Assembly: GCA_947427285.1 (NCBI GenBank)
Contig: CANEHE010000008.1
Coordinates: 18,028-82,027 of the forward strand
Source: an uncultured Porphyromonadaceae bacterium
GTDB taxonomy: Bacteria > Bacteroidota > Bacteroidia > Bacteroidales > Muribaculaceae
DNA: 64,000 nt
Reading direction: 5' to 3'
Shown here: piece after piece, positions 1 to 64,000 of the stretch
Position numbering within the stretch: position 1 is the first letter of the stretch
Layout: every line of letters starts with the position of its first letter
Notes under the pieces: model-generated
Databases searched by the model: none
What the model saw: only the letters and a program-made list of their open reading frames with translations
What the model was told of the DNA's origin: nothing
Program-made: the position numbers and the translations under genes

Positions 1-3
1 GCG

Positions 4-861
4 ATGGCCGGAATAAGATACGACCACAGCAGCATATACGGCAGTTTCGTCACTCCCCGCTTCCACCTGAAATACTCCCCTGCCCACATCATATCGCTGA
101 GGGCATCGGCCGGCAAAGGATACCGGACCGACCATCCCCTTGCCGAACACAACAATCTTCTGGCATCCGGCCGACAGATCACAATCAGCGGACTCGACCA
201 GGAAAAAGCCTGGAACTTCGGCATAAGTTCGGCCATCAACATCCCGACAGACAACCGCGACATCAAACTCAATCTGGAATACTACTACACCCGCTTCGGA
301 TCGCAGACTGTGATCGACTATGACTCCAATCCATGGGAGATAGCCATCTACTCAACCAAAGGACTGAGTTACAGCCACACTTTCCAGATCGACGCAAGTT
401 ATATGCCGGTGCGCGGATTTGACATCACAGCCGCCTACCGATACAATGACGTCAAATCCACATACGCCGGAGGGATAAGAAGAGAAAAGCCCCTCACCAA
501 CCGATACAAGGCCCTTCTCACACTCTCTTATTCCACTCCGCTAAAACTATGGCAGTTTGACATCACCTGCCAGCTGAACGGAGGGGGCCGCATGCCCGAC
601 CCCTACACATTGCCCGACGGCCAGCTTTCCTGGCCTGAAAGGTTTCCGGCCTATTTCCAACTCAACGCACAGGTGACACGCTGGTTCAGGCACTTCTCAA
701 TATACATCGGAGGAGAAAATCTGACGAACTTCCGCCAGAAAAATCCCATAATCGGAGCGTCTGACCCCTGGAGTCCGGCATTTGAACCGACCATGGTATG
801 GGGGCCGGTGCACGGAGCCATGGCATATATCGGCATCCGCTTCAATTTCGGCAAACTTTAA
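4..861 (+). CDS. TonB-dependent receptor, C-terminal part (gene continues upstream of window)
   Basis: beta-barrel style sequence, '...GGENLTNFRQKNPIIGA...' and terminal '...MAYIGIRFNFGKL' typical of TonB receptor C-termini; the ATG at 4 is probably internal. Confidence 0.85.
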   Translation: MAGIRYDHSSIYGSFVTPRFHLKYSPAHIISLRASAGKGYRTDHPLAEHNNLLASGRQITISGLDQEKAWNFGISSAINIPTDNRDIKLNLEYYYTRFGSQTVIDYDSNPWEIAIYSTKGLSYSHTFQIDASYMPVRGFDITAAYRYNDVKSTYAGGIRREKPLTNRYKALLTLSYSTPLKLWQFDITCQLNGGGRMPDPYTLPDGQLSWPERFPAYFQLNAQVTRWFRHFSIYIGGENLTNFRQKNPIIGASDPWSPAFEPTMVWGPVHGAMAYIGIRFNFGKL

Positions 862-906
862 GAGCTTGTTTAAAAATAAACATTCATACAAAACCGTTAA
901 ACTGAC

Positions 907-1362
907 ATGAAAAAGATTCTGACCATCGTGACGCTCATGGCTGCCGTGTTCAGCCTCTGCGCCAAAGACCTCAAGACAATCGTCTTCACAACCCAGCCCC
1001 CGATGAGCTGTGAGAACTGCGAGAATAAAATCAAAGGCAATCTCCGCTTTGAGAAGGGTGTGAAAGATATCCGGACCAGTGTGGCAAACCAGGAGGTAAA
1101 AATCACCTTCGATCCTGAAAAGACCAACCAGAAAGCTCTGGAGACCGCATTCGGGAAAATCGGATATAAAGTAAGCGTGAAGGGAACCGCCACTGCCAAA
1201 AAACTATGTCCGGAGACAGGCAAACCCTGTGCAGGCTCAGACGGCAAGACCTGCTGCTCCAAAAAGAAAAAAGCGAATTGCGACAGTAAGAAAACGTGTA
1301 CCGACAGCAAAAAGGTATGTACTGCCAACAAGAAAGCGTGCACCAGTACCTGTAAAAAATAA
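907..1362 (+). CDS. Secreted heavy-metal-associated (HMA) domain protein with Cys/Lys-rich C-terminal tail
   Basis: signal peptide MKKILTIVTLMAAVFSLCA, HMA-like motif MSCENCENKIKG, 9 Cys in the last ~52 aa. Confidence 0.8.
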   Translation: MKKILTIVTLMAAVFSLCAKDLKTIVFTTQPPMSCENCENKIKGNLRFEKGVKDIRTSVANQEVKITFDPEKTNQKALETAFGKIGYKVSVKGTATAKKLCPETGKPCAGSDGKTCCSKKKKANCDSKKTCTDSKKVCTANKKACTSTCKK

Positions 1363-1399
1363 ACCGGAATATGCCTTCTGGCGATTGATTCAGACACTA

Positions 1400-1439
1400 A
1401 AGAACCGGGATTGTGAAGAGTTTCGCAATCCCGGTTCTT
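1400..1439. terminator. Intrinsic (probably bidirectional) terminator between convergent genes
   Basis: perfect 14-bp inverted repeat AAGAACCGGGATTG / CAATCCCGGTTCTT, 12-nt loop, between convergent stops. Confidence 0.8.
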
Positions 1440-1465
1440 CAATACCTTGTTGTCAACAAGGACGT

Positions 1466-2275
1466 TTATTTCTTGGAGGCAGCGGATTCAGGGCGTTTGA
1501 GACCGTCTTTCTCACAACGTTTCGTCATGTTCTTGATCCGGGCAGATGTCTCGGGATGGGAGGAGAACATCTTGGAAAAATAACTTGACTTCGCACCGCT
1601 GGAATTCTCCATCTTCTGAAATTTCTCAAATGCCATGACCATCCCCCACGGATTGCGCCCGTGTGTCTTGAGGAAATCATAACCGCAGTTGTCGGCCTCA
1701 TTCTCCTGTTTCTGCGAATATTTCGCGTTGATAAACGACTCTCCGAGTGTGCCGAGTTGCGATTCCGTCAAAGCTGCGGCCTTGCCGCCTGTGGAGGCTA
1801 CCGCATCCTTAAGAGCACCGGTGAGAAGCTGCGTGCGGAATGCATTCTTGGAATGGCGTTTGAGCACATGTCCTATCTCATGGCCTATTATCCCCATGAG
1901 TTCATCATCGTCCATAATGTCCATCAATGAGGAGAATACCCGCACGCTTCCGTCGGGACATGCGAACGCGTTCACATCTGTCACATTGTAGACCTTGAAG
2001 TTCAAAGGTATGCCGTCGGCATCCTTGATTCCCTCCGTAAGTTTCCTGAGACGGATCGTATAGGGATCATCCTCGGGAAGCACAGGATTGTTCTTATCCA
2101 TCCAGTCTACCGACTCCTTGACATACGAAGCCATCTGGGCATCCGTAAGGGTTGCGGCCTGTACGGCTTTGGTAGCCCCGCCGATTGCTTTCTTGAGATT
2201 GAACTGGGCCGATGCGGGCAACACAGTCAAAGCGCAGAAGAGTGCAAGAATCACTCCCTTTGTTCTCTTTTTCAT
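1466..2275 (-). CDS. M48 family metallopeptidase
   Basis: GHEIGHVLKRHSKN (HExxH), secreted N-terminus, EADNCGYDFL. Confidence 0.9.
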   Translation of the reverse strand: MKKRTKGVILALFCALTVLPASAQFNLKKAIGGATKAVQAATLTDAQMASYVKESVDWMDKNNPVLPEDDPYTIRLRKLTEGIKDADGIPLNFKVYNVTDVNAFACPDGSVRVFSSLMDIMDDDELMGIIGHEIGHVLKRHSKNAFRTQLLTGALKDAVASTGGKAAALTESQLGTLGESFINAKYSQKQENEADNCGYDFLKTHGRNPWGMVMAFEKFQKMENSSGAKSSYFSKMFSSHPETSARIKNMTKRCEKDGLKRPESAASKK

Positions 2276-2319
2276 AGATTATACAGTATTTAAGTAAGTG
2301 ATTATCCGGTAGTAAATCA

Positions 2320-2352
2320 CGTCTCCGTAATCCTTATTGGAAAGCGGAGACG
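2320..2352 (-). terminator. Hairpin downstream of gyrB
   Basis: CGTCTCCG...CGGAGACG perfect 8-bp stem just after the gyrB stop; no strong T-tract. Confidence 0.4.
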
Positions 2353-2375
2353 CTGTAAGCGTATGTCGAGCCCGG

Positions 2376-4463
<2,088 letters not shown>

Positions 4464-4478
4464 TTATAAAAATTAGGA

Positions 4479-6896
4479 TTATTCAGCCAGAAGCGAACGA
4501 GAAGGTTCCTGAATGACATCTCTTACCGGGACAGCAGAAGCTCCCGAAAGAGGTCTGAGAGAAGAGGTCCTGGAAGTCACATTTCCCTGAGCGGCGGGAT
4601 ATTCCACTCCCTGGTAATTCATCAGTGAGACATCTATGCGGCTATTTTCCCTGACCGCATAAGCGGGAATGGGATAACGCCAACCGTTGATGGCCGATGT
4701 CGACAATGTGCCCGACATTGAGGCAGGCCAGTTGCCCGACGATGTGTCGCCCGACACGTACATCCGGCGTTCGAGGGGGAGATTCCAGCGTTTCTGGTCG
4801 AACCAACCGTGACCTTCGCCCCACAGTTCTATCCGACGATAACGCTGTATCTCCTGGAGCAATGCTTCGCCGGAGGCAGTGCATGAATAGGAGGAATCAC
4901 GACTGATGTTGAGCGATATAAGAAGCTGGCGCGCCATATTTTCATCCCCGAGACGGTAAGCCGCCTCTGCCTGGGAAAGCAGAACCTCCTCCGCACGGAG
5001 GAACACCACTGCATCCGTAAAGGAATAGGTCGGCTGGGAAGCATAGAATTTCACCTGCGCACCGAACTGAACCGGTACATATGACCCCGAACGGGCAAAT
5101 GCGGGATCGGTGGCACCCGTCGGCTTGGCACTTGCAAGAATGCTTGCGAACATCCTTGAGCCAGATTGCCATGATCCGCCACGCAGATATGTCAGAGTCT
5201 GACTGTCGACGTTGTCCGGATTATACCAGGCATTCCAAGTCGGCATCCTTGAAGCATAGTCCGGCATCGCGAAAAGACGACGACGCATATCGGTCTCCGG
5301 TATGGACATATATAGATCCTTATCTATGGCACCGGGAGCATATCGCCAGAGTGAAGGATAGACTCCGTTACAGGTATTAAAGGAATGGGCAGCCCAATAA
5401 TAAAGTCCTATTTCTCCTCCGCCCGGCATTATCTCATAACCATTGGTGGCACCCCACAGCCAGCTGCGTGTCGGGGTGAAGAATCCCGCTTTGAGATCAT
5501 CGGGGGTGGAAAGTGTCTTTCCGGTCATGATGGCTGCGGCAAGATCGCGGGCCGTCGACCAGTCTTCCCTGAGCATGGCAAGACGCATCTTCACGGCACG
5601 CGCCACATCGAGGCCGGGCATCAGAATGTCGGAAGAGACTGCCGGTACCCGTGTAAACACAGCGATCGCCTGGTCAAGATCGGCATAACACTGAGCGAGA
5701 ATATCCTTCATCTTCGCCAGAGGCTGGTGTTCTGTAGAGAAAGATGTCTCAAGAGGAACGCAATATGCCTCTCCGCCATTTGAATCCTGCCAACGTGAGC
5801 CATAGATCTGAAGCAACCGCCAGTAGGCATGACTGCGAAGAACAAGCATCCTCGCACGCACCACATCTATCTCGTCAGACGTCACACTCCCTTCGAAACG
5901 GCCAAGTTGGGAGATTACAAAATTGGCCAGAGCCACACTGCTGAAGCACATCTCCCAGGGAATAGCCTGCACCACAAGATCTGTTTTTTTCAACAGCTCC
6001 CATCCGAAGCCGATTTCCATAGCCAGACCACTGATCAGATTCTGCGATAAAGCATCTCCTACCGCCTGCATGATATACGGCTCACCGGTGGCATTGGGAG
6101 CGTGGAAGGCGATATCCTGATACTGTGTATACAGCGACCGCATTGCGATTGTCTCAATGGCATTGAATATCTCCGATGAGGGCTTCTCTGCCGATACACG
6201 GAATGTGATCGGTTCATTAGGCATGACGACTGCGTATGTCCAGACTCCTGGCTCTCCCTCGACAGGTCTGAATATCCCGTAACCTCCGTACCTTTTGTTC
6301 AGATCCTCCCGCTGGGAGGATGTATATACACTTCGCCGATAGAACGCATTGGTACCGTTATGCACAAAATCGGCCGGACCGAAAGCATAATCGTAATTCC
6401 AGAAAGCCTCGTCCTGAAGGTAGCCGCTCATCTCAAGATGGGAACCAACCACAGGATAATACCCTTCGGGAGCCTCGATACGCAGACGCAGAAGGGAGCC
6501 ACATTTCACATCCCCCTCTTCAGCGCGGGTCGGAACACTTCTGACATTGGCATCCTCGGTAACAATCTCGTACGACACCTTTATCTCCGGCTGTCCCGGA
6601 GTCTCACTGTCGGTCTCCACTGTGACAGGATAACTCTCCTGTCCCCACCGTACAAAACGGATGTCGGAGATGCCCGGCGTTTCTGCCGTAGCCCAGCTGC
6701 CGGCCACATACCATAAATCACCGTTCCGCTGCATTACGAACGGCTTAGTGCTATGTGAAGGATAATGGGAATGCAGAATCTTGCCGGTATGGTCATAATA
6801 ATCCACACGGGTGCTTCCGGGAGTATACTGAGCCACAGCGGAAGGAGCTGCCGCAGCCAGAGCGGCAAAAGCGGATATCAGTAGTCTTTTCATCAT
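4479..6896 (-). CDS. RagB/SusD-like protein with extra ~230-aa N-terminal region
   Basis: SusD-like C-terminal half (RAEEVLLSQAEAAYRLGD, RRIELWGEGHGWFDQKRW); signal peptide ...AAAAPSAVAQ without lipobox Cys. Confidence 0.75.
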   Translation of the reverse strand: MMKRLLISAFAALAAAAPSAVAQYTPGSTRVDYYDHTGKILHSHYPSHSTKPFVMQRNGDLWYVAGSWATAETPGISDIRFVRWGQESYPVTVETDSETPGQPEIKVSYEIVTEDANVRSVPTRAEEGDVKCGSLLRLRIEAPEGYYPVVGSHLEMSGYLQDEAFWNYDYAFGPADFVHNGTNAFYRRSVYTSSQREDLNKRYGGYGIFRPVEGEPGVWTYAVVMPNEPITFRVSAEKPSSEIFNAIETIAMRSLYTQYQDIAFHAPNATGEPYIMQAVGDALSQNLISGLAMEIGFGWELLKKTDLVVQAIPWEMCFSSVALANFVISQLGRFEGSVTSDEIDVVRARMLVLRSHAYWRLLQIYGSRWQDSNGGEAYCVPLETSFSTEHQPLAKMKDILAQCYADLDQAIAVFTRVPAVSSDILMPGLDVARAVKMRLAMLREDWSTARDLAAAIMTGKTLSTPDDLKAGFFTPTRSWLWGATNGYEIMPGGGEIGLYYWAAHSFNTCNGVYPSLWRYAPGAIDKDLYMSIPETDMRRRLFAMPDYASRMPTWNAWYNPDNVDSQTLTYLRGGSWQSGSRMFASILASAKPTGATDPAFARSGSYVPVQFGAQVKFYASQPTYSFTDAVVFLRAEEVLLSQAEAAYRLGDENMARQLLISLNISRDSSYSCTASGEALLQEIQRYRRIELWGEGHGWFDQKRWNLPLERRMYVSGDTSSGNWPASMSGTLSTSAINGWRYPIPAYAVRENSRIDVSLMNYQGVEYPAAQGNVTSRTSSLRPLSGASAVPVRDVIQEPSRSLLAE

Positions 6897-7432
6897 TTTG
6901 TCAGGATTTTAAAAGTGGTACCGTCAATATCGACGATATGGACTCCGGCCCCGTAACGGGCGATATCAATCTCTGTGTCAGACGTGATGGTGAAAGCGGC
7001 CTCCGCCACACCCGCAGCCGACCATACGGATATTTTCACAGGCGACTCCACCTGTGTGACACGCATCTTTCCACCGTCGACGTCAACATTCACTTTCGCC
7101 GAAACAGTGACATCTTCGACACCGGACAATCCGGAGAATGACATATACTCCAGATTATCGAGAGGCATGTCAAGATAGATGATCGACCCGGGAATATCAG
7201 CAGAGGGATGAATTTTCCCGTTATCATCCATTTCGACATTGCCGGTATAGAGCACCAGAGCCATCGGTTCGCCTTTAGGCTGAGTATATACCGAAAACAT
7301 GTCACCGGTAATATCAAAGGAGATCGTCTTCCAGTCGGCGGTTATCACTATCACCGACGGCGACGCCCCGGAAGCTGAAAGTCCGGCACAGGCAATGGCA
7401 CCAAGACTCAGAATACGACATAATCGATTCAT
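6893..7432 (-). CDS. Secreted protein with T9SS-type C-terminal sorting-domain-like end
   Basis: signal peptide; C-term VKISVWSAAGVAEAAFTITSDTEIDIARYGAGVHIVDIDGTTFKILTK resembles T9SS type A CTD; 4-bp overlap with downstream gene. Confidence 0.55.
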   Translation of the reverse strand: MNRLCRILSLGAIACAGLSASGASPSVIVITADWKTISFDITGDMFSVYTQPKGEPMALVLYTGNVEMDDNGKIHPSADIPGSIIYLDMPLDNLEYMSFSGLSGVEDVTVSAKVNVDVDGGKMRVTQVESPVKISVWSAAGVAEAAFTITSDTEIDIARYGAGVHIVDIDGTTFKILTK

Positions 7433-7514
7433 AACTTTATTAGGTTGTTGTTTAACAATAAGAAATTATTCACGGCACAAAGATATAAAGAATCCTCCGG
7501 TTTACCCCCCCGAG

Positions 7515-7548
7515 TAGTTAAAAATTGCAAAACGGCAATTTTTAACTA
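7515..7548. repeat. Perfect 14-bp inverted repeat in divergent intergenic region
   Basis: TAGTTAAAAATTGC-aaaacg-GCAATTTTTAACTA. Confidence 0.8.
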
Positions 7549-7672
7549 CATTTTCCGTAAATCACCGCAAAAATGCGGCGATTATTTGACATTTTCACCG
7601 CAAATATCTTTCTTCGTTGCTTTCTGATTTTATGGATTCCGATGCCGTCGCCCTGTGTCCAGGACAACGGAG

Positions 7673-7703
7673 TTGCGCGTTCGGAGAATTATGACTACCT
7701 TTG
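7673..7703 (+). promoter_or_regulatory. Promoter of hpt
   Basis: TTG-20 nt-TACCTTTG, upstream of hpt. Confidence 0.6.
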
Positions 7704-7778
7704 TCCCAAATTTTTTGTTTCCGCCGGACAAGCTCAAAAAACAGGTCCGCACGGAGCTGTCACACACAAAAAAGCTGA

Positions 7779-8330
7779 GTGAATATGGAAAACAAACTCG
7801 TTGTCAACGGACTCAAATTCGTGCCCTATCTCAAGGAGGAGGAGATTCTGAAGCAAGTGAAGCGCGTAGCGGAGGAACTGCGCCGCGATCTGGAAGGGAA
7901 GAAACCCCTTTTCCTCTGTGTGCTCAACGGCGCGTTCATCTTCGCGGCTGATCTTTTCCGCGAGACCGGACTTAACGACGCACAGATTGCTTTCGTGCGC
8001 TATGCCTCCTACGAAGGGACCTCCTCCACAGGCAAGGTAAAGCAGATGATGGGCCTCCCCGACAACATCGAGGGGCGCGATATAGTCATAATAGAGGATA
8101 TTGTCGACACCGGTCTGACGGCCGACAGGATGATCGCCGACATACGCAAGCATAATCCGGCCTCGGTGCGCTTCGTCACTCTGCTCCACAAGCCTGCAAG
8201 CTCCAAGACAGGTTTCGTGCCCGACTACGTGGCTTTCGCCATTCCGCCGAAATTCATCATCGGCTACGGACTCGATCTCGACGGCAAAGTGCGCAATCTG
8301 CGCGACATCTACGTCAACACAGAGGACTGA
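7779..8330 (+). CDS. hpt: Hypoxanthine phosphoribosyltransferase
   Basis: PRPP motif DIVIIEDIVDTGLTADRM. Confidence 0.9.
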   Translation: MNMENKLVVNGLKFVPYLKEEEILKQVKRVAEELRRDLEGKKPLFLCVLNGAFIFAADLFRETGLNDAQIAFVRYASYEGTSSTGKVKQMMGLPDNIEGRDIVIIEDIVDTGLTADRMIADIRKHNPASVRFVTLLHKPASSKTGFVPDYVAFAIPPKFIIGYGLDLDGKVRNLRDIYVNTED

Positions 8331-8368
8331 CAACTATCGTTTTAGAAACTATCGAAACACACTGACAC

Positions 8369-8971
8369 ATGCTCAATCTCGTCTTATTCGGAGCTCCCGG
8401 CAGCGGAAAAGGCACCCAGAGTGCCAAACTGATAGACCAATACGGTCTTTACCACATATCCACCGGCGAATTGCTGCGCGACCACATTGCCCGCGGCACT
8501 GAACTGGGAAAGACCGCAGACTCATACATATCGCGCGGACAACTGATCCCGGACGAACTGATGACAGAGATCCTCGACGATGTGCTTGACAAACATGCCT
8601 CGGAGAAAAACGGAGTGGTGTTCGACGGATATCCGCGCACCATCCCTCAGGCGGAGGCTCTGAAACGACTGCTGCGCAAACGAGGTTCGGATCTGCATGC
8701 CGTAATAGGGCTGGAGGTGCCCGAAGATGAACTTGTCGACCGCATGATCAAACGGGGCAAAGAGACAGGACGTGCCGACGACAATCTTGAGACCATAAAG
8801 AAACGTCTTGACGTATATCACAGCCAGACATGCCCCTTGAGGGAGTACTATAAAAACGAGGGTAAATATATCGGTGTCAACGGTTCGGGAATCGTCGACG
8901 AAATTTTCAACCATATCGCCGAGGGGATAGAAAAGGCCACAGGCCGTGTACCCCGCTCACGTCACCGCTGA
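8369..8971 (+). CDS. adk: Adenylate kinase
   Basis: LVLFGAPGSGKGTQSAKL, VVFDGYPRTIPQAEAL. Confidence 0.97.
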   Translation: MLNLVLFGAPGSGKGTQSAKLIDQYGLYHISTGELLRDHIARGTELGKTADSYISRGQLIPDELMTEILDDVLDKHASEKNGVVFDGYPRTIPQAEALKRLLRKRGSDLHAVIGLEVPEDELVDRMIKRGKETGRADDNLETIKKRLDVYHSQTCPLREYYKNEGKYIGVNGSGIVDEIFNHIAEGIEKATGRVPRSRHR

Positions 8972-9005
8972 CCCCGGGATCCTATTTTAACACCCCTCTC
9001 CTCTC

Positions 9006-10331
9006 ATGGAAAAGATGTATCAGTATCTCTGGCGGACCGCCGCGCTCGGCAGGGATTTCCATCTTACCGACGGGAGGATGCTCCATCTGGTCAATCCCGG
9101 AAATCAGAATTTTGATGCCGGCCCCGATTTCTCCAACGCCCGCATACGTGTCGACGGCATGCAATGGGCCGGAAACGTGGAGATACATTTACGCGCATCA
9201 GACTGGTATCATCATGGACACGACCGCAATCCGGTCTACGACCAAGTGATGCTGCATGTGGTGGGAGTCAACGACCGGTCTGTGACACGGAAAGACGGAT
9301 CCATGATGCCGACACTGGTATTCAATGTTCCGGAGGAGGCGCAAAGGCTTTATGTCTCACTCACATCCCCGGTAGCGGAGAAGATCAGATGCGCCGCCTC
9401 GATATCGAAAATACCGCGTCTTACTCTGGAAGACTGGCTGGAATCACTCGCGCTTGAAAGGATCCAGGAGAAGGCTACAAGGATTCTTGACGAGAACGAC
9501 AACCTCCGGGGCGACTGGGAGCAGACTTGCTTCGTGACTCTTGCAAGGGGACTTGGATTCGGACTCAACGGAGTCCCTTTCGAAATACTCGCCCGCAGCC
9601 TGCCCCTTAAATTCATACGCCGACATTCCGACAATCTGTTTCAGATCGAGGCGTTGCTCTTCGGGCAGGCGGGAATGCTCGATTCCTCATGCCGGATCTT
9701 CGACGACTATTATCAGCAACTATGCCGCGAATATTATTTCCTTGCCAGAAAATACAGCCTGAAGCCGATGCAGACGTCGGTATGGAAATTCGCCAGAACA
9801 CGCCCGCAGAATTTCCCGCACCGGCGCATCGCTTTTCTATGCAAGGCTCTTGAAGGGGGATTCCCCCTCATGGGCAGTCTTCTCGACGCCGATACCCCTG
9901 AACAGACTCTCTCGCTCTTCGGATGGAGGCTGTCCGGCTTCTGGAAAGACCGCTTCTCATTCGACACACCTGCATCACGGACAACTGACCGTCTCAGTCA
10001 GACATCCGTCTATTCTCTGGCGATCAATGTGGCCGCCCCTCTGATGTATGCCTACGCCGCCAGACACGGCAACGAATCTCCTGCACTGCGTGCGCTGAGA
10101 CTGCTGGAACTGTTGCCTCCCGAGAAAAACACACTCACACGCGATTTCGAAACCCTCGGACTCTGTGCCGCCAATGCCATGCGCAGTCAGGCTCTGATAC
10201 AGCTTCACAAACGATACTGCGACGAGGGCCGCTGTCTCGACTGCCGGTTCAGCAACCGCATGATCGCGGCTGTGGCACACGAATCCGCAGGTATCTATAC
10301 TGTAGTATCCGAAAACGAGGAATGGCTATGA
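9006..10331 (+). CDS. DUF2851 family protein
   Basis: MYQYLWRTAALGRDFHLTDGRMLHLVNPGNQNFDAGPDFSNARIRVDG...GNVEIHLRASDW. Confidence 0.8.
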   Translation: MEKMYQYLWRTAALGRDFHLTDGRMLHLVNPGNQNFDAGPDFSNARIRVDGMQWAGNVEIHLRASDWYHHGHDRNPVYDQVMLHVVGVNDRSVTRKDGSMMPTLVFNVPEEAQRLYVSLTSPVAEKIRCAASISKIPRLTLEDWLESLALERIQEKATRILDENDNLRGDWEQTCFVTLARGLGFGLNGVPFEILARSLPLKFIRRHSDNLFQIEALLFGQAGMLDSSCRIFDDYYQQLCREYYFLARKYSLKPMQTSVWKFARTRPQNFPHRRIAFLCKALEGGFPLMGSLLDADTPEQTLSLFGWRLSGFWKDRFSFDTPASRTTDRLSQTSVYSLAINVAAPLMYAYAARHGNESPALRALRLLELLPPEKNTLTRDFETLGLCAANAMRSQALIQLHKRYCDEGRCLDCRFSNRMIAAVAHESAGIYTVVSENEEWL

Positions 10332-11524
10332 AATCTCCGATATCATACGTTCCGAAGATAATCGTCGCCCCCGATTCATTCAAAGGGGTGCTGAAAGCTC
10401 CCGAGGCTGCCCTGGCCATCGCCGACGGGGTCCGGAAAGGGCTCCGCAAGATATTCCCCGACAGGGAGTACCGGATCGAGACAATCCCCGTCGCCGACGG
10501 CGGAGAAGGGACGGCGGAAGTGCTTGCAAAGGCCTGCGGAGCTTTGCCTGTGGAAGTCGAGACACTCTCTCCTCTCCTGAAACCCATAAAAGCCTCCTAT
10601 CATTTTCTTCCCAACGAGGGAGATGAGTCCTCCAGAGCGTTCATCGACCTTGCCGCCGCCGCCGGTCTGCCTCTGGTGCCTCCACCACGACGCAACCCTC
10701 TCGACACCTCCACCTTCGGCACAGGAATACTGATCGCCGACGCCATACGCCGTGGGGCACGCGATATTATCATCGGAGCGGGAGGAAGTGCCACAGTCGA
10801 CGGCGGAGCGGGTGCGTTGCAGGCGTTGGGAGCAACGTTTACTGATACGGAAGGAACTTTAATGACCGAACCGTTACGGGGCTGTGATCTGGAGCGTATC
10901 GCCGGAATAAATACAATACCCGGATTCATGCGCGACATCAGTATAACAATCGCTACCGATGTGACCGCGCCTCTGACAGGCCCGACTGGAGCGGCAATGG
11001 TGTTTGCTCCGCAGAAAGGGGCTTCCCGGGAGGAAACCATATATCTGGATGCGGCATTGGGCAAATTTGCCCACACTCTTCAACAATGCGGATTCGCCGA
11101 TGTGGCCTCCTTGTCCGGAAGCGGAGCGGCCGGAGGTTTTGCCGCGGGAATGGCTGCCGTTGCCGGAGCGATATTGCGGCCGGGAGCCTTGATGGTACTG
11201 GACGCCGTCGGGATGGCATACAGACTGCAGGGCGCGTCGCTGATGATCACCGGAGAGGGATGTGCCGACGGTCAGACACTTATGGAGAAAGCACCTTTCG
11301 CGGCAATGAGAATGGCCCGGGAAAGCCGTATGCCTGTATTGCTGCTTGCCGGTCGGATCAAAGAGAAAGAAAGACTTATGGATGCCGGCTTCACAGACGT
11401 CATCGACATAAATGAGGGCCATGACTCCGGAGAGGACAGCCTTGACCCGGACATCGCCCGCAGAAGACTTGAAGCCGCCGCCTTCAACGCTGTGCGCCGT
11501 CTTTTCCAGACCCGGAACGCCTGA
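10322..11524 (+). CDS. Glycerate kinase
   Basis: IIVAPDSFKGVLKAPEAALAIADGVRKG, VADGGEGTAEVL, GAGGSATVDGGAGALQALGA. Confidence 0.93.
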   Translation: MAMKSPISYVPKIIVAPDSFKGVLKAPEAALAIADGVRKGLRKIFPDREYRIETIPVADGGEGTAEVLAKACGALPVEVETLSPLLKPIKASYHFLPNEGDESSRAFIDLAAAAGLPLVPPPRRNPLDTSTFGTGILIADAIRRGARDIIIGAGGSATVDGGAGALQALGATFTDTEGTLMTEPLRGCDLERIAGINTIPGFMRDISITIATDVTAPLTGPTGAAMVFAPQKGASREETIYLDAALGKFAHTLQQCGFADVASLSGSGAAGGFAAGMAAVAGAILRPGALMVLDAVGMAYRLQGASLMITGEGCADGQTLMEKAPFAAMRMARESRMPVLLLAGRIKEKERLMDAGFTDVIDINEGHDSGEDSLDPDIARRRLEAAAFNAVRRLFQTRNA

Positions 11525-12533
11525 CTCCTGTTCTCGCCTCCACCTGCCACCGGGGCCTGCCTTTCACCTCCATATAGACTTTCGCCAGATATTCCCCTAC
11601 AACCCCGAGGGCAAGCAGAAGAACTCCCGAGCAGAACCATATCGAAAGAATCGTGGATGTCCATCCGGCAATAGTGTGGTCCGTGAAGTAGCGCACAAGG
11701 GAATAGACAAGTATCGCCAGAGCGATCAGCATGAAAAAAAACCCGCACACCAGAATCATTCTAGCCGGACGCACAGAGAACGAGGTGATGCCGTCGGCGG
11801 CGAAATTCAGCATCTTCCCTATCGGATATTTCGATTTGCCGTGCCGTCGCGGCATCCTGTCGTACCACACCGATGCCTGCCGGTAGCCGAGCATCGGCAC
11901 AATCCCTCTCAGAAACAGATTTGTCTCCCGGTAACGTCCCAATGCCTCCATGGCACGCGCCGACAACAGACGGAAATCGGCATGATCACGGACAGTGCGT
12001 ACACCCAACGCATCGCGGAAACGATAGAATGCACGCGCCGTCACTTTCTTGAATATCCCTTCCCTGCGACGGCGACGTACTCCGAAAACAATGTCAGTTC
12101 CACACCGGTATTCCCTGAGCATCCCGGCAATTGCCTCGGGATCGTCCTGAAGATCGGCGTCAATGCTCACAGCGCCATCGCATCCGCGGGCCGAAGCCTC
12201 CTCCATACCGGCCATGATAGCCTGCTGATGACCTGCATTGGAAGCAAGTTTCAATCCATACACGCGCTCCGACGCACGCGAGAGTCCGCATATAACATCC
12301 CACGTGGCGTCTGACGAACCGTCATCCACATACAGTATGAAACTTTCCGGAGCCGCCAATCCATCCTCCATAAACCGCGACAGGCATTCCCGGAGCCTCA
12401 CATCCGTGAAAGGGAGGGTCTCTGCCTCGTCAAGACATGGGACCACCACCGCCAAACGCGGAGCGGGACGCGACATATCCATAACCGTTTCTTTGCCTGA
12501 GTGTGTCATCAGATAGTCAGAGAAGACTTTCAA
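11484..12533 (-). CDS. Family 2 glycosyltransferase (GtrB/ArnC-like, two C-terminal TM helices)
   Basis: LAVVVPCLDEAETL, ILYVDDGSSDATW, SIDADLQDDPEAI. Confidence 0.9.
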   Translation of the reverse strand: MKVFSDYLMTHSGKETVMDMSRPAPRLAVVVPCLDEAETLPFTDVRLRECLSRFMEDGLAAPESFILYVDDGSSDATWDVICGLSRASERVYGLKLASNAGHQQAIMAGMEEASARGCDGAVSIDADLQDDPEAIAGMLREYRCGTDIVFGVRRRRREGIFKKVTARAFYRFRDALGVRTVRDHADFRLLSARAMEALGRYRETNLFLRGIVPMLGYRQASVWYDRMPRRHGKSKYPIGKMLNFAADGITSFSVRPARMILVCGFFFMLIALAILVYSLVRYFTDHTIAGWTSTILSIWFCSGVLLLALGVVGEYLAKVYMEVKGRPRWQVEARTGVRRSGSGKDGAQR

Positions 12534-13767
12534 ACAGGCTTATATATCGTTTCGCAACCGCGACAGAAGAGAACCGCTCCTCCACCGACCACCGCATTCT
12601 GCGGCGCACATCCGGGTCATCGGAGAGTCTGATACCACGTATGAGCCCCTCGGCCAGATTGCAGGCAGCCTCGCGTGGAGTCTTGCCGAACTCAACCAAT
12701 ATCCCGGTGCTTCCGTCGTCTATGATGTCAGACTGTCCGCCGCGGTCGAACCCTACCGGCACACAGCCGTATGCCTGCGCCTCCACAAGTGTACCCGGAA
12801 GAGTCTCGTAGAGCGACGATGACACCACCATGTCGGCCTCCGAGTAGGTGCGTGCCAACGCCAGACTGCCGTCGATACGGCCGAGGTGATGATGGGCGAT
12901 ACCGAAATTCCCGAGCGACGCGGGGTCTTTGACCTCCCCGAATGTCACCAGTCTGATCCGGGCCGCCTCTTCGGGATATTCATCGGCAAGCACACGTGTT
13001 GCTTCGGCCAATATCGGCAGGCCTTTCACCGGATCGTCAAGGCGCGCCGCCCCCATAAGGATACATATCCTGCCGTCGGAGGACATTCTTTCTGTCCCTG
13101 TAATCGTCTCAAGCGGAAAAGGATTCGGTATCACCACAGGAAGGGAATCCGAAAGGAGAGAAGAAAGCGCGGCTTTCTCTCTCAACCAGCGGCTCACGGC
13201 CACAAACTTTATGCCATGAAACCCGTACAGCTCTTTTTTCTTGCGCCACACCTGAGCTGACAGATCGTCGGGCGACCTCTTGTCGCCGAGTAGCGGACAG
13301 TCACCGCATCTGCCGGCAAAACGTCGGCAATCGCCCGCATGATGGCATATTCCGGTGAGATTCCACATGTCGTGCATGGTCCAGACCACAGGCTTTCCGG
13401 TCTCCACAAGCCTGCGCAGACCCTGGAACGAAAGCATTCCCTGATTCACCCAGCCAAGACATATCACGTCGGCCTCGCGCACTCTGGGATGACGCCACAG
13501 CGGAAGTCCGTCGGAAGCGGTGTCTATCCTGAAAAGTGTCTGACGGTTCATCCCGTTGGCCATAAATATCTTCAGCCGTTCGGCCATGAAGGCACTTCTT
13601 ATTCTGGCACGTGAATCGGCAACCTCCACATACGGGGAGACGCTGAGCTTCTCGGCCACAAGCATACGGGCGTCGACACCGGCATCGCGCAAAGCCTCCA
13701 TCAGCCGCATGCTGACAACGGCCGCTCCGCCGGTACAGTCTGACTTGTTGATGATGACTACCTTCAT
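12517..13767 (-). CDS. Family 4 glycosyltransferase
   Basis: MKVVIINKSDCTGGAAVVSMRLMEAL..., SSLYETLPGTLVEAQAYGCVPVGFDRGGQSDII. Confidence 0.88.
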   Translation of the reverse strand: MKVVIINKSDCTGGAAVVSMRLMEALRDAGVDARMLVAEKLSVSPYVEVADSRARIRSAFMAERLKIFMANGMNRQTLFRIDTASDGLPLWRHPRVREADVICLGWVNQGMLSFQGLRRLVETGKPVVWTMHDMWNLTGICHHAGDCRRFAGRCGDCPLLGDKRSPDDLSAQVWRKKKELYGFHGIKFVAVSRWLREKAALSSLLSDSLPVVIPNPFPLETITGTERMSSDGRICILMGAARLDDPVKGLPILAEATRVLADEYPEEAARIRLVTFGEVKDPASLGNFGIAHHHLGRIDGSLALARTYSEADMVVSSSLYETLPGTLVEAQAYGCVPVGFDRGGQSDIIDDGSTGILVEFGKTPREAACNLAEGLIRGIRLSDDPDVRRRMRWSVEERFSSVAVAKRYISLFESLL

Positions 13768-14360
13768 ATTCTGCGCAGAGTGCGAAAACGATAACGGAGA
13801 CCGGCGGCAGTCTCTCCCAGAGCATCGTCACTCTTTTCTTCCCGCCATCCGTTCATGTCGATTTCAGGAAAGAACGTGTCGGCATCCGGATAGGAGGCCT
13901 CGACCTGAGTCAGATATATTCTCGTGGAATATGGCAGCATGGCCCTGTAGATCTCTCCTCCCCCTATGATGAAGGGGAAAGCGTCACCGGCGCAAAGAGC
14001 GAGGGCAGCTTCGGGAGAAGCCGCGGTCTCGGCCCCTTCGGGACAGAAGCCTGAGTCGCGGGTCACGACTATATTGCGACGTCCCGGGAGTGCTCCCGAA
14101 GGAAGCGAGAGCCAGGTGCGACGTCCCATGATGACGGGATGACCCATCGTGAGAGTCTTGAACCGTTTGAGATCGGCGGGAATGTGCCACGGCATAGTTC
14201 CTTCTTTACCGATGGAACGGTCCTCGCCCATGGCCACAATAATTGCCACCTCCGGATGACGGGCCGTAGAGGAGTTGAATACACTGAAAGGATGAAGCGA
14301 CGTCAGGTCTTTTTCCTTCATCAGCTCCATATCGTTGGGGAATGCGATGGTCTGTTCCAT
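13764..14360 (-). CDS. folA: Dihydrofolate reductase
   Basis: VAIIVAMGEDRSIGKEGTMPWHIPADLKRFKTLTMGHPVIMGRRTW. Confidence 0.95.
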   Translation of the reverse strand: MEQTIAFPNDMELMKEKDLTSLHPFSVFNSSTARHPEVAIIVAMGEDRSIGKEGTMPWHIPADLKRFKTLTMGHPVIMGRRTWLSLPSGALPGRRNIVVTRDSGFCPEGAETAASPEAALALCAGDAFPFIIGGGEIYRAMLPYSTRIYLTQVEASYPDADTFFPEIDMNGWREEKSDDALGETAAGLRYRFRTLRRI

Positions 14361-14399
14361 AAGCAGATTTCTTGCGGTTAAATAATTAATACGAATCGA

Positions 14400-15194
14400 T
14401 CAGACGGAGACCTCTCCGCGTATGGCCGGCCAGGGATCGTAGCCCTCAAGTCGGAAATCATCGTAGGAGAAGCCGAAAATATTCTTTATCTCCGGATTGA
14501 GAATCATTCTGGGAAGCGGACGCGGTTCACGGCTCAACTGCTCATGTACCTGGTCAAGATGATTCAGATATATATGGAGGTCGCCGAAAGTGTGGATAAA
14601 TTCACCAGGCTGCAAGCCGCAAACCTGGGCCATCATCATGGTCAGCAAAGCGTATGAGGCGATATTGAACGGCACACCGAGAAATGAGTCGGCACTGCGC
14701 TGATAGAGTTGCAGCGAAAGCCGTCCGTCGCTGACATAAAACTGGAAGAAAGCATGACACGGCGGCAGATTCATTCGGGCGAGATCGGCCACATTCCATG
14801 AGCTGACTATGATGCGCCGCGAATCGGGATTGGTACGGATGTCGGTGACTGCCTGCGAGATCTGATCGATGGCATTTCCGTCGTAACCGGGCCATGACCG
14901 CCACTGATAGCCGTAGATATGACCGAGATCACCGTCCGGATCAGCCCATTCGTTCCATATCCTCACTCCACGCTCCTGAAGCCAGCGGGCATTCGTGTCG
15001 CCGCGCAGAAACCAGAGCAATTCATATATGATACTCTTGAGATGCACTTTTTTAGTGGTCAGCAAAGGGAAACCCTGACTGAGGTCGAAACGTGTCTGAT
15101 ATCCGAACACGGAGATTGTACCTGTTCCGGTGCGGTCTGTTTTTCTATGTCCCTCCGCCAGAATATGGCGGAGCATGTCAAGATATTGTCTCAT
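14400..15194 (-). CDS. thyA: Thymidylate synthase
   Basis: [40 protein letters not shown]. Confidence 0.98.
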
Positions 15195-15214
15195 CGGTGT
15201 ATTTCTATTTTCAG

Positions 15215-16033
15215 TTATCCTCCCCGGGTATGTTCCCGACGCCGGAGAAGTGGAGTTGCGGGCCTGTTACGGTTTGGCTGGAAACGTATTGCCTCTTCAG
15301 GACAACGTCCCACACACTCCATGCAGCGCACACATCTGGAATCGTCCACATACCGGCCTACAACCTTCACGCAACCGGCCGGACAGACCTCCTCGCATTT
15401 CATACAGGCCGTGCAGCGGTCTGGATCTATCTCCACACGCCACAAGGCATTGGAGGCGGCCAACTGAAGAAGTGTGCCCACGGGGCACAGATCGGTGCAT
15501 AGGCTCCGCCCTGTCAACAATGCACAGACTGTTATCAGCAGAAGTGAGAAAATACCGGCCAGAATGCCGGTGGCAATACCGGCACCAAGCGTAGCGACAG
15601 CGGAAGCCTCCGGACGTGCCAATCCAGTGAGATTGCGGAAGATATTCCATGGCTCTACAAGTGCGGGCACTATCGCTATGCCGGCCACCACACACACCAG
15701 ATAGAGTGCGAGGATGTGAAATCTCACCTTCCGCCGCGGCCGATAGCGGAACCGGTGGAAGCGGGTGGGCATGAATCGGCGTATACGCAATACAAGATCG
15801 GTCAGAGTACCAACCGGGCATATCCAGCTGCAATACATCCGACCGTATACTATGGTTATTATAAGCCAGAAAAGAATAATCCCGATACTCGTAGCGACCA
15901 TAGAGGGCATTATCTGTACCCGTGCGATCAGTCCTGCGAAACTTTTAGGCGACAGACCCATGACAAGATAAATCCCGGACAGCACCAGAAACAGAGCTGC
16001 CAGAATCCATCGTGCTGTCAGAAGTTTTTTCAT
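15215..16033 (-). CDS. 4Fe-4S binding membrane protein (NapH/NosR-like)
   Basis: TM helices plus [31 protein letters not shown] and [12 protein letters not shown]. Confidence 0.85.
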
Positions 16034-16093
16034 CGCCTGAAATATTTTTCATAACGAGGTGGAACGACACAGACAAATGATCACCCCGATATC

Positions 16094-16128
16094 AGAGGCT
16101 GTTTAAAAATGATTTTTTAACAGCCTCT
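16094..16128. repeat. Short inverted repeat with the ends of the AGAGGYTGTTTAAAAAT family
   Basis: AGAGGCTGTTTAAAAA-tga-TTTTTTAACAGCCTCT adjoining/overlapping the stop of the downstream-strand gene. Confidence 0.7.
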
Positions 16129-17120
16129 TAGAATATGAATCGGGCACTGTCGTCGGCTGCACCGTCAATCAATGCCACCACAAGCATCGCCAGAGCAAGA
16201 AACAGCATATTGAGATTGGCAGCAAGCTGCAATCCGGTTCCCTTCTCACGGGCTTCCGGCAATTTTACAGAAAGCCATGAGTTGACACCCAATGCCAGAA
16301 CGGGCACTATCATCATCTCCCATATATTGAAATTCTGCACCAATGCCAGACATGCCATTATGGCAGTCCAGACAATACCGTTGGCAATAAAAAGTGTCCG
16401 GATAAATCTCTCTCCAGCCACCATCGGAAGCGTGCGGCGTCCCATAGCGCGGTCGACATCCAGACTGGCGATATTATGGACAATATTACAATTGACAGCC
16501 ATCAATCCCATCACGACGGATATGTACAGAGCAGGTTCGATGTCATAATATGTGAGGAGAGAACTGGCTTCCTGACCGGATTGTACCATACAGGTACCCA
16601 TCACTCCTACAGGGCCGAAAAGCAGAAATGTGCATATTATCCCCCATGGCGAACGAGAAAGCGGACGAGATCCGCCGAATGTAATATAGACAACAAGGGC
16701 AAGCACACATCCGACGACAAGACTCCATAGACCGCTCATCACCAGAAGAGCCAGACCGACCATTGCGTCGAGAATCAGAAAAGCGAACGCCGCCTCACGG
16801 AGCACGTTGGTACGCGACAGTTCATGACCCGCATCATCTTCCACCGAATCGTCGATATATCGGGTGTCGCAGACACGTCTGTTCTCAACATAAATATGCC
16901 AGTAAGTGCCGGCAATCTGAAAAAGGAGTGCGAAAATAAGGTACATCGTCGCCAGAAGGATCTCCAGATTTCCCCGCAGGGCCGCTGCCGCCGTGCCCGC
17001 CGCCACAGACGCCACTCCCATAATCAGCATTTTGGGAGAAGCCCCGGCCACAAGCAGAGAGACAAGATTATTGCCCTGACGTACAGGACCATTAAAAAGG
17101 TTTGAAGACGAGTCGCCCAT
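16128..17120 (-). CDS. UbiA-family prenyltransferase (probable 1,4-dihydroxy-2-naphthoate polyprenyltransferase)
   Basis: polytopic UbiA-like sequence; NCNIVHNIASLDVDRAMGRRTLPMVAG resembles second Asp-rich motif. Confidence 0.7.
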   Translation of the reverse strand: MGDSSSNLFNGPVRQGNNLVSLLVAGASPKMLIMGVASVAAGTAAAALRGNLEILLATMYLIFALLFQIAGTYWHIYVENRRVCDTRYIDDSVEDDAGHELSRTNVLREAAFAFLILDAMVGLALLVMSGLWSLVVGCVLALVVYITFGGSRPLSRSPWGIICTFLLFGPVGVMGTCMVQSGQEASSLLTYYDIEPALYISVVMGLMAVNCNIVHNIASLDVDRAMGRRTLPMVAGERFIRTLFIANGIVWTAIMACLALVQNFNIWEMMIVPVLALGVNSWLSVKLPEAREKGTGLQLAANLNMLFLALAMLVVALIDGAADDSARFIF

Positions 17121-17144
17121 AATATTCTTTATTTATAGAACAGG

Positions 17145-17176
17145 CAAAGATACGAAAAACTTCCGGTAAAGGCAAA
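17145..17176 (-). promoter_or_regulatory. Promoter of UbiA-family gene
   Basis: minus strand TTTG-20 nt-TATCTTTG. Confidence 0.7.
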
Positions 17177-17196
17177 CCTGCGGTCGAAAAACTTTC

Positions 17197-17586
17197 TCAA
17201 CGAGTGGTGAGCGGGGGCAAGAAGGCATCCTGTATATGGTCGAGGCCATACGACTTCTCGTTGCCGCTGACCGTGATTATGTCGAAACGATACCGGAAAT
17301 CGTGGGGCTGTAAAGAAAGATATATCTCGGCGGCACGCACAAGACGCCGTATCTTCCGTTCATCGACAGCATCGGCGGGGTCTATATCATTGTTACCCCG
17401 TGCCTTCACCTCCACAAATATCATCTCATCCTCCTGTTGGGTGATGATGTCGATCTCCAGATGGGAATTTTTCGGACGCCAGTTGCGTTCCCTTATGACG
17501 TAACCCTTTCCGACAAGGTATTCCGCGGCTATCCTCTCGGCCACGGCACCCCATCCCTGACCGGACATTTCCTTACCCTCCGTCAT
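17197..17586 (-). CDS. YraN family (UPF0102) endonuclease-like protein
   Basis: GAVAERIAAEYLVGKGYVIRERNWR...EIDIITQQEDEMIFVEVKAR. Confidence 0.92.
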   Translation of the reverse strand: MTEGKEMSGQGWGAVAERIAAEYLVGKGYVIRERNWRPKNSHLEIDIITQQEDEMIFVEVKARGNNDIDPADAVDERKIRRLVRAAEIYLSLQPHDFRYRFDIITVSGNEKSYGLDHIQDAFLPPLTTR

Positions 17587-18668
17587 ACGAAACGGTCGCC
17601 GAAACGAGCCCTTACGTCATTGACAATCTGTCGTATTTTCTGTTCCTCCTCAAGCGGACATATCAGAAGAGCGTTGCCGTTGTCGGCCACGATATAGTCT
17701 TTCAGACCTGAGGCGACCACAATCTTGTCGCCGGTGACGGCAAACACCGATCCGGAACATCCGGGAGCCAGCACATTGCAATTCTGTGTGACATTGCCGT
17801 CGGCAGCACGCGGGGAAATCTCGTAAAGAGCCTTCCAGGTGCCGAGATCGCTCCAGCCGAGATCCACAGTCTTCACATAGACGTTGGAAGCTTTCTCCAT
17901 CACTGCATAGTCGACAGATATACTCTGGACACTCGGGAAGTTGGCCGCGATAAATTCCTGTTCAAGAGGTGTGGCATATTTCCCTCTGCCGGCATCGAAT
18001 ATCTGGGCCATGTCGGGACAGAACTCGGCAAATGATTCAAGTATGTCGGCCGCACGCCAGATGAAGATGCCTGCATTCCAGAAAAATTCTCCGCTGTCAA
18101 GGAAAATACGGGCCATCTCCGGATTGGGCTTCTCGGTGAATGACTTCACTTTCCTGATATCCGTGCTTCCATCCACAGGACTTCCAAGCTGTATGTATCC
18201 GTAGCCGGTGTTCGGGGCCGTGGGCTTGATGCCCAGAGTGAGCAGACGGCCACCCTCGGCCACAAAGTCAAGACCTGAACTAATGGCATGCGCGAACGCG
18301 TCCTCTTTCAGCACCAGATGGTCGGAGGGCAATGTGGCCACAACCGCATCCGGACACCGTGCCATGATATGATGCGAAGCCCAGCAGATGCAGGGAGCGG
18401 TATTGCGTCGCGCCGGTTCGAAGAGGATATTGTCTGACGGAATATCCGGCAACTGGCTCTTGATGACGTCGGCATATTTGGTGTTGGTGACGAGAATGAT
18501 ATTCTCCTTCGGAATGACGGGGCTCACACGGTCCACGGTCATCTGGAGCAACGAGCGGCCCGTGCCGAAGAAGTCGAGAAACTGCTTGGGCATGTTGTCA
18601 CGGCTGAATGGCCAGAAACGGGAGCCTATCCCCCCGCACATGATCACGCAATATCTGTTATTTGCCAT
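17583..18668 (-). CDS. manC: Mannose-1-phosphate guanylyltransferase
   Basis: VIMCGGIGSRFWPFSRDNMPKQFLD; VATLPSDHLV. Confidence 0.93.
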   Translation of the reverse strand: MANNRYCVIMCGGIGSRFWPFSRDNMPKQFLDFFGTGRSLLQMTVDRVSPVIPKENIILVTNTKYADVIKSQLPDIPSDNILFEPARRNTAPCICWASHHIMARCPDAVVATLPSDHLVLKEDAFAHAISSGLDFVAEGGRLLTLGIKPTAPNTGYGYIQLGSPVDGSTDIRKVKSFTEKPNPEMARIFLDSGEFFWNAGIFIWRAADILESFAEFCPDMAQIFDAGRGKYATPLEQEFIAANFPSVQSISVDYAVMEKASNVYVKTVDLGWSDLGTWKALYEISPRAADGNVTQNCNVLAPGCSGSVFAVTGDKIVVASGLKDYIVADNGNALLICPLEEEQKIRQIVNDVRARFGDRFV

Positions 18669-18720
18669 ATTATGTAGGTGTTTCGGATTGTCAGTTGCAG
18701 AATATCTATATCGGTAAGGG

Positions 18721-20511
18721 TCATGATTCGGACGCGGGTTTGAACTGATGCTTCACCCCCTCGACTACATTTAGCATATAGTCACCGAGTTTCTCTGCCT
18801 CCGATATGAGGTCCATGAAGAAGATACCCTCCTGATAATCGTATGCTTTATTGTTGATATTGAAAATGTTCCCGTCTCGGAGGGTGTTGCGTAGATTGTT
18901 GATCTCCCTCTCTTTGTTGTAAGCGGTGATGATCTTCGACCCTTCAGGAGTCTCCATCTCGCGGAGGATGGCGAGCATGTTGAGCATCGCGTCATCCACC
19001 ATCCGGTACATGTTGTCTATCTCCTTGAGCACCGGTTCGTCGAAGTCAACATGGTTATGGTTTTTGCGACTCAGAGTCTTGGCCACATTATAACAGCCGT
19101 CGGCTATCGACTCTATCTCGCTGATAATGCGGAGCATACCAGCTATCCTCATCTTGCCTTCCGGACTCAGACGCCCCTCGGCCACATGATTGAGGAAGTT
19201 GCCTATCTCTATCTCCATGCGGTCGGATATCTCCTCATACTTCTCAATACGGTTGTATGTCTCGGAATACCGGTCATCCTTCTCTTTCAGATGGATAAGA
19301 TCGCGTGCCATGCCGAGCATCCGGTGCACGCGCTCACCATAGACCACAATCTCTTTCTGCGCCTGAGTGATGTTGAGCTCTGAGGCGGACAGCATTCCAC
19401 GACCGATATATTTGAGTGTGAACTCCTCCTCCATATCTTTGTGACGGGTCGGCATGATCCAGCATACCACTTTCACATATAGTTTGGTGAACCATATCAT
19501 GAGCACAAGATTACATGCATTGAACACAGTCGGAAACATCGCCAGTCCGAAAGCCACCGAGGCCTGGGCTTTCAACGTGAGTCCTCCCGCGGGATTGATC
19601 AATGTGCTGTCGGCCATCTCCGAGATCTGGGCGGCATCGATGTCGAGCGGGTTCATTCCCTGACACCAGGCGGTTATGTCGGCCACAAGCTCCATGAACG
19701 GATGGAACACGCACAATACGATGATCGAGCCTATCACATTGAACAGAACATGGCCCATTGCCGTGCGTTTGGCTGCAAGATTGCCGCTTAAAGAAGCCAG
19801 CACGGGAGTGATGGTGGTGCCTATGTTGCCTCCGAGGATTATGGCACATCCCAACGTAAAGGAGATCCAGCTTTGCGAACACATGATCAATGTGATGGCA
19901 AACGTGGCGGCAGAACTCTGGGCAATCATGGTAAGCAGAATACCTATGCCGAAGAATATCAGCACGGAGCCGAAGCCGAGGCTGGTGTAGGAGCTCAGAA
20001 ATCTGAGCATCTCCGGATTTTCCTGAAGATTGGGCACATAGTGGCTTATGAGATCCAGACCCATGAAGAGGAAACAGAATCCTATCAGAAACTCTCCCAG
20101 ACTCTTGTAGAAACCCTTCTTCATGAAGAGCATCGGCACGCCGACAGCCAGCAGAAGTATGCTGTAGTCGGAGATGTTGACCTCAAAGGAGAAGGCCGAG
20201 ATTATCCAGGTGGTGACGGTGGTGCCGACGTTGGCTCCGAATATTACGGCCATCGACTGGGCCAGTGACATAAGCCCGGCGTTGACAAAACTGACCACCA
20301 TCACGGTCGACGCGCTGGAGCTCTGTATCAGAGCGGTGATCAGTATACCTGTGAGCACACCGGCAAACCGGTTTATGGTCATTGCGCCCAGAATGGTGCG
20401 CAGACGGTCACCCGCCACCTTCTGGAGTCCCTCGCTCATCACTTTCATCCCATAAAGGAAGAGGCAGACGGAGCCCAGAAGGCTGATAAAGTCTATGATT
20501 GTGTAGTTCAT
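18721..20511 (-). CDS. Na/Pi cotransporter family protein with PhoU-like C-terminus
   Basis: GLFLYG-type N-term, GTALIQSSSAST and second QSSAAT repeats. Confidence 0.92.
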   Translation of the reverse strand: MNYTIIDFISLLGSVCLFLYGMKVMSEGLQKVAGDRLRTILGAMTINRFAGVLTGILITALIQSSSASTVMVVSFVNAGLMSLAQSMAVIFGANVGTTVTTWIISAFSFEVNISDYSILLLAVGVPMLFMKKGFYKSLGEFLIGFCFLFMGLDLISHYVPNLQENPEMLRFLSSYTSLGFGSVLIFFGIGILLTMIAQSSAATFAITLIMCSQSWISFTLGCAIILGGNIGTTITPVLASLSGNLAAKRTAMGHVLFNVIGSIIVLCVFHPFMELVADITAWCQGMNPLDIDAAQISEMADSTLINPAGGLTLKAQASVAFGLAMFPTVFNACNLVLMIWFTKLYVKVVCWIMPTRHKDMEEEFTLKYIGRGMLSASELNITQAQKEIVVYGERVHRMLGMARDLIHLKEKDDRYSETYNRIEKYEEISDRMEIEIGNFLNHVAEGRLSPEGKMRIAGMLRIISEIESIADGCYNVAKTLSRKNHNHVDFDEPVLKEIDNMYRMVDDAMLNMLAILREMETPEGSKIITAYNKEREINNLRNTLRDGNIFNINNKAYDYQEGIFFMDLISEAEKLGDYMLNVVEGVKHQFKPASES

Positions 20512-20544
20512 CTGTCAGTGATTGCCGGATCTCCGGCGCGGATA

Positions 20545-22644
20545 TCAACGTCTACGCTGGTTTTTCTGCTGCTCTTTCAGCATCTGCTGTTGCTGACGCT
20601 GCATCTCCTCCAGACGGGCCATGAAGCCGGATTTCTTGCGTGGTTTCTTGGCGTTCTCGGCCATCTTGCGGCGCACGTCATCCTCCTTTACCACATAACG
20701 GAAGGCGTAGGTCTGAATGATGGTGATCAGGAGCGAGAGAAAGTAATAGTAGCTCAGACCGGCGGCATAGTTGTTGAAGAAAATCATGAAGAAGACCGGC
20801 ATCAGATACATCATCCACTTCATTCCGGGCATCTGTCCCGGCTGATTCTGCATGTTGATGTAGGTGTAGACGATGTTGGTGACAGTCATCAGCAGACAGA
20901 AGAGCGATATATGGTTTCCGAAATATTCGGTGACAAGCGGGATGTTGCCGCTCCATGATATAATTGCGTCTGGAGCCGAAAGATCGTGCACCCACAGGAA
21001 ACTCTCCCCGCGGAGTTCGATACAGGAGGGGAAGAAGGAGAACATCGCGAAAAGTATCGGCAACTGCAGAAGCATAGGCAGACAGCCCGACATCGGACTG
21101 GCTCCGGCCTTGCTGTAGAGGGCCATGGTCTTCTGCTGGCGCAGCATGGCGTTTTCCTGACCGGGATACTTCTCGTTGATCGCCTTGATGTCGGGGGCGA
21201 GAATCCTCATTCTGGCCTGACTCTTGTAACTCTTGTAGGTGAGCGGGAAAAGCACCAGTTTGATAAAGAGTGTCAGTATAAGGATGATTATTCCGTAGTT
21301 TGATATCCAGGAGCCGAGAAGCGAGAAAATCGGAATGATGACTCCGGTGTTGATCCAGCGGAAAAGGCTCCACCCCAGAGGTATGAGCCGTGTGAGCGAC
21401 AGATCCTCGTCGGCCACCGTCTGCTTGTCGAGACCGGAGAGAAGAGGATAGAGGTTAGGACCGATGAACCAGTCGAACGTAACAGGATTCTCCGCGTTCC
21501 AGTCATAATCGTTGACCACGGCGGAGGTGGAGAAACGCTTCAGATAGTCGGAGCCTTTGAGCACCTCGGAATTGAAATCGGCCGTGTTGAACGGACGCTG
21601 CGAAATCAGCACCGAGGAGAAGAACTGGTTCTTGAAGGCGATCCATCTCACCTTGGCCTTGCGCTCCTCCGAAGAGTTTTTCGATTCGGACAGATTCTCG
21701 ACAGAGCCGCCCGCATATTTGTAATAGAGAGCAGAGTTGCGCTCCTCAAACATACGGCCCTTCTCCTGTCGCTTCAGATCCTGGCTCCATTCCACACCAA
21801 GATTACGGCTGTTGCTCTGCACCAGCGGAGCCATGCCGCGCTGCACTATGCGCATCCGCACCAGATAACTCTCTCCTTTCGGAAGAGTATACTCTATACC
21901 CCAGTAGGCACCCGGAGCCATCTCAAGAGCCATAAGCACCGTCGAATCGTTGAGGACTTTCGGAGTGAAACAAAGATCACGCGTCGAGATCTCCTGAGGC
22001 AGAGGAAGCGTGAAAGCCATGGAATTGGTGGAATCCTGGAAAATCACCACTTTCTCCTTACGGCTGTCGGTCTCGATAGAGGAGTATTCGGTATCGTATT
22101 TCTTCAGCATCGCCCGGCTGACAGTTCCTCCCTTTGAGGAAAGTTCAAGAGCGAGAACATCGTTCTCAAGTTTCACGACGGTGTCAGCACCGGAAAGGAA
22201 ACGTGCGAACTTCCCGTAGCGTCCCATCGACGCACTGCGCTCACGCAGCAGGGAAATACCGGCCCGCTGCTCAGAAGGGGTGATCCGGTCGAGGTTACAT
22301 CCGACTATATCGGCATATTGGAGCTGACGTCCCCCTACTTCGACTGTACCCCAAACGCTGTCGCCGCGGAGGGTGAGATGCAGTCCGTTCTCATCGATAG
22401 TCGTGACCCGCACACTGTCGGCACCGGTACGCACAGTGCCGTTGTCGGCGATATTGCTCACAAGCCATTCGCGCTCCGTCTGGCTGAGGGAGTCCACCCC
22501 CTGTGTGGAGGAGGCAGCATTCTGGTTGCCACTCTCCGTACGGGCCTGCGAGGCATCGGGGTTCTCATTTTTCGGCTGGAGCCACATAAAGCCGAAGAAA
22601 ACGGCTGCCATGAGCAAAAGCCCGTATATCGTATTCTTATCCAT
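20545..22644 (-). CDS. yidC: Membrane protein insertase YidC
   Basis: large periplasmic domain then YGIIILILTLFIKLVLFPLTYKSYKSQARM...GCLPMLLQLPILFAMFSFF. Confidence 0.96.
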   Translation of the reverse strand: MDKNTIYGLLLMAAVFFGFMWLQPKNENPDASQARTESGNQNAASSTQGVDSLSQTEREWLVSNIADNGTVRTGADSVRVTTIDENGLHLTLRGDSVWGTVEVGGRQLQYADIVGCNLDRITPSEQRAGISLLRERSASMGRYGKFARFLSGADTVVKLENDVLALELSSKGGTVSRAMLKKYDTEYSSIETDSRKEKVVIFQDSTNSMAFTLPLPQEISTRDLCFTPKVLNDSTVLMALEMAPGAYWGIEYTLPKGESYLVRMRIVQRGMAPLVQSNSRNLGVEWSQDLKRQEKGRMFEERNSALYYKYAGGSVENLSESKNSSEERKAKVRWIAFKNQFFSSVLISQRPFNTADFNSEVLKGSDYLKRFSTSAVVNDYDWNAENPVTFDWFIGPNLYPLLSGLDKQTVADEDLSLTRLIPLGWSLFRWINTGVIIPIFSLLGSWISNYGIIILILTLFIKLVLFPLTYKSYKSQARMRILAPDIKAINEKYPGQENAMLRQQKTMALYSKAGASPMSGCLPMLLQLPILFAMFSFFPSCIELRGESFLWVHDLSAPDAIISWSGNIPLVTEYFGNHISLFCLLMTVTNIVYTYINMQNQPGQMPGMKWMMYLMPVFFMIFFNNYAAGLSYYYFLSLLITIIQTYAFRYVVKEDDVRRKMAENAKKPRKKSGFMARLEEMQRQQQQMLKEQQKNQRRR

Positions 22645-22718
22645 CTGTTATGGTGGGTATGTTTGGAATCTGTCTGATTATCTCTATTACCTGAAACCTT
22701 TCACCTGCTGCCTGAAAT

Positions 22719-24500
<1,782 letters not shown>

Positions 24501-24680
24501 TCATATCCGGCGAAACAGCCGCCAACTATCCGGCGTTTATGAAATAGTTCCGTAAAGAACCCCGGCTCACTCCTCAATATAAAAAAAGTTTGTAATTTTG
24601 CGGTCGGTTTGCCCGTTCAGCCGCTTTCCGGCGGTTTGCACCGCATTGCCACCATTCCTCCCCCACGCAACAGAAAAACG

Positions 24681-27044
24681 ATGAAAAATCTCGTAATAGT
24701 AGAGTCGCCGGCAAAGGCGAAGACAATCGAAAAGTTCCTTGGCCCCGACTACAAGGTGATGTCAAGTTACGGCCATATACGCGACCTCCGCAAAAAGGAT
24801 TTCAGCGTCGACATAGATGCCGATTTCGAACCCGAATACGAAGTGCCCGCCGAAAAAAAGGAACTGGTGGCCCAACTGAAATCTGCCGCGAAGAAAGCCT
24901 CCATCGTCTGGCTCGCATCCGATGAGGACCGCGAAGGGGAAGCCATCGCCTGGCATCTTTTTGAGGTGCTCGACCTGAAACCAGAGAACACACGGCGCAT
25001 CGTATTTCACGAAATAACAAAACCCGCCATACTCAAAGCGATCGACAACCCGAGATCGATCGACATAAATCTGGTCAACGCACAGCAGGCGCGCCGCGTA
25101 CTCGACCGCATAGTGGGCTTTGAACTTTCACCGGTGCTCTGGAAGAAAATCAAACCGGCCCTGTCGGCCGGACGTGTGCAGAGCGTGGCGGTCCGGCTGA
25201 TCTGTGACCGGGAAAAGGAGATAGAGGCTTTCAGCCCGGAAGCATATTTCCGTGTCAATGCCGTTTTCGCCACCGGCACGGGAGCATCGGTCAAAGCGGA
25301 ACTCCCCACAAGATTCAGCAGCCACGGGCAGGCACGCGATTTCCTCACAAAATGCGCCGGAGCACAGTTTCACGTCGCAGACATAGGAGTGAAACCGCTC
25401 CGCAGATCCCCCCTTCCCCCTTACACAACCTCCACCCTCCAGCAGGACGCACACAGACGCCTCGGATTCTCCGTCAACCAGACGATGATGATCGCACAGA
25501 AACTGTATGAGGACGGAAAGATCACGTACATGCGTACTGATTCGCTCAACCTTTCCGAACTGGCTCTTGCCGATATCCGCCGCGAAGTGGAGGGGAAAAT
25601 GGGTCCGGAATATTACCGCCGCCGCAATTACCACACACATTCCAAAGGGGCCCAGGAGGCACACGAGGCAATCCGTCCGACATATATCTCCAATCGCACC
25701 ATCGACGGCACCGACCGTGAGAAACGCCTGTATGAACTTATCTGGCGGCGCACGATGGCTTCCCAGATGGCCGACGCCGAACTGGAAAAGACCACAGTGG
25801 AAATCACCGCCGGAAACGATACCGACGCAAAAGAGTCTTTCCGGGCAGAGGGAGAAGTTGTGAAATTCGACGGTTTTCTGCGGGTTTACCGCCCAGATGA
25901 CAACACATCAGCCTCCATGCTTCCACAGCTGTCTGCGGGACAACCTCTGGAAACAAAGGAAATCACAGCCACCGAACGGTTTACCCTCGCTCCGGCCCGA
26001 TACACCGAAGCCACTCTCGTCAAGAAAATGGAAGACCTCGGGATAGGCCGTCCCTCTACCTACGCACCAACCATATCCACCATCCAGAGCCGCGACTATG
26101 TGGCGAAAGGAGAAAGGGAGGGGCACCCGCGCCAATACCGCGTGATACGCCTGTCGGACGCTGGAATCGAAGACAACACTCTCACCGAGAACAGCGGCAG
26201 CGACAAGGGAAAACTTGTGCCTACCGATGTGGGAATGATCGTCAATGAGTTTCTGACACAGTATTTCCCCGATATACTTGATTTCAACTTCACCGCACGT
26301 ATCGAGGAGAAATTCGACGACATTGCCGGAGGGGAACTCGGATGGCAGAAGGAGATCTCTGACTTCTATACAGGTTTTCATCCCGAAATAGAACGCATCA
26401 ACTCGCTCCGGATGGAGCACCGTGTAGGCGAACGTCTGCTTGGCACGGACCCGGCAACCGGTTTGCCGGTTGCCGTGAAAATATGCCGTTTCGGGCCGGC
26501 GGTGCAGATCGGCGACGCGTCCGACGAGGAGAAACCCCGCTTCGCCAGCCTGCGCAAAGACCAGAGTATAGCCACCATCACGCTTGAAGATGCCCTCGCG
26601 CTTTTCAACCTGCCGAGAGTCGTGGGTGAATCCGAGGGCAAGGAAGTAGTGGCCGGAGTAGGTCGTTTCGGCCCGTACATCCGCTTCGACGGCCTTTTCG
26701 TCTCTATACCCAAAGAACTGGCTCCCGAGACAATCTCACTCGATGAGGCCATGAATCTTGTGGAGGAGAAAAAACAGAAAGACGCACAGAAACTCATCAA
26801 GGAATTCCCGGAGATGCCCGGACTGCAGATGCTCAACGGACGCTTTGGCCCTTATCTGGCCTACAAGCCGGAAGGAGCACGCAAAGCCGTCAACTATAAG
26901 CTGCCCAAAGACGTGGAGCCGGTCGAACTGACTCTGGAAGAGGCGAAAGATATTATGGAAAAACAGGATGCCGCTCCTAAAAAACCGATACGCCGCAAGA
27001 CTGCCGCGAAAACCGGCACTAAAACCGCTGCGAAAAAGAAATAA
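24681..27044 (+). CDS. topA: DNA topoisomerase I
   Basis: MKNLVIVESPAKAKTIEKFLG, DREGEAIAWHL, ITYMRTDS. Confidence 0.97.
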   Translation: MKNLVIVESPAKAKTIEKFLGPDYKVMSSYGHIRDLRKKDFSVDIDADFEPEYEVPAEKKELVAQLKSAAKKASIVWLASDEDREGEAIAWHLFEVLDLKPENTRRIVFHEITKPAILKAIDNPRSIDINLVNAQQARRVLDRIVGFELSPVLWKKIKPALSAGRVQSVAVRLICDREKEIEAFSPEAYFRVNAVFATGTGASVKAELPTRFSSHGQARDFLTKCAGAQFHVADIGVKPLRRSPLPPYTTSTLQQDAHRRLGFSVNQTMMIAQKLYEDGKITYMRTDSLNLSELALADIRREVEGKMGPEYYRRRNYHTHSKGAQEAHEAIRPTYISNRTIDGTDREKRLYELIWRRTMASQMADAELEKTTVEITAGNDTDAKESFRAEGEVVKFDGFLRVYRPDDNTSASMLPQLSAGQPLETKEITATERFTLAPARYTEATLVKKMEDLGIGRPSTYAPTISTIQSRDYVAKGEREGHPRQYRVIRLSDAGIEDNTLTENSGSDKGKLVPTDVGMIVNEFLTQYFPDILDFNFTARIEEKFDDIAGGELGWQKEISDFYTGFHPEIERINSLRMEHRVGERLLGTDPATGLPVAVKICRFGPAVQIGDASDEEKPRFASLRKDQSIATITLEDALALFNLPRVVGESEGKEVVAGVGRFGPYIRFDGLFVSIPKELAPETISLDEAMNLVEEKKQKDAQKLIKEFPEMPGLQMLNGRFGPYLAYKPEGARKAVNYKLPKDVEPVELTLEEAKDIMEKQDAAPKKPIRRKTAAKTGTKTAAKKK

Positions 27045-27073
27045 GAGGAACGACACTATATCCTCTGTCGTAG

Positions 27074-27106
27074 AAAACCGCGCCTTCAATGGGTGCGGTT
27101 TTTTTA
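27074..27106 (+). terminator. Intrinsic terminator of topA
   Basis: AAAACCGCGCC-ttcaat-GGGTGCGGTTTTTTT. Confidence 0.8.
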
Positions 27107-27231
27107 TCAGGACATGTTTGTCCAAAATGCTACAAAAATGCATTAATAGACACTAAATGCATAATAATGGTAACGATTACATATTAAAAAATACTATTTT
27201 CTGGCATTTTGCTTTCCTTTATGCCCATAAA

Positions 27232-27263
27232 TTTGCACATATTTCGGGATGTTTGTAATTTTG
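27232..27263 (+). promoter_or_regulatory. Promoter upstream of WYL gene
   Basis: TTTG-20 nt-TAATTTTG, ~160 nt upstream of ATG 27423. Confidence 0.7.
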
Positions 27264-27422
27264 CATTGTCAAAGATTGCACAGGGTCGATTTATCTGCTA
27301 AACAACGGTTGGCCTGTGCCATCTTCCGACACACGGGCTCGCTCCGCCTTCCGGACTCCGGAGGTGGATTAGGCTTGTATGAGACCATTTTTCACCACTT
27401 TTCCAAAGTTTTGTTCTGACAG

Positions 27423-28334
27423 ATGAAACGCGACTTATTTCGTAGATACGTATGGCTGGTCGATGTGGTCCGCCATGCCGGGACTATCTCCTATGAAGAG
27501 ATTTCGGAGCTGTGGAAAGAATCGCCACTCAACACAGACCGCTCCCCTTTGGCTCTACGCACATTTCACAACCACCGCGACGCCATCGCGCAGCTCTTCG
27601 GTATCCGGATCCTGTGCAACCGATCCACGCACGACTATTACATACCCAAGGAAGGCACTTATGGCAATGAGACAATGCTCCGCGCATGGATGCTCCAGTC
27701 TCTCGCCCTCTCAAGCCTTGACGATGTCAAGACAGAGTTCGACGACCGTGTGATTGTAGACGTGACTCCCGCCGAGCAAGCCGGACTACCCGCCATTTTT
27801 GAGGCAATGCGCAATTCGAAAACCATTGCAATCCGCTATCCTGCGGTAGGCAACGATTCCGTATTCCGCAACGAGACCACTGTGGAACCTTACGGAATGA
27901 GGTTCTGGAACCACAACTGGTATCTACTCGGCAAAAACAAATCAACCGATAAAATCGAAGTATTTCCGGTGGCCGAACTGATGCATGTGAGCATCCTCGA
28001 CATCGACTTCACAATGCCCGAAGGATTCTCGGCCAGAGACTATTTCCACAAATATTTCGGAGTGGAGGTCGACTCGGAACGTCACCCGCAGAGCATCCGC
28101 ATACGGATCAAGGGCGATCTACGCCACAAATTCCGTCTGCAGCCCCTCCATGCTTCGCAGCGCGAAGTGCTCACAGAGCCGGACAGCTCCATATTTGATT
28201 TCATTCTTGTTCCAGGCGATCTGTTCACCCGCTTTATCCTCAGCCTCGGCAACAAAGCGGAAATCATAGCCCCGGCCTCACTGCGTACCGAGATAGCCGG
28301 AGCCATCCGCAAGTCACTCGCACTATACGAATAA
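27423..28334 (+). CDS. WYL domain-containing transcriptional regulator
   Basis: central EPYGMRFWNHNWYLLGKNKSTDKIEVFPVAELMHVSILDIDF is WYL-like; N-terminal HTH-like. Confidence 0.88.
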   Translation: MKRDLFRRYVWLVDVVRHAGTISYEEISELWKESPLNTDRSPLALRTFHNHRDAIAQLFGIRILCNRSTHDYYIPKEGTYGNETMLRAWMLQSLALSSLDDVKTEFDDRVIVDVTPAEQAGLPAIFEAMRNSKTIAIRYPAVGNDSVFRNETTVEPYGMRFWNHNWYLLGKNKSTDKIEVFPVAELMHVSILDIDFTMPEGFSARDYFHKYFGVEVDSERHPQSIRIRIKGDLRHKFRLQPLHASQREVLTEPDSSIFDFILVPGDLFTRFILSLGNKAEIIAPASLRTEIAGAIRKSLALYE

Positions 28335-28367
28335 ACCGCATCCCAGATATCGGGACTGACATACGGC

Positions 28368-28402
28368 AAGCTCCGCGGCCTGAGAACAGGTTCGCGGAGC
28401 TT
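28368..28402. terminator. Bidirectional intrinsic terminator downstream of WYL
   Basis: AAGCTCCGCG...CGCGGAGCTT perfect 10-bp stem with inner CCTGAGAACAGG. Confidence 0.75.
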
Positions 28403-28491
28403 ACTGTACGAATACGAAATTAAGAGAATTCTGTCACGGGTAACCATAACACCTTGATAATCTTCTCTTTACAAATGCATAGAGCCTCTGG

Positions 28492-28526
28492 TTTGCAAAT
28501 CGAAAGTGAGACTTTTGATTTGCAAA
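28492..28526. repeat. 35-bp near-perfect palindrome
   Basis: TTTGCAAATC-g-AAAGT-gag-ACTTT-t-GATTTGCAAA. Confidence 0.85.
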
Positions 28527-28554
28527 GTTAGCTATTTCCTCCCACACTTCCAAA
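28523..28554 (-). promoter_or_regulatory. Orphan promoter firing leftward, no CDS of its own
   Basis: minus strand TTTG-20 nt-TAACTTTG. Confidence 0.65.
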
Positions 28555-28595
28555 CGATTACATCTGCACTTTTTACTTGTGACAGAAAGAGACTG

Positions 28596-29627
28596 TCAGT
28601 CGAAGAGGGTGGACTGGTGTCCGGGATGCGAACGGTGCAGATGACTGTAGGCCAGATCGGTGACTTCGCGTCCTCTTGGAGTGCGCTTGATGAAGCCCTC
28701 TTTGATCAGATAAGGCTCATATACCTCCTCGATAGTGCCTGCGTCTTCACCAAGTGCGGTGGCGATTGTGGAAAGACCCACGGGCCCTCCCTTGAATTTA
28801 TCGATGATGGTGAGCAGTATCCGGTTGTCGATCTCGTCGAGTCCGTATTGGTCTATGTTGAGGGCCTCCAGAGCCTCGTGCGCGATCCCGATCGATATGC
28901 TTCCGTCGCCGACCACCATCGCGAAGTCGCGCACGCGGCGAAGGAGTGCGTTGGCGATACGCGGTGTGCCACGTGAACGCAGAGCGATCTCAAGCGCGGC
29001 CTCGTCGGTGATGCCTACGTCAAGAAGATGCGCGGAACGGCGTATTATGCCGCAGAGCACGTCGTGGTTGTAATATTCCAGATGGCAGTTGATGCCGAAC
29101 CGGGCACGCAGAGGTGCCGTCAGAAGTCCGCTACGAGTGGTGGCACCGACAAGAGTGAACGGGGAAAGCGTCAGCTGGACGCTCTTGGCTCCCGGACCCT
29201 TGTCAAGGAGAATATCGATACGATAGTCCTCCATGGCCGAATAGAGGTATTCCTCCACTATAGGATGCAGACGGTGAATCTCGTCGATGAAAAGCACGTC
29301 ATGCGGCTCCAGGCTCATCAGGATCCCGGCCAGGTCTCCTGGCTTGTCGAGCACGGGCCCGGACGTCACCTTGAAGCCAACTCCCATCTCATTGGCCACG
29401 ATATTGGCAAGCGTGGTCTTTCCGAGTCCCGGAGGGCCATGAAGAAGAGTGTGGTCGAGCGGTTCGGAACGCAGCAGGGCAGCCTTCACAAAGATGTCGA
29501 GATTGGAGATTATCTTCTCCTGTCCCGAGAAATCCCGGAATGTCAACGGACGCAGCGCGCGTTCGAAATCCCTGTCGCTCTCGCGCCGCCGCTCCTGTCC
29601 CCGTATGTCCAGATCATTGGAATCCAC
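28596..29627 (-). CDS. ruvB: Holliday junction branch migration DNA helicase RuvB
   Basis: [30 protein letters not shown]. Confidence 0.97.
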
Positions 29628-29646
29628 TTCTACAGATTTTTATTCA

Positions 29647-29677
29647 CAAAGGTAATGAATTATTCCGGTTCGGCAAA
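29647..29677 (-). promoter_or_regulatory. Promoter of ruvB, overlapping the uvrC stop
   Basis: minus strand TTTG-19 nt-TACCTTTG. Confidence 0.65.
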
Positions 29678-31648
29678 ATGGGCGGAGAGGATGCGGGCCT
29701 TCGAAACTCCGACTACTGCGGCGATCTCCTCTTCGGATGCTGCTTTGAGGCGTTTCATGCTCTTGAAATGCTTCATTAGAGCCTTTGCAGTTACGGGGCC
29801 AATTCCTTTTATCCCATCCAACTCACTGATTACCTGTTCTTTGGAGCGACGCAGCCGGTGATGCGTGATGCCGAACCGGTGAGCTTCGTCGCGCAGATAC
29901 TGTATCACCCTGAGACTCTGGCTTTTCTTATCTATATACAACGGCAAGGAATCCCCCGGAAAATATATCTCCTCAAGTCTCTTGGCTATGCCTACCAACG
30001 CCACCTCACCTCTTATGCCCATCTCCTCAAATGCCTCGACCGCCGCACTGAGCTGACCTTTGCCGCCGTCTACCACCACCAATTGCGGCAACGGCTCCCC
30101 CTCGGCCATCATGCGCGAATAACGCCTGTGAAGCACCTCTTTCATTGAGGCGAAATCGTCCGGACCCTCCACGGTCTTTATTATGAAGTGACGGTAGTCG
30201 CGCTTGGACGGTTTGCCGTTGCGGAATACGACACAACTCGCCACAGGGTTGGTGCCCTGGATGTTTGAGTTGTCGAAGCATTCTATATGCCGCGGTTCCG
30301 TCTCAAGTCTGAAATCATTCTTCATGCGCTCCATAAGCCTGTTCACTCCACGATCCGGATCAAGTGCCTCCGCCTGCTTCTCCTTGTCGGTGATATACTG
30401 ACGGACGTTCTTCATCCCGATGTCGAGAATCTTTTTGCGATCGCCACGCTGCGGAATGATAAACTCTACACCGTCAAACTCCACATCAGGAAGAAACGGC
30501 ACTATCACCTTCTGGAAATCCCGGCTGAAACGTCGTCCGATTTCAGCTATCGCCATAGAAAGTATCTCCGCGGGTGTCTCCTCCAGACGTTTTCTGAACT
30601 CCAGATTCAGACTCTGCACGACCGCCCCTCGATGCAGATGCATGAAGCAGATATAGGCCGAATCCCCGCTTTCATCGTAGGCGAACATATCCAATTCCCC
30701 CGTCTCGGGCGCACCGATCACACTACGGGCATTGTATCGTTTTACAGCCTCATATTTCTCCTTCACGACCTGTGCTTCCTCAAATTTCCATTCATCGCTG
30801 AGACGTGACATCTCTTCCTGCAGATGACGCTCAAGCTGAACGGTGTCGCCGTTTAGTATCTGACGGACACGGTCCACATGCGAGGCATACTCATCCGGAG
30901 AAATCTTGCCGACACAGCAGCCTCCGCATTTCCTGATATGGTAATCAAGGCAAAGACGATACTTCCCTCTCGCGATCGAACGCTCCTCAAGGAAATGACG
31001 GCATGACCGCAGCGGGAATATATCGCGGATAAGCTGAAGCACCACCCGGGCCGACTGCACATTGCTGTAGGGACCATAATATTTACCGGCCTCACCACGG
31101 TCGCGGGTCATGAAGACTCGTGGGAAAAGTTCTTTTGTGACCACGATCCACGGATAGGACTTGTCATCTTTGAGAAGCACATTGTAACGCGGCTGATATT
31201 CCTTTATCATCGCGTTTTCCAGATGGAGCGCATCCTCCTCGCTGCCGACCACGATAAAACGGAAATCCACGATATTCCGCACAAGAAGATTTGTTCGGGT
31301 GGAATCATGACGCCGGTTGAAATATGAACTTACACGTCGCTTCAGCCGCTTTGCTTTGCCCACATATATCACCTTTCCGTAACGGTCGATATACATATAA
31401 ACCCCCGGAGACTCAGGCAACGCGAGTATCTTCTCGCGCAACTGAGGTCCGGGACGGTTGTGAAACAGATCATCGCGCGTACGGTCCGGAATAACCTCAA
31501 GGGTGAATCCTCCGGATTCATCGATGAGTCGCCCCGCATCTGCGATACGGTCTTCGATGGAAACGGAGTTATGTCCGGAGCTGTCTTCCGATTCGACCGG
31601 AGGCAATATATCTTCTTTATCTGACATACGGATTGATAGATTGTCCAT
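29660..31648 (-). CDS. uvrC: Excinuclease ABC subunit C (start uncertain; ORF extends to 31732)
   Basis: GIY-YIG domain LPESPGVYMYIDRYGKVIYVGKAKRLKRRVSSYF; HIECFDNSNIQGTNPVASCVVF. Confidence 0.95.
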   Translation of the reverse strand: MDNLSIRMSDKEDILPPVESEDSSGHNSVSIEDRIADAGRLIDESGGFTLEVIPDRTRDDLFHNRPGPQLREKILALPESPGVYMYIDRYGKVIYVGKAKRLKRRVSSYFNRRHDSTRTNLLVRNIVDFRFIVVGSEEDALHLENAMIKEYQPRYNVLLKDDKSYPWIVVTKELFPRVFMTRDRGEAGKYYGPYSNVQSARVVLQLIRDIFPLRSCRHFLEERSIARGKYRLCLDYHIRKCGGCCVGKISPDEYASHVDRVRQILNGDTVQLERHLQEEMSRLSDEWKFEEAQVVKEKYEAVKRYNARSVIGAPETGELDMFAYDESGDSAYICFMHLHRGAVVQSLNLEFRKRLEETPAEILSMAIAEIGRRFSRDFQKVIVPFLPDVEFDGVEFIIPQRGDRKKILDIGMKNVRQYITDKEKQAEALDPDRGVNRLMERMKNDFRLETEPRHIECFDNSNIQGTNPVASCVVFRNGKPSKRDYRHFIIKTVEGPDDFASMKEVLHRRYSRMMAEGEPLPQLVVVDGGKGQLSAAVEAFEEMGIRGEVALVGIAKRLEEIYFPGDSLPLYIDKKSQSLRVIQYLRDEAHRFGITHHRLRRSKEQVISELDGIKGIGPVTAKALMKHFKSMKRLKAASEEEIAAVVGVSKARILSAHFAEPE

Positions 31649-31651
31649 AAT

Positions 31652-31676
31652 GAAAACCGGGGAGCACCACTCCCCG
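31652..31676 (-). terminator. Terminator-like hairpin between apt and uvrC
   Basis: minus strand CGGGGAG-tggtg-CTCCCCGGTTTT. Confidence 0.55.
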
Positions 31677-31728
31677 ATTATATCTGCATCACGGCATCCC
31701 GGAGACCGGGAAACCGATGCAGTGAATA

Positions 31729-32253
31729 TCAATATTTGAGCAGAGATGTTATCTCCACATCCTTCGGAAGATTATCACGCCCGTTGAGATCGGTGAGCTC
31801 CACGATGAAATTGATGTAGATTTTCTTCGGGTTCATCGATTTCACCAGTTCATAACAAGCGTTCATCGTACCACCTGTAGCCAACAGATCGTCGTGCAAC
31901 ACCACCACGTCATTCTCGTTGATGGCATCGGAATGCAATTCAATAGTATCTACTCCGTACTCTTTGGCATACGCCTTCTTTATGGTCACGGCAGGCAACT
32001 TCCCCGGCTTACGAGCAGGCACAAATCCACATCCCAGCTTATAGGCCATTATGCTTCCTCCGATGAAACCGCGGGATTCTATACCCACGACCTTCGTCAC
32101 ACCTTTGTCAGCATACATTTCAGATACCATATCGCCCATTACATGCAACGCTTCCGGCTCCTTGATAAGCGTGGTGAGATCACGGAAGATGATTCCTTTC
32201 GACGGAAAATCATACACATCACGGATGATTGATTTCAATTCTTCGATTGTCAT
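31729..32253 (-). CDS. apt: Adenine phosphoribosyltransferase
   Basis: IRDVYDFPSKGIIFRDLTTLI, VVLHDDLLATGGTM. Confidence 0.95.
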   Translation of the reverse strand: MTIEELKSIIRDVYDFPSKGIIFRDLTTLIKEPEALHVMGDMVSEMYADKGVTKVVGIESRGFIGGSIMAYKLGCGFVPARKPGKLPAVTIKKAYAKEYGVDTIELHSDAINENDVVVLHDDLLATGGTMNACYELVKSMNPKKIYINFIVELTDLNGRDNLPKDVEITSLLKY

Positions 32254-32298
32254 ATCAATATATTTAATTTTATATTTTCTTTTCTGGATCGCCTGGAT

Positions 32299-32314
32299 TG
32301 TTCCACGTGGAACA
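32299..32314. promoter_or_regulatory. parS: parS-like ParB binding site
   Basis: perfect 16-bp palindrome TGTTCCACGTGGAACA in the apt-mnmG intergenic region. Confidence 0.75.
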
Positions 32315-32345
32315 ATTTTCGGGCAATTTATTGAGTCATGAATGA

Positions 32346-34325
32346 TTAGCGACCAAGCATAAGCAACAGGACGCTTATATCAGCGGGGGAGACACCCGGT
32401 ATTCTGGATGCCTGTCCAATGGTCTCAGGACGTATCCGTTCCAGTTTCTGACGGCCCTCAGTGGAGATCGCCTTGATGGAACTGAAATCATAGTCCGCAG
32501 GAATATGGACATTCTCTAGACGCATGGCCTTGTCGGCCGCTTCCCGCTCACGCCGGATATAACCCTCATATTTTATCAGTATCTCCGCCGCTTCTATAAT
32601 CTCGGACCGACGGTTCTCCTCCACTTCTCTCAAACGGGAAGCAAGCTCAGGTATTATATCCGCAAGACAAGCGAAATTTAACTGCGGACGACGAAGGAGT
32701 TCTGTGAGACGTACTCCTCCCGTGAGAGCAGATGTATTGAGCCTCCTGAAAGCATCATCCATATCCACGGAAGGACGCACAATAAATCCGTCGCACCACC
32801 TGATCAAAGAATCACGCTGATCTTTTTTCGACTGCATCAATGCGAGTCGTTCTTCGGAAGCAAGCCCTATCTCACGACCACGAGGTGTGAGTCTCATATC
32901 GGCATCATCCTGACGAAGCAGAATCCGGTATTCAGCACGTGAGGTGAACATCCTATACGGTTCGTCTACCCCTTTCATGACAAGGTCGTCAATAAGAACC
33001 CCTATATACGCCTCGTCACGTCCAAGTATAAACGGAGGTTGTCCGGCCACGCTCAGAGCAGCATTGACTCCAGCCACAAGCCCCTGACCTGCGGCTTCCT
33101 CATATCCAGTGGTTCCGCAGATCTGTCCGGCGAAATAAAGCCCGGAGACGAGCTTGGTCTCAAGCGTATGATATAGCTGAGTCGGATCGAAGAAGTCATA
33201 TTCTATGGCATAGCCGGGACGATAAATCTCCACATCACGCAAAGCGGGGATAAGCTGCAGAGCATCATACTGCACCTTCCATGGAAGTGAGCTTGAGAAA
33301 CCATTGATATAAAATTCCTGAGTATCGGCACCCTCCGGTTCAAGAAAAAGCTGATGACTCTCTTTGTCGGAAAAAGTGACTATCTTGGTTTCGATACTCG
33401 GGCAATAACGGGGACCTATGCTCTCTATATCACCGTTATACAGCGGCGAATCCTCAAGATTGGCATGGAGAAGAGCATGCACCTCCGGCGAAGTATGCAC
33501 AATGTAACATTCCCGGGGAGTAAGACATCTATTTACACCCGGAAGAAATGAGAACTTATGGAAGTCTCTCCTTACCACAGCATTGGGCCGGACCAGCCAC
33601 TCAGGAGTGCCTTCCGGAATATCTGCCGGTGTGCTGGATTCCACCATATCATCGCCACTCTGGATCTGGACAAGAGACTTGTCGATCGAACGTCCGTCGA
33701 TACGCACCGGGGTCCCGGTTTTCATTCGTCCGGATATGAAACCAAACGATTTAAGTTGCTCCGTAAGCGTATCAACTCCGGCCTCCGAGATACGACCTCC
33801 GGCAACCTTCACAGGACCGAAATGCATCAATCCATTGAGAAAAGTGCCCACAGTCAGCACCACTTTTGAAGCACTAAATTCAATACCAAGAGCTGTCCTG
33901 ATCCCACGCACACAATTTCCATCCCCTTCTCCGGAAAGATCCGCAAGGAGTGAGATCACCGTGTCCTGAACTATTGAAAGGCCTTCGGTGGCATCAAGTA
34001 TCCGTCGCCACGTATCGGTGAAACGTGTGCGGTCAGACTGTACGCGGGGCGACCATACAGCTGGTCCTTTCGATCGGTTGAGCATACGGAACTGGACTGC
34101 CGTGAGATCAGCCACAATTCCCATCTGGCCGCCAAGAGCATCTATCTCTCTGACAATCTGTCCTTTTGCAATACCACCGACTGCTGGGTTACACGACATC
34201 TGGGCCACACGGTTCATATCCGATGTGATCAGAAGCGTCCGTGCCCCCAACCTCGCCGAAGCCACAGCCGCTTCACATCCGGCATGGCCGGCCCCGACCA
34301 CTATGACATCATAATCATATCTCAT
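32346..34325 (-). CDS. mnmG: tRNA uridine-5-carboxymethylaminomethyl(34) synthesis enzyme MnmG
   Basis: YDVIVVGAGHAGCEAAVASARLG, CNPAVGGIAKGQIVREIDALGG. Confidence 0.97.
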   Translation of the reverse strand: MRYDYDVIVVGAGHAGCEAAVASARLGARTLLITSDMNRVAQMSCNPAVGGIAKGQIVREIDALGGQMGIVADLTAVQFRMLNRSKGPAVWSPRVQSDRTRFTDTWRRILDATEGLSIVQDTVISLLADLSGEGDGNCVRGIRTALGIEFSASKVVLTVGTFLNGLMHFGPVKVAGGRISEAGVDTLTEQLKSFGFISGRMKTGTPVRIDGRSIDKSLVQIQSGDDMVESSTPADIPEGTPEWLVRPNAVVRRDFHKFSFLPGVNRCLTPRECYIVHTSPEVHALLHANLEDSPLYNGDIESIGPRYCPSIETKIVTFSDKESHQLFLEPEGADTQEFYINGFSSSLPWKVQYDALQLIPALRDVEIYRPGYAIEYDFFDPTQLYHTLETKLVSGLYFAGQICGTTGYEEAAGQGLVAGVNAALSVAGQPPFILGRDEAYIGVLIDDLVMKGVDEPYRMFTSRAEYRILLRQDDADMRLTPRGREIGLASEERLALMQSKKDQRDSLIRWCDGFIVRPSVDMDDAFRRLNTSALTGGVRLTELLRRPQLNFACLADIIPELASRLREVEENRRSEIIEAAEILIKYEGYIRREREAADKAMRLENVHIPADYDFSSIKAISTEGRQKLERIRPETIGQASRIPGVSPADISVLLLMLGR

Positions 34326-34741
34326 AACGTATCATAAACATTCAGAGCCTCATCCTCATGCCGCTCCATAATTTCACGTTCTCCGGGTCCCTTATCGTCA
34401 ATTCCGCAAAGGTGGAGCACACCATGCACAATCACACGGAGCAACTCGCGCTCATAACTCTCCCCTGCCGCCTCCGCATTGGTGCGCACAGTGTCAAGAG
34501 AGATCAGAATATCACCAGCGACTCTGTCGCCATGAGAATAGTCGAAAGTAATCACGTCCGTATAATAGTCATGGCCAAGAAATTCCCTGTTGGCGCGAAG
34601 TATCTCTTCATCGCCACAGAAACAATAATTGATATTGCCTATTTCGCGTGAATGCAAAGCAGCCACCTCCCCAAGCCAGCGACAGACACGTCGCTCATCG
34701 ATAAAAGGCATACCTACTCCGTCAACCTGAAAAGTGATCAT
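34322..34741 (-). CDS. ybeY: rRNA maturation RNase YbeY
   Basis: VIVHGVLHLCGIDDKG (HxxxHxxGxDH-like). Confidence 0.9.
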   Translation of the reverse strand: MITFQVDGVGMPFIDERRVCRWLGEVAALHSREIGNINYCFCGDEEILRANREFLGHDYYTDVITFDYSHGDRVAGDILISLDTVRTNAEAAGESYERELLRVIVHGVLHLCGIDDKGPGEREIMERHEDEALNVYDTL

Positions 34742-34758
34742 AATATTACCGGTCGTTA

Positions 34759-35069
34759 AGAGGTTGTTTAAAAATCATTGTTAAACGCAGAGTGGTGTAT
34801 TTTTTGTTAAGGCGCACTTTATGAGGAGGGAGCATATCGGGATATGTGACCGACGAGTAAATGCGGATTAACGGAAAAGACACCATTCAGATTAAAACAT
34901 TAATGCTTCTAAAGAGGCTTTCCAGGAATGCCTGCCGTTATTCCGGAATCTTTGCGCGTCTTTATCCCTTTGGCTCAGTCTCATAGCCCGCTATGTTCCT
35001 TCGCCGCAGAAATAAATCCATCACAAATCTTCCGGCACTGCGTCAACAAGCATTTTTAAACAGCCTCTA
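34759..35069. repeat. ~311-bp composite of two divergent copies of one repeat element in inverted orientation
   Basis: ends AGAGGTTGTTTAAAAAT / RC AGAGGCTGTTTAAAAAT; internal co-linear similarity between left arm and RC of right arm. Confidence 0.75.
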
Positions 35070-35396
35070 AAACTTACAAAAATACTAAGAAATCAGCATT
35101 GACGCAACACATTGACATTTTTTAAGAAGTCAATATTTTTCTGAGCCAAATTGACCCAATCAGACATATCGGATCAATTCTCCTAATATCCAAGATATTA
35201 AACTTGAATAGCCGCCATACTAAGGCCATGAGAATCCAAAAATAATAAAATCTCAAGACAACACACGGGCATAACGGAAGCTGAAAATTTGAAATCTTCA
35301 AAAAAGATTCTAAAAATTCCTTGATGGCCGCTCCTGCACTCAACCAGAATCTCTTCCGATACGTTTTACATCAACAAACCCAAATAGAAAAAAATT

Positions 35397-35549
35397 ATGG
35401 AAAACACAAAAAAGAATCTTGCAGGTAAGACCGAGGAGGTAAAAGAGAAAGCACACGGTTTCATGGACAATCTCAAAGATAAAGCCGCCGACCTGCTCAA
35501 CAAAGGAGCCGACAAGGCATCCGAATTCGCCGACAAACTCGGCAAATAA
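35397..35549 (+). CDS. 50-aa Lys/Ala/Asp-rich amphipathic-helix protein (below ORF-track cutoff)
   Basis: MENTKKNLAGKTEEVKEKAHGFMDNLKDKAADLLNKGADKASEFADKLGK*, followed by terminator. Confidence 0.6.
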   Translation: MENTKKNLAGKTEEVKEKAHGFMDNLKDKAADLLNKGADKASEFADKLGK

Positions 35550-35580
35550 ACTAAGCAATAAATGCTGAAATCAAAAACAA

Positions 35581-35610
35581 GCGCATCGTCATTCCCGGCG
35601 ATGCGCCTTT
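35581..35610 (+). terminator. Intrinsic terminator
   Basis: GCGCATCG-tcattcccgg-CGATGCGC followed by CTTTTG. Confidence 0.7.
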
Positions 35611-35627
35611 TGTACATCTTCTAATAA

Positions 35628-35657
35628 TTGTCATCTTGAAAAAAATCATTATTTTTG
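35628..35657 (+). promoter_or_regulatory. Promoter of R-M operon
   Basis: TTG-19 nt-TATTTTTG 20 nt upstream of dcm-like ATG. Confidence 0.5.
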
Positions 35658-35677
35658 CACCGTAAAGCAATCGCATC

Positions 35678-36712
35678 ATGCCCTCTCAAGCACGGACAAC
35701 CCTTTTATATAATCCCTTGGAACCACGGATATCATACGAGGTCCCTTTTCCAAACCCTGTCATCGGCAAACGCACTTTCATTGATCTATTTGCCGGAATA
35801 GGGGGTATCCGTCTACCGTTTTCAGAACTGGGATACAGGTGTGTATTTTCATCAGAATGGGATAAAAACGCCCAACGCACATACTATGCGAATTTCGGAG
35901 AAATCCCTTATGGCGACATCACAAAGGAAATTACCAAACAACATATTCCGGCGCATTTTGACCTACTCCTCGCAGGATTTCCGTGTCAGGCATTCTCTAT
36001 AATGGGTAAAATGAAAGGCTTTGCCGACACAAGAGGTACGCTTTTTTTCGATGTGGCCACAATCATCGATCGTCACAGACCGGAAGTCATTCTGCTTGAA
36101 AATGTCAAACAGCTCACCACACACGACCATGGAAACACCTTCGCAAAAATACTGAACACCCTGGGCGAATTGGGATATCACACCAAATGGGAAATACTGA
36201 ACGCCCTAGATTTCGGATTACCACAGAAACGTGAACGGGTCATCATCGTGGCATTCAAGAATAAAAGTCATTCAGATGCCTTCAATTTTAACTTTGACAA
36301 AAGGGGATATGAACTTGCATCCATACTTGAAGATGATACAAATGTGGATTCAACATTGTTCGCATCCGAACACATACTGAAAAAGCGTCAACAACTTACA
36401 ACCGGAAAAACCATATTCTACCCTTCTGTATGGCATGAAAACAAGGCCGGCAACATATCCATCCTTGATCACGCATGTGCCCTTCGTACCGGCGCATCGT
36501 ACAATTATCTCCTAATCAACGGCATCCGACGTCCATCTTCACGCGAACTTCTCAGATTTCAGGGATTTCCGGACAAATACAAAATCACAGTCAGCCACAG
36601 CGAGATAAGACGCCAGACCGGTAACAGCGTTGCAGTACCCATGATTCGGGAAATTGCAAACAGAATAGACCGAATACTCGACTCCAATCAATCTAAAGAC
36701 TGCCAATCATGA
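35678..36712 (+). CDS. DNA (cytosine-5-)-methyltransferase
   Basis: motifs I FIDLFAGIGGIRLPF, IV GFPCQAFS, VI ENVKQL, VIII QKRERVIIV, X QTGNSVAVPMIREI. Confidence 0.95.
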   Translation: MPSQARTTLLYNPLEPRISYEVPFPNPVIGKRTFIDLFAGIGGIRLPFSELGYRCVFSSEWDKNAQRTYYANFGEIPYGDITKEITKQHIPAHFDLLLAGFPCQAFSIMGKMKGFADTRGTLFFDVATIIDRHRPEVILLENVKQLTTHDHGNTFAKILNTLGELGYHTKWEILNALDFGLPQKRERVIIVAFKNKSHSDAFNFNFDKRGYELASILEDDTNVDSTLFASEHILKKRQQLTTGKTIFYPSVWHENKAGNISILDHACALRTGASYNYLLINGIRRPSSRELLRFQGFPDKYKITVSHSEIRRQTGNSVAVPMIREIANRIDRILDSNQSKDCQS

Positions 36713-37443
36713 ATCATCCCAGACTAAGAGACAATCGGCGACTCAACGCATTTGAACCATACCCCCTAAATCAACTGCCAGACGACCTTATAGTCAGGAT
36801 AGGAGGATATTTCACTTATCTTCTTTATACCGGACGGAAAGATTTCAGCGGTACAGATTGGGGAAATGCTTTTTCCGATGCGATCGGAGGAATCCATCTT
36901 GGTTCTCCGGTAGGGATCGCAGACGTGGTGTTGGGTAAAATGGCCTGGTCAATGAAAACCGTCAAACATACCAATCCCTTCAAAGCAAAATCAGTCAGAC
37001 TGATAAGCGGAAGATGTTCCCCTGATTACTCTTATGGGATAGCCAATCCACATGAAGACATCCCAAAAACCGGGCAGGCAGTTCTCGGGATCTGGAACGA
37101 GCGGATAAACATAGCCCAGGACAATTACAATCCTGTAAGAACATCAGTTCTCATACGCTCCAACGATCTTCTTTCGTTCACTCTGTTTGAAGAAGACAAC
37201 CATCGGTTCAGGACAAGCGACTTTATTTGGGAAGTAAACTCAAACGGCAACCTTATAGGGATTGAGACAAAAACGGGCAACGTAAAATTCACATGGCAGC
37301 CACACGGCTCTCAATTCACTATACATGCCACCGTACCTGACGATGCTGTAAAATTCACAATCAGAAAACCCTCTGTTCTGACAAAAGAAGATATTCTCAA
37401 AAATCTACAGTTTGACGAATCCTGGGTCAGGATAATAAAATAA
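36709..37443 (+). CDS. Putative Type II restriction endonuclease
   Basis: 4-bp overlap with m5C methyltransferase; possible PD-(D/E)XK-type core GIADVVLGKMAWSMKTVK. Confidence 0.65.
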   Translation: MNHPRLRDNRRLNAFEPYPLNQLPDDLIVRIGGYFTYLLYTGRKDFSGTDWGNAFSDAIGGIHLGSPVGIADVVLGKMAWSMKTVKHTNPFKAKSVRLISGRCSPDYSYGIANPHEDIPKTGQAVLGIWNERINIAQDNYNPVRTSVLIRSNDLLSFTLFEEDNHRFRTSDFIWEVNSNGNLIGIETKTGNVKFTWQPHGSQFTIHATVPDDAVKFTIRKPSVLTKEDILKNLQFDESWVRIIK

Positions 37444-37450
37444 CACCTTG

Positions 37451-38590
37451 ATGAAGATTGGATATGACGGAAAGCGGGCCATGCGCAATCTCACGGGGCT
37501 GGGCAACTATTCCAGACTTGTGGTGGAGGCTGTCGCCCGTCACTGTCCGGATTGCCGGTGCGTGCTCTATACTCCTGACATCCGCGAGAATACCCGCATG
37601 GAGACTCTTCTCTCCCTACCCAACGTCAATCTTCGCCTTCCACAGGGAAACGGCATCATGGCCCACGGATCCGCATGGCGCACTTTAGGAATCACATCCC
37701 AACTGCGGAAAGAGAAGATCGATCTTTACCACGGACTCAGCAACGAACTGCCACTCAACATCAAAGGCAGCGGCATACCTTCGGTTGTCACCATGCACGA
37801 CCTCATATTCCGGCGTATGCCCGGATGTTACACGCTTCCGGACCGGTTTCTCTACAATCTCAAATACGGGATGTCGTGCCGGATCGCCAACCGCATCATC
37901 GCAGTCAGCAAACGCACGAAAGATGACATAGTGGAAATCTACGGTGTGGATCCCGACAAGATCGATGTCGTATATCAGGGCTGCGCCGAAGTATTCAGGC
38001 ATACAGCCACACGCAACACACTCGCCATGGTGCGCGAGAAGCATCGGCTTCCCACCCGATATATAGTCCAGGTCGGGACCATCGAGAAAAGAAAAAACCT
38101 TGAGCTGACCGTCCGGGCTCTCTCGGCATTGCCATCCGACGTACATCTGGTGGCTGTGGGTCGCGACCGGGGATATCTGGAACATGTGCGGCGCATCGCA
38201 AGTCAGGTCGGAGTGGCAGATCGGCTGCACGTGCTCGACAGCGTCACGATGGCCGAACTGCCAGCCATCTACCAGCAGGCGGCGGCCGTAGCCTATCCGT
38301 CACGTTACGAAGGTTTTGGCATTCCCGTCCTTGAGGGACTCGAGAGTGGCCGACCTGTGGTCGCAGCCACAGGCTCATGTCTGGAAGAGGCCGGCGGAGA
38401 TGCCGCATTCTACGTCAATCCCGACTCCGCACGCGAGATGGCAGCAGCGTTGGCGGCGGCCATGACGGAAGGTCCCGCGCTGGTAAGCCGTATCGCGCTG
38501 GGCAAACGCCATGCGTCGCGCTTCAACAATGCCGACATCGCCGCCCGCATCGAGGCGGTCTATGACCGCACCCTTTCGGCCCGCGGATGA
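37451..38590 (+). CDS. Family 4 glycosyltransferase
   Basis: IGYDGKRAMRNLTGLGNYSRLVVEAVA; YPSRYEGFGIPVLEGLESGRPVVAA. Confidence 0.9.
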   Translation: MKIGYDGKRAMRNLTGLGNYSRLVVEAVARHCPDCRCVLYTPDIRENTRMETLLSLPNVNLRLPQGNGIMAHGSAWRTLGITSQLRKEKIDLYHGLSNELPLNIKGSGIPSVVTMHDLIFRRMPGCYTLPDRFLYNLKYGMSCRIANRIIAVSKRTKDDIVEIYGVDPDKIDVVYQGCAEVFRHTATRNTLAMVREKHRLPTRYIVQVGTIEKRKNLELTVRALSALPSDVHLVAVGRDRGYLEHVRRIASQVGVADRLHVLDSVTMAELPAIYQQAAAVAYPSRYEGFGIPVLEGLESGRPVVAATGSCLEEAGGDAAFYVNPDSAREMAAALAAAMTEGPALVSRIALGKRHASRFNNADIAARIEAVYDRTLSARG

Positions 38591-38713
38591 TGACAAAAGG
38601 GTGTCTATAACTTTTTCTCTTAAAAAAGATAAAAAACGGGATTCCGGGTTGTAAACTATTTACATTTTTGACTAATTTTACGGAGAAATTCCAGAACACC
38701 TATACCAGCTCTC

Positions 38714-39625
38714 ATGGACACTCCGGCATACCACATACCGGCCCTGCTCGCCGACGCCATCAACGGACTTGACATCAAGCCCGATGGCATATACGTCGAC
38801 GCGACTTTCGGAGGGGGAGGACACTCCCGGGCCATCCTCGCGCGACTTGGAGAAAAAGGGCGTCTGTTTGGTTTCGACCAGGACATCGACGCAAAGGAAA
38901 ACGCTTTCGACGATGACCCGCGGTTTACATTTGTATATTCAAATTTCCGTTACCTCCCCAATTTCCTCCGTTATCATGGAGTGGAGAAAGTGGACGGCAT
39001 CATCGCCGACCTCGGAGTATCGTTCCATCACTTCGACGATGCATCCAGAGGATTCTCTTTCAGAGCCGACGCACCGCTCGATATGCGCATGAACCGGTCC
39101 GCAGGCCGCACAGCCGCCGACATAGTGGCCAGTGCCGACCGACGGGAACTGATCAGGATATTGGGTACATTCGGCGATCTCAAACGCCCTGGTCCGGTGG
39201 CGGATGCAATCATCGCCGCCCGAGAAAAGGGACCTGTCGACACAACCGGGAAACTGCTTGAGGCTGTAAGACCTGCCGTAAGCCCGAAACAGGAGAAAAG
39301 AGAGCTGGCACAGATTTTCCAGGCTCTGAGGATAGAGGTCAATGGTGAGATGCGTGCTCTGGAGTGCTTCCTCACATCCACACTCGGTGCTCTCCGCCCA
39401 GGAGGACGTCTGGCCGTCATCACATATCACTCGCTTGAAGACCGGATGGTGAAAAACTTCATGCGTGGCGGCAATCTATCGGGCGAAGTGGAGAAAGATT
39501 TCTATGGAAAACCTCTTTCCCCCTGGAAAATGATCACCCGCTCCCCCATCGTCCCCTCCGAAGCCGAAATCGAGGCCAATCCGAGAAGCCGTAGCGCGAA
39601 GCTGCGAATCGCGGAGAGGATTTAG
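38714..39625 (+). CDS. rsmH: 16S rRNA (cytosine(1402)-N(4))-methyltransferase
   Basis: YVDATFGGGGHSRAILARL, DLGVSFHHFDDASRGFSFRADAPLDMRM. Confidence 0.97.
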   Translation: MDTPAYHIPALLADAINGLDIKPDGIYVDATFGGGGHSRAILARLGEKGRLFGFDQDIDAKENAFDDDPRFTFVYSNFRYLPNFLRYHGVEKVDGIIADLGVSFHHFDDASRGFSFRADAPLDMRMNRSAGRTAADIVASADRRELIRILGTFGDLKRPGPVADAIIAAREKGPVDTTGKLLEAVRPAVSPKQEKRELAQIFQALRIEVNGEMRALECFLTSTLGALRPGGRLAVITYHSLEDRMVKNFMRGGNLSGEVEKDFYGKPLSPWKMITRSPIVPSEAEIEANPRSRSAKLRIAERI

Positions 39626-39627
39626 GC

Positions 39628-39683
39628 TTTAGGAATTAGATTTTAGGAATTAGATTTTAGGGATTGGATTTTAGGGATTGGAT
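39628..39683 (+). repeat. 14-bp tandem repeat, 4 units
   Basis: (TTTAGGAATTAGAT)x2 + (TTTAGGGATTGGAT)x2. Confidence 0.9.
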
Positions 39684-39706
39684 TTCAGATTTTAAGATTG
39701 ATCCAG

Positions 39707-40084
39707 ATGGCAAAGAAAGTATCTTCTTCCGGAACACCGGATAAATCACAGGCCACAGCTTCCCCAAAATTAGGGTGGCTCGGCGGTCTGCGATACGGAC
39801 AGTCGGTGTCGCTGACTTTTTTCAAGCGCAACGCATGGCTGCTGATGTGCATATTGGTAGCACTCGTGGCACTGATGGGTCTCCGATACAAGACCAAGAC
39901 CAAGATGCAGGAGATCCGTCGCCTTGAGCGGGAACTGGTGCGCGCCGAAAGTTCCAAGCTTCAGGAGAAAGCAGCCTACATGTCGCTCATCCGCGAATCG
40001 GAGATGCAGCGGCTGGTGGACGAACGCCATCTTGGCCTCACATTCCAGGACCAGCCACCCTACACTCTACAATACGAAGACTGA
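39707..40084 (+). CDS. ftsL: FtsL-like cell division protein
   Basis: position in dcw cluster; single TM then coiled coil. Confidence 0.75.
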   Translation: MAKKVSSSGTPDKSQATASPKLGWLGGLRYGQSVSLTFFKRNAWLLMCILVALVALMGLRYKTKTKMQEIRRLERELVRAESSKLQEKAAYMSLIRESEMQRLVDERHLGLTFQDQPPYTLQYED

Positions 40085-40120
40085 CACATCTCCCCTCATA
40101 ATCTACCACTATATCTCCCC

Positions 40121-42256
40121 ATGACCGCAAGACAAAAGAAGAAGACAAACAAAGGCAACATACTGATGCGTTACACCTTCCTGTCGCTGATATTTCTGGT
40201 GACAGCCGTGCTTGTCACCGCGAAACTGGTACAGACCACGGTGTTTGAGGCGGCGGCATGGAACGAACGCGCACGGAAAGAGCTTTCGAAAGTGACCACA
40301 ATCGCTCCGGAAAGAGGCAATATCCTGGCCGCCAACGGCAACATCCTGGCATGCAATCTGAAGGTGTATGACATCATGCTTGATCTGCGTCACAGCAAAA
40401 TCAAGAAACTGCGTCAGATACCCTGGGAATCCGTCGACTCCCTCGCCGATTCCCTCGACGTGTACTTCCCCCGCCGCAGCAACCTGAACGTCCATCCCGA
40501 CACGTTCGCCCGCTACACCTGGCACAAGAAACTCCGCGATGAGCTTGAGAAAGAACCCGGTCGACGACGCACCAATCTCCGCATTGCGGCCAAACGATCG
40601 TCGGACGACTTCGACAAGGTACGCAATTTCCCGTTTCTCAAAGACTTCAAAGGTTCCGGATTCCGTATTCCGGTCTACAAGAACGCCCGCGACATCCGCA
40701 TCTACCCCTACGGAAAGATGGCCTACCGCTCCATCGGGCGCGTCAACGAGAACTTCAAGACCGGCGAATTTCACGGATATTCCGGACTGGAGAAAGACCT
40801 CGACTCTCTGCTTTACGGAAAGCCCGGGCGGACCAAGAAAGTCGCTCTGACAAGCGGTATAACCAACTGGACCGACGTGCCGGCGCAACGCGGCTACGAC
40901 ATCGTGACCACCATCGACATCGACCTCCAGGACATGCTTGAACAGGAACTGGCCAAAGTATGCTCCGAGTCAAAGGCAGAATGGGGCACAGCCATTCTCA
41001 TGGAGGTGGCCACAGGCGAGATAAAGGCCATCAGCAACATCGAACTACTTGACGACGGCACATACGGCGAGGCCCTCAACCGGGCTGTGATCGCCTACGA
41101 ACCCGGATCGGTGATGAAGCCTATCTCACTTATGATCGCTTTCGAAGACGGCCTTGTGAAGTCGGTCAACGATGTGATTTCGTGCGCTCCGTTCCAACGC
41201 ACATCCGACCCCCACGGAAGCGGCATGAAAAGCATGAAGCAGGTCATAGAGCAATCGTCCAACCCCGGGATAGCCCGTGTGATATTCCGCGGCTACGCGC
41301 AAGACCCTTCCAAATTTTACGACCGTCTGAGCAGCATCGGCTTCTTCGAACCCATACATTCCGGTATCGCCGACGAGGAGAAACCCCGTGTGCGCAAGCT
41401 TCTTCCGCAGGACTCCAGAGGCAACAACATCACCATGACCGCCCGCCACCTCGACCTTGCCCGCCAGGCATACGGTTACAACACAGTGATCCCTCCCCTC
41501 TACACTCTGGCCTACTACAACGCCATCGCCAACAAGGGACGCATGGTTCGCCCCCATCTGGTACGCTCCCTGCGCGACGAGAACGGCCGCGACTCGACAG
41601 TGACGGCAGGCTACATCCGGGAGCATGTGTGTTCCGAACAGACAGCGGAAAAAGTGAAACAATGCATCCGCGAGGTAGTGTGGGGCAAGCACGGCACCGC
41701 CCGCCTCGTACAGGACGACCGCGTGGAAATCGCAGGCAAGACCGGCACGGCCTATCCGGTGGAAAACGGAGTCTACAACCATGCCAAACGCCGCTACGCC
41801 TTCGCCGGCTTCTTCCCCTACGCCGAACCACGATACAGCTGTATGGCTCTGGTGCTGGGGCCGTCGGGCACAAGTGCCAACCGCACTTCGGGTCAGGTAG
41901 TGAAAAACATCGCCCTGAAGATGTACAGCCGGGGAATGCTCGGCAACACCTCCAACTACGCGCAGGAACGCTCATCCGGCACACCGCTGCTGGCCGCCTC
42001 CACCTCATCGTCAGACACACGCCTGAGCCAGGGCCTCAACACACGCAAAGCCCGTAAGATCTCTACCGCCGGGCCGCCCCACGGCAAAGCGATGCCTGAT
42101 GTCAGGGGTTACGACGCTCCTTCGGCGATACGGATTCTCGAACAGGCCGGACTCAATGTCATAGTCCGCGGGTCAGGACGCGTAGCCGCACAGACGCCGG
42201 AAGCGGGCACCCCACTACGCAAAGGTTCCCGAGCGTACCTCACGCTGAAAATATGA
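40121..42256 (+). CDS. ftsI: Penicillin-binding protein (FtsI/PBP3-like transpeptidase) with C-terminal PASTA domain
   Basis: EPGSVMKPISLMIAFEDG, AGKTGTAYPV; C-term MPDVRGYDAPSAIRILEQAGLNVIVRGSGRV. Confidence 0.93.
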   Translation: MTARQKKKTNKGNILMRYTFLSLIFLVTAVLVTAKLVQTTVFEAAAWNERARKELSKVTTIAPERGNILAANGNILACNLKVYDIMLDLRHSKIKKLRQIPWESVDSLADSLDVYFPRRSNLNVHPDTFARYTWHKKLRDELEKEPGRRRTNLRIAAKRSSDDFDKVRNFPFLKDFKGSGFRIPVYKNARDIRIYPYGKMAYRSIGRVNENFKTGEFHGYSGLEKDLDSLLYGKPGRTKKVALTSGITNWTDVPAQRGYDIVTTIDIDLQDMLEQELAKVCSESKAEWGTAILMEVATGEIKAISNIELLDDGTYGEALNRAVIAYEPGSVMKPISLMIAFEDGLVKSVNDVISCAPFQRTSDPHGSGMKSMKQVIEQSSNPGIARVIFRGYAQDPSKFYDRLSSIGFFEPIHSGIADEEKPRVRKLLPQDSRGNNITMTARHLDLARQAYGYNTVIPPLYTLAYYNAIANKGRMVRPHLVRSLRDENGRDSTVTAGYIREHVCSEQTAEKVKQCIREVVWGKHGTARLVQDDRVEIAGKTGTAYPVENGVYNHAKRRYAFAGFFPYAEPRYSCMALVLGPSGTSANRTSGQVVKNIALKMYSRGMLGNTSNYAQERSSGTPLLAASTSSSDTRLSQGLNTRKARKISTAGPPHGKAMPDVRGYDAPSAIRILEQAGLNVIVRGSGRVAAQTPEAGTPLRKGSRAYLTLKI

Positions 42257-42288
42257 TTTGCGGTTTTCACAGGAAAAGTGTAACTTTG
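42257..42288 (+). promoter_or_regulatory. Internal promoter upstream of murE
   Basis: TTTG-20 nt-TAACTTTG in ftsI-murE gap. Confidence 0.65.
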
Positions 42289-42318
42289 CAAGTTAAACGC
42301 TTCTAAAAGAAAAACAAG

Positions 42319-43767
42319 ATGGAGAAACTGTCACGTCTTCTCAATGAGATAAAACCGCTGGAAGTGATCGGTGAGACCGACAAGAATGTAGTCAGTCTTG
42401 AAAGCGACTCGCGGAAAGCGGTGAAAGAGGGTGTGTTTGTCGCCATACGCGGCGTCACCACCGACGGCCACAAATACATCCCGGTAGTGGCCAGTGCCCA
42501 TGTGGGCGCGATCGTATGCGAGGAGCTTCCCTCCTCGCTTGAAAAGGGGATAACATATATCCGGGTGGCCGACAGTTCTGTGGCCCTCGGACAGCTTGCA
42601 TCCGCCTGGTACGGTCATCCTTCGTCGCGGCTGAAGCTTGTGGGCGTCACCGGCACCAACGGCAAGACCACCACAGCCACGCTACTTTATGAGACGGCAC
42701 GCCTGCAGGGACACAAGGCCGGCCTGCTATCTACGGTATGCAACTATATCGACGGACGTGCCGTGCCCACCACCCATACCACTCCCGACCAGCTGACCCT
42801 CAACGCTCTTCTGGCCGAGATGGTGGAGGCCGGTTGCGAATACGCCTTCATGGAGGTAAGCTCGCATGCAGCCGAACAGCACCGCATCGCAGGGCTGACA
42901 TTCACCGGTGGCATCTTCTCGAACCTCACACGCGACCATCTTGACTATCACGGCACTGTCGACAACTACATGCGGGCCAAAAAGAAGTTTTTCGACATGC
43001 TTCCTCCTTCCGCCTTCGCCCTCACCAATCTCGACGACAAGTCGGGCCGATACATGGTGCAGAACACCAAGGCGAAAGTCTACACCTATTCACTGCGGAC
43101 CGACGCCAATTTCCGCGGACGCATCATGGAGACACGCCTCGACGGCACTCTTATGCAGCTCAACGGACACGAAGTGGAGGTGCAGTTCACAGGCAGATTC
43201 AACGCCTACAACCTGACGGCGGTCTACGGAGCGGCCATCCTCACAGGATTCGATCCGGGACAGACGCTGATAGACATGAGCCGACTGGTACCTGTGGCCG
43301 GACGTTTCCAGACATTCCGTTCGCCTGAAGGAGTCACAGCCATCGTAGACTATGCCCACACTCCCGACGCGCTTGTCAATGTCCTCGACACCATCCGGGA
43401 GATAGTCGGCGCATCGGGACATATCACCACTGTGGTGGGAGCCGGTGGCGACCGGGATCATGGCAAACGGCCCATCATGGCCCAGGAAGCCGCATGCCGC
43501 AGCGACCGGCTTGTGCTCACCTCCGACAATCCCCGCACAGAGGATCCGGCGGCGATAATCGCCGACATGAAAGGGGGACTGAGCGAAAGCGAGCTCCGGC
43601 GCACCCTCATAATCGCCGACCGCCGCGAAGCCATCCGCACAGCCATAATGACGGCACAGCCCGGCGAAGTGGTGCTTGTGGCGGGCAAGGGACACGAGAC
43701 ATATCAGGAAATAGACGGCGTACGCCATCATTTCGACGACCGGGAAGAGGTGATGAAGGCTTTATGA
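42319..43767 (+). CDS. murE: UDP-N-acetylmuramoyl-tripeptide synthetase MurE
   Basis: [28 protein letters not shown]. Confidence 0.95.
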
Positions 43768-43810
43768 CCAGTCACTGCTCCTTATTCCATAATATCACTG
43801 ACCTATACCG

Positions 43811-45076
43811 ATGCTTTACGCTTTATTCCGACATTTCGCCGACAGCGACTTCCCCGGCCATCATCTGATGGACTACATCACCTTCCGCTCAGGGATCTCG
43901 CTGGCTCTGGCCATGATAATCGCCCTCATATTCGGACGTCTGATCATCGACCGCCTGCAGCGCGGCCAGATAGGAGAGACGGTCCGCAACCTCGGGCTGG
44001 AGGGACAGATGAAAAAGACCGGCACCCCCACCATGGGAGGACTGATAATCATCCTGTCGATTCTGGTGCCATGCCTTCTGATAGGCAATCTCGGCAACGT
44101 CTACATGATCCTTATGCTGGTGGCCACCGTATGGATGGGTGTCATCGGTTTTCTGGACGACTACCGGAAACTGAAATACCACAACAAGGAGGGACTGAAA
44201 GGGAAATACAAGATCACCGGTCAGGTAGGGCTGGGACTGATAGTCGGCCTGACCATGTGGCTGTCGCCTGACGTGGTGATGCGCCAGAACATGGAGGTGG
44301 TCAACGAATCGAACCATGAGGTGGAGGTGGTTCACAGACAGATCGAAGAGAAGACCCCCCAGACCACAATACCGTTCGTGAAGAACCACAACTTCAACTA
44401 TGAGTGGCTCACCGGATGGATAAAAGACAAGGAGGCAGCCACCACACTTGGCTGGATCGTGTTCGTTTTTGTGGTGATATTCGTGGTGACAGCAGTCAGC
44501 AACGGAGCCAATCTCACCGACGGCCTTGACGGACTCTGCGCGGGCACGTCGGCCATCATCGGCCTTGCACTGGCCATTATGGCCTATCTGGGCGGAAACG
44601 TGATCTATTCCGGCTACCTCGACATAATGTACATCCCCGGCAGCGAAGAGCTGGTGGTGTTTGCCGGAGCCTTCATCGGGGCACTTGTCGGATTCCTGTG
44701 GTATAACGCCTTTCCGGCTCAGGTATTCATGGGCGACACAGGCAGCCTTACCATCGGCGGGATATTGGCCGTATTCGCCATCCTCATCCGCAAGGAGCTT
44801 CTCATCCCCCTCCTGTGCCTGATTTTCTTTATCGAGGATCTTTCGGTGATGGTTCAGGTGGCATATTTCAAATATTCCAAAAAGAGGACCGGCGTGGGAC
44901 AGCGTGTATTCAAGATGACACCGATCCACCATCATTTCCAGAAACCGGGAGAGGGCGCCGACTGCCTCATAAAATATCCTTACAACCCGATTCCCGAATC
45001 CAAGATCGTCACCCGGTTCTGGATCGCGGGTATACTTCTGGCGGCAATGACTTTCGTGACGCTGAAAATACGCTGA
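43811..45076 (+). CDS. mraY: Phospho-N-acetylmuramoyl-pentapeptide-transferase
   Basis: GTPTMGGLIIILSI, NLTDGLDGLCAGT, MTPIHHHFQ. Confidence 0.96.
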   Translation: MLYALFRHFADSDFPGHHLMDYITFRSGISLALAMIIALIFGRLIIDRLQRGQIGETVRNLGLEGQMKKTGTPTMGGLIIILSILVPCLLIGNLGNVYMILMLVATVWMGVIGFLDDYRKLKYHNKEGLKGKYKITGQVGLGLIVGLTMWLSPDVVMRQNMEVVNESNHEVEVVHRQIEEKTPQTTIPFVKNHNFNYEWLTGWIKDKEAATTLGWIVFVFVVIFVVTAVSNGANLTDGLDGLCAGTSAIIGLALAIMAYLGGNVIYSGYLDIMYIPGSEELVVFAGAFIGALVGFLWYNAFPAQVFMGDTGSLTIGGILAVFAILIRKELLIPLLCLIFFIEDLSVMVQVAYFKYSKKRTGVGQRVFKMTPIHHHFQKPGEGADCLIKYPYNPIPESKIVTRFWIAGILLAAMTFVTLKIR

Positions 45077-45130
45077 CGCGGCTGCCGGATCAGAGACCAT
45101 AATATTGACTGACAGACAAAAACATCCATA

Positions 45131-46492
45131 TTGACGATGACAAAAAGGGAACGACTTGTAGTGTTGGGAGGCGGCGAGAGCGGTGCGGGAGCCGCCGTGC
45201 TCGGCAAAGTGAAAGGCTACGACACGCTGCTCAGCGACGCCGGGACCATCAGACCTGAATACCGCGATCTTCTGACCGCGCACGGTGTGGAATTCGAAGA
45301 GGGAGGCCACACAGAGGAGCGTGTGCTTGAAGCCGATCTGGTGGTGAAGAGTCCCGGCATTCCTCTGACCGCCCCGATTGTGGTCAGCCTGATGGAGAAA
45401 GGGATTCCCGTCATCTCCGAAATAGAGTTTGCCGGACGATACACCGACGCGAAAATGGTGTGCATCACCGGATCCAACGGCAAGACCACCACTACCCTGC
45501 TGACCTACCATATACTCAAGGAAGCCGGGCTCAATGTAGGACTTGCTGGAAACGTAGGCAAAAGCCTTGCACTGCAGGTAGCGTTTGAGAAGCACGACAT
45601 ATATGTGATAGAACTGTCGAGTTTCCAACTCGACAACATGTATGACTTCAAGGCCGACATTGCCGTCATAATGAACATAACTCCGGATCATCTGGACCGT
45701 TACGACCACAAGATGGAGAACTATGTCGCCGCAAAATTCAGAATACTCCGCAACCAGACCAAAGACGACTTTTTCATCTACTGGGAGGGAGATCCAATAG
45801 TACGCGAACAGATCCGTCAGCTCCAGACAGAAGCCATGCTCATGCCTTTCAGCGAGACGGAACAGCCCGACAGCGCGGCATACGTCGACAACGGCATAGT
45901 CCGCTTCCGCACTCCACGCGAAGTGTGGGATATCCCGCGCGACCGCCTGTCGCTCCCCGGGCTTCACAACCTCTACAATTCGATGGCTGCGGGACTTTCC
46001 GCCTCGCTGCTCAACATCCGGAAAGAGAAGATCCGCCGTGCTCTCGAGGACTTCGAGGCCGTAGAGCACCGGCTGGAGTATGTGGCCGATGTAGACGGCG
46101 TAAGATATGTCAACGACTCAAAGGCCACCAACGTCAACTCCACCTGGTATGCCCTTGAAAGCATGACCACACCTACCGTGCTCATCCTCGGAGGCAAAGA
46201 CAAAGGCAACGATTATTCCGAGATAGAACCGTTGGTGAAAGAAAAGGTGAAAGCCATCGTCTGCATGGGCGTCGACAACCGTAAACTACTGGATTTCTTC
46301 AGCGGAAAAGTAGAGGAGATACGCGATACCCACTCGCTTGAGGATGCCGTGGCGGCATGCCGCGAAATAGCAGAAAAAGGCGACACCGTGCTCCTCTCCC
46401 CCTGCTGCGCAAGCTTCGATCTCTTCAAAAGTTACGAGGACCGCGGCGAGAGATTCAAGGCGGCTGTGCGTGCCATGCTCCCGACAGAATAA
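45131..46492 (+). CDS. murD: UDP-N-acetylmuramoylalanine--D-glutamate ligase
   Basis: VLGGGESGAGAAVL, ITGSNGKTTTTLLTYHIL, dcw position. Confidence 0.95.
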   Translation: MTMTKRERLVVLGGGESGAGAAVLGKVKGYDTLLSDAGTIRPEYRDLLTAHGVEFEEGGHTEERVLEADLVVKSPGIPLTAPIVVSLMEKGIPVISEIEFAGRYTDAKMVCITGSNGKTTTTLLTYHILKEAGLNVGLAGNVGKSLALQVAFEKHDIYVIELSSFQLDNMYDFKADIAVIMNITPDHLDRYDHKMENYVAAKFRILRNQTKDDFFIYWEGDPIVREQIRQLQTEAMLMPFSETEQPDSAAYVDNGIVRFRTPREVWDIPRDRLSLPGLHNLYNSMAAGLSASLLNIRKEKIRRALEDFEAVEHRLEYVADVDGVRYVNDSKATNVNSTWYALESMTTPTVLILGGKDKGNDYSEIEPLVKEKVKAIVCMGVDNRKLLDFFSGKVEEIRDTHSLEDAVAACREIAEKGDTVLLSPCCASFDLFKSYEDRGERFKAAVRAMLPTE

Positions 46493-46501
46493 CTCAGATA
46501 T

Positions 46502-47911
46502 TTGAAAATGCCTATACAGGAAAATACAGACATACTTGCCGACACACCTGCGGTGACGGTCCGTGAGACAATCGACGGAGTGCCGGTGGAGGAGACCTCC
46601 GCCCCGCCCAAACGACGTCCGCGAGCCTCGGCCACGACAGTCACACCCCGGCGGCCCGACACCTACATCTGGGGCATCTATCTTCTGCTGCTCCTTGTGT
46701 CGGTGGTCGAACTCTACAGTGCCTCATCCACCGAAGTCAGCGCATCCAACGTCTACGCACCCCTCATCCGGCACGGGATCTTTCTTGCGATGGGACTCGG
46801 CATAGTGCTGGTATGCCAGCGCATACACTACTCCGTATTCCGCAAACTCGCCGCTCCGCTGGCCGTGATATCCCTCGGGCTGCTGATTCTCTCTACCTTC
46901 TCGGGAGTGGAGATCAACGGCGCACAGAGAGCCATCCAGATAGGACCGGCCACCATACAGCCCCCGGAAATAGTCAAGCTCACCGTAGTGCTGCTCCTCG
47001 CCGGTGTCCTGGCCCGCAACCAGATCCCGGGCGGCGTGAGCAACCGCGGCGTGGTGATCGCGGCCCTCATAGTCACCGTATTCAGCATCTTCGTGCTACC
47101 CAACGGACTGACCAACCTACTGATCATGATGGGTGCCAGTGTATGCATGTTCGTGATAGGGGGCGTGAAAATGAAACAGATAGGGGTAGTGTTTCTGGTC
47201 TACCTGCTCTGCGGGGGAATGGCCTACTGGCTGAGGGGAGCCACATCGTCGGCCGACAGGGAATATGACGCAGTGACAGCCACACAGACCGGAACGGCAC
47301 CGTCGTCCCGGGTAGATATAACCGAACTCGGCCGTACCGGCACCCAGAAAAACCGTATCATGCGCCATCTGGCCGGAGTCAGCCCGACGGACACAATCGA
47401 CGATTTCAACCGTCAGGTGATCCTCTCCAAGTTTGCCATGGCCCACGGAGGAATCCACGGACGCGGTCCGGGCAACTCCCGCGAGAGCGCGCGGTTACCT
47501 CTCGCCTTCTCAGACTACATCTATTCGATCATCATCGAAGACGCCGGACTCATCGGCGGAATCGCGTTGCTGATACTGTATCTCTGCCTGCTTGGAAGAG
47601 CCGGCATCGTGGCCTCCCAATGCTCACGTGCTTTCCCGGCTCTGCTTATCATGGGATGCGCGCTGCTTATTGTGCTCCAGGCCCTTGTACACATGGCCAT
47701 AGTCACCGGACTGGCCCCGGTCAGCGGACAGCCGCTTCCGTTCATATCCAAAGGAGGCACCTCCGTGCTGGTGATGTCGGCTGCCATCGGAATGATGCTC
47801 TCTGTGAGCCGCTACGGTGTCACCCGCGGCAACAAACGTGAACAGCGGGCCGAGATGAACCAGCTCCCGGAAGACCTTCAGGCCGCCAACCCGATGCAGG
47901 TGGGAGAGTAG
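46502..47911 (+). CDS. ftsW: FtsW/RodA/SpoVE family protein
   Basis: polytopic; GPGNSRESARLPLAFSDYIYSIIIEDAGLIGG, LPFISKGGTS. Confidence 0.93.
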   Translation: MKMPIQENTDILADTPAVTVRETIDGVPVEETSAPPKRRPRASATTVTPRRPDTYIWGIYLLLLLVSVVELYSASSTEVSASNVYAPLIRHGIFLAMGLGIVLVCQRIHYSVFRKLAAPLAVISLGLLILSTFSGVEINGAQRAIQIGPATIQPPEIVKLTVVLLLAGVLARNQIPGGVSNRGVVIAALIVTVFSIFVLPNGLTNLLIMMGASVCMFVIGGVKMKQIGVVFLVYLLCGGMAYWLRGATSSADREYDAVTATQTGTAPSSRVDITELGRTGTQKNRIMRHLAGVSPTDTIDDFNRQVILSKFAMAHGGIHGRGPGNSRESARLPLAFSDYIYSIIIEDAGLIGGIALLILYLCLLGRAGIVASQCSRAFPALLIMGCALLIVLQALVHMAIVTGLAPVSGQPLPFISKGGTSVLVMSAAIGMMLSVSRYGVTRGNKREQRAEMNQLPEDLQAANPMQVGE

Positions 47912-47934
47912 GTATCAGGTAATAGATTTTAGAG

Positions 47935-49038
47935 ATGGAAAACCAGAGAAAACAAAGAATACTTATAAGCGGAGGTGGCACGGGAGGGCACATTTTCCCG
48001 GCTGTGGCCATCGCCAACGCCCTGCGACGCCGATGCGACGCCGAAATCCTCTTCGTGGGAGCCGAAAACCGCATGGAGATGGAGAAAGTGCCTGCAGCCG
48101 GTTATCCCATCAAAGGTCTGCCAGTGGCAGGGTTCAACCGTAAGAACCCGCTGAAAAACATCTCTGTGATAATCAAGGCCCTCAAAAGTGTCCGCATGGC
48201 CCGCGGCATCATCCGCGATTTCCAGCCGGATCTGGCCATAGGCGTGGGGGGATACGCCTCCGGGCCGACCCTTAAGGCTGCCCAGCGTGCCGGTGTGCCG
48301 ACACTCCTTCAGGAACAGAACTCATACGCCGGTGTCACCAACAAGATGCTGGCCCGTAAAGCCCGGCGGATATGTGTGGCCTACGACGGCATGGAACGCT
48401 TCTTCCCGGCATCCGCCATCGTGAAGACAGGCAATCCCGTCCGTTCCGCGTTGCTTGAAAAACGCTCTACAGACGAGGCGCGACGCTCATTCGGTCTGCA
48501 ACCCGGCAAACCTACACTTCTTGTGGTGGGAGGAAGCCTCGGCGCGCGCACTCTCAACGAAGCCATGGAAGCCGGACTGCGACGCCTCGTCGACGCCGGA
48601 ATACAAGTGATATGGCAGACCGGCAAATACTTCGGCGACCGCGCCGAGAAAGCTGCCGCATCTTTCAAAGGGACTGCCACAGCCACACGGTTCATCAACG
48701 ACATGGCTTCGGCATACGCCGCCGCCGATCTGGTTGTATCCCGGGCCGGAGCAGGCTCCATAAGCGAACTGGAGATTCTCGGGAAACCCTGCATCCTTGT
48801 CCCCTCACCCAACGTGGCCGAAGACCATCAGACCAAAAACGCACGCGCTCTTTCCGACGTAGGTGCCGCTCTGTTCGTAAGCGACGCCGATGCTCCGTCG
48901 CTGCTTGTAGACACAATCCTCAAAGCCATCCCCGACACCGGGCTTCTTGCTGAAATGAGTAAAAAGATAAGCACTCTGGCCATGCACGAAAGCGACGAGC
49001 GGATCGTGGACGAAGCCCTAAGACTGATAAAGCGATGA
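47935..49038 (+). CDS. murG: UDP-N-acetylglucosamine transferase MurG
   Basis: ILISGGGTGGHIFPAVAIANAL; LLQEQNSYAGVTNK. Confidence 0.97.
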   Translation: MENQRKQRILISGGGTGGHIFPAVAIANALRRRCDAEILFVGAENRMEMEKVPAAGYPIKGLPVAGFNRKNPLKNISVIIKALKSVRMARGIIRDFQPDLAIGVGGYASGPTLKAAQRAGVPTLLQEQNSYAGVTNKMLARKARRICVAYDGMERFFPASAIVKTGNPVRSALLEKRSTDEARRSFGLQPGKPTLLVVGGSLGARTLNEAMEAGLRRLVDAGIQVIWQTGKYFGDRAEKAAASFKGTATATRFINDMASAYAAADLVVSRAGAGSISELEILGKPCILVPSPNVAEDHQTKNARALSDVGAALFVSDADAPSLLVDTILKAIPDTGLLAEMSKKISTLAMHESDERIVDEALRLIKR

Positions 49039-50420
49039 AAAAGAACCTGTTTTTTATCGGAGCCGGCGGAATCGGGATGGCCGCCCTCGAACGGTATTTC
49101 CTTGCCCGGGGATGCGACGTGGCAGGCTACGACCGCACCCCTTCGGCCCTGACCGATGACCTGTGCAGAGAGGGTGCCGCGATATTTTTCGACGACAACC
49201 CCGAACTGATAGGCACACGATGGCGTGACCAGGACACAACTTTAGTGGTCTACACACCTGCTGTACCGTCAGACAACCGTGTGCTGTCGTGGTTCCGTCA
49301 GAACGGTTTCCAGGTGGTGAAACGTGCTGTCGCCCTCGGAGAGATCACCCGCGGCACCGATGCCGTGTGTGTGGCCGGCTCCCACGGCAAGACCACCGTC
49401 AGCTCCATGATCGCCCTCATACTCCACGAGTCCGCCGTAGGCTGCAACGCCTTCCTCGGAGGAGTGTTGCGCAACACCGGCAGCAATCTGATGCTTTCTC
49501 CCGGATCAGACTGGAGTGTGGCCGAGGCTGATGAATACGACCGGTCGTTCCATCACCTCTCCCCTCTTGTGGCCGTCGTGACATCGACCGACCCCGACCA
49601 TCTCGACATCTACGGCGACGAGGAACACTATCTGGACGCTTTCGCGCATTTCACATCGCTCATACGCCCCGGAGGCACATTGATCATCCACACAGGTCTG
49701 AAAATGACGCCACGTGTCGGCAAGAATGTCAATGTCCGCACATACGGAGCCGATGATCCGACGGCCGACTATCATGCCGTAAATGTCAGATACACCGACG
49801 GCCGACTCCTCTTCGACCTTTTCACACCCGACGGCATGATTCCCGATGTGGAGGTCGGAGTGCCTGTGGAGATAAATGTCGACAACGCCGTTGCGGCCGC
49901 AGCCGCGACCCTCACAGCCGGAGCCACACCCGAAGAAGTGAAAGCCGGACTCGCCGCATTCATGGGAGCGAAACGCCGGTTCGAATTCCGGTTGCGCCCC
50001 GAAGGGGGAAAGACACCGGTATTGATCGACGACTATGCCCATTCTCCCAACGAGATACGCGCCTCTATCCGTTCGATGAGGAAACTCTATCCCGGCAAGA
50101 AACTGAGCGTTATCTTCCAGCCGCATCTCTACACACGCACACGCGACTTCGCTCCCGACTTCGCCGACGCACTCTCGGAAGCCGACGAAGTGATCATGCC
50201 GGAGATATATCCGGCCAGGGAAGAACCGATACCCGGCGTGGACTCACAGATGGTGCTCCGCGATGTCAAGTCGCCGGAAAAAATCTATTGTGAGAGGAAA
50301 GATTTGCTTGAATTGATAAAAATTCGTAACTTTGAAATTCTAATGACCCTGGGAGCGGCCGACATCGACCGGTTGCTCCCCGGGATTTACGATATACTCA
50401 ACTCCCGCCCTCAGACCTGA
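49035..50420 (+). CDS. murC: UDP-N-acetylmuramate--L-alanine ligase
   Basis: FIGAGGIGMAALERYF, VAGSHGKTTVSSMI. Confidence 0.95.
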   Translation: MKKNLFFIGAGGIGMAALERYFLARGCDVAGYDRTPSALTDDLCREGAAIFFDDNPELIGTRWRDQDTTLVVYTPAVPSDNRVLSWFRQNGFQVVKRAVALGEITRGTDAVCVAGSHGKTTVSSMIALILHESAVGCNAFLGGVLRNTGSNLMLSPGSDWSVAEADEYDRSFHHLSPLVAVVTSTDPDHLDIYGDEEHYLDAFAHFTSLIRPGGTLIIHTGLKMTPRVGKNVNVRTYGADDPTADYHAVNVRYTDGRLLFDLFTPDGMIPDVEVGVPVEINVDNAVAAAAATLTAGATPEEVKAGLAAFMGAKRRFEFRLRPEGGKTPVLIDDYAHSPNEIRASIRSMRKLYPGKKLSVIFQPHLYTRTRDFAPDFADALSEADEVIMPEIYPAREEPIPGVDSQMVLRDVKSPEKIYCERKDLLELIKIRNFEILMTLGAADIDRLLPGIYDILNSRPQT

Positions 50421-50423
50421 ACC

Positions 50424-51341
50424 ATGTCAAAGACCATCTGCAAATGGCTCATACTGATCTTTCTGATCGCCGGTGCCGCCGTCCTCACCCTCTGGGCGGG
50501 GCAACAGGCGGCCGAAGCCGTATGCAAAGGTCTTGAGGTAGTGGTGGAAGGGGGCGACCCGAGACTGACAGCCTCCATCCGCAGCGGAGTGACAAACGAG
50601 GTGCTCCGCTGGGACAGCCATCTGATGAAAAAACGTGCCGCCGCGGTCAACACACTCGACCTGCAGCGATATCTCTCCGGCATCAGCAACTTCGAAAGTG
50701 TGAGCTGTCTGATGACCTCGCAGGGAAAACTGAGAGTGACGGTGGTCCCGATGATTCCGGAGATACGCGTGTTCGACGGCGATGAAAGCTACTATATCAA
50801 CAAGGACGGCAAGCGCATCGACGCCAACGCCGAGTTCTTTGCCGACGTGCCCGTGGTGCGCGGACACTTCACCCGCAGCTTCCCGGCGAAATCGGTGCTG
50901 CCAGTGGTGAGATTCGTACGCCGCGACTCAACACTGCGCCATCTTGTAAGCATGTTTGAGGCATCCGGACCCGACGACATACTCCTCATCCCGCGCGTCA
51001 CAGGGCATGTGATCAACTTCGGCGACACACTCGACCTCGACAGGAAACGACGCGCTCTGCTGGCCATGTACCGCCGGGTGATGCCCTACAAAGGATGGGA
51101 GACCTACGACACCATCTCGGTAAAATTCCGAGGACAGGTAGTGGCCTCACGCCGCGACAAGAGCCTGGCACTCCACGCCACGCCCGACGCCGAGGAGATC
51201 GACCTTGAAGAGGCATCCCTGCAGGCCCACGCCGGAACACAGACACACAGTGCCGCCACAGACTCCACGGCACACACGCCGACAACAGTCTCACCTCAGA
51301 AAACCAGAAACGCTAACGAAAAAAAGCCATCACGGCAATGA
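50424..51341 (+). CDS. ftsQ: Cell division protein FtsQ
   Basis: position; single N-terminal TM, POTRA-like. Confidence 0.8.
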   Translation: MSKTICKWLILIFLIAGAAVLTLWAGQQAAEAVCKGLEVVVEGGDPRLTASIRSGVTNEVLRWDSHLMKKRAAAVNTLDLQRYLSGISNFESVSCLMTSQGKLRVTVVPMIPEIRVFDGDESYYINKDGKRIDANAEFFADVPVVRGHFTRSFPAKSVLPVVRFVRRDSTLRHLVSMFEASGPDDILLIPRVTGHVINFGDTLDLDRKRRALLAMYRRVMPYKGWETYDTISVKFRGQVVASRRDKSLALHATPDAEEIDLEEASLQAHAGTQTHSAATDSTAHTPTTVSPQKTRNANEKKPSRQ

Positions 51342-52672
51342 AACCAGACCGATACATAGCCGCCATCGAAATCAGCAGCTCCAGGATAACCGCCGCCGTG
51401 GGACGCACCCGCGAGGGCGGAATACTTGAAATCATCGCCATAGACAGCGAGAAAACCGAGGAATCGGTACGCTACGGCGTAATACAGAATCTTGAGGAGG
51501 CGGCCACACGCACACGCCACCTCATCGACAGGCTACAGCGCAAGCCGGAAGTCTCCCCGCGACGGATATCCGGCCTGTATGTAGGCCTGTCGGGCCGCTC
51601 CGTCCGCTCTGTGACCGCCGAGGCGTCCATCCGCCTGCCGGAGGAGTCGGAGATCACCGAAGACGTACTCGACAGGCTGCGCGACAAGGCCCTCCAGACA
51701 TCCGTCGGAGGCCGGCTGGAGGTGATCGACGCCGTGCCGCGCACATTCAGGATCGGGAATCTGGAGACTCTGTCGCCCAAAGGATCCATCGGACAGGAGA
51801 TCTCGGCCACTTACGATCTCATCGTATGCCGCCCCGAACTCCGCCGCAACATCACACGCACTCTCCCGGAGAAACTCGGCATCCAGAATGAAGGATTCGT
51901 CATCACAGGCATCGCCACCGGACACATTCTCCTCAAAGAGGAGGAACGCCGCCTCGGATGCATGCTTGTGGACTTCGGTGCCGAAACCACTACCGTCAGC
52001 ATCTACAAGTTCGGCCATCTGCTCTTCTTCGCCACCCTCCCTCTCGGAGGCCGCAACATCACCCGCGACCTCACAAGCCTGAACATGCTTGAGGAAAACG
52101 CCGAACAGATAAAACGCACCTCCGGCAACGCACTCGCCTCGGAGACCCAGGCAAACATCAATCTCAATGGCCTGAAATATTCCGACGTGAGCAACATCGT
52201 CGTGGCCCGCGCCGAGGAGATAGTGGCCAACGTAATCGAGACCATCGAATACGCCGGACTGCGCGAGACAGACCTCCCGGGCGGGATAGTATGCATCGGC
52301 GGTGCAAGCAACCTCAACGGACTCCTTGAACTGCTCACATCCAAGAGCAACCTGCCGGTGCGCCGCGGATCGCTCCCTCCATACATACGCCTTGAAGGAG
52401 CAATACCAGCGGCAAACTCGCTCCAGCTCGCCTGCATCATGTATGAAGGCGCGGAGCTGAACGACGCCGAATGCCTCTCCATGCCTCAGCGCGAAGGAAT
52501 ACCCGTCACCGGCACTCCCAACACTCCCGCCGACAACACATTGACCGACCACGTGACACCGGAGAAACCCGAGACACCCGGTCACCGTAAATCCTGGTTC
52601 GGAAAAATCAAGAAGGGGCTGACCGACTATTTCGGCAGCGATCCGGAAGCCGACAACGACGAAATGATATAA
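51338..52672 (+). CDS. ftsA: Cell division protein FtsA
   Basis: YIAAIEISSSRITAAVG; GCMLVDFGAETTTVSIYKFGHL. Confidence 0.95.
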   Translation: MKPDRYIAAIEISSSRITAAVGRTREGGILEIIAIDSEKTEESVRYGVIQNLEEAATRTRHLIDRLQRKPEVSPRRISGLYVGLSGRSVRSVTAEASIRLPEESEITEDVLDRLRDKALQTSVGGRLEVIDAVPRTFRIGNLETLSPKGSIGQEISATYDLIVCRPELRRNITRTLPEKLGIQNEGFVITGIATGHILLKEEERRLGCMLVDFGAETTTVSIYKFGHLLFFATLPLGGRNITRDLTSLNMLEENAEQIKRTSGNALASETQANINLNGLKYSDVSNIVVARAEEIVANVIETIEYAGLRETDLPGGIVCIGGASNLNGLLELLTSKSNLPVRRGSLPPYIRLEGAIPAANSLQLACIMYEGAELNDAECLSMPQREGIPVTGTPNTPADNTLTDHVTPEKPETPGHRKSWFGKIKKGLTDYFGSDPEADNDEMI

Positions 52673-52697
52673 CCACTCTCCTATCTCACTATCCATC

Positions 52698-54083
52698 ATG
52701 CAAGACATCCTCAACAACGACATAACCGATACCAGCAGCTTCGACAGCCAGGGATCGGAGGCCATAATAAAAGTAATCGGAGTCGGCGGAGGCGGCGGCA
52801 ACGCGGTCAACTACATGTATCGCCAGAACATCCCCAACGTCAACTTCGTCGTCACCAACACCGACAAACAGGCCCTCCTCACCTCCCCAGTGCCGACAAA
52901 ACTGATCCTCGGCTACGACATAACACACGGTCTCGGGGCAGGCAATGTGCCCGACACCGGACGCCTCTGCGCCGAAGCATCCGAAGCGGAGATCCGCAAG
53001 CTCTTCGAAGACCAGACGGAAATGGTGTTCGTCACAGCCGGAATGGGCGGCGGCACAGGTACGGGAGCCGCACCGGTGGTGGCACGCATAGCCCGCGAGG
53101 CAGGCATGCTGACCATCGGCATCGTGACCGTGCCGTTCCTCTTCGAAGGCGAGGCCAAGATCATAAAGGCCCTTGACGGAGCCGAGGAACTGAAGAAGCA
53201 TGTGGACGCGCTGCTGGTGATCAACAACGAGAACCTTGTGGAACTCTATAAGGACTACTCCCTCTTCAACGCTTTCGAGAAAGCCGACGACACTCTGGCC
53301 AACGCCGCACGCTCCATCTCGGAGATCATATCCGAGAAATGCTTCATCAACGTCGACTTCCAGGATGTGAAGACAATTCTCAAAGACAGCGGCACGGCCA
53401 TCATCTCCACCGCGTATGGCGAAGGAGACCACCGAGTCAGCGACGCAATCAACAACGCACTCCACTCCCCGCTGCTCAAACGCCACGACATAAAGACATC
53501 GAAACGGCTGCTGTTCAAATTCTCATGCGCCCGTCAGGCCGAACATCCACTGCAGGCAAACGAGATAAACGAGATCACACGGTTCACCTCCGAACTTCCA
53601 TCCACCATCGACGTGAAATGGGGCATCGCCGACAATCCCGAACTCGGCGACAAGGTGAAGATCACCGTGCTCGCATCCGGATTCGACGTGACCCTGCGCG
53701 AAGGAAAGAAACTTGAGGCAGGCCCCGGCCCGATCGACATGTGCGATGACCCCTGGGGCGACCCCGACACCGACAAGACCGAGGAGAAGGCCCAGAAAAA
53801 AGACGCCATGGAGGAGATGTACGGAAAAGACGTGCTCCGCCAGAAACAGCGAAACGCCGACCGACAGCGATACGTGGTGCTTCAGCCCGACCAGTATGAC
53901 GACCACGAGATAATCGCACTGATGGAGCGCACGCCGACCTTCAACCGCGACTCCCGTTTCCGCGACCAGATAGAGGCAGCCGCCGAAGCCGCCCGTCAGG
54001 AAAAGAGCGGACGGACAGCCCCCGCGCAGTCCGACGACCGGCGCACAGGCGGAGCCATCACCTTCGGCGACATTGACAACTGA
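52698..54083 (+). CDS. ftsZ: Cell division protein FtsZ
   Basis: IKVIGVGGGGGNAVNYM, VTAGMGGGTGTGAAPVVA. Confidence 0.98.
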   Translation: MQDILNNDITDTSSFDSQGSEAIIKVIGVGGGGGNAVNYMYRQNIPNVNFVVTNTDKQALLTSPVPTKLILGYDITHGLGAGNVPDTGRLCAEASEAEIRKLFEDQTEMVFVTAGMGGGTGTGAAPVVARIAREAGMLTIGIVTVPFLFEGEAKIIKALDGAEELKKHVDALLVINNENLVELYKDYSLFNAFEKADDTLANAARSISEIISEKCFINVDFQDVKTILKDSGTAIISTAYGEGDHRVSDAINNALHSPLLKRHDIKTSKRLLFKFSCARQAEHPLQANEINEITRFTSELPSTIDVKWGIADNPELGDKVKITVLASGFDVTLREGKKLEAGPGPIDMCDDPWGDPDTDKTEEKAQKKDAMEEMYGKDVLRQKQRNADRQRYVVLQPDQYDDHEIIALMERTPTFNRDSRFRDQIEAAAEAARQEKSGRTAPAQSDDRRTGGAITFGDIDN

Positions 54084-54105
54084 AACACACAAAACCCACC
54101 GATAT

Positions 54106-55815
54106 ATGGGAAATACTTTCGAGATGGTGGCCAAGACATTCAAAGGCCTCGAGGAAGTGCTCCGGGACGAACTGATCGCTCTGGGAGCACTCAACGTTGA
54201 GATAGGCCAGCGGATGGTCAGCTTCGAGGGAGACCTCGGGATGATGTACAAGGCAAACCTATGCTGCCGCACAGCCCTGCGGATTCTGAAACCCATCGCC
54301 AAGTTCACGGCTTCCGACACAGATGAGCTCTACGACACCGTGCGCGACTTCGAATGGGAGAAATATCTCACACCAGACTCCACCTTCGCTGTCGACTCCA
54401 CCGTCAACAGCTCCGAATTCACCCACTCGAGATTCGTGACCTATCGGGTGAAAGACGGCATCGTGGATCATTTCAACGACCTCTACAACCGCCGTCCCTC
54501 CATCCGCCTCTCGGGTGCCGATCTGATACTCAACGTACACATCTTCGAAGACCGGGTGACAATATCGCTCGACTCCAGCGGTGAGCCGCTGAGCAAACGC
54601 GGATACCGCACCGAAGCCACACAGGCTCCACTCAACGAGGTGCTTGCCGCCGGAATAATCATGAAGACCGGATGGCGCGGCGACAGCAATTTCGTCGACC
54701 CGATGTGCGGCTCCGGCACATTTTTAGTGGAAGCCGCGCTGATCGCCGCCAACATCAATCCTGGCATCTACCGCGACAGCTTCGCTTTCGAACGCTGGCC
54801 CGACTTCGACCGCGACCTCTTCGAAAGCCTCTACAACGACGACAGCGGTGAACGTGAATTCAAATTCAGGATATACGGCGGCGACATCGACCCGGAGGCA
54901 GTCGCCATCGCACGCGCCAACGTACGCCGTGCGCGTGTCGACTCGATGGTCGACATCGTGTGCCGCCCGTTTGAGGAATGGACCGATGCACCCGAAGCCG
55001 GCATACTCATCACCAATCCCCCTTACGGCGAACGCCTCCGGCCCGACAACATCCTCGCACTCTACAGTTCCATCGGCTCTGTGCTCAAAAAGGAATTCAA
55101 GGGCTACCATGCATGGCTGCTCGGGTATGACGACGAACATTTCGCATCCATCGGGCTGAAACCATCCGTAAAGTTCCCGCTGCTCAACGGATCGCTTGAA
55201 TGCTCACTACGCGAATACGTGCTTTTCGACGGCTCGTATGCCGACTTCAAAAGTGCCGGAGGCACCGTCCACAACGAAGACTTCGACCATGGCGACGATG
55301 TGAAGGTGCGCCACCTATCCGGAAAGGAATGGGAAAAGGAGACCCGGAAATTCAGGCCCGACCGCCAGCACAAAAACACTTTCCACGAAACCGACGATGA
55401 CCGCCAGCCACGCAAATTCCGTCGCGATAGGGGAGAGGACCGGTTCCGCGACCGTGGCGACAGACCCCGCAGATTCGACCGTGATGACCGTCCCCGCCGG
55501 TTTGAACACGACGACAGACCGAAGCGATTCGATCGGGATGACAGACCACGGAACTTTGACCGGGATGACAGACCACGGCGATTCGAACACAACGACCGAC
55601 CCCGACGGTTCGAACATGATGACAGATCGCGGAAATTCGACAGCCGACGTCCGCGAAAAGACCGCGACGGTGCATTCCGAGTCTCAAATTCCGGCCCTTC
55701 GCTTCCCGAATCGTCGGCCACCGTATTCTCACCGGTGCCAATCCGTTCCCGGAAATCATTTCTCAGAAAAATACGCGAACGAAACCAAGATAAAGAGGAA
55801 AATCAATCCGTATGA
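54106..55815 (+). CDS. THUMP-domain class I SAM-dependent RNA methyltransferase with repetitive Arg/Asp-rich C-terminal tail
   Basis: FVDPMCGSGTFLVEAALIAANINPG, ITNPPYGERL; 9-aa repeats near C-terminus. Confidence 0.92.
   Translation: MGNTFEMVAKTFKGLEEVLRDELIALGALNVEIGQRMVSFEGDLGMMYKANLCCRTALRILKPIAKFTASDTDELYDTVRDFEWEKYLTPDSTFAVDSTVNSSEFTHSRFVTYRVKDGIVDHFNDLYNRRPSIRLSGADLILNVHIFEDRVTISLDSSGEPLSKRGYRTEATQAPLNEVLAAGIIMKTGWRGDSNFVDPMCGSGTFLVEAALIAANINPGIYRDSFAFERWPDFDRDLFESLYNDDSGEREFKFRIYGGDIDPEAVAIARANVRRARVDSMVDIVCRPFEEWTDAPEAGILITNPPYGERLRPDNILALYSSIGSVLKKEFKGYHAWLLGYDDEHFASIGLKPSVKFPLLNGSLECSLREYVLFDGSYADFKSAGGTVHNEDFDHGDDVKVRHLSGKEWEKETRKFRPDRQHKNTFHETDDDRQPRKFRRDRGEDRFRDRGDRPRRFDRDDRPRRFEHDDRPKRFDRDDRPRNFDRDDRPRRFEHNDRPRRFEHDDRSRKFDSRRPRKDRDGAFRVSNSGPSLPESSATVFSPVPIRSRKSFLRKIRERNQDKEENQSV
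55441..55665 (+). repeat. Coding tandem repeat, ~27-nt unit (F-[DE]-[RH]-[DN]-D-R-P-R-R)
   Basis: translation FDRDDRPRR FEHDDRPKR FDRDDRPRN FDRDDRPRR FEHNDRPRR FEHDDRSRK. Confidence 0.9.
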
Positions 55816-57092
55816 AAACCAATCTAAAGATATTGCTCCTCGGATCCGGAGGACGGGAATCGGCTCTGGCCTGGAAGATTCTCCAGAGTCCACGGACAGA
55901 AAGACTTTTTGTGGCTCCCGGCAACGCCGGCACACACGAATATAATGTAGATCTCGACATTTCCGATTTCGAAGCCGTCGGCCAGTTTGTGGAAGACAAC
56001 GGCATCGACATGATCGTGGTCGGACCCGAACAGCCGCTTGTCGACGGCATCGCCGACTTTTTCGAAGACCGTCCGGTCAAGGTGATCGGTCCCGGTGCCA
56101 AAGGAGCCGTCCTTGAAGGCAGCAAGGAGTTTGCCAAGGAATTCATGTTCCGGCACGCCATACCGACGGCACGGTTCATGACCGTCACCACCGATACCGT
56201 CGACGAAGGATTCGCTTTCCTTGAGTCGCTCAAACCTCCCTACGTGCTCAAAGCCGACGGACTTGCAGCCGGGAAAGGGGTGATAATCCTCGACTCGCTT
56301 GCCGACGCCAAAGACACCCTGTCCGAAATGCTCGGAGGGATGTTCGGGCAGGCCTCGTCGACGGTGGTCATCGAGGAATTCCTGTCGGGTACGGAATGCT
56401 CCGTGTTTGTAGTCACCGACGGCGAGGACTACCGTATCCTCCCCGTGGCGAAAGACTACAAGCGGGTAGGGGAGGGGGACACCGGACCCAACACCGGCGG
56501 AATGGGAGCCGTAAGTCCCGTTCCGTTTGCCGACGAGAAATTCATGGCCAAAGTGGAGCGACACATCGTGATGCCGACACTGCAGGGTCTTAGAACCGAC
56601 GACATCCCATACAGCGGCTTTCTCTTCATAGGCCTCATGAACGTCGCCGGCGATCCGATGGTGATAGAATACAACGTCCGCATGGGCGATCCGGAGACAG
56701 AAGTGGTCATGCCCCGTATCAAGAGCGACATAGTCGACCTCCTTGAAGGGATCGCCGACAAGACTCTCGCACTGAAGAAACTTGAGACCGATCCCCGGGC
56801 GTGTGTCACCGTGATGACCGTCAGCGGAGGCTATCCCGGACATTATGAGAAGGGAAAGGAGATCACCGGCCTTGACGAAGCTGCCACCGAAGGAGCCATA
56901 TTGTTCCACGCCGGGACACACCGCTCGCCTCTCGGGCAGACTCTCACATCCGGAGGACGTGTGCTAGCATGTTCCGCCTACGGCGCAGACATGGCCGAAG
57001 CCGCGGAAAAGGCCCTTCGCGCGGCTGACCGCGTATCTTTCGAAGGGAAATATTTCAGACACGACATCTCCGACGACATCAGGCCGGTCTGA
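55812..57092 (+). CDS. purD: Phosphoribosylamine--glycine ligase
   Basis: ILLLGSGGRESALAWKI; LKADGLAAGKGVII; NVRMGDPETEVVMPR. Confidence 0.97.
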   Translation: MKTNLKILLLGSGGRESALAWKILQSPRTERLFVAPGNAGTHEYNVDLDISDFEAVGQFVEDNGIDMIVVGPEQPLVDGIADFFEDRPVKVIGPGAKGAVLEGSKEFAKEFMFRHAIPTARFMTVTTDTVDEGFAFLESLKPPYVLKADGLAAGKGVIILDSLADAKDTLSEMLGGMFGQASSTVVIEEFLSGTECSVFVVTDGEDYRILPVAKDYKRVGEGDTGPNTGGMGAVSPVPFADEKFMAKVERHIVMPTLQGLRTDDIPYSGFLFIGLMNVAGDPMVIEYNVRMGDPETEVVMPRIKSDIVDLLEGIADKTLALKKLETDPRACVTVMTVSGGYPGHYEKGKEITGLDEAATEGAILFHAGTHRSPLGQTLTSGGRVLACSAYGADMAEAAEKALRAADRVSFEGKYFRHDISDDIRPV

Positions 57093-57096
57093 AAGG

Positions 57097-58062
57097 ATGA
57101 CAAGGACACCGGTAGGAAAAGGGGGATTGGCGGCGGCACTGACGGTGTTCGCCGTCATGGCCGTGACCGCTTTCACATACGTGCCGGGAAGCGCACCGCC
57201 CCCGCGCACAGGGATCTGCTTTCCCGGCCCGGAGTCGGCCGGACTGACCCCGGTTCTCTCCTGGGCTCTCAATCTTCTGGTTCTGGTGGCCTGTGCATTC
57301 GGACTGATCCTTCTCAACCGCCGTCACATATTCGTCCAGTCGACCGGCATGCTGCTTCCCGCAGCATTTCTGGTCATCACCGCCTCCGTGCCCGCCGACG
57401 TGCAGACCCTCTCCTCCGGCTCCCTTCTGGCAGCCGCAAACCTCTTGTCGCTCAATCTCCTCTTCGGATGCCGCGAAAACGCCAACAACACCTACCGCCT
57501 GTTCGCCATCGCCTCATTGCTCTCGCTCGGCTCCACGTTTCAAGCGGCTTTCATACCGTTTGCCGCAGCCTTCATGCTGGCCGCTCTGGCCATAAAAGCC
57601 ATGAAATCCCGTGAAGCCGTCGCATTCCTGATCGGACTGATCTCCCCGTATTGGGCTATTTTCGGACTCGGAATCGCCGGCCTGTCCGACATCACCCCGC
57701 AGAATCCGTTCTATTTCCCCGACGAGGTGTCGGTGGAATTTTTCGCCATAGCCGGACCGGTGGCTGTCACCGCGATATGGACACTTCTGACCGGATTCTC
57801 AAACTCCCTGAAACTTCTCAAGGCCAACTCCACCGTCCGTGCCTACAATATGGTGATCACCCTTATCGGTGTCACCTCCATGCTCGGCTGCCTCTTCTGC
57901 TTCTCCTCCCTCACGGCATACATCCCCACACTGGCCATAGCCGCCGCCACCCAGCTGGCAAACGCATTCGCGCTGAGGCAGAGCGAATCCTCTCCCGCGC
58001 TACCTCTCATTCTCCTTCTCGTCTACATCGCTTTCTTCCTCCTCTCCGCCCATCTGATATGA
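57097..58062 (+). CDS. Hypothetical polytopic membrane protein
   Basis: many hydrophobic helices; translationally coupled to pdxB. Confidence 0.7.
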   Translation: MTRTPVGKGGLAAALTVFAVMAVTAFTYVPGSAPPPRTGICFPGPESAGLTPVLSWALNLLVLVACAFGLILLNRRHIFVQSTGMLLPAAFLVITASVPADVQTLSSGSLLAAANLLSLNLLFGCRENANNTYRLFAIASLLSLGSTFQAAFIPFAAAFMLAALAIKAMKSREAVAFLIGLISPYWAIFGLGIAGLSDITPQNPFYFPDEVSVEFFAIAGPVAVTAIWTLLTGFSNSLKLLKANSTVRAYNMVITLIGVTSMLGCLFCFSSLTAYIPTLAIAAATQLANAFALRQSESSPALPLILLLVYIAFFLLSAHLI

Positions 58063-59093
58063 CACCAAGAATAATCGTCGACGACAACATACCTTTCATC
58101 AAGGGGCGTCTCGAACCTTTCGCCGAAGTGGTCTACGCCGACCAGTTCGGCTTCACTCCCCCCATAGTGGCCGATGCCGACGCCATGATCATCCGGACCC
58201 GCACACGATGCGACGAGGCACTCCTCCGCGATTCGAAAGTGCGGTTTATCGCCACAGCCACAATCGGTATGGACCAGTTCGACCTTCCCTGGTGCCGTCA
58301 GGCCGGTATCGAATGCCGCAACTCCCCCGGCTGCAATGCGCCGGGAGTGGCGCAATACGTCTGGTCGGCATTGCTCCGTTCGGGATTCGATCCCTCGCGC
58401 CACACACTCGGAGTGGTCGGACACGGCAACGTCGGATCGATCGTCGCCGACTGGGGACGGATGCTCGGAGCCGAGGTTCTTGTCAGCGATCCTCCGAAAG
58501 CCGAAGACGGCACACTTATATGTGACGACACACCTCTCGACGATCTGTTGAGGCGATCCGATGCCGTGACCCTGCACACACCTCTTGTCCGTACAGGCGC
58601 ACACCCGACATTCCATCTGATAGGGGAGAGGGAACTGGAGATTATGCGTCCCGGGGCCATTCTCGTCAACGCCGCCCGCGGTCCGGTCGCCGACAATCAG
58701 GCTCTTCTCCGCACTGTCACCTCCAGACATGTACGGGCCATCATCGACACATGGGAAGGTGAGCCCAGACTCGACACCCGCCTTCTGGAAAAAGTGGAGA
58801 TAGGCACTTTCCACATCGCCGGATACTCCCTTGAAGGGAAACAGCGTGCCACAAGAATGGTGCTTGAAGCAGCAGGGGAGTGGTTCGGATTCTCGCCGGA
58901 CATCTCCGGCCTCGCCCCGGCATGGAGAGAACCGCTTTCGATTGATCCCGCAGAAATACTCCGCTCATACAATCCCTTGGACGACACCGCACCGCTCAAA
59001 GCCGACCCTGCGGCCTTCGATATCCTGCGCGCAAACTATCGGTTCCGGAAGGAACCGGATTTCATGCATCAGGGTTCAGATATCAGGTTTTAG
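58059..59093 (+). CDS. pdxB: Erythronate-4-phosphate dehydrogenase
   Basis: IIVDDNIPFIKGRLEPFAEVVYAD; TLGVVGHGNVGSIVADWGRMLGAEVL; start at ATGA overlap rather than ORF-track 57651. Confidence 0.93.
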   Translation: MTPRIIVDDNIPFIKGRLEPFAEVVYADQFGFTPPIVADADAMIIRTRTRCDEALLRDSKVRFIATATIGMDQFDLPWCRQAGIECRNSPGCNAPGVAQYVWSALLRSGFDPSRHTLGVVGHGNVGSIVADWGRMLGAEVLVSDPPKAEDGTLICDDTPLDDLLRRSDAVTLHTPLVRTGAHPTFHLIGERELEIMRPGAILVNAARGPVADNQALLRTVTSRHVRAIIDTWEGEPRLDTRLLEKVEIGTFHIAGYSLEGKQRATRMVLEAAGEWFGFSPDISGLAPAWREPLSIDPAEILRSYNPLDDTAPLKADPAAFDILRANYRFRKEPDFMHQGSDIRF

Positions 59094-59152
59094 ATATCAG
59101 GTGTCAGAACCTAAGGACCTAATGCCTAACGCCTAAAACCTAATTTTCAGAT

Positions 59153-59839
59153 ATGGGAAAGCAGAAGAAAAAATACTATACCGTATGGATCGGACGGGAG
59201 ACCGGTGTCTTCGACGACTGGGAAGATGCCCGCGAACAGGTCGAGGGTTTTCCCGGCGCACGGTATAGGTCGTTCAATTCCGCAGCCGAGGCAGCCGAAG
59301 CATTCCGCGACGGTCCCGACGCATCTCCGGCCTCGCTCGGATCGCTGGTGATCAACGCCCGGTCACACGGAAAACCACAGACCGACGCCGACCGTCTTCT
59401 CACCCTCAACGAACAGAAACGCCACTTCCCGGAAATCGATCCCGAAGCCTGGGCCGTCGACGCCTCCTGTCTCGGAAATCCAGGCACCATGGAATACCAG
59501 TGCATCGACCTGGCGACCGGAGCCAGAGTATTCCACTTCGGCCCCGTGCAACGCTCCACCAACAATATCGGTGAATTTCTCGCCATAGTCCACGCCCTGT
59601 CACTCATGTATCAGCGCGGCGAACGACATACCATCTATTCCGACTCACGTACAGCCCTTGCGTGGCTCCGTAAAAAGACAGCCAACACAAAACTGACCCC
59701 GGAGAAGGGAAATCCGAAAGTGAGCGAACTGCTGCGGAGAGCCGAGATATGGCTCCGCACACATCCCACAGACATACCTGTCAGAAAATGGCAGACAGAG
59801 ATATGGGGCGAGATTCCAGCCGACTTCGGACGCAAATGA
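59153..59839 (+). CDS. Ribonuclease H with N-terminal viroplasmin-like domain
   Basis: KKKYYTVWIGRETGVFDDWEDAREQVEGFPGARYRSF; YSDSRTALAWLRKK. Confidence 0.88.
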   Translation: MGKQKKKYYTVWIGRETGVFDDWEDAREQVEGFPGARYRSFNSAAEAAEAFRDGPDASPASLGSLVINARSHGKPQTDADRLLTLNEQKRHFPEIDPEAWAVDASCLGNPGTMEYQCIDLATGARVFHFGPVQRSTNNIGEFLAIVHALSLMYQRGERHTIYSDSRTALAWLRKKTANTKLTPEKGNPKVSELLRRAEIWLRTHPTDIPVRKWQTEIWGEIPADFGRK

Positions 59840-60783
59840 CCCCCGAGGAGATACACCGCGCCATCACCGACACAGGAGCCGTCGCCGTGGGATTCGCGGA
59901 AGCCGGACCGGTCGATCCGGACGTCGCCGCACAGTTCTCCCGATGGCTGTCCGGCGGCATGCATGCCGGAATGGAATGGCTCGTCCGACACGAAGAACTT
60001 CGCAAGGACCCCCGGAATCTGCTACCGGACACACAAACGGTGATCTGCGCCGCATATCCCTACTTCCAGCCGCGACGACGGGCCCCCGGTCTTCCGCAGA
60101 TCTCGATGTATGCCTACGGAAAAGACTACCACGACGTGATACGCAAACGCCTGCGCCCCGTATGCCGCCGCATGGAGGAAGCCACCGGCTGCGCCACACG
60201 CATCTGCGTCGACTCCGCCCCGATTCCGGAACGCTACTGGGCTCTCCGGGCAGGCATCGGACTACTCGGCGACAACGGCACCGTCATCATCGACGGCTAC
60301 GGCAGCTTCGTATTCCTGTGCGAGATACTGACCACACTCCGGCTTCCGCCCGATCCCCCCTCCCACCACAGATGCTCACATTGCGGACGATGCCGCGACG
60401 CATGTCCCGGACACGCCATCCTTCCCGACGCCACCCTCTGCAGCACCCGCTGCATGTCATATCTCACCATCGAACACGACGGCGAACTTCCGCAGACCAC
60501 AGCCCGCTCCCTCTACGGATGCGACATCTGCCAGACAGTCTGCCCGCACAATTCCGTTGCCGACCCAACTCTCATCCTTCCCGAATTTCTCCCCTCGCAT
60601 CCCTCCGTCCTCACCCTCACAGCCCGGCAGGCAAGAGAGATGACCGGACCGGAATGGGACACATTCACCGCGGGCACAGCCATGCGACGCTCCCGTCGCC
60701 TGATGCCCCGAAACGCCCGTCATCTGCCGCCCGACGACCTCTCTCCACACGGCGACATCATACCCATTCCGCACAGAGAATGA
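59836..60783 (+). CDS. queG: Epoxyqueuosine reductase
   Basis: CGRCRDACPGHAI, YGCDICQTVCPHN; start at ATGA overlap (MTPEEIHR). Confidence 0.93.
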   Translation: MTPEEIHRAITDTGAVAVGFAEAGPVDPDVAAQFSRWLSGGMHAGMEWLVRHEELRKDPRNLLPDTQTVICAAYPYFQPRRRAPGLPQISMYAYGKDYHDVIRKRLRPVCRRMEEATGCATRICVDSAPIPERYWALRAGIGLLGDNGTVIIDGYGSFVFLCEILTTLRLPPDPPSHHRCSHCGRCRDACPGHAILPDATLCSTRCMSYLTIEHDGELPQTTARSLYGCDICQTVCPHNSVADPTLILPEFLPSHPSVLTLTARQAREMTGPEWDTFTAGTAMRRSRRLMPRNARHLPPDDLSPHGDIIPIPHRE

Positions 60784-60820
60784 AAAATATGCTGTAAAAC
60801 ATAAATAAAGACAACAATAC

Positions 60821-60844
60821 TTTGCAAAAAAATCACTACTTTTG
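60821..60844 (+). promoter_or_regulatory. Promoter upstream of kor-type operon
   Basis: TTTG and TACTTTTG boxes (spacing short, 12 nt; alternative -33 possible). Confidence 0.4.
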
Positions 60845-60928
60845 TGCGGAAATTCTATGGGCCGCCACAAAGGCCGTCCATACCATACTTACACGAACTA
60901 ACAAAAACTTAAATCAATACTCATAGAA

Positions 60929-61159
60929 ATGGCAAAAGTTAAAGGAGCAATCACCGTCAACGTCGAAAGATGCAAAGGTTGCAATCTCTGCGTGGTCGCT
61001 TGCCCGACCAACACCCTGGCACTTCAGCCCAACGAAGTGAACGACCGTGGATACCACTACGCCTACATGGCAAATCCCGACAACTGCACAGGCTGCTGCT
61101 CTTGCGCATGGGTATGCCCCGACGCCTGCATCGAGGTCTACCGCGTAAAGGTAGACTGA
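60929..61159 (+). CDS. 2[4Fe-4S] ferredoxin-type subunit
   Basis: CKGCNLCVVACP and CTGCCSCAWVCP. Confidence 0.93.
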   Translation: MAKVKGAITVNVERCKGCNLCVVACPTNTLALQPNEVNDRGYHYAYMANPDNCTGCCSCAWVCPDACIEVYRVKVD

Positions 61160-61244
61160 CCTTCCGGCATTGCCGCATACGAATCAATCCAAACCTGACT
61201 AACGAATCTTTTTCTAACCGAAATCTAACACACTTGACAGAAAT

Positions 61245-62330
61245 ATGAAAGAAGAGGTAAGATTAATGAAGGGCAACGAGGCCATAGCCCACGCCGCAAT
61301 CCGCTTCGGATTCGATGGCTACTTCGGCTACCCTATCACACCTCAGTCCGAGGTGCTCGAGACTCTTGAAGAGCTCATGCCCTGGGAAACGACCGGAATG
61401 GTCGTGCTCCAGGCAGAATCGGAAGTGGCCGCCATCAACATGGTCTACGGAGGCGCGGCTTCCGGAAAAGCCGTCATGACCTCATCGTCGTCGCCCGGCG
61501 TCAGCCTCAAGCAGGAAGGCATCTCATACATCGCCGCCGCATCGCTGCCCGCGCTCATCCTCAACGTAATGCGCGGAGGCCCGGGCCTCGGCACAATCCA
61601 GCCCTCGCAGGCCGACTACTTCCAGGCCACAAAGGGAGGCGGACATGGTGACTACCACCTCATCGTCCTCGCACCCTCCACAGTCCAGGAGATGGTCGAC
61701 TTCGTCGGACTCGGAATGGACCTCGCATTCAAATATACAAACCCCGCCATGATCCTCGCCGACGGCATCGTAGGCCAGATGATGGAGAAGGTTGTCCTTC
61801 CCGAACAGCGTCCGCGCCGCACCGAGGAGGAGATCCGCAGACAGTGCCCCTGGGCTGCCGACGGCCGCAAAGACAGCCGCAAGCGCAACGTGATCACATC
61901 GCTGGAGCTTGAATCCTCACGCATGGAGATCATCAACCACCAGCTTCAGGCACGCTACCGCGAGATCGAGAAAAACGAGACCCGCTGGGAAGAGATCGAC
62001 GTAGAAGGAGCTGACTACCTCATCGTGGCCTTCGGTTCGATCGCACGCATCTGCGACAAGGCAAAAGAGCTTGCAGCCGAAAAAGGAATCAAAGTCGGCA
62101 TCGTCCGCCCCATCACCCTCTGGCCCTTCCCGTCGGAAGCCATCCGCAAAGCCGCCGAAGGCAAGAAAGGCGTGCTCTGCGTAGAGCTCAACGCAGGCCA
62201 GATGATCGAGGACGTACGCCTCGCCATCCACGACTCACTTCCCGTAGAGCACTTCGGCCGTCTCGGCGGTATCATCCCCAGCCCGGACGAAGTGGTAACA
62301 GCTCTTGAGGAGAAGCTCATCAACAAGTAA
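61245..62330 (+). CDS. 2-oxoacid:ferredoxin oxidoreductase alpha subunit (VorB/KorA-like)
   Basis: LMKGNEAIAHAAIRFGFDGYFGYPITPQSEVLETL. Confidence 0.93.
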   Translation: MKEEVRLMKGNEAIAHAAIRFGFDGYFGYPITPQSEVLETLEELMPWETTGMVVLQAESEVAAINMVYGGAASGKAVMTSSSSPGVSLKQEGISYIAAASLPALILNVMRGGPGLGTIQPSQADYFQATKGGGHGDYHLIVLAPSTVQEMVDFVGLGMDLAFKYTNPAMILADGIVGQMMEKVVLPEQRPRRTEEEIRRQCPWAADGRKDSRKRNVITSLELESSRMEIINHQLQARYREIEKNETRWEEIDVEGADYLIVAFGSIARICDKAKELAAEKGIKVGIVRPITLWPFPSEAIRKAAEGKKGVLCVELNAGQMIEDVRLAIHDSLPVEHFGRLGGIIPSPDEVVTALEEKLINK

Positions 62331-62361
62331 TAATACTTACTTAAAATCCTAAATCGAACCA

Positions 62362-63123
62362 ATGGAAATCCAAGATATAATCCGTCCGGAGAACAAGGTT
62401 TACTCAAAACCTGAGCTTCTCGATGAAGTCCACATGCACTACTGCCCGGGGTGCTCCCACGGCGTGATCCATAAGCTCCTCGCCGAAGTGATCGCCGAAA
62501 TGGGCCTCACAGACAAGACCATCGGCGTATCGCCGGTAGGATGCGCCGTGTTCGCATACAATTACATCGACGTAGACTGGGTGGAAGCCGCCCACGGTCG
62601 CGCACCGGCCGTAGCCACCGCCGTGAGCCGCCTCTGGCCCGAGAACGTAGTGTTCACATACCAGGGCGACGGCGACATGTCGGCCATCGGCACAGCCGAG
62701 TCGATCCACGCCGCCAACCGTGGCGAGAACATCGTGATGGTATTCGTCAACAACGCCATCTACGGCATGACCGGCGGTCAGATGGCACCGACAACCCTTG
62801 TCGGCCAGAAAACCGCCACAACCCCCTACGGACGCCGCATCGACCTCAACGGACATCCCCTTGAGATCACAAACCTCATGGCGATCCTCGACGGCACATG
62901 CTACGTGACACGCCAGTCCGTACACACTCCCGCCAACGTGCGCAAGACCAAAGCCGCCCTTAAGAAAGCATTCGAGAACGCCCTCGCGAAGAAAGGCACT
63001 TCCGTGGTCGAGGTCGTAGCCACCTGCAACTCCGGCTGGAAGATGAGCCCCGAGAAGTCAAACGAGTGGATGGCCGAGCACATGTTCGCCAAATATCCCC
63101 TCGGAGACCTCAAAAACGAGTAA
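62362..63123 (+). CDS. 2-oxoacid:ferredoxin oxidoreductase beta subunit (TPP-binding, KorB-like)
   Basis: HYCPGCSHGVIHKLLAEVI; GDGDMSAIGTAESIHAANRGENIVMVFVNNAIYGMTGGQ. Confidence 0.95.
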   Translation: MEIQDIIRPENKVYSKPELLDEVHMHYCPGCSHGVIHKLLAEVIAEMGLTDKTIGVSPVGCAVFAYNYIDVDWVEAAHGRAPAVATAVSRLWPENVVFTYQGDGDMSAIGTAESIHAANRGENIVMVFVNNAIYGMTGGQMAPTTLVGQKTATTPYGRRIDLNGHPLEITNLMAILDGTCYVTRQSVHTPANVRKTKAALKKAFENALAKKGTSVVEVVATCNSGWKMSPEKSNEWMAEHMFAKYPLGDLKNE

Positions 63124-63164
63124 GTCCGACACTTCTCTAACCTTCAAATCAAAACCAAAAAGCA

Positions 63165-63707
63165 ATGAAAGAAGAAATCATCATAGCAGGCTTCGGAGGA
63201 CAGGGAGTGCTGTCCATGGGCAAAATCCTCGCATACTCCGGCCTCATGGACGACAAGGAAGTCACCTGGATGCCCTCATACGGCCCTGAGCAGCGCGGAG
63301 GCACCGCAAACGTCACCGTGATTCTCTCCGACGAGAAAATCTCGTCGCCTGTACTCGACAAATATGACATCGTCATCGCGCTCAACCAGCAGAGCCTCGA
63401 CAAGTTCGCCCCCAAGGTGAAACCCGGCGGCATACTCATATTCGACACCAACGGCATCCACAACCGTCCCACACGCACCGACATCGACATCTACCCGATC
63501 GACGCGATGGACGCCACTCTTGAAATCGGCAACTCCAAGGCATACAACATGGTTGTGATGGGTGCCCTTCTGGAAGCCATGCCATACAAGCTCCCGATGG
63601 AGAACGTGATCAAGGGTCTGAAGAAATCGCTCCCCGAGCGTCACCACAAACTGATCCCCCTCAACGAGAAAGCCATCGAGAAAGGACGCGAGATCCTCAA
63701 GAAATAA
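63165..63707 (+). CDS. 2-oxoacid:acceptor oxidoreductase gamma subunit
   Basis: EIIIAGFGGQGVLSMGKILAYSG; SYGPEQRGGTANVTV. Confidence 0.95.
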   Translation: MKEEIIIAGFGGQGVLSMGKILAYSGLMDDKEVTWMPSYGPEQRGGTANVTVILSDEKISSPVLDKYDIVIALNQQSLDKFAPKVKPGGILIFDTNGIHNRPTRTDIDIYPIDAMDATLEIGNSKAYNMVVMGALLEAMPYKLPMENVIKGLKKSLPERHHKLIPLNEKAIEKGREILKK

Positions 63708-63737
63708 GGAATCCGATTCTCATCGACAACAGTTCTC

Positions 63738-63775
63738 AGAAGGCGTCTGACGGTCTCGCACCGCAGACGCCTTCT
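63738..63775 (+). terminator. Terminator of oxidoreductase operon
   Basis: AGAAGGCGTCTG...CAGACGCCTTCT perfect 12-bp stem. Confidence 0.8.
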
Positions 63776-63809
63776 TCATAAGATTTAATGTAAAAAATAG
63801 TTAACAGAC

Positions 63810-63841
63810 TTGTTTCTGCCACTTCTGAATGTTTATCTTTG
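63810..63841 (+). promoter_or_regulatory. Promoter of a transcript running off the window end
   Basis: TTG-21 nt-TATCTTTG. Confidence 0.55.
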
Positions 63842-63919
63842 CAAAAAACTCCATAGACCATTTAATTTTAACCACAAAAAGAGATGATTTATCTGACTCC
63901 GGGAATTTCCAATTCCCTT

Positions 63920-64000
63920 AAGAGGTTGTTTAAAAATGCTTGTTAACGCAGAGCCGGAAGATTTGTGATGGATTTATTCCTGCGGCGAAGGAACATAGTG
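63920..64000 (+). repeat. Third copy (truncated by window end) of the intergenic repeat element
   Basis: ~94% identical over 80 nt to reverse complement of 34989-35068. Confidence 0.9.

Follow-up and report, generated by a model that had tools for sequence, protein, structure and literature searches.

SusD proteins are usually nutrient-binding lids, lipid-anchored and seated on a transport channel. The locus studied here, part of a 64,000-nucleotide stretch of Muribaculaceae DNA (the window), raises the question of what a SusD-like protein does when it has neither a lipid anchor nor a channel beside it, and when its gene overlaps that of a small secreted protein. A preliminary description of this DNA had proposed that the two gene products are a non-canonical surface or secreted complex and not a PUL pair.

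Organization of the Locus

Both open reading frames were confirmed as originally placed. The small gene (6893–7432, minus strand, 179 aa) precedes the large gene (4479–6896, minus strand, 805 aa), and the two share the sequence ATGA at positions 6893–6896 of the minus strand, an overlap of 4 bp, read from the sequence, by which their translation would be coupled. Direct reading also revealed, ~46 nt upstream of the small gene, a motif resembling a Bacteroidota −7 promoter element (TATCTTTG; 7478–7485, minus strand), which we take to be a match to the pattern TAnnTTTG. Downstream of the large gene, a hairpin and a T run (4417–4453, minus strand; −31.9 kcal/mol for the folded stretch) make up a predicted intrinsic terminator. 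With the −7 motif before them and the terminator after them, the two genes look like a closed two-gene operon.

The divergent upstream neighbor (from position 7779, plus strand) was named by eye as a hypoxanthine phosphoribosyltransferase-like gene, and the downstream neighbor on the same strand (2376–4391) as a GyrB/ParE-like gene; neither suggests polysaccharide use. The interval that separates the hpt-like gene from the small gene also holds a perfect 15-bp inverted repeat, with arms at 7514–7528 (GTAGTTAAAAATTGC) and 7535–7549 (GCAATTTTTAACTAC). The whole element (7514–7549) is a possible operator or terminator.

The Large Gene Encodes an Orphan SusD-Fold Protein

The SusD/RagB-like region that had been recognized in the 805-aa protein was borne out by profile and structure comparisons. 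Pfam matches were over cut-off for both SusD_RagB (2.2e-12, residues 492–754) and SusD-like_3 (2.9e-6, residues 275–413), and profile matches were obtained to 33 solved SusD-type sequences. The AlphaFold2 model (mean pLDDT 78, pTM 0.81) matched SusD structures in Foldseek with target TM-scores of 0.76–0.81 (3myv, 0.81; 3snx, 0.79; 3lew, 0.78; also 3mcx). The protein is thus predicted to have a true SusD fold. The SusD domain, assigned from Pfam, AlphaFold2, and Foldseek, takes up residues 239–760 (4617–6182, minus strand). It is preceded by an N-terminal extension of ~215 aa (residues 24–238; 6183–6827, minus strand), which AlphaFold2 renders, with moderate confidence, as a small beta unit (29–83) and an alpha/beta domain (88–238), and is followed by a disordered C-terminal tail (residues 761–805; 4482–4616, minus strand; pLDDT 32–38) that is not a T9SS sorting domain (CTD). 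The fold at residues 239–760 is what the protein has in common with the SusD/RagB family (PF07980, PF14322), its nearest solved structures being Bacteroides SusD-like proteins. It differs from that family in having no lipobox, no SusC partner in the genome, an extra 215-aa N-terminal region, and a coupled CTD protein.

The type I signal peptide of the large protein, MMKRLLISAFAALAAAAPSAVAQ, contains no Cys, in keeping with the earlier remark that this is not an evident lipoprotein. A mis-called start that hides a lipobox, which would make it an ordinary SusD lipoprotein, was ruled out: since the reading frame is open for just four codons 5′ of the ATG, and a Cys first appears at residue 132, no lipobox is possible from any other start. 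Judged by its sequence, the protein is a non-lipoprotein. A lipobox is present in almost all relatives that adjoin a SusC, and in nearly all unpaired relatives with intact starts. A CTD carried by the SusD-like protein itself was likewise ruled out, as a search of the 805-aa protein for a T9SS tail gave no match at E ≤ 10.

There is no SusC gene adjacent to the large gene, and this absence, noted in the preliminary description, extends to the whole genome. A scan of the assembly (2.38 Mb, 99% complete) for both families gave four SusDs and three full-length SusCs, and every SusC directly adjoins one of the other three SusDs. The 805-aa protein is thus a SusD to which no SusC in the assembly belongs; an unpaired SusC, adjacent or distant, was sought as a partner, and the whole assembly holds none.

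The Pair Is Conserved in Four Genomes

A search of 111 genomes of the genus recovered three further full-length copies of the pair (L101, L147, and L148), giving four genomes in all. In each of the four, a small CTD gene is followed, with a 4-bp overlap, by a SusD gene of ~800 aa that has no lipobox and no SusC alongside, and the neighborhood is a different one every time. The paired large proteins are 30–41% identical to the window copy, so the pairing has outlived much sequence change. The N-terminal extension was absent beyond these four genomes of one genus in a search of 397 family genomes. In a phylogenetic tree, the four paired SusDs form one clade (100/98) inside a SusC-partnered subfamily, a position in keeping with a single origin through duplication and capture.

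The same tree lends something to a different reading, according to which the orphan SusD docks in trans on a SusC encoded elsewhere in its genome (the C3 locus), as a variant substrate-capturing subunit. The other members of the subfamily adjoin SusC, and all four pair-bearing genomes hold a second SusD of this subfamily. We nevertheless consider such docking improbable, given that the lipobox is absent, that a 215-aa domain occupies the end at which a SusD is normally anchored, and that SusC adjoins none of the four paired SusDs.

Several other loci with SusD-like proteins were noted. At a contig edge within the genus (L149:22–3303), a 1093-aa SusD-like protein has a CTD-like tail and is possibly, by its sequence, a cis version, with SusD and CTD on one chain; the tail scores under the NCBIfam threshold, and the locus was set aside as evidence for a SusD–CTD fusion. 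Large SusD-like proteins with dockerin domains are found in another genus (L353:3795–6605, L354:3754–6564, and L355:2602–5514), with the dockerin score over cut-off in L353 and under it in L354 and L355; no SusC lies near any of the three within the fetched ~9 kb. The protein at L355 also has BspA-type leucine-rich repeats, and its gene overlaps a GldK-like gene upstream by 4 bp. At L098:3802–10122, two genes come after the C3 SusCD pair, one for an 820-aa protein that by eye resembles a C10-type peptidase and the other for a secreted protein of 442 aa; the two proteins have similar C-terminal tails.

The Small Gene Encodes a Protein with a Type A T9SS Sorting Domain

The prediction of T9SS secretomes relies on CTDs in the secreted protein itself. 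The small gene of the window pair codes for a protein that, in its AlphaFold2 model (pLDDT 84), consists of little else: a signal peptide (residues ~1–23; a Sec signal is present by direct reading and a hydropathy heuristic), an ~80-aa beta domain, composed mostly of strands (residues 24–104; 7121–7363, minus strand), and a predicted type A CTD (residues 105–179; 6896–7120, minus strand). In the model, residues 115–178 form a domain of seven strands; pLDDT exceeds 90 over most of it. The T9SS-like tail of the preliminary description was upheld by profile and by fold; its length, put at ~50 aa, is rather ~75 aa.

The TIGR04183 profile scores only 12 bits against the small protein, below the cut-off of 23, while a CTD profile built without the small-protein group matches it at 2.1e-13. 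Foldseek aligned the model with the CTDs of RgpB (5ag8, 7pq4) and RemZ (8gl8_D) at probabilities of 0.96–1.00, with E-values of only ~0.01–0.03; probability was 1.00 for 7pq4 and 8gl8_D, at E-values of 0.02–0.03. The latter chain is the RemZ CTD in the T9SS translocon, where CTDs have been seen bound (PMC10994853), and the small-protein CTD shares its fold. The hallmarks of type A CTDs are motif B and D glycines and a near-terminal Lys (PMC11969387, PMC10994853). The corresponding residues, G141, G163, and K175, are kept in 61/61, 58/61, and 61/61 members of the small-protein family, respectively. From sequence and model together, we conclude that a type A T9SS CTD forms the C-terminus of the small protein, despite the sub-cut-off database score. 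The genome has a T9SS to go with it, with SprA at 2674 bits and 17 other CTDs over cut-off.

Just before the CTD, the segment SGVED (residues 103–107) resembles the published CTD cleavage consensus PT/GI (PMC11969387). A cut near this point would leave ~80 residues of the small protein on the cell surface. The N-terminal domain that would stay behind is related to the N-terminus (residues 1–83) of a solved GH5-type chain, PDB 6d2w A (profile positions 1–77, 3.6e-5). With type A cargo (TIGR04183/PF18962; RgpB, RemZ), the small protein has the seven-stranded CTD, the motif glycines, and the near-terminal Lys in common (PMC10994853, PMC11969387). It differs in having only ~80 aa before the CTD, its presumed cargo being a second polypeptide.

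The Pair Belongs to a Wider Family of Two-Gene Units

A small-protein profile seeded with 12 sequences was searched against genomes of the bacterial family and order. Members of the small-protein family turned up in 142 of the bacterial family's 147 good genomes; across the order, where a strict cut-off was applied, 32 of 198 genomes have them. None of the 10 genomes without SprA holds the small-protein family, but with SprA present in nearly all genomes this co-occurrence is uninformative (p 0.16). To see what accompanies the small genes, we inspected the surroundings of 60 strong free-standing matches chosen by small-protein score. These 60 include the loci of some profile seeds that had been chosen in knowledge of their gene context; the majority of the 60 are non-seeds. 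A same-strand gene follows within 30 bp at 53 of the 57 score-chosen loci that have a downstream ORF, in 22 cases with an overlap of exactly 4 bp. Over the whole set of small-family genes in the fetched loci, a close same-strand follower (≤30 bp) is present for 57/62, compared with 33/109 other ORFs of the same size (p 4e-16), and an exact 4-bp overlap for 26/62, compared with 10/109.

When small proteins were tested singly, 52 of 61 showed the T9SS sorting domain at E ≤ 0.01, and none of the 57 followers had a T9SS tail at E ≤ 0.0016; 56 of these 57 are apparently Sec-exported by a hydropathy rule. The follower types are FISUMP (15), SusD (5), CotH (2), and one each of GDPD, hydrolase, LRR, and laminin-G-like proteins. 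Partners as different as these are what would be expected for a carrier with exchangeable cargo. The window pair fits this wider unit, in which a CTD-only small gene lies directly upstream, on the same strand, of a gene for a larger Sec-exported CTD-less protein, and by these sequence features the SusD pair is one version of a broader family of such units. The family goes beyond what the preliminary description had read from the locus.

The window genome itself holds two more units, at C3 and C15, in which the partner is a FISUMP protein. These pairs, and many relatives, resemble the SusD pair in gene order, in their close spacing or overlap, in having Sec signals, and in the split of the CTD from the large protein; unlike it, they have partners that share an N-terminal motif, which is undetectable in the SusD version. 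This motif (strand-DG-...-D[IV]xxIxF) is common to most followers, 50 of 53 being recovered by leave-one-out profiles. It gave no profile match in the four SusD versions (E 35–360), and hhalign of the SusD version against it returned a 16-residue match only (P 0.022). Neither the HMM nor the profile–profile searches thus brought out an N-terminal docking domain common to the SusD version and the other partners. At L235:2272–3915, in another genus, the gene for a small CTD protein has 12 bp downstream of it the gene for a different SusD-like protein, which lacks a lipobox. On its sequence, this is a second SusD in the arrangement, for which SusD domain and gene order hold. Its reading as an independent capture with the common N-terminal motif was abandoned, since the motif is lost when L235 is left out of the profile (E 0.96).

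A Proposed Sorting Signal in Trans

The part of the preliminary description that denied a PUL pair and placed the large protein in a secreted or surface system is well supported, since neither a mis-called lipoprotein nor a lack of conservation was found, the small protein has a CTD, and the genome has a T9SS. As for the complex, we infer it, together with export in trans, surface location, and ligand binding of the pair.

The reading that we prefer, and that we hold with evenly balanced confidence, is that the operon divides a surface protein between two chains, of which the small one would be both T9SS signal and surface anchor in trans for its SusD-fold partner. The small protein would cross the inner membrane by the Sec route, after which its CTD would be recognized by PorV/SprA for passage through the T9SS; the CTD would then probably be cut near SGVED, so that the ~80-aa domain is left on the cell surface. 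The SusD-fold partner would be exported by Sec as a soluble protein. Coupled translation would put it beside the small protein, to which it would bind non-covalently, and it would then be carried out and held at the surface. Having lost lipid anchor and channel, it would act there as a free-standing ligand binder and not as the lid of a SusC channel. What weighs most against this reading is the failure to trace in the SusD versions the N-terminal motif that most other partners share. More tentatively, and with somewhat less confidence than doubt, we extend this to a split type IX signal in gut Bacteroidales, in which the carrier takes a folded CTD-less protein through the T9SS and the cargo is exchangeable (SusD, FISUMP, CotH, GDPD, and others).

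The two proteins might instead be co-regulated yet separate; the small one would then be a small T9SS cargo of the ordinary kind, and the SusD-like one would remain soluble in the periplasm and bind a ligand there. This would agree with the SusD-like protein having a Sec signal only, with no known route over the outer membrane, and it profits from the fact that we infer the complex. Without a physical link, however, it is hard to see why the same arrangement should recur with dozens of unrelated partners, why translational coupling should be strong, and why the CTD and the partner N-terminal domain should never occur on one chain (0 of 66 complete large proteins have both the N-terminal motif and a CTD, with 3.3 expected; p 0.03). 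We regard separate action as unlikely. Coupled expression and constant gene order would equally be seen if the partner were a periplasmic chaperone or stabilizer of the small CTD protein and not its cargo. The FISUMP, LRR, CotH, GDPD, and hydrolase partners are too varied for that role and typical of functional proteins of the surface or secretome, which makes a chaperone very improbable.

In the papers that we found on T9SS cargo, the cargo bears its own CTD, which speaks against carriage of a CTD-less partner by the small protein. Among openly licensed papers, we found no bicistronic, piggyback, or non-CTD T9SS cargo like this pair, and no description of small CTD and FISUMP-protein gene pairs was found in the literature. 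The fold families are known, and a T9SS signal that resides on a small protein of its own, coupled to varied CTD-less partners, is apparently undescribed. Should a separate small protein be able to carry the signal, an entire class of surface proteins of Muribaculaceae and other Bacteroidales is being overlooked, and a single gene pair would serve to test whether the T9SS can export non-covalent complexes. A SusD would, moreover, have had a route by which to leave the SusCD nutrient pump and become a free surface binder.

A cluster elsewhere in the window genome (L361:5527–9976) combines three CTD-tailed proteins, two of them small and one of 729 aa, with a CTD-less protein that has the N-terminal motif, which suggests that more complex arrangements of CTD units exist.
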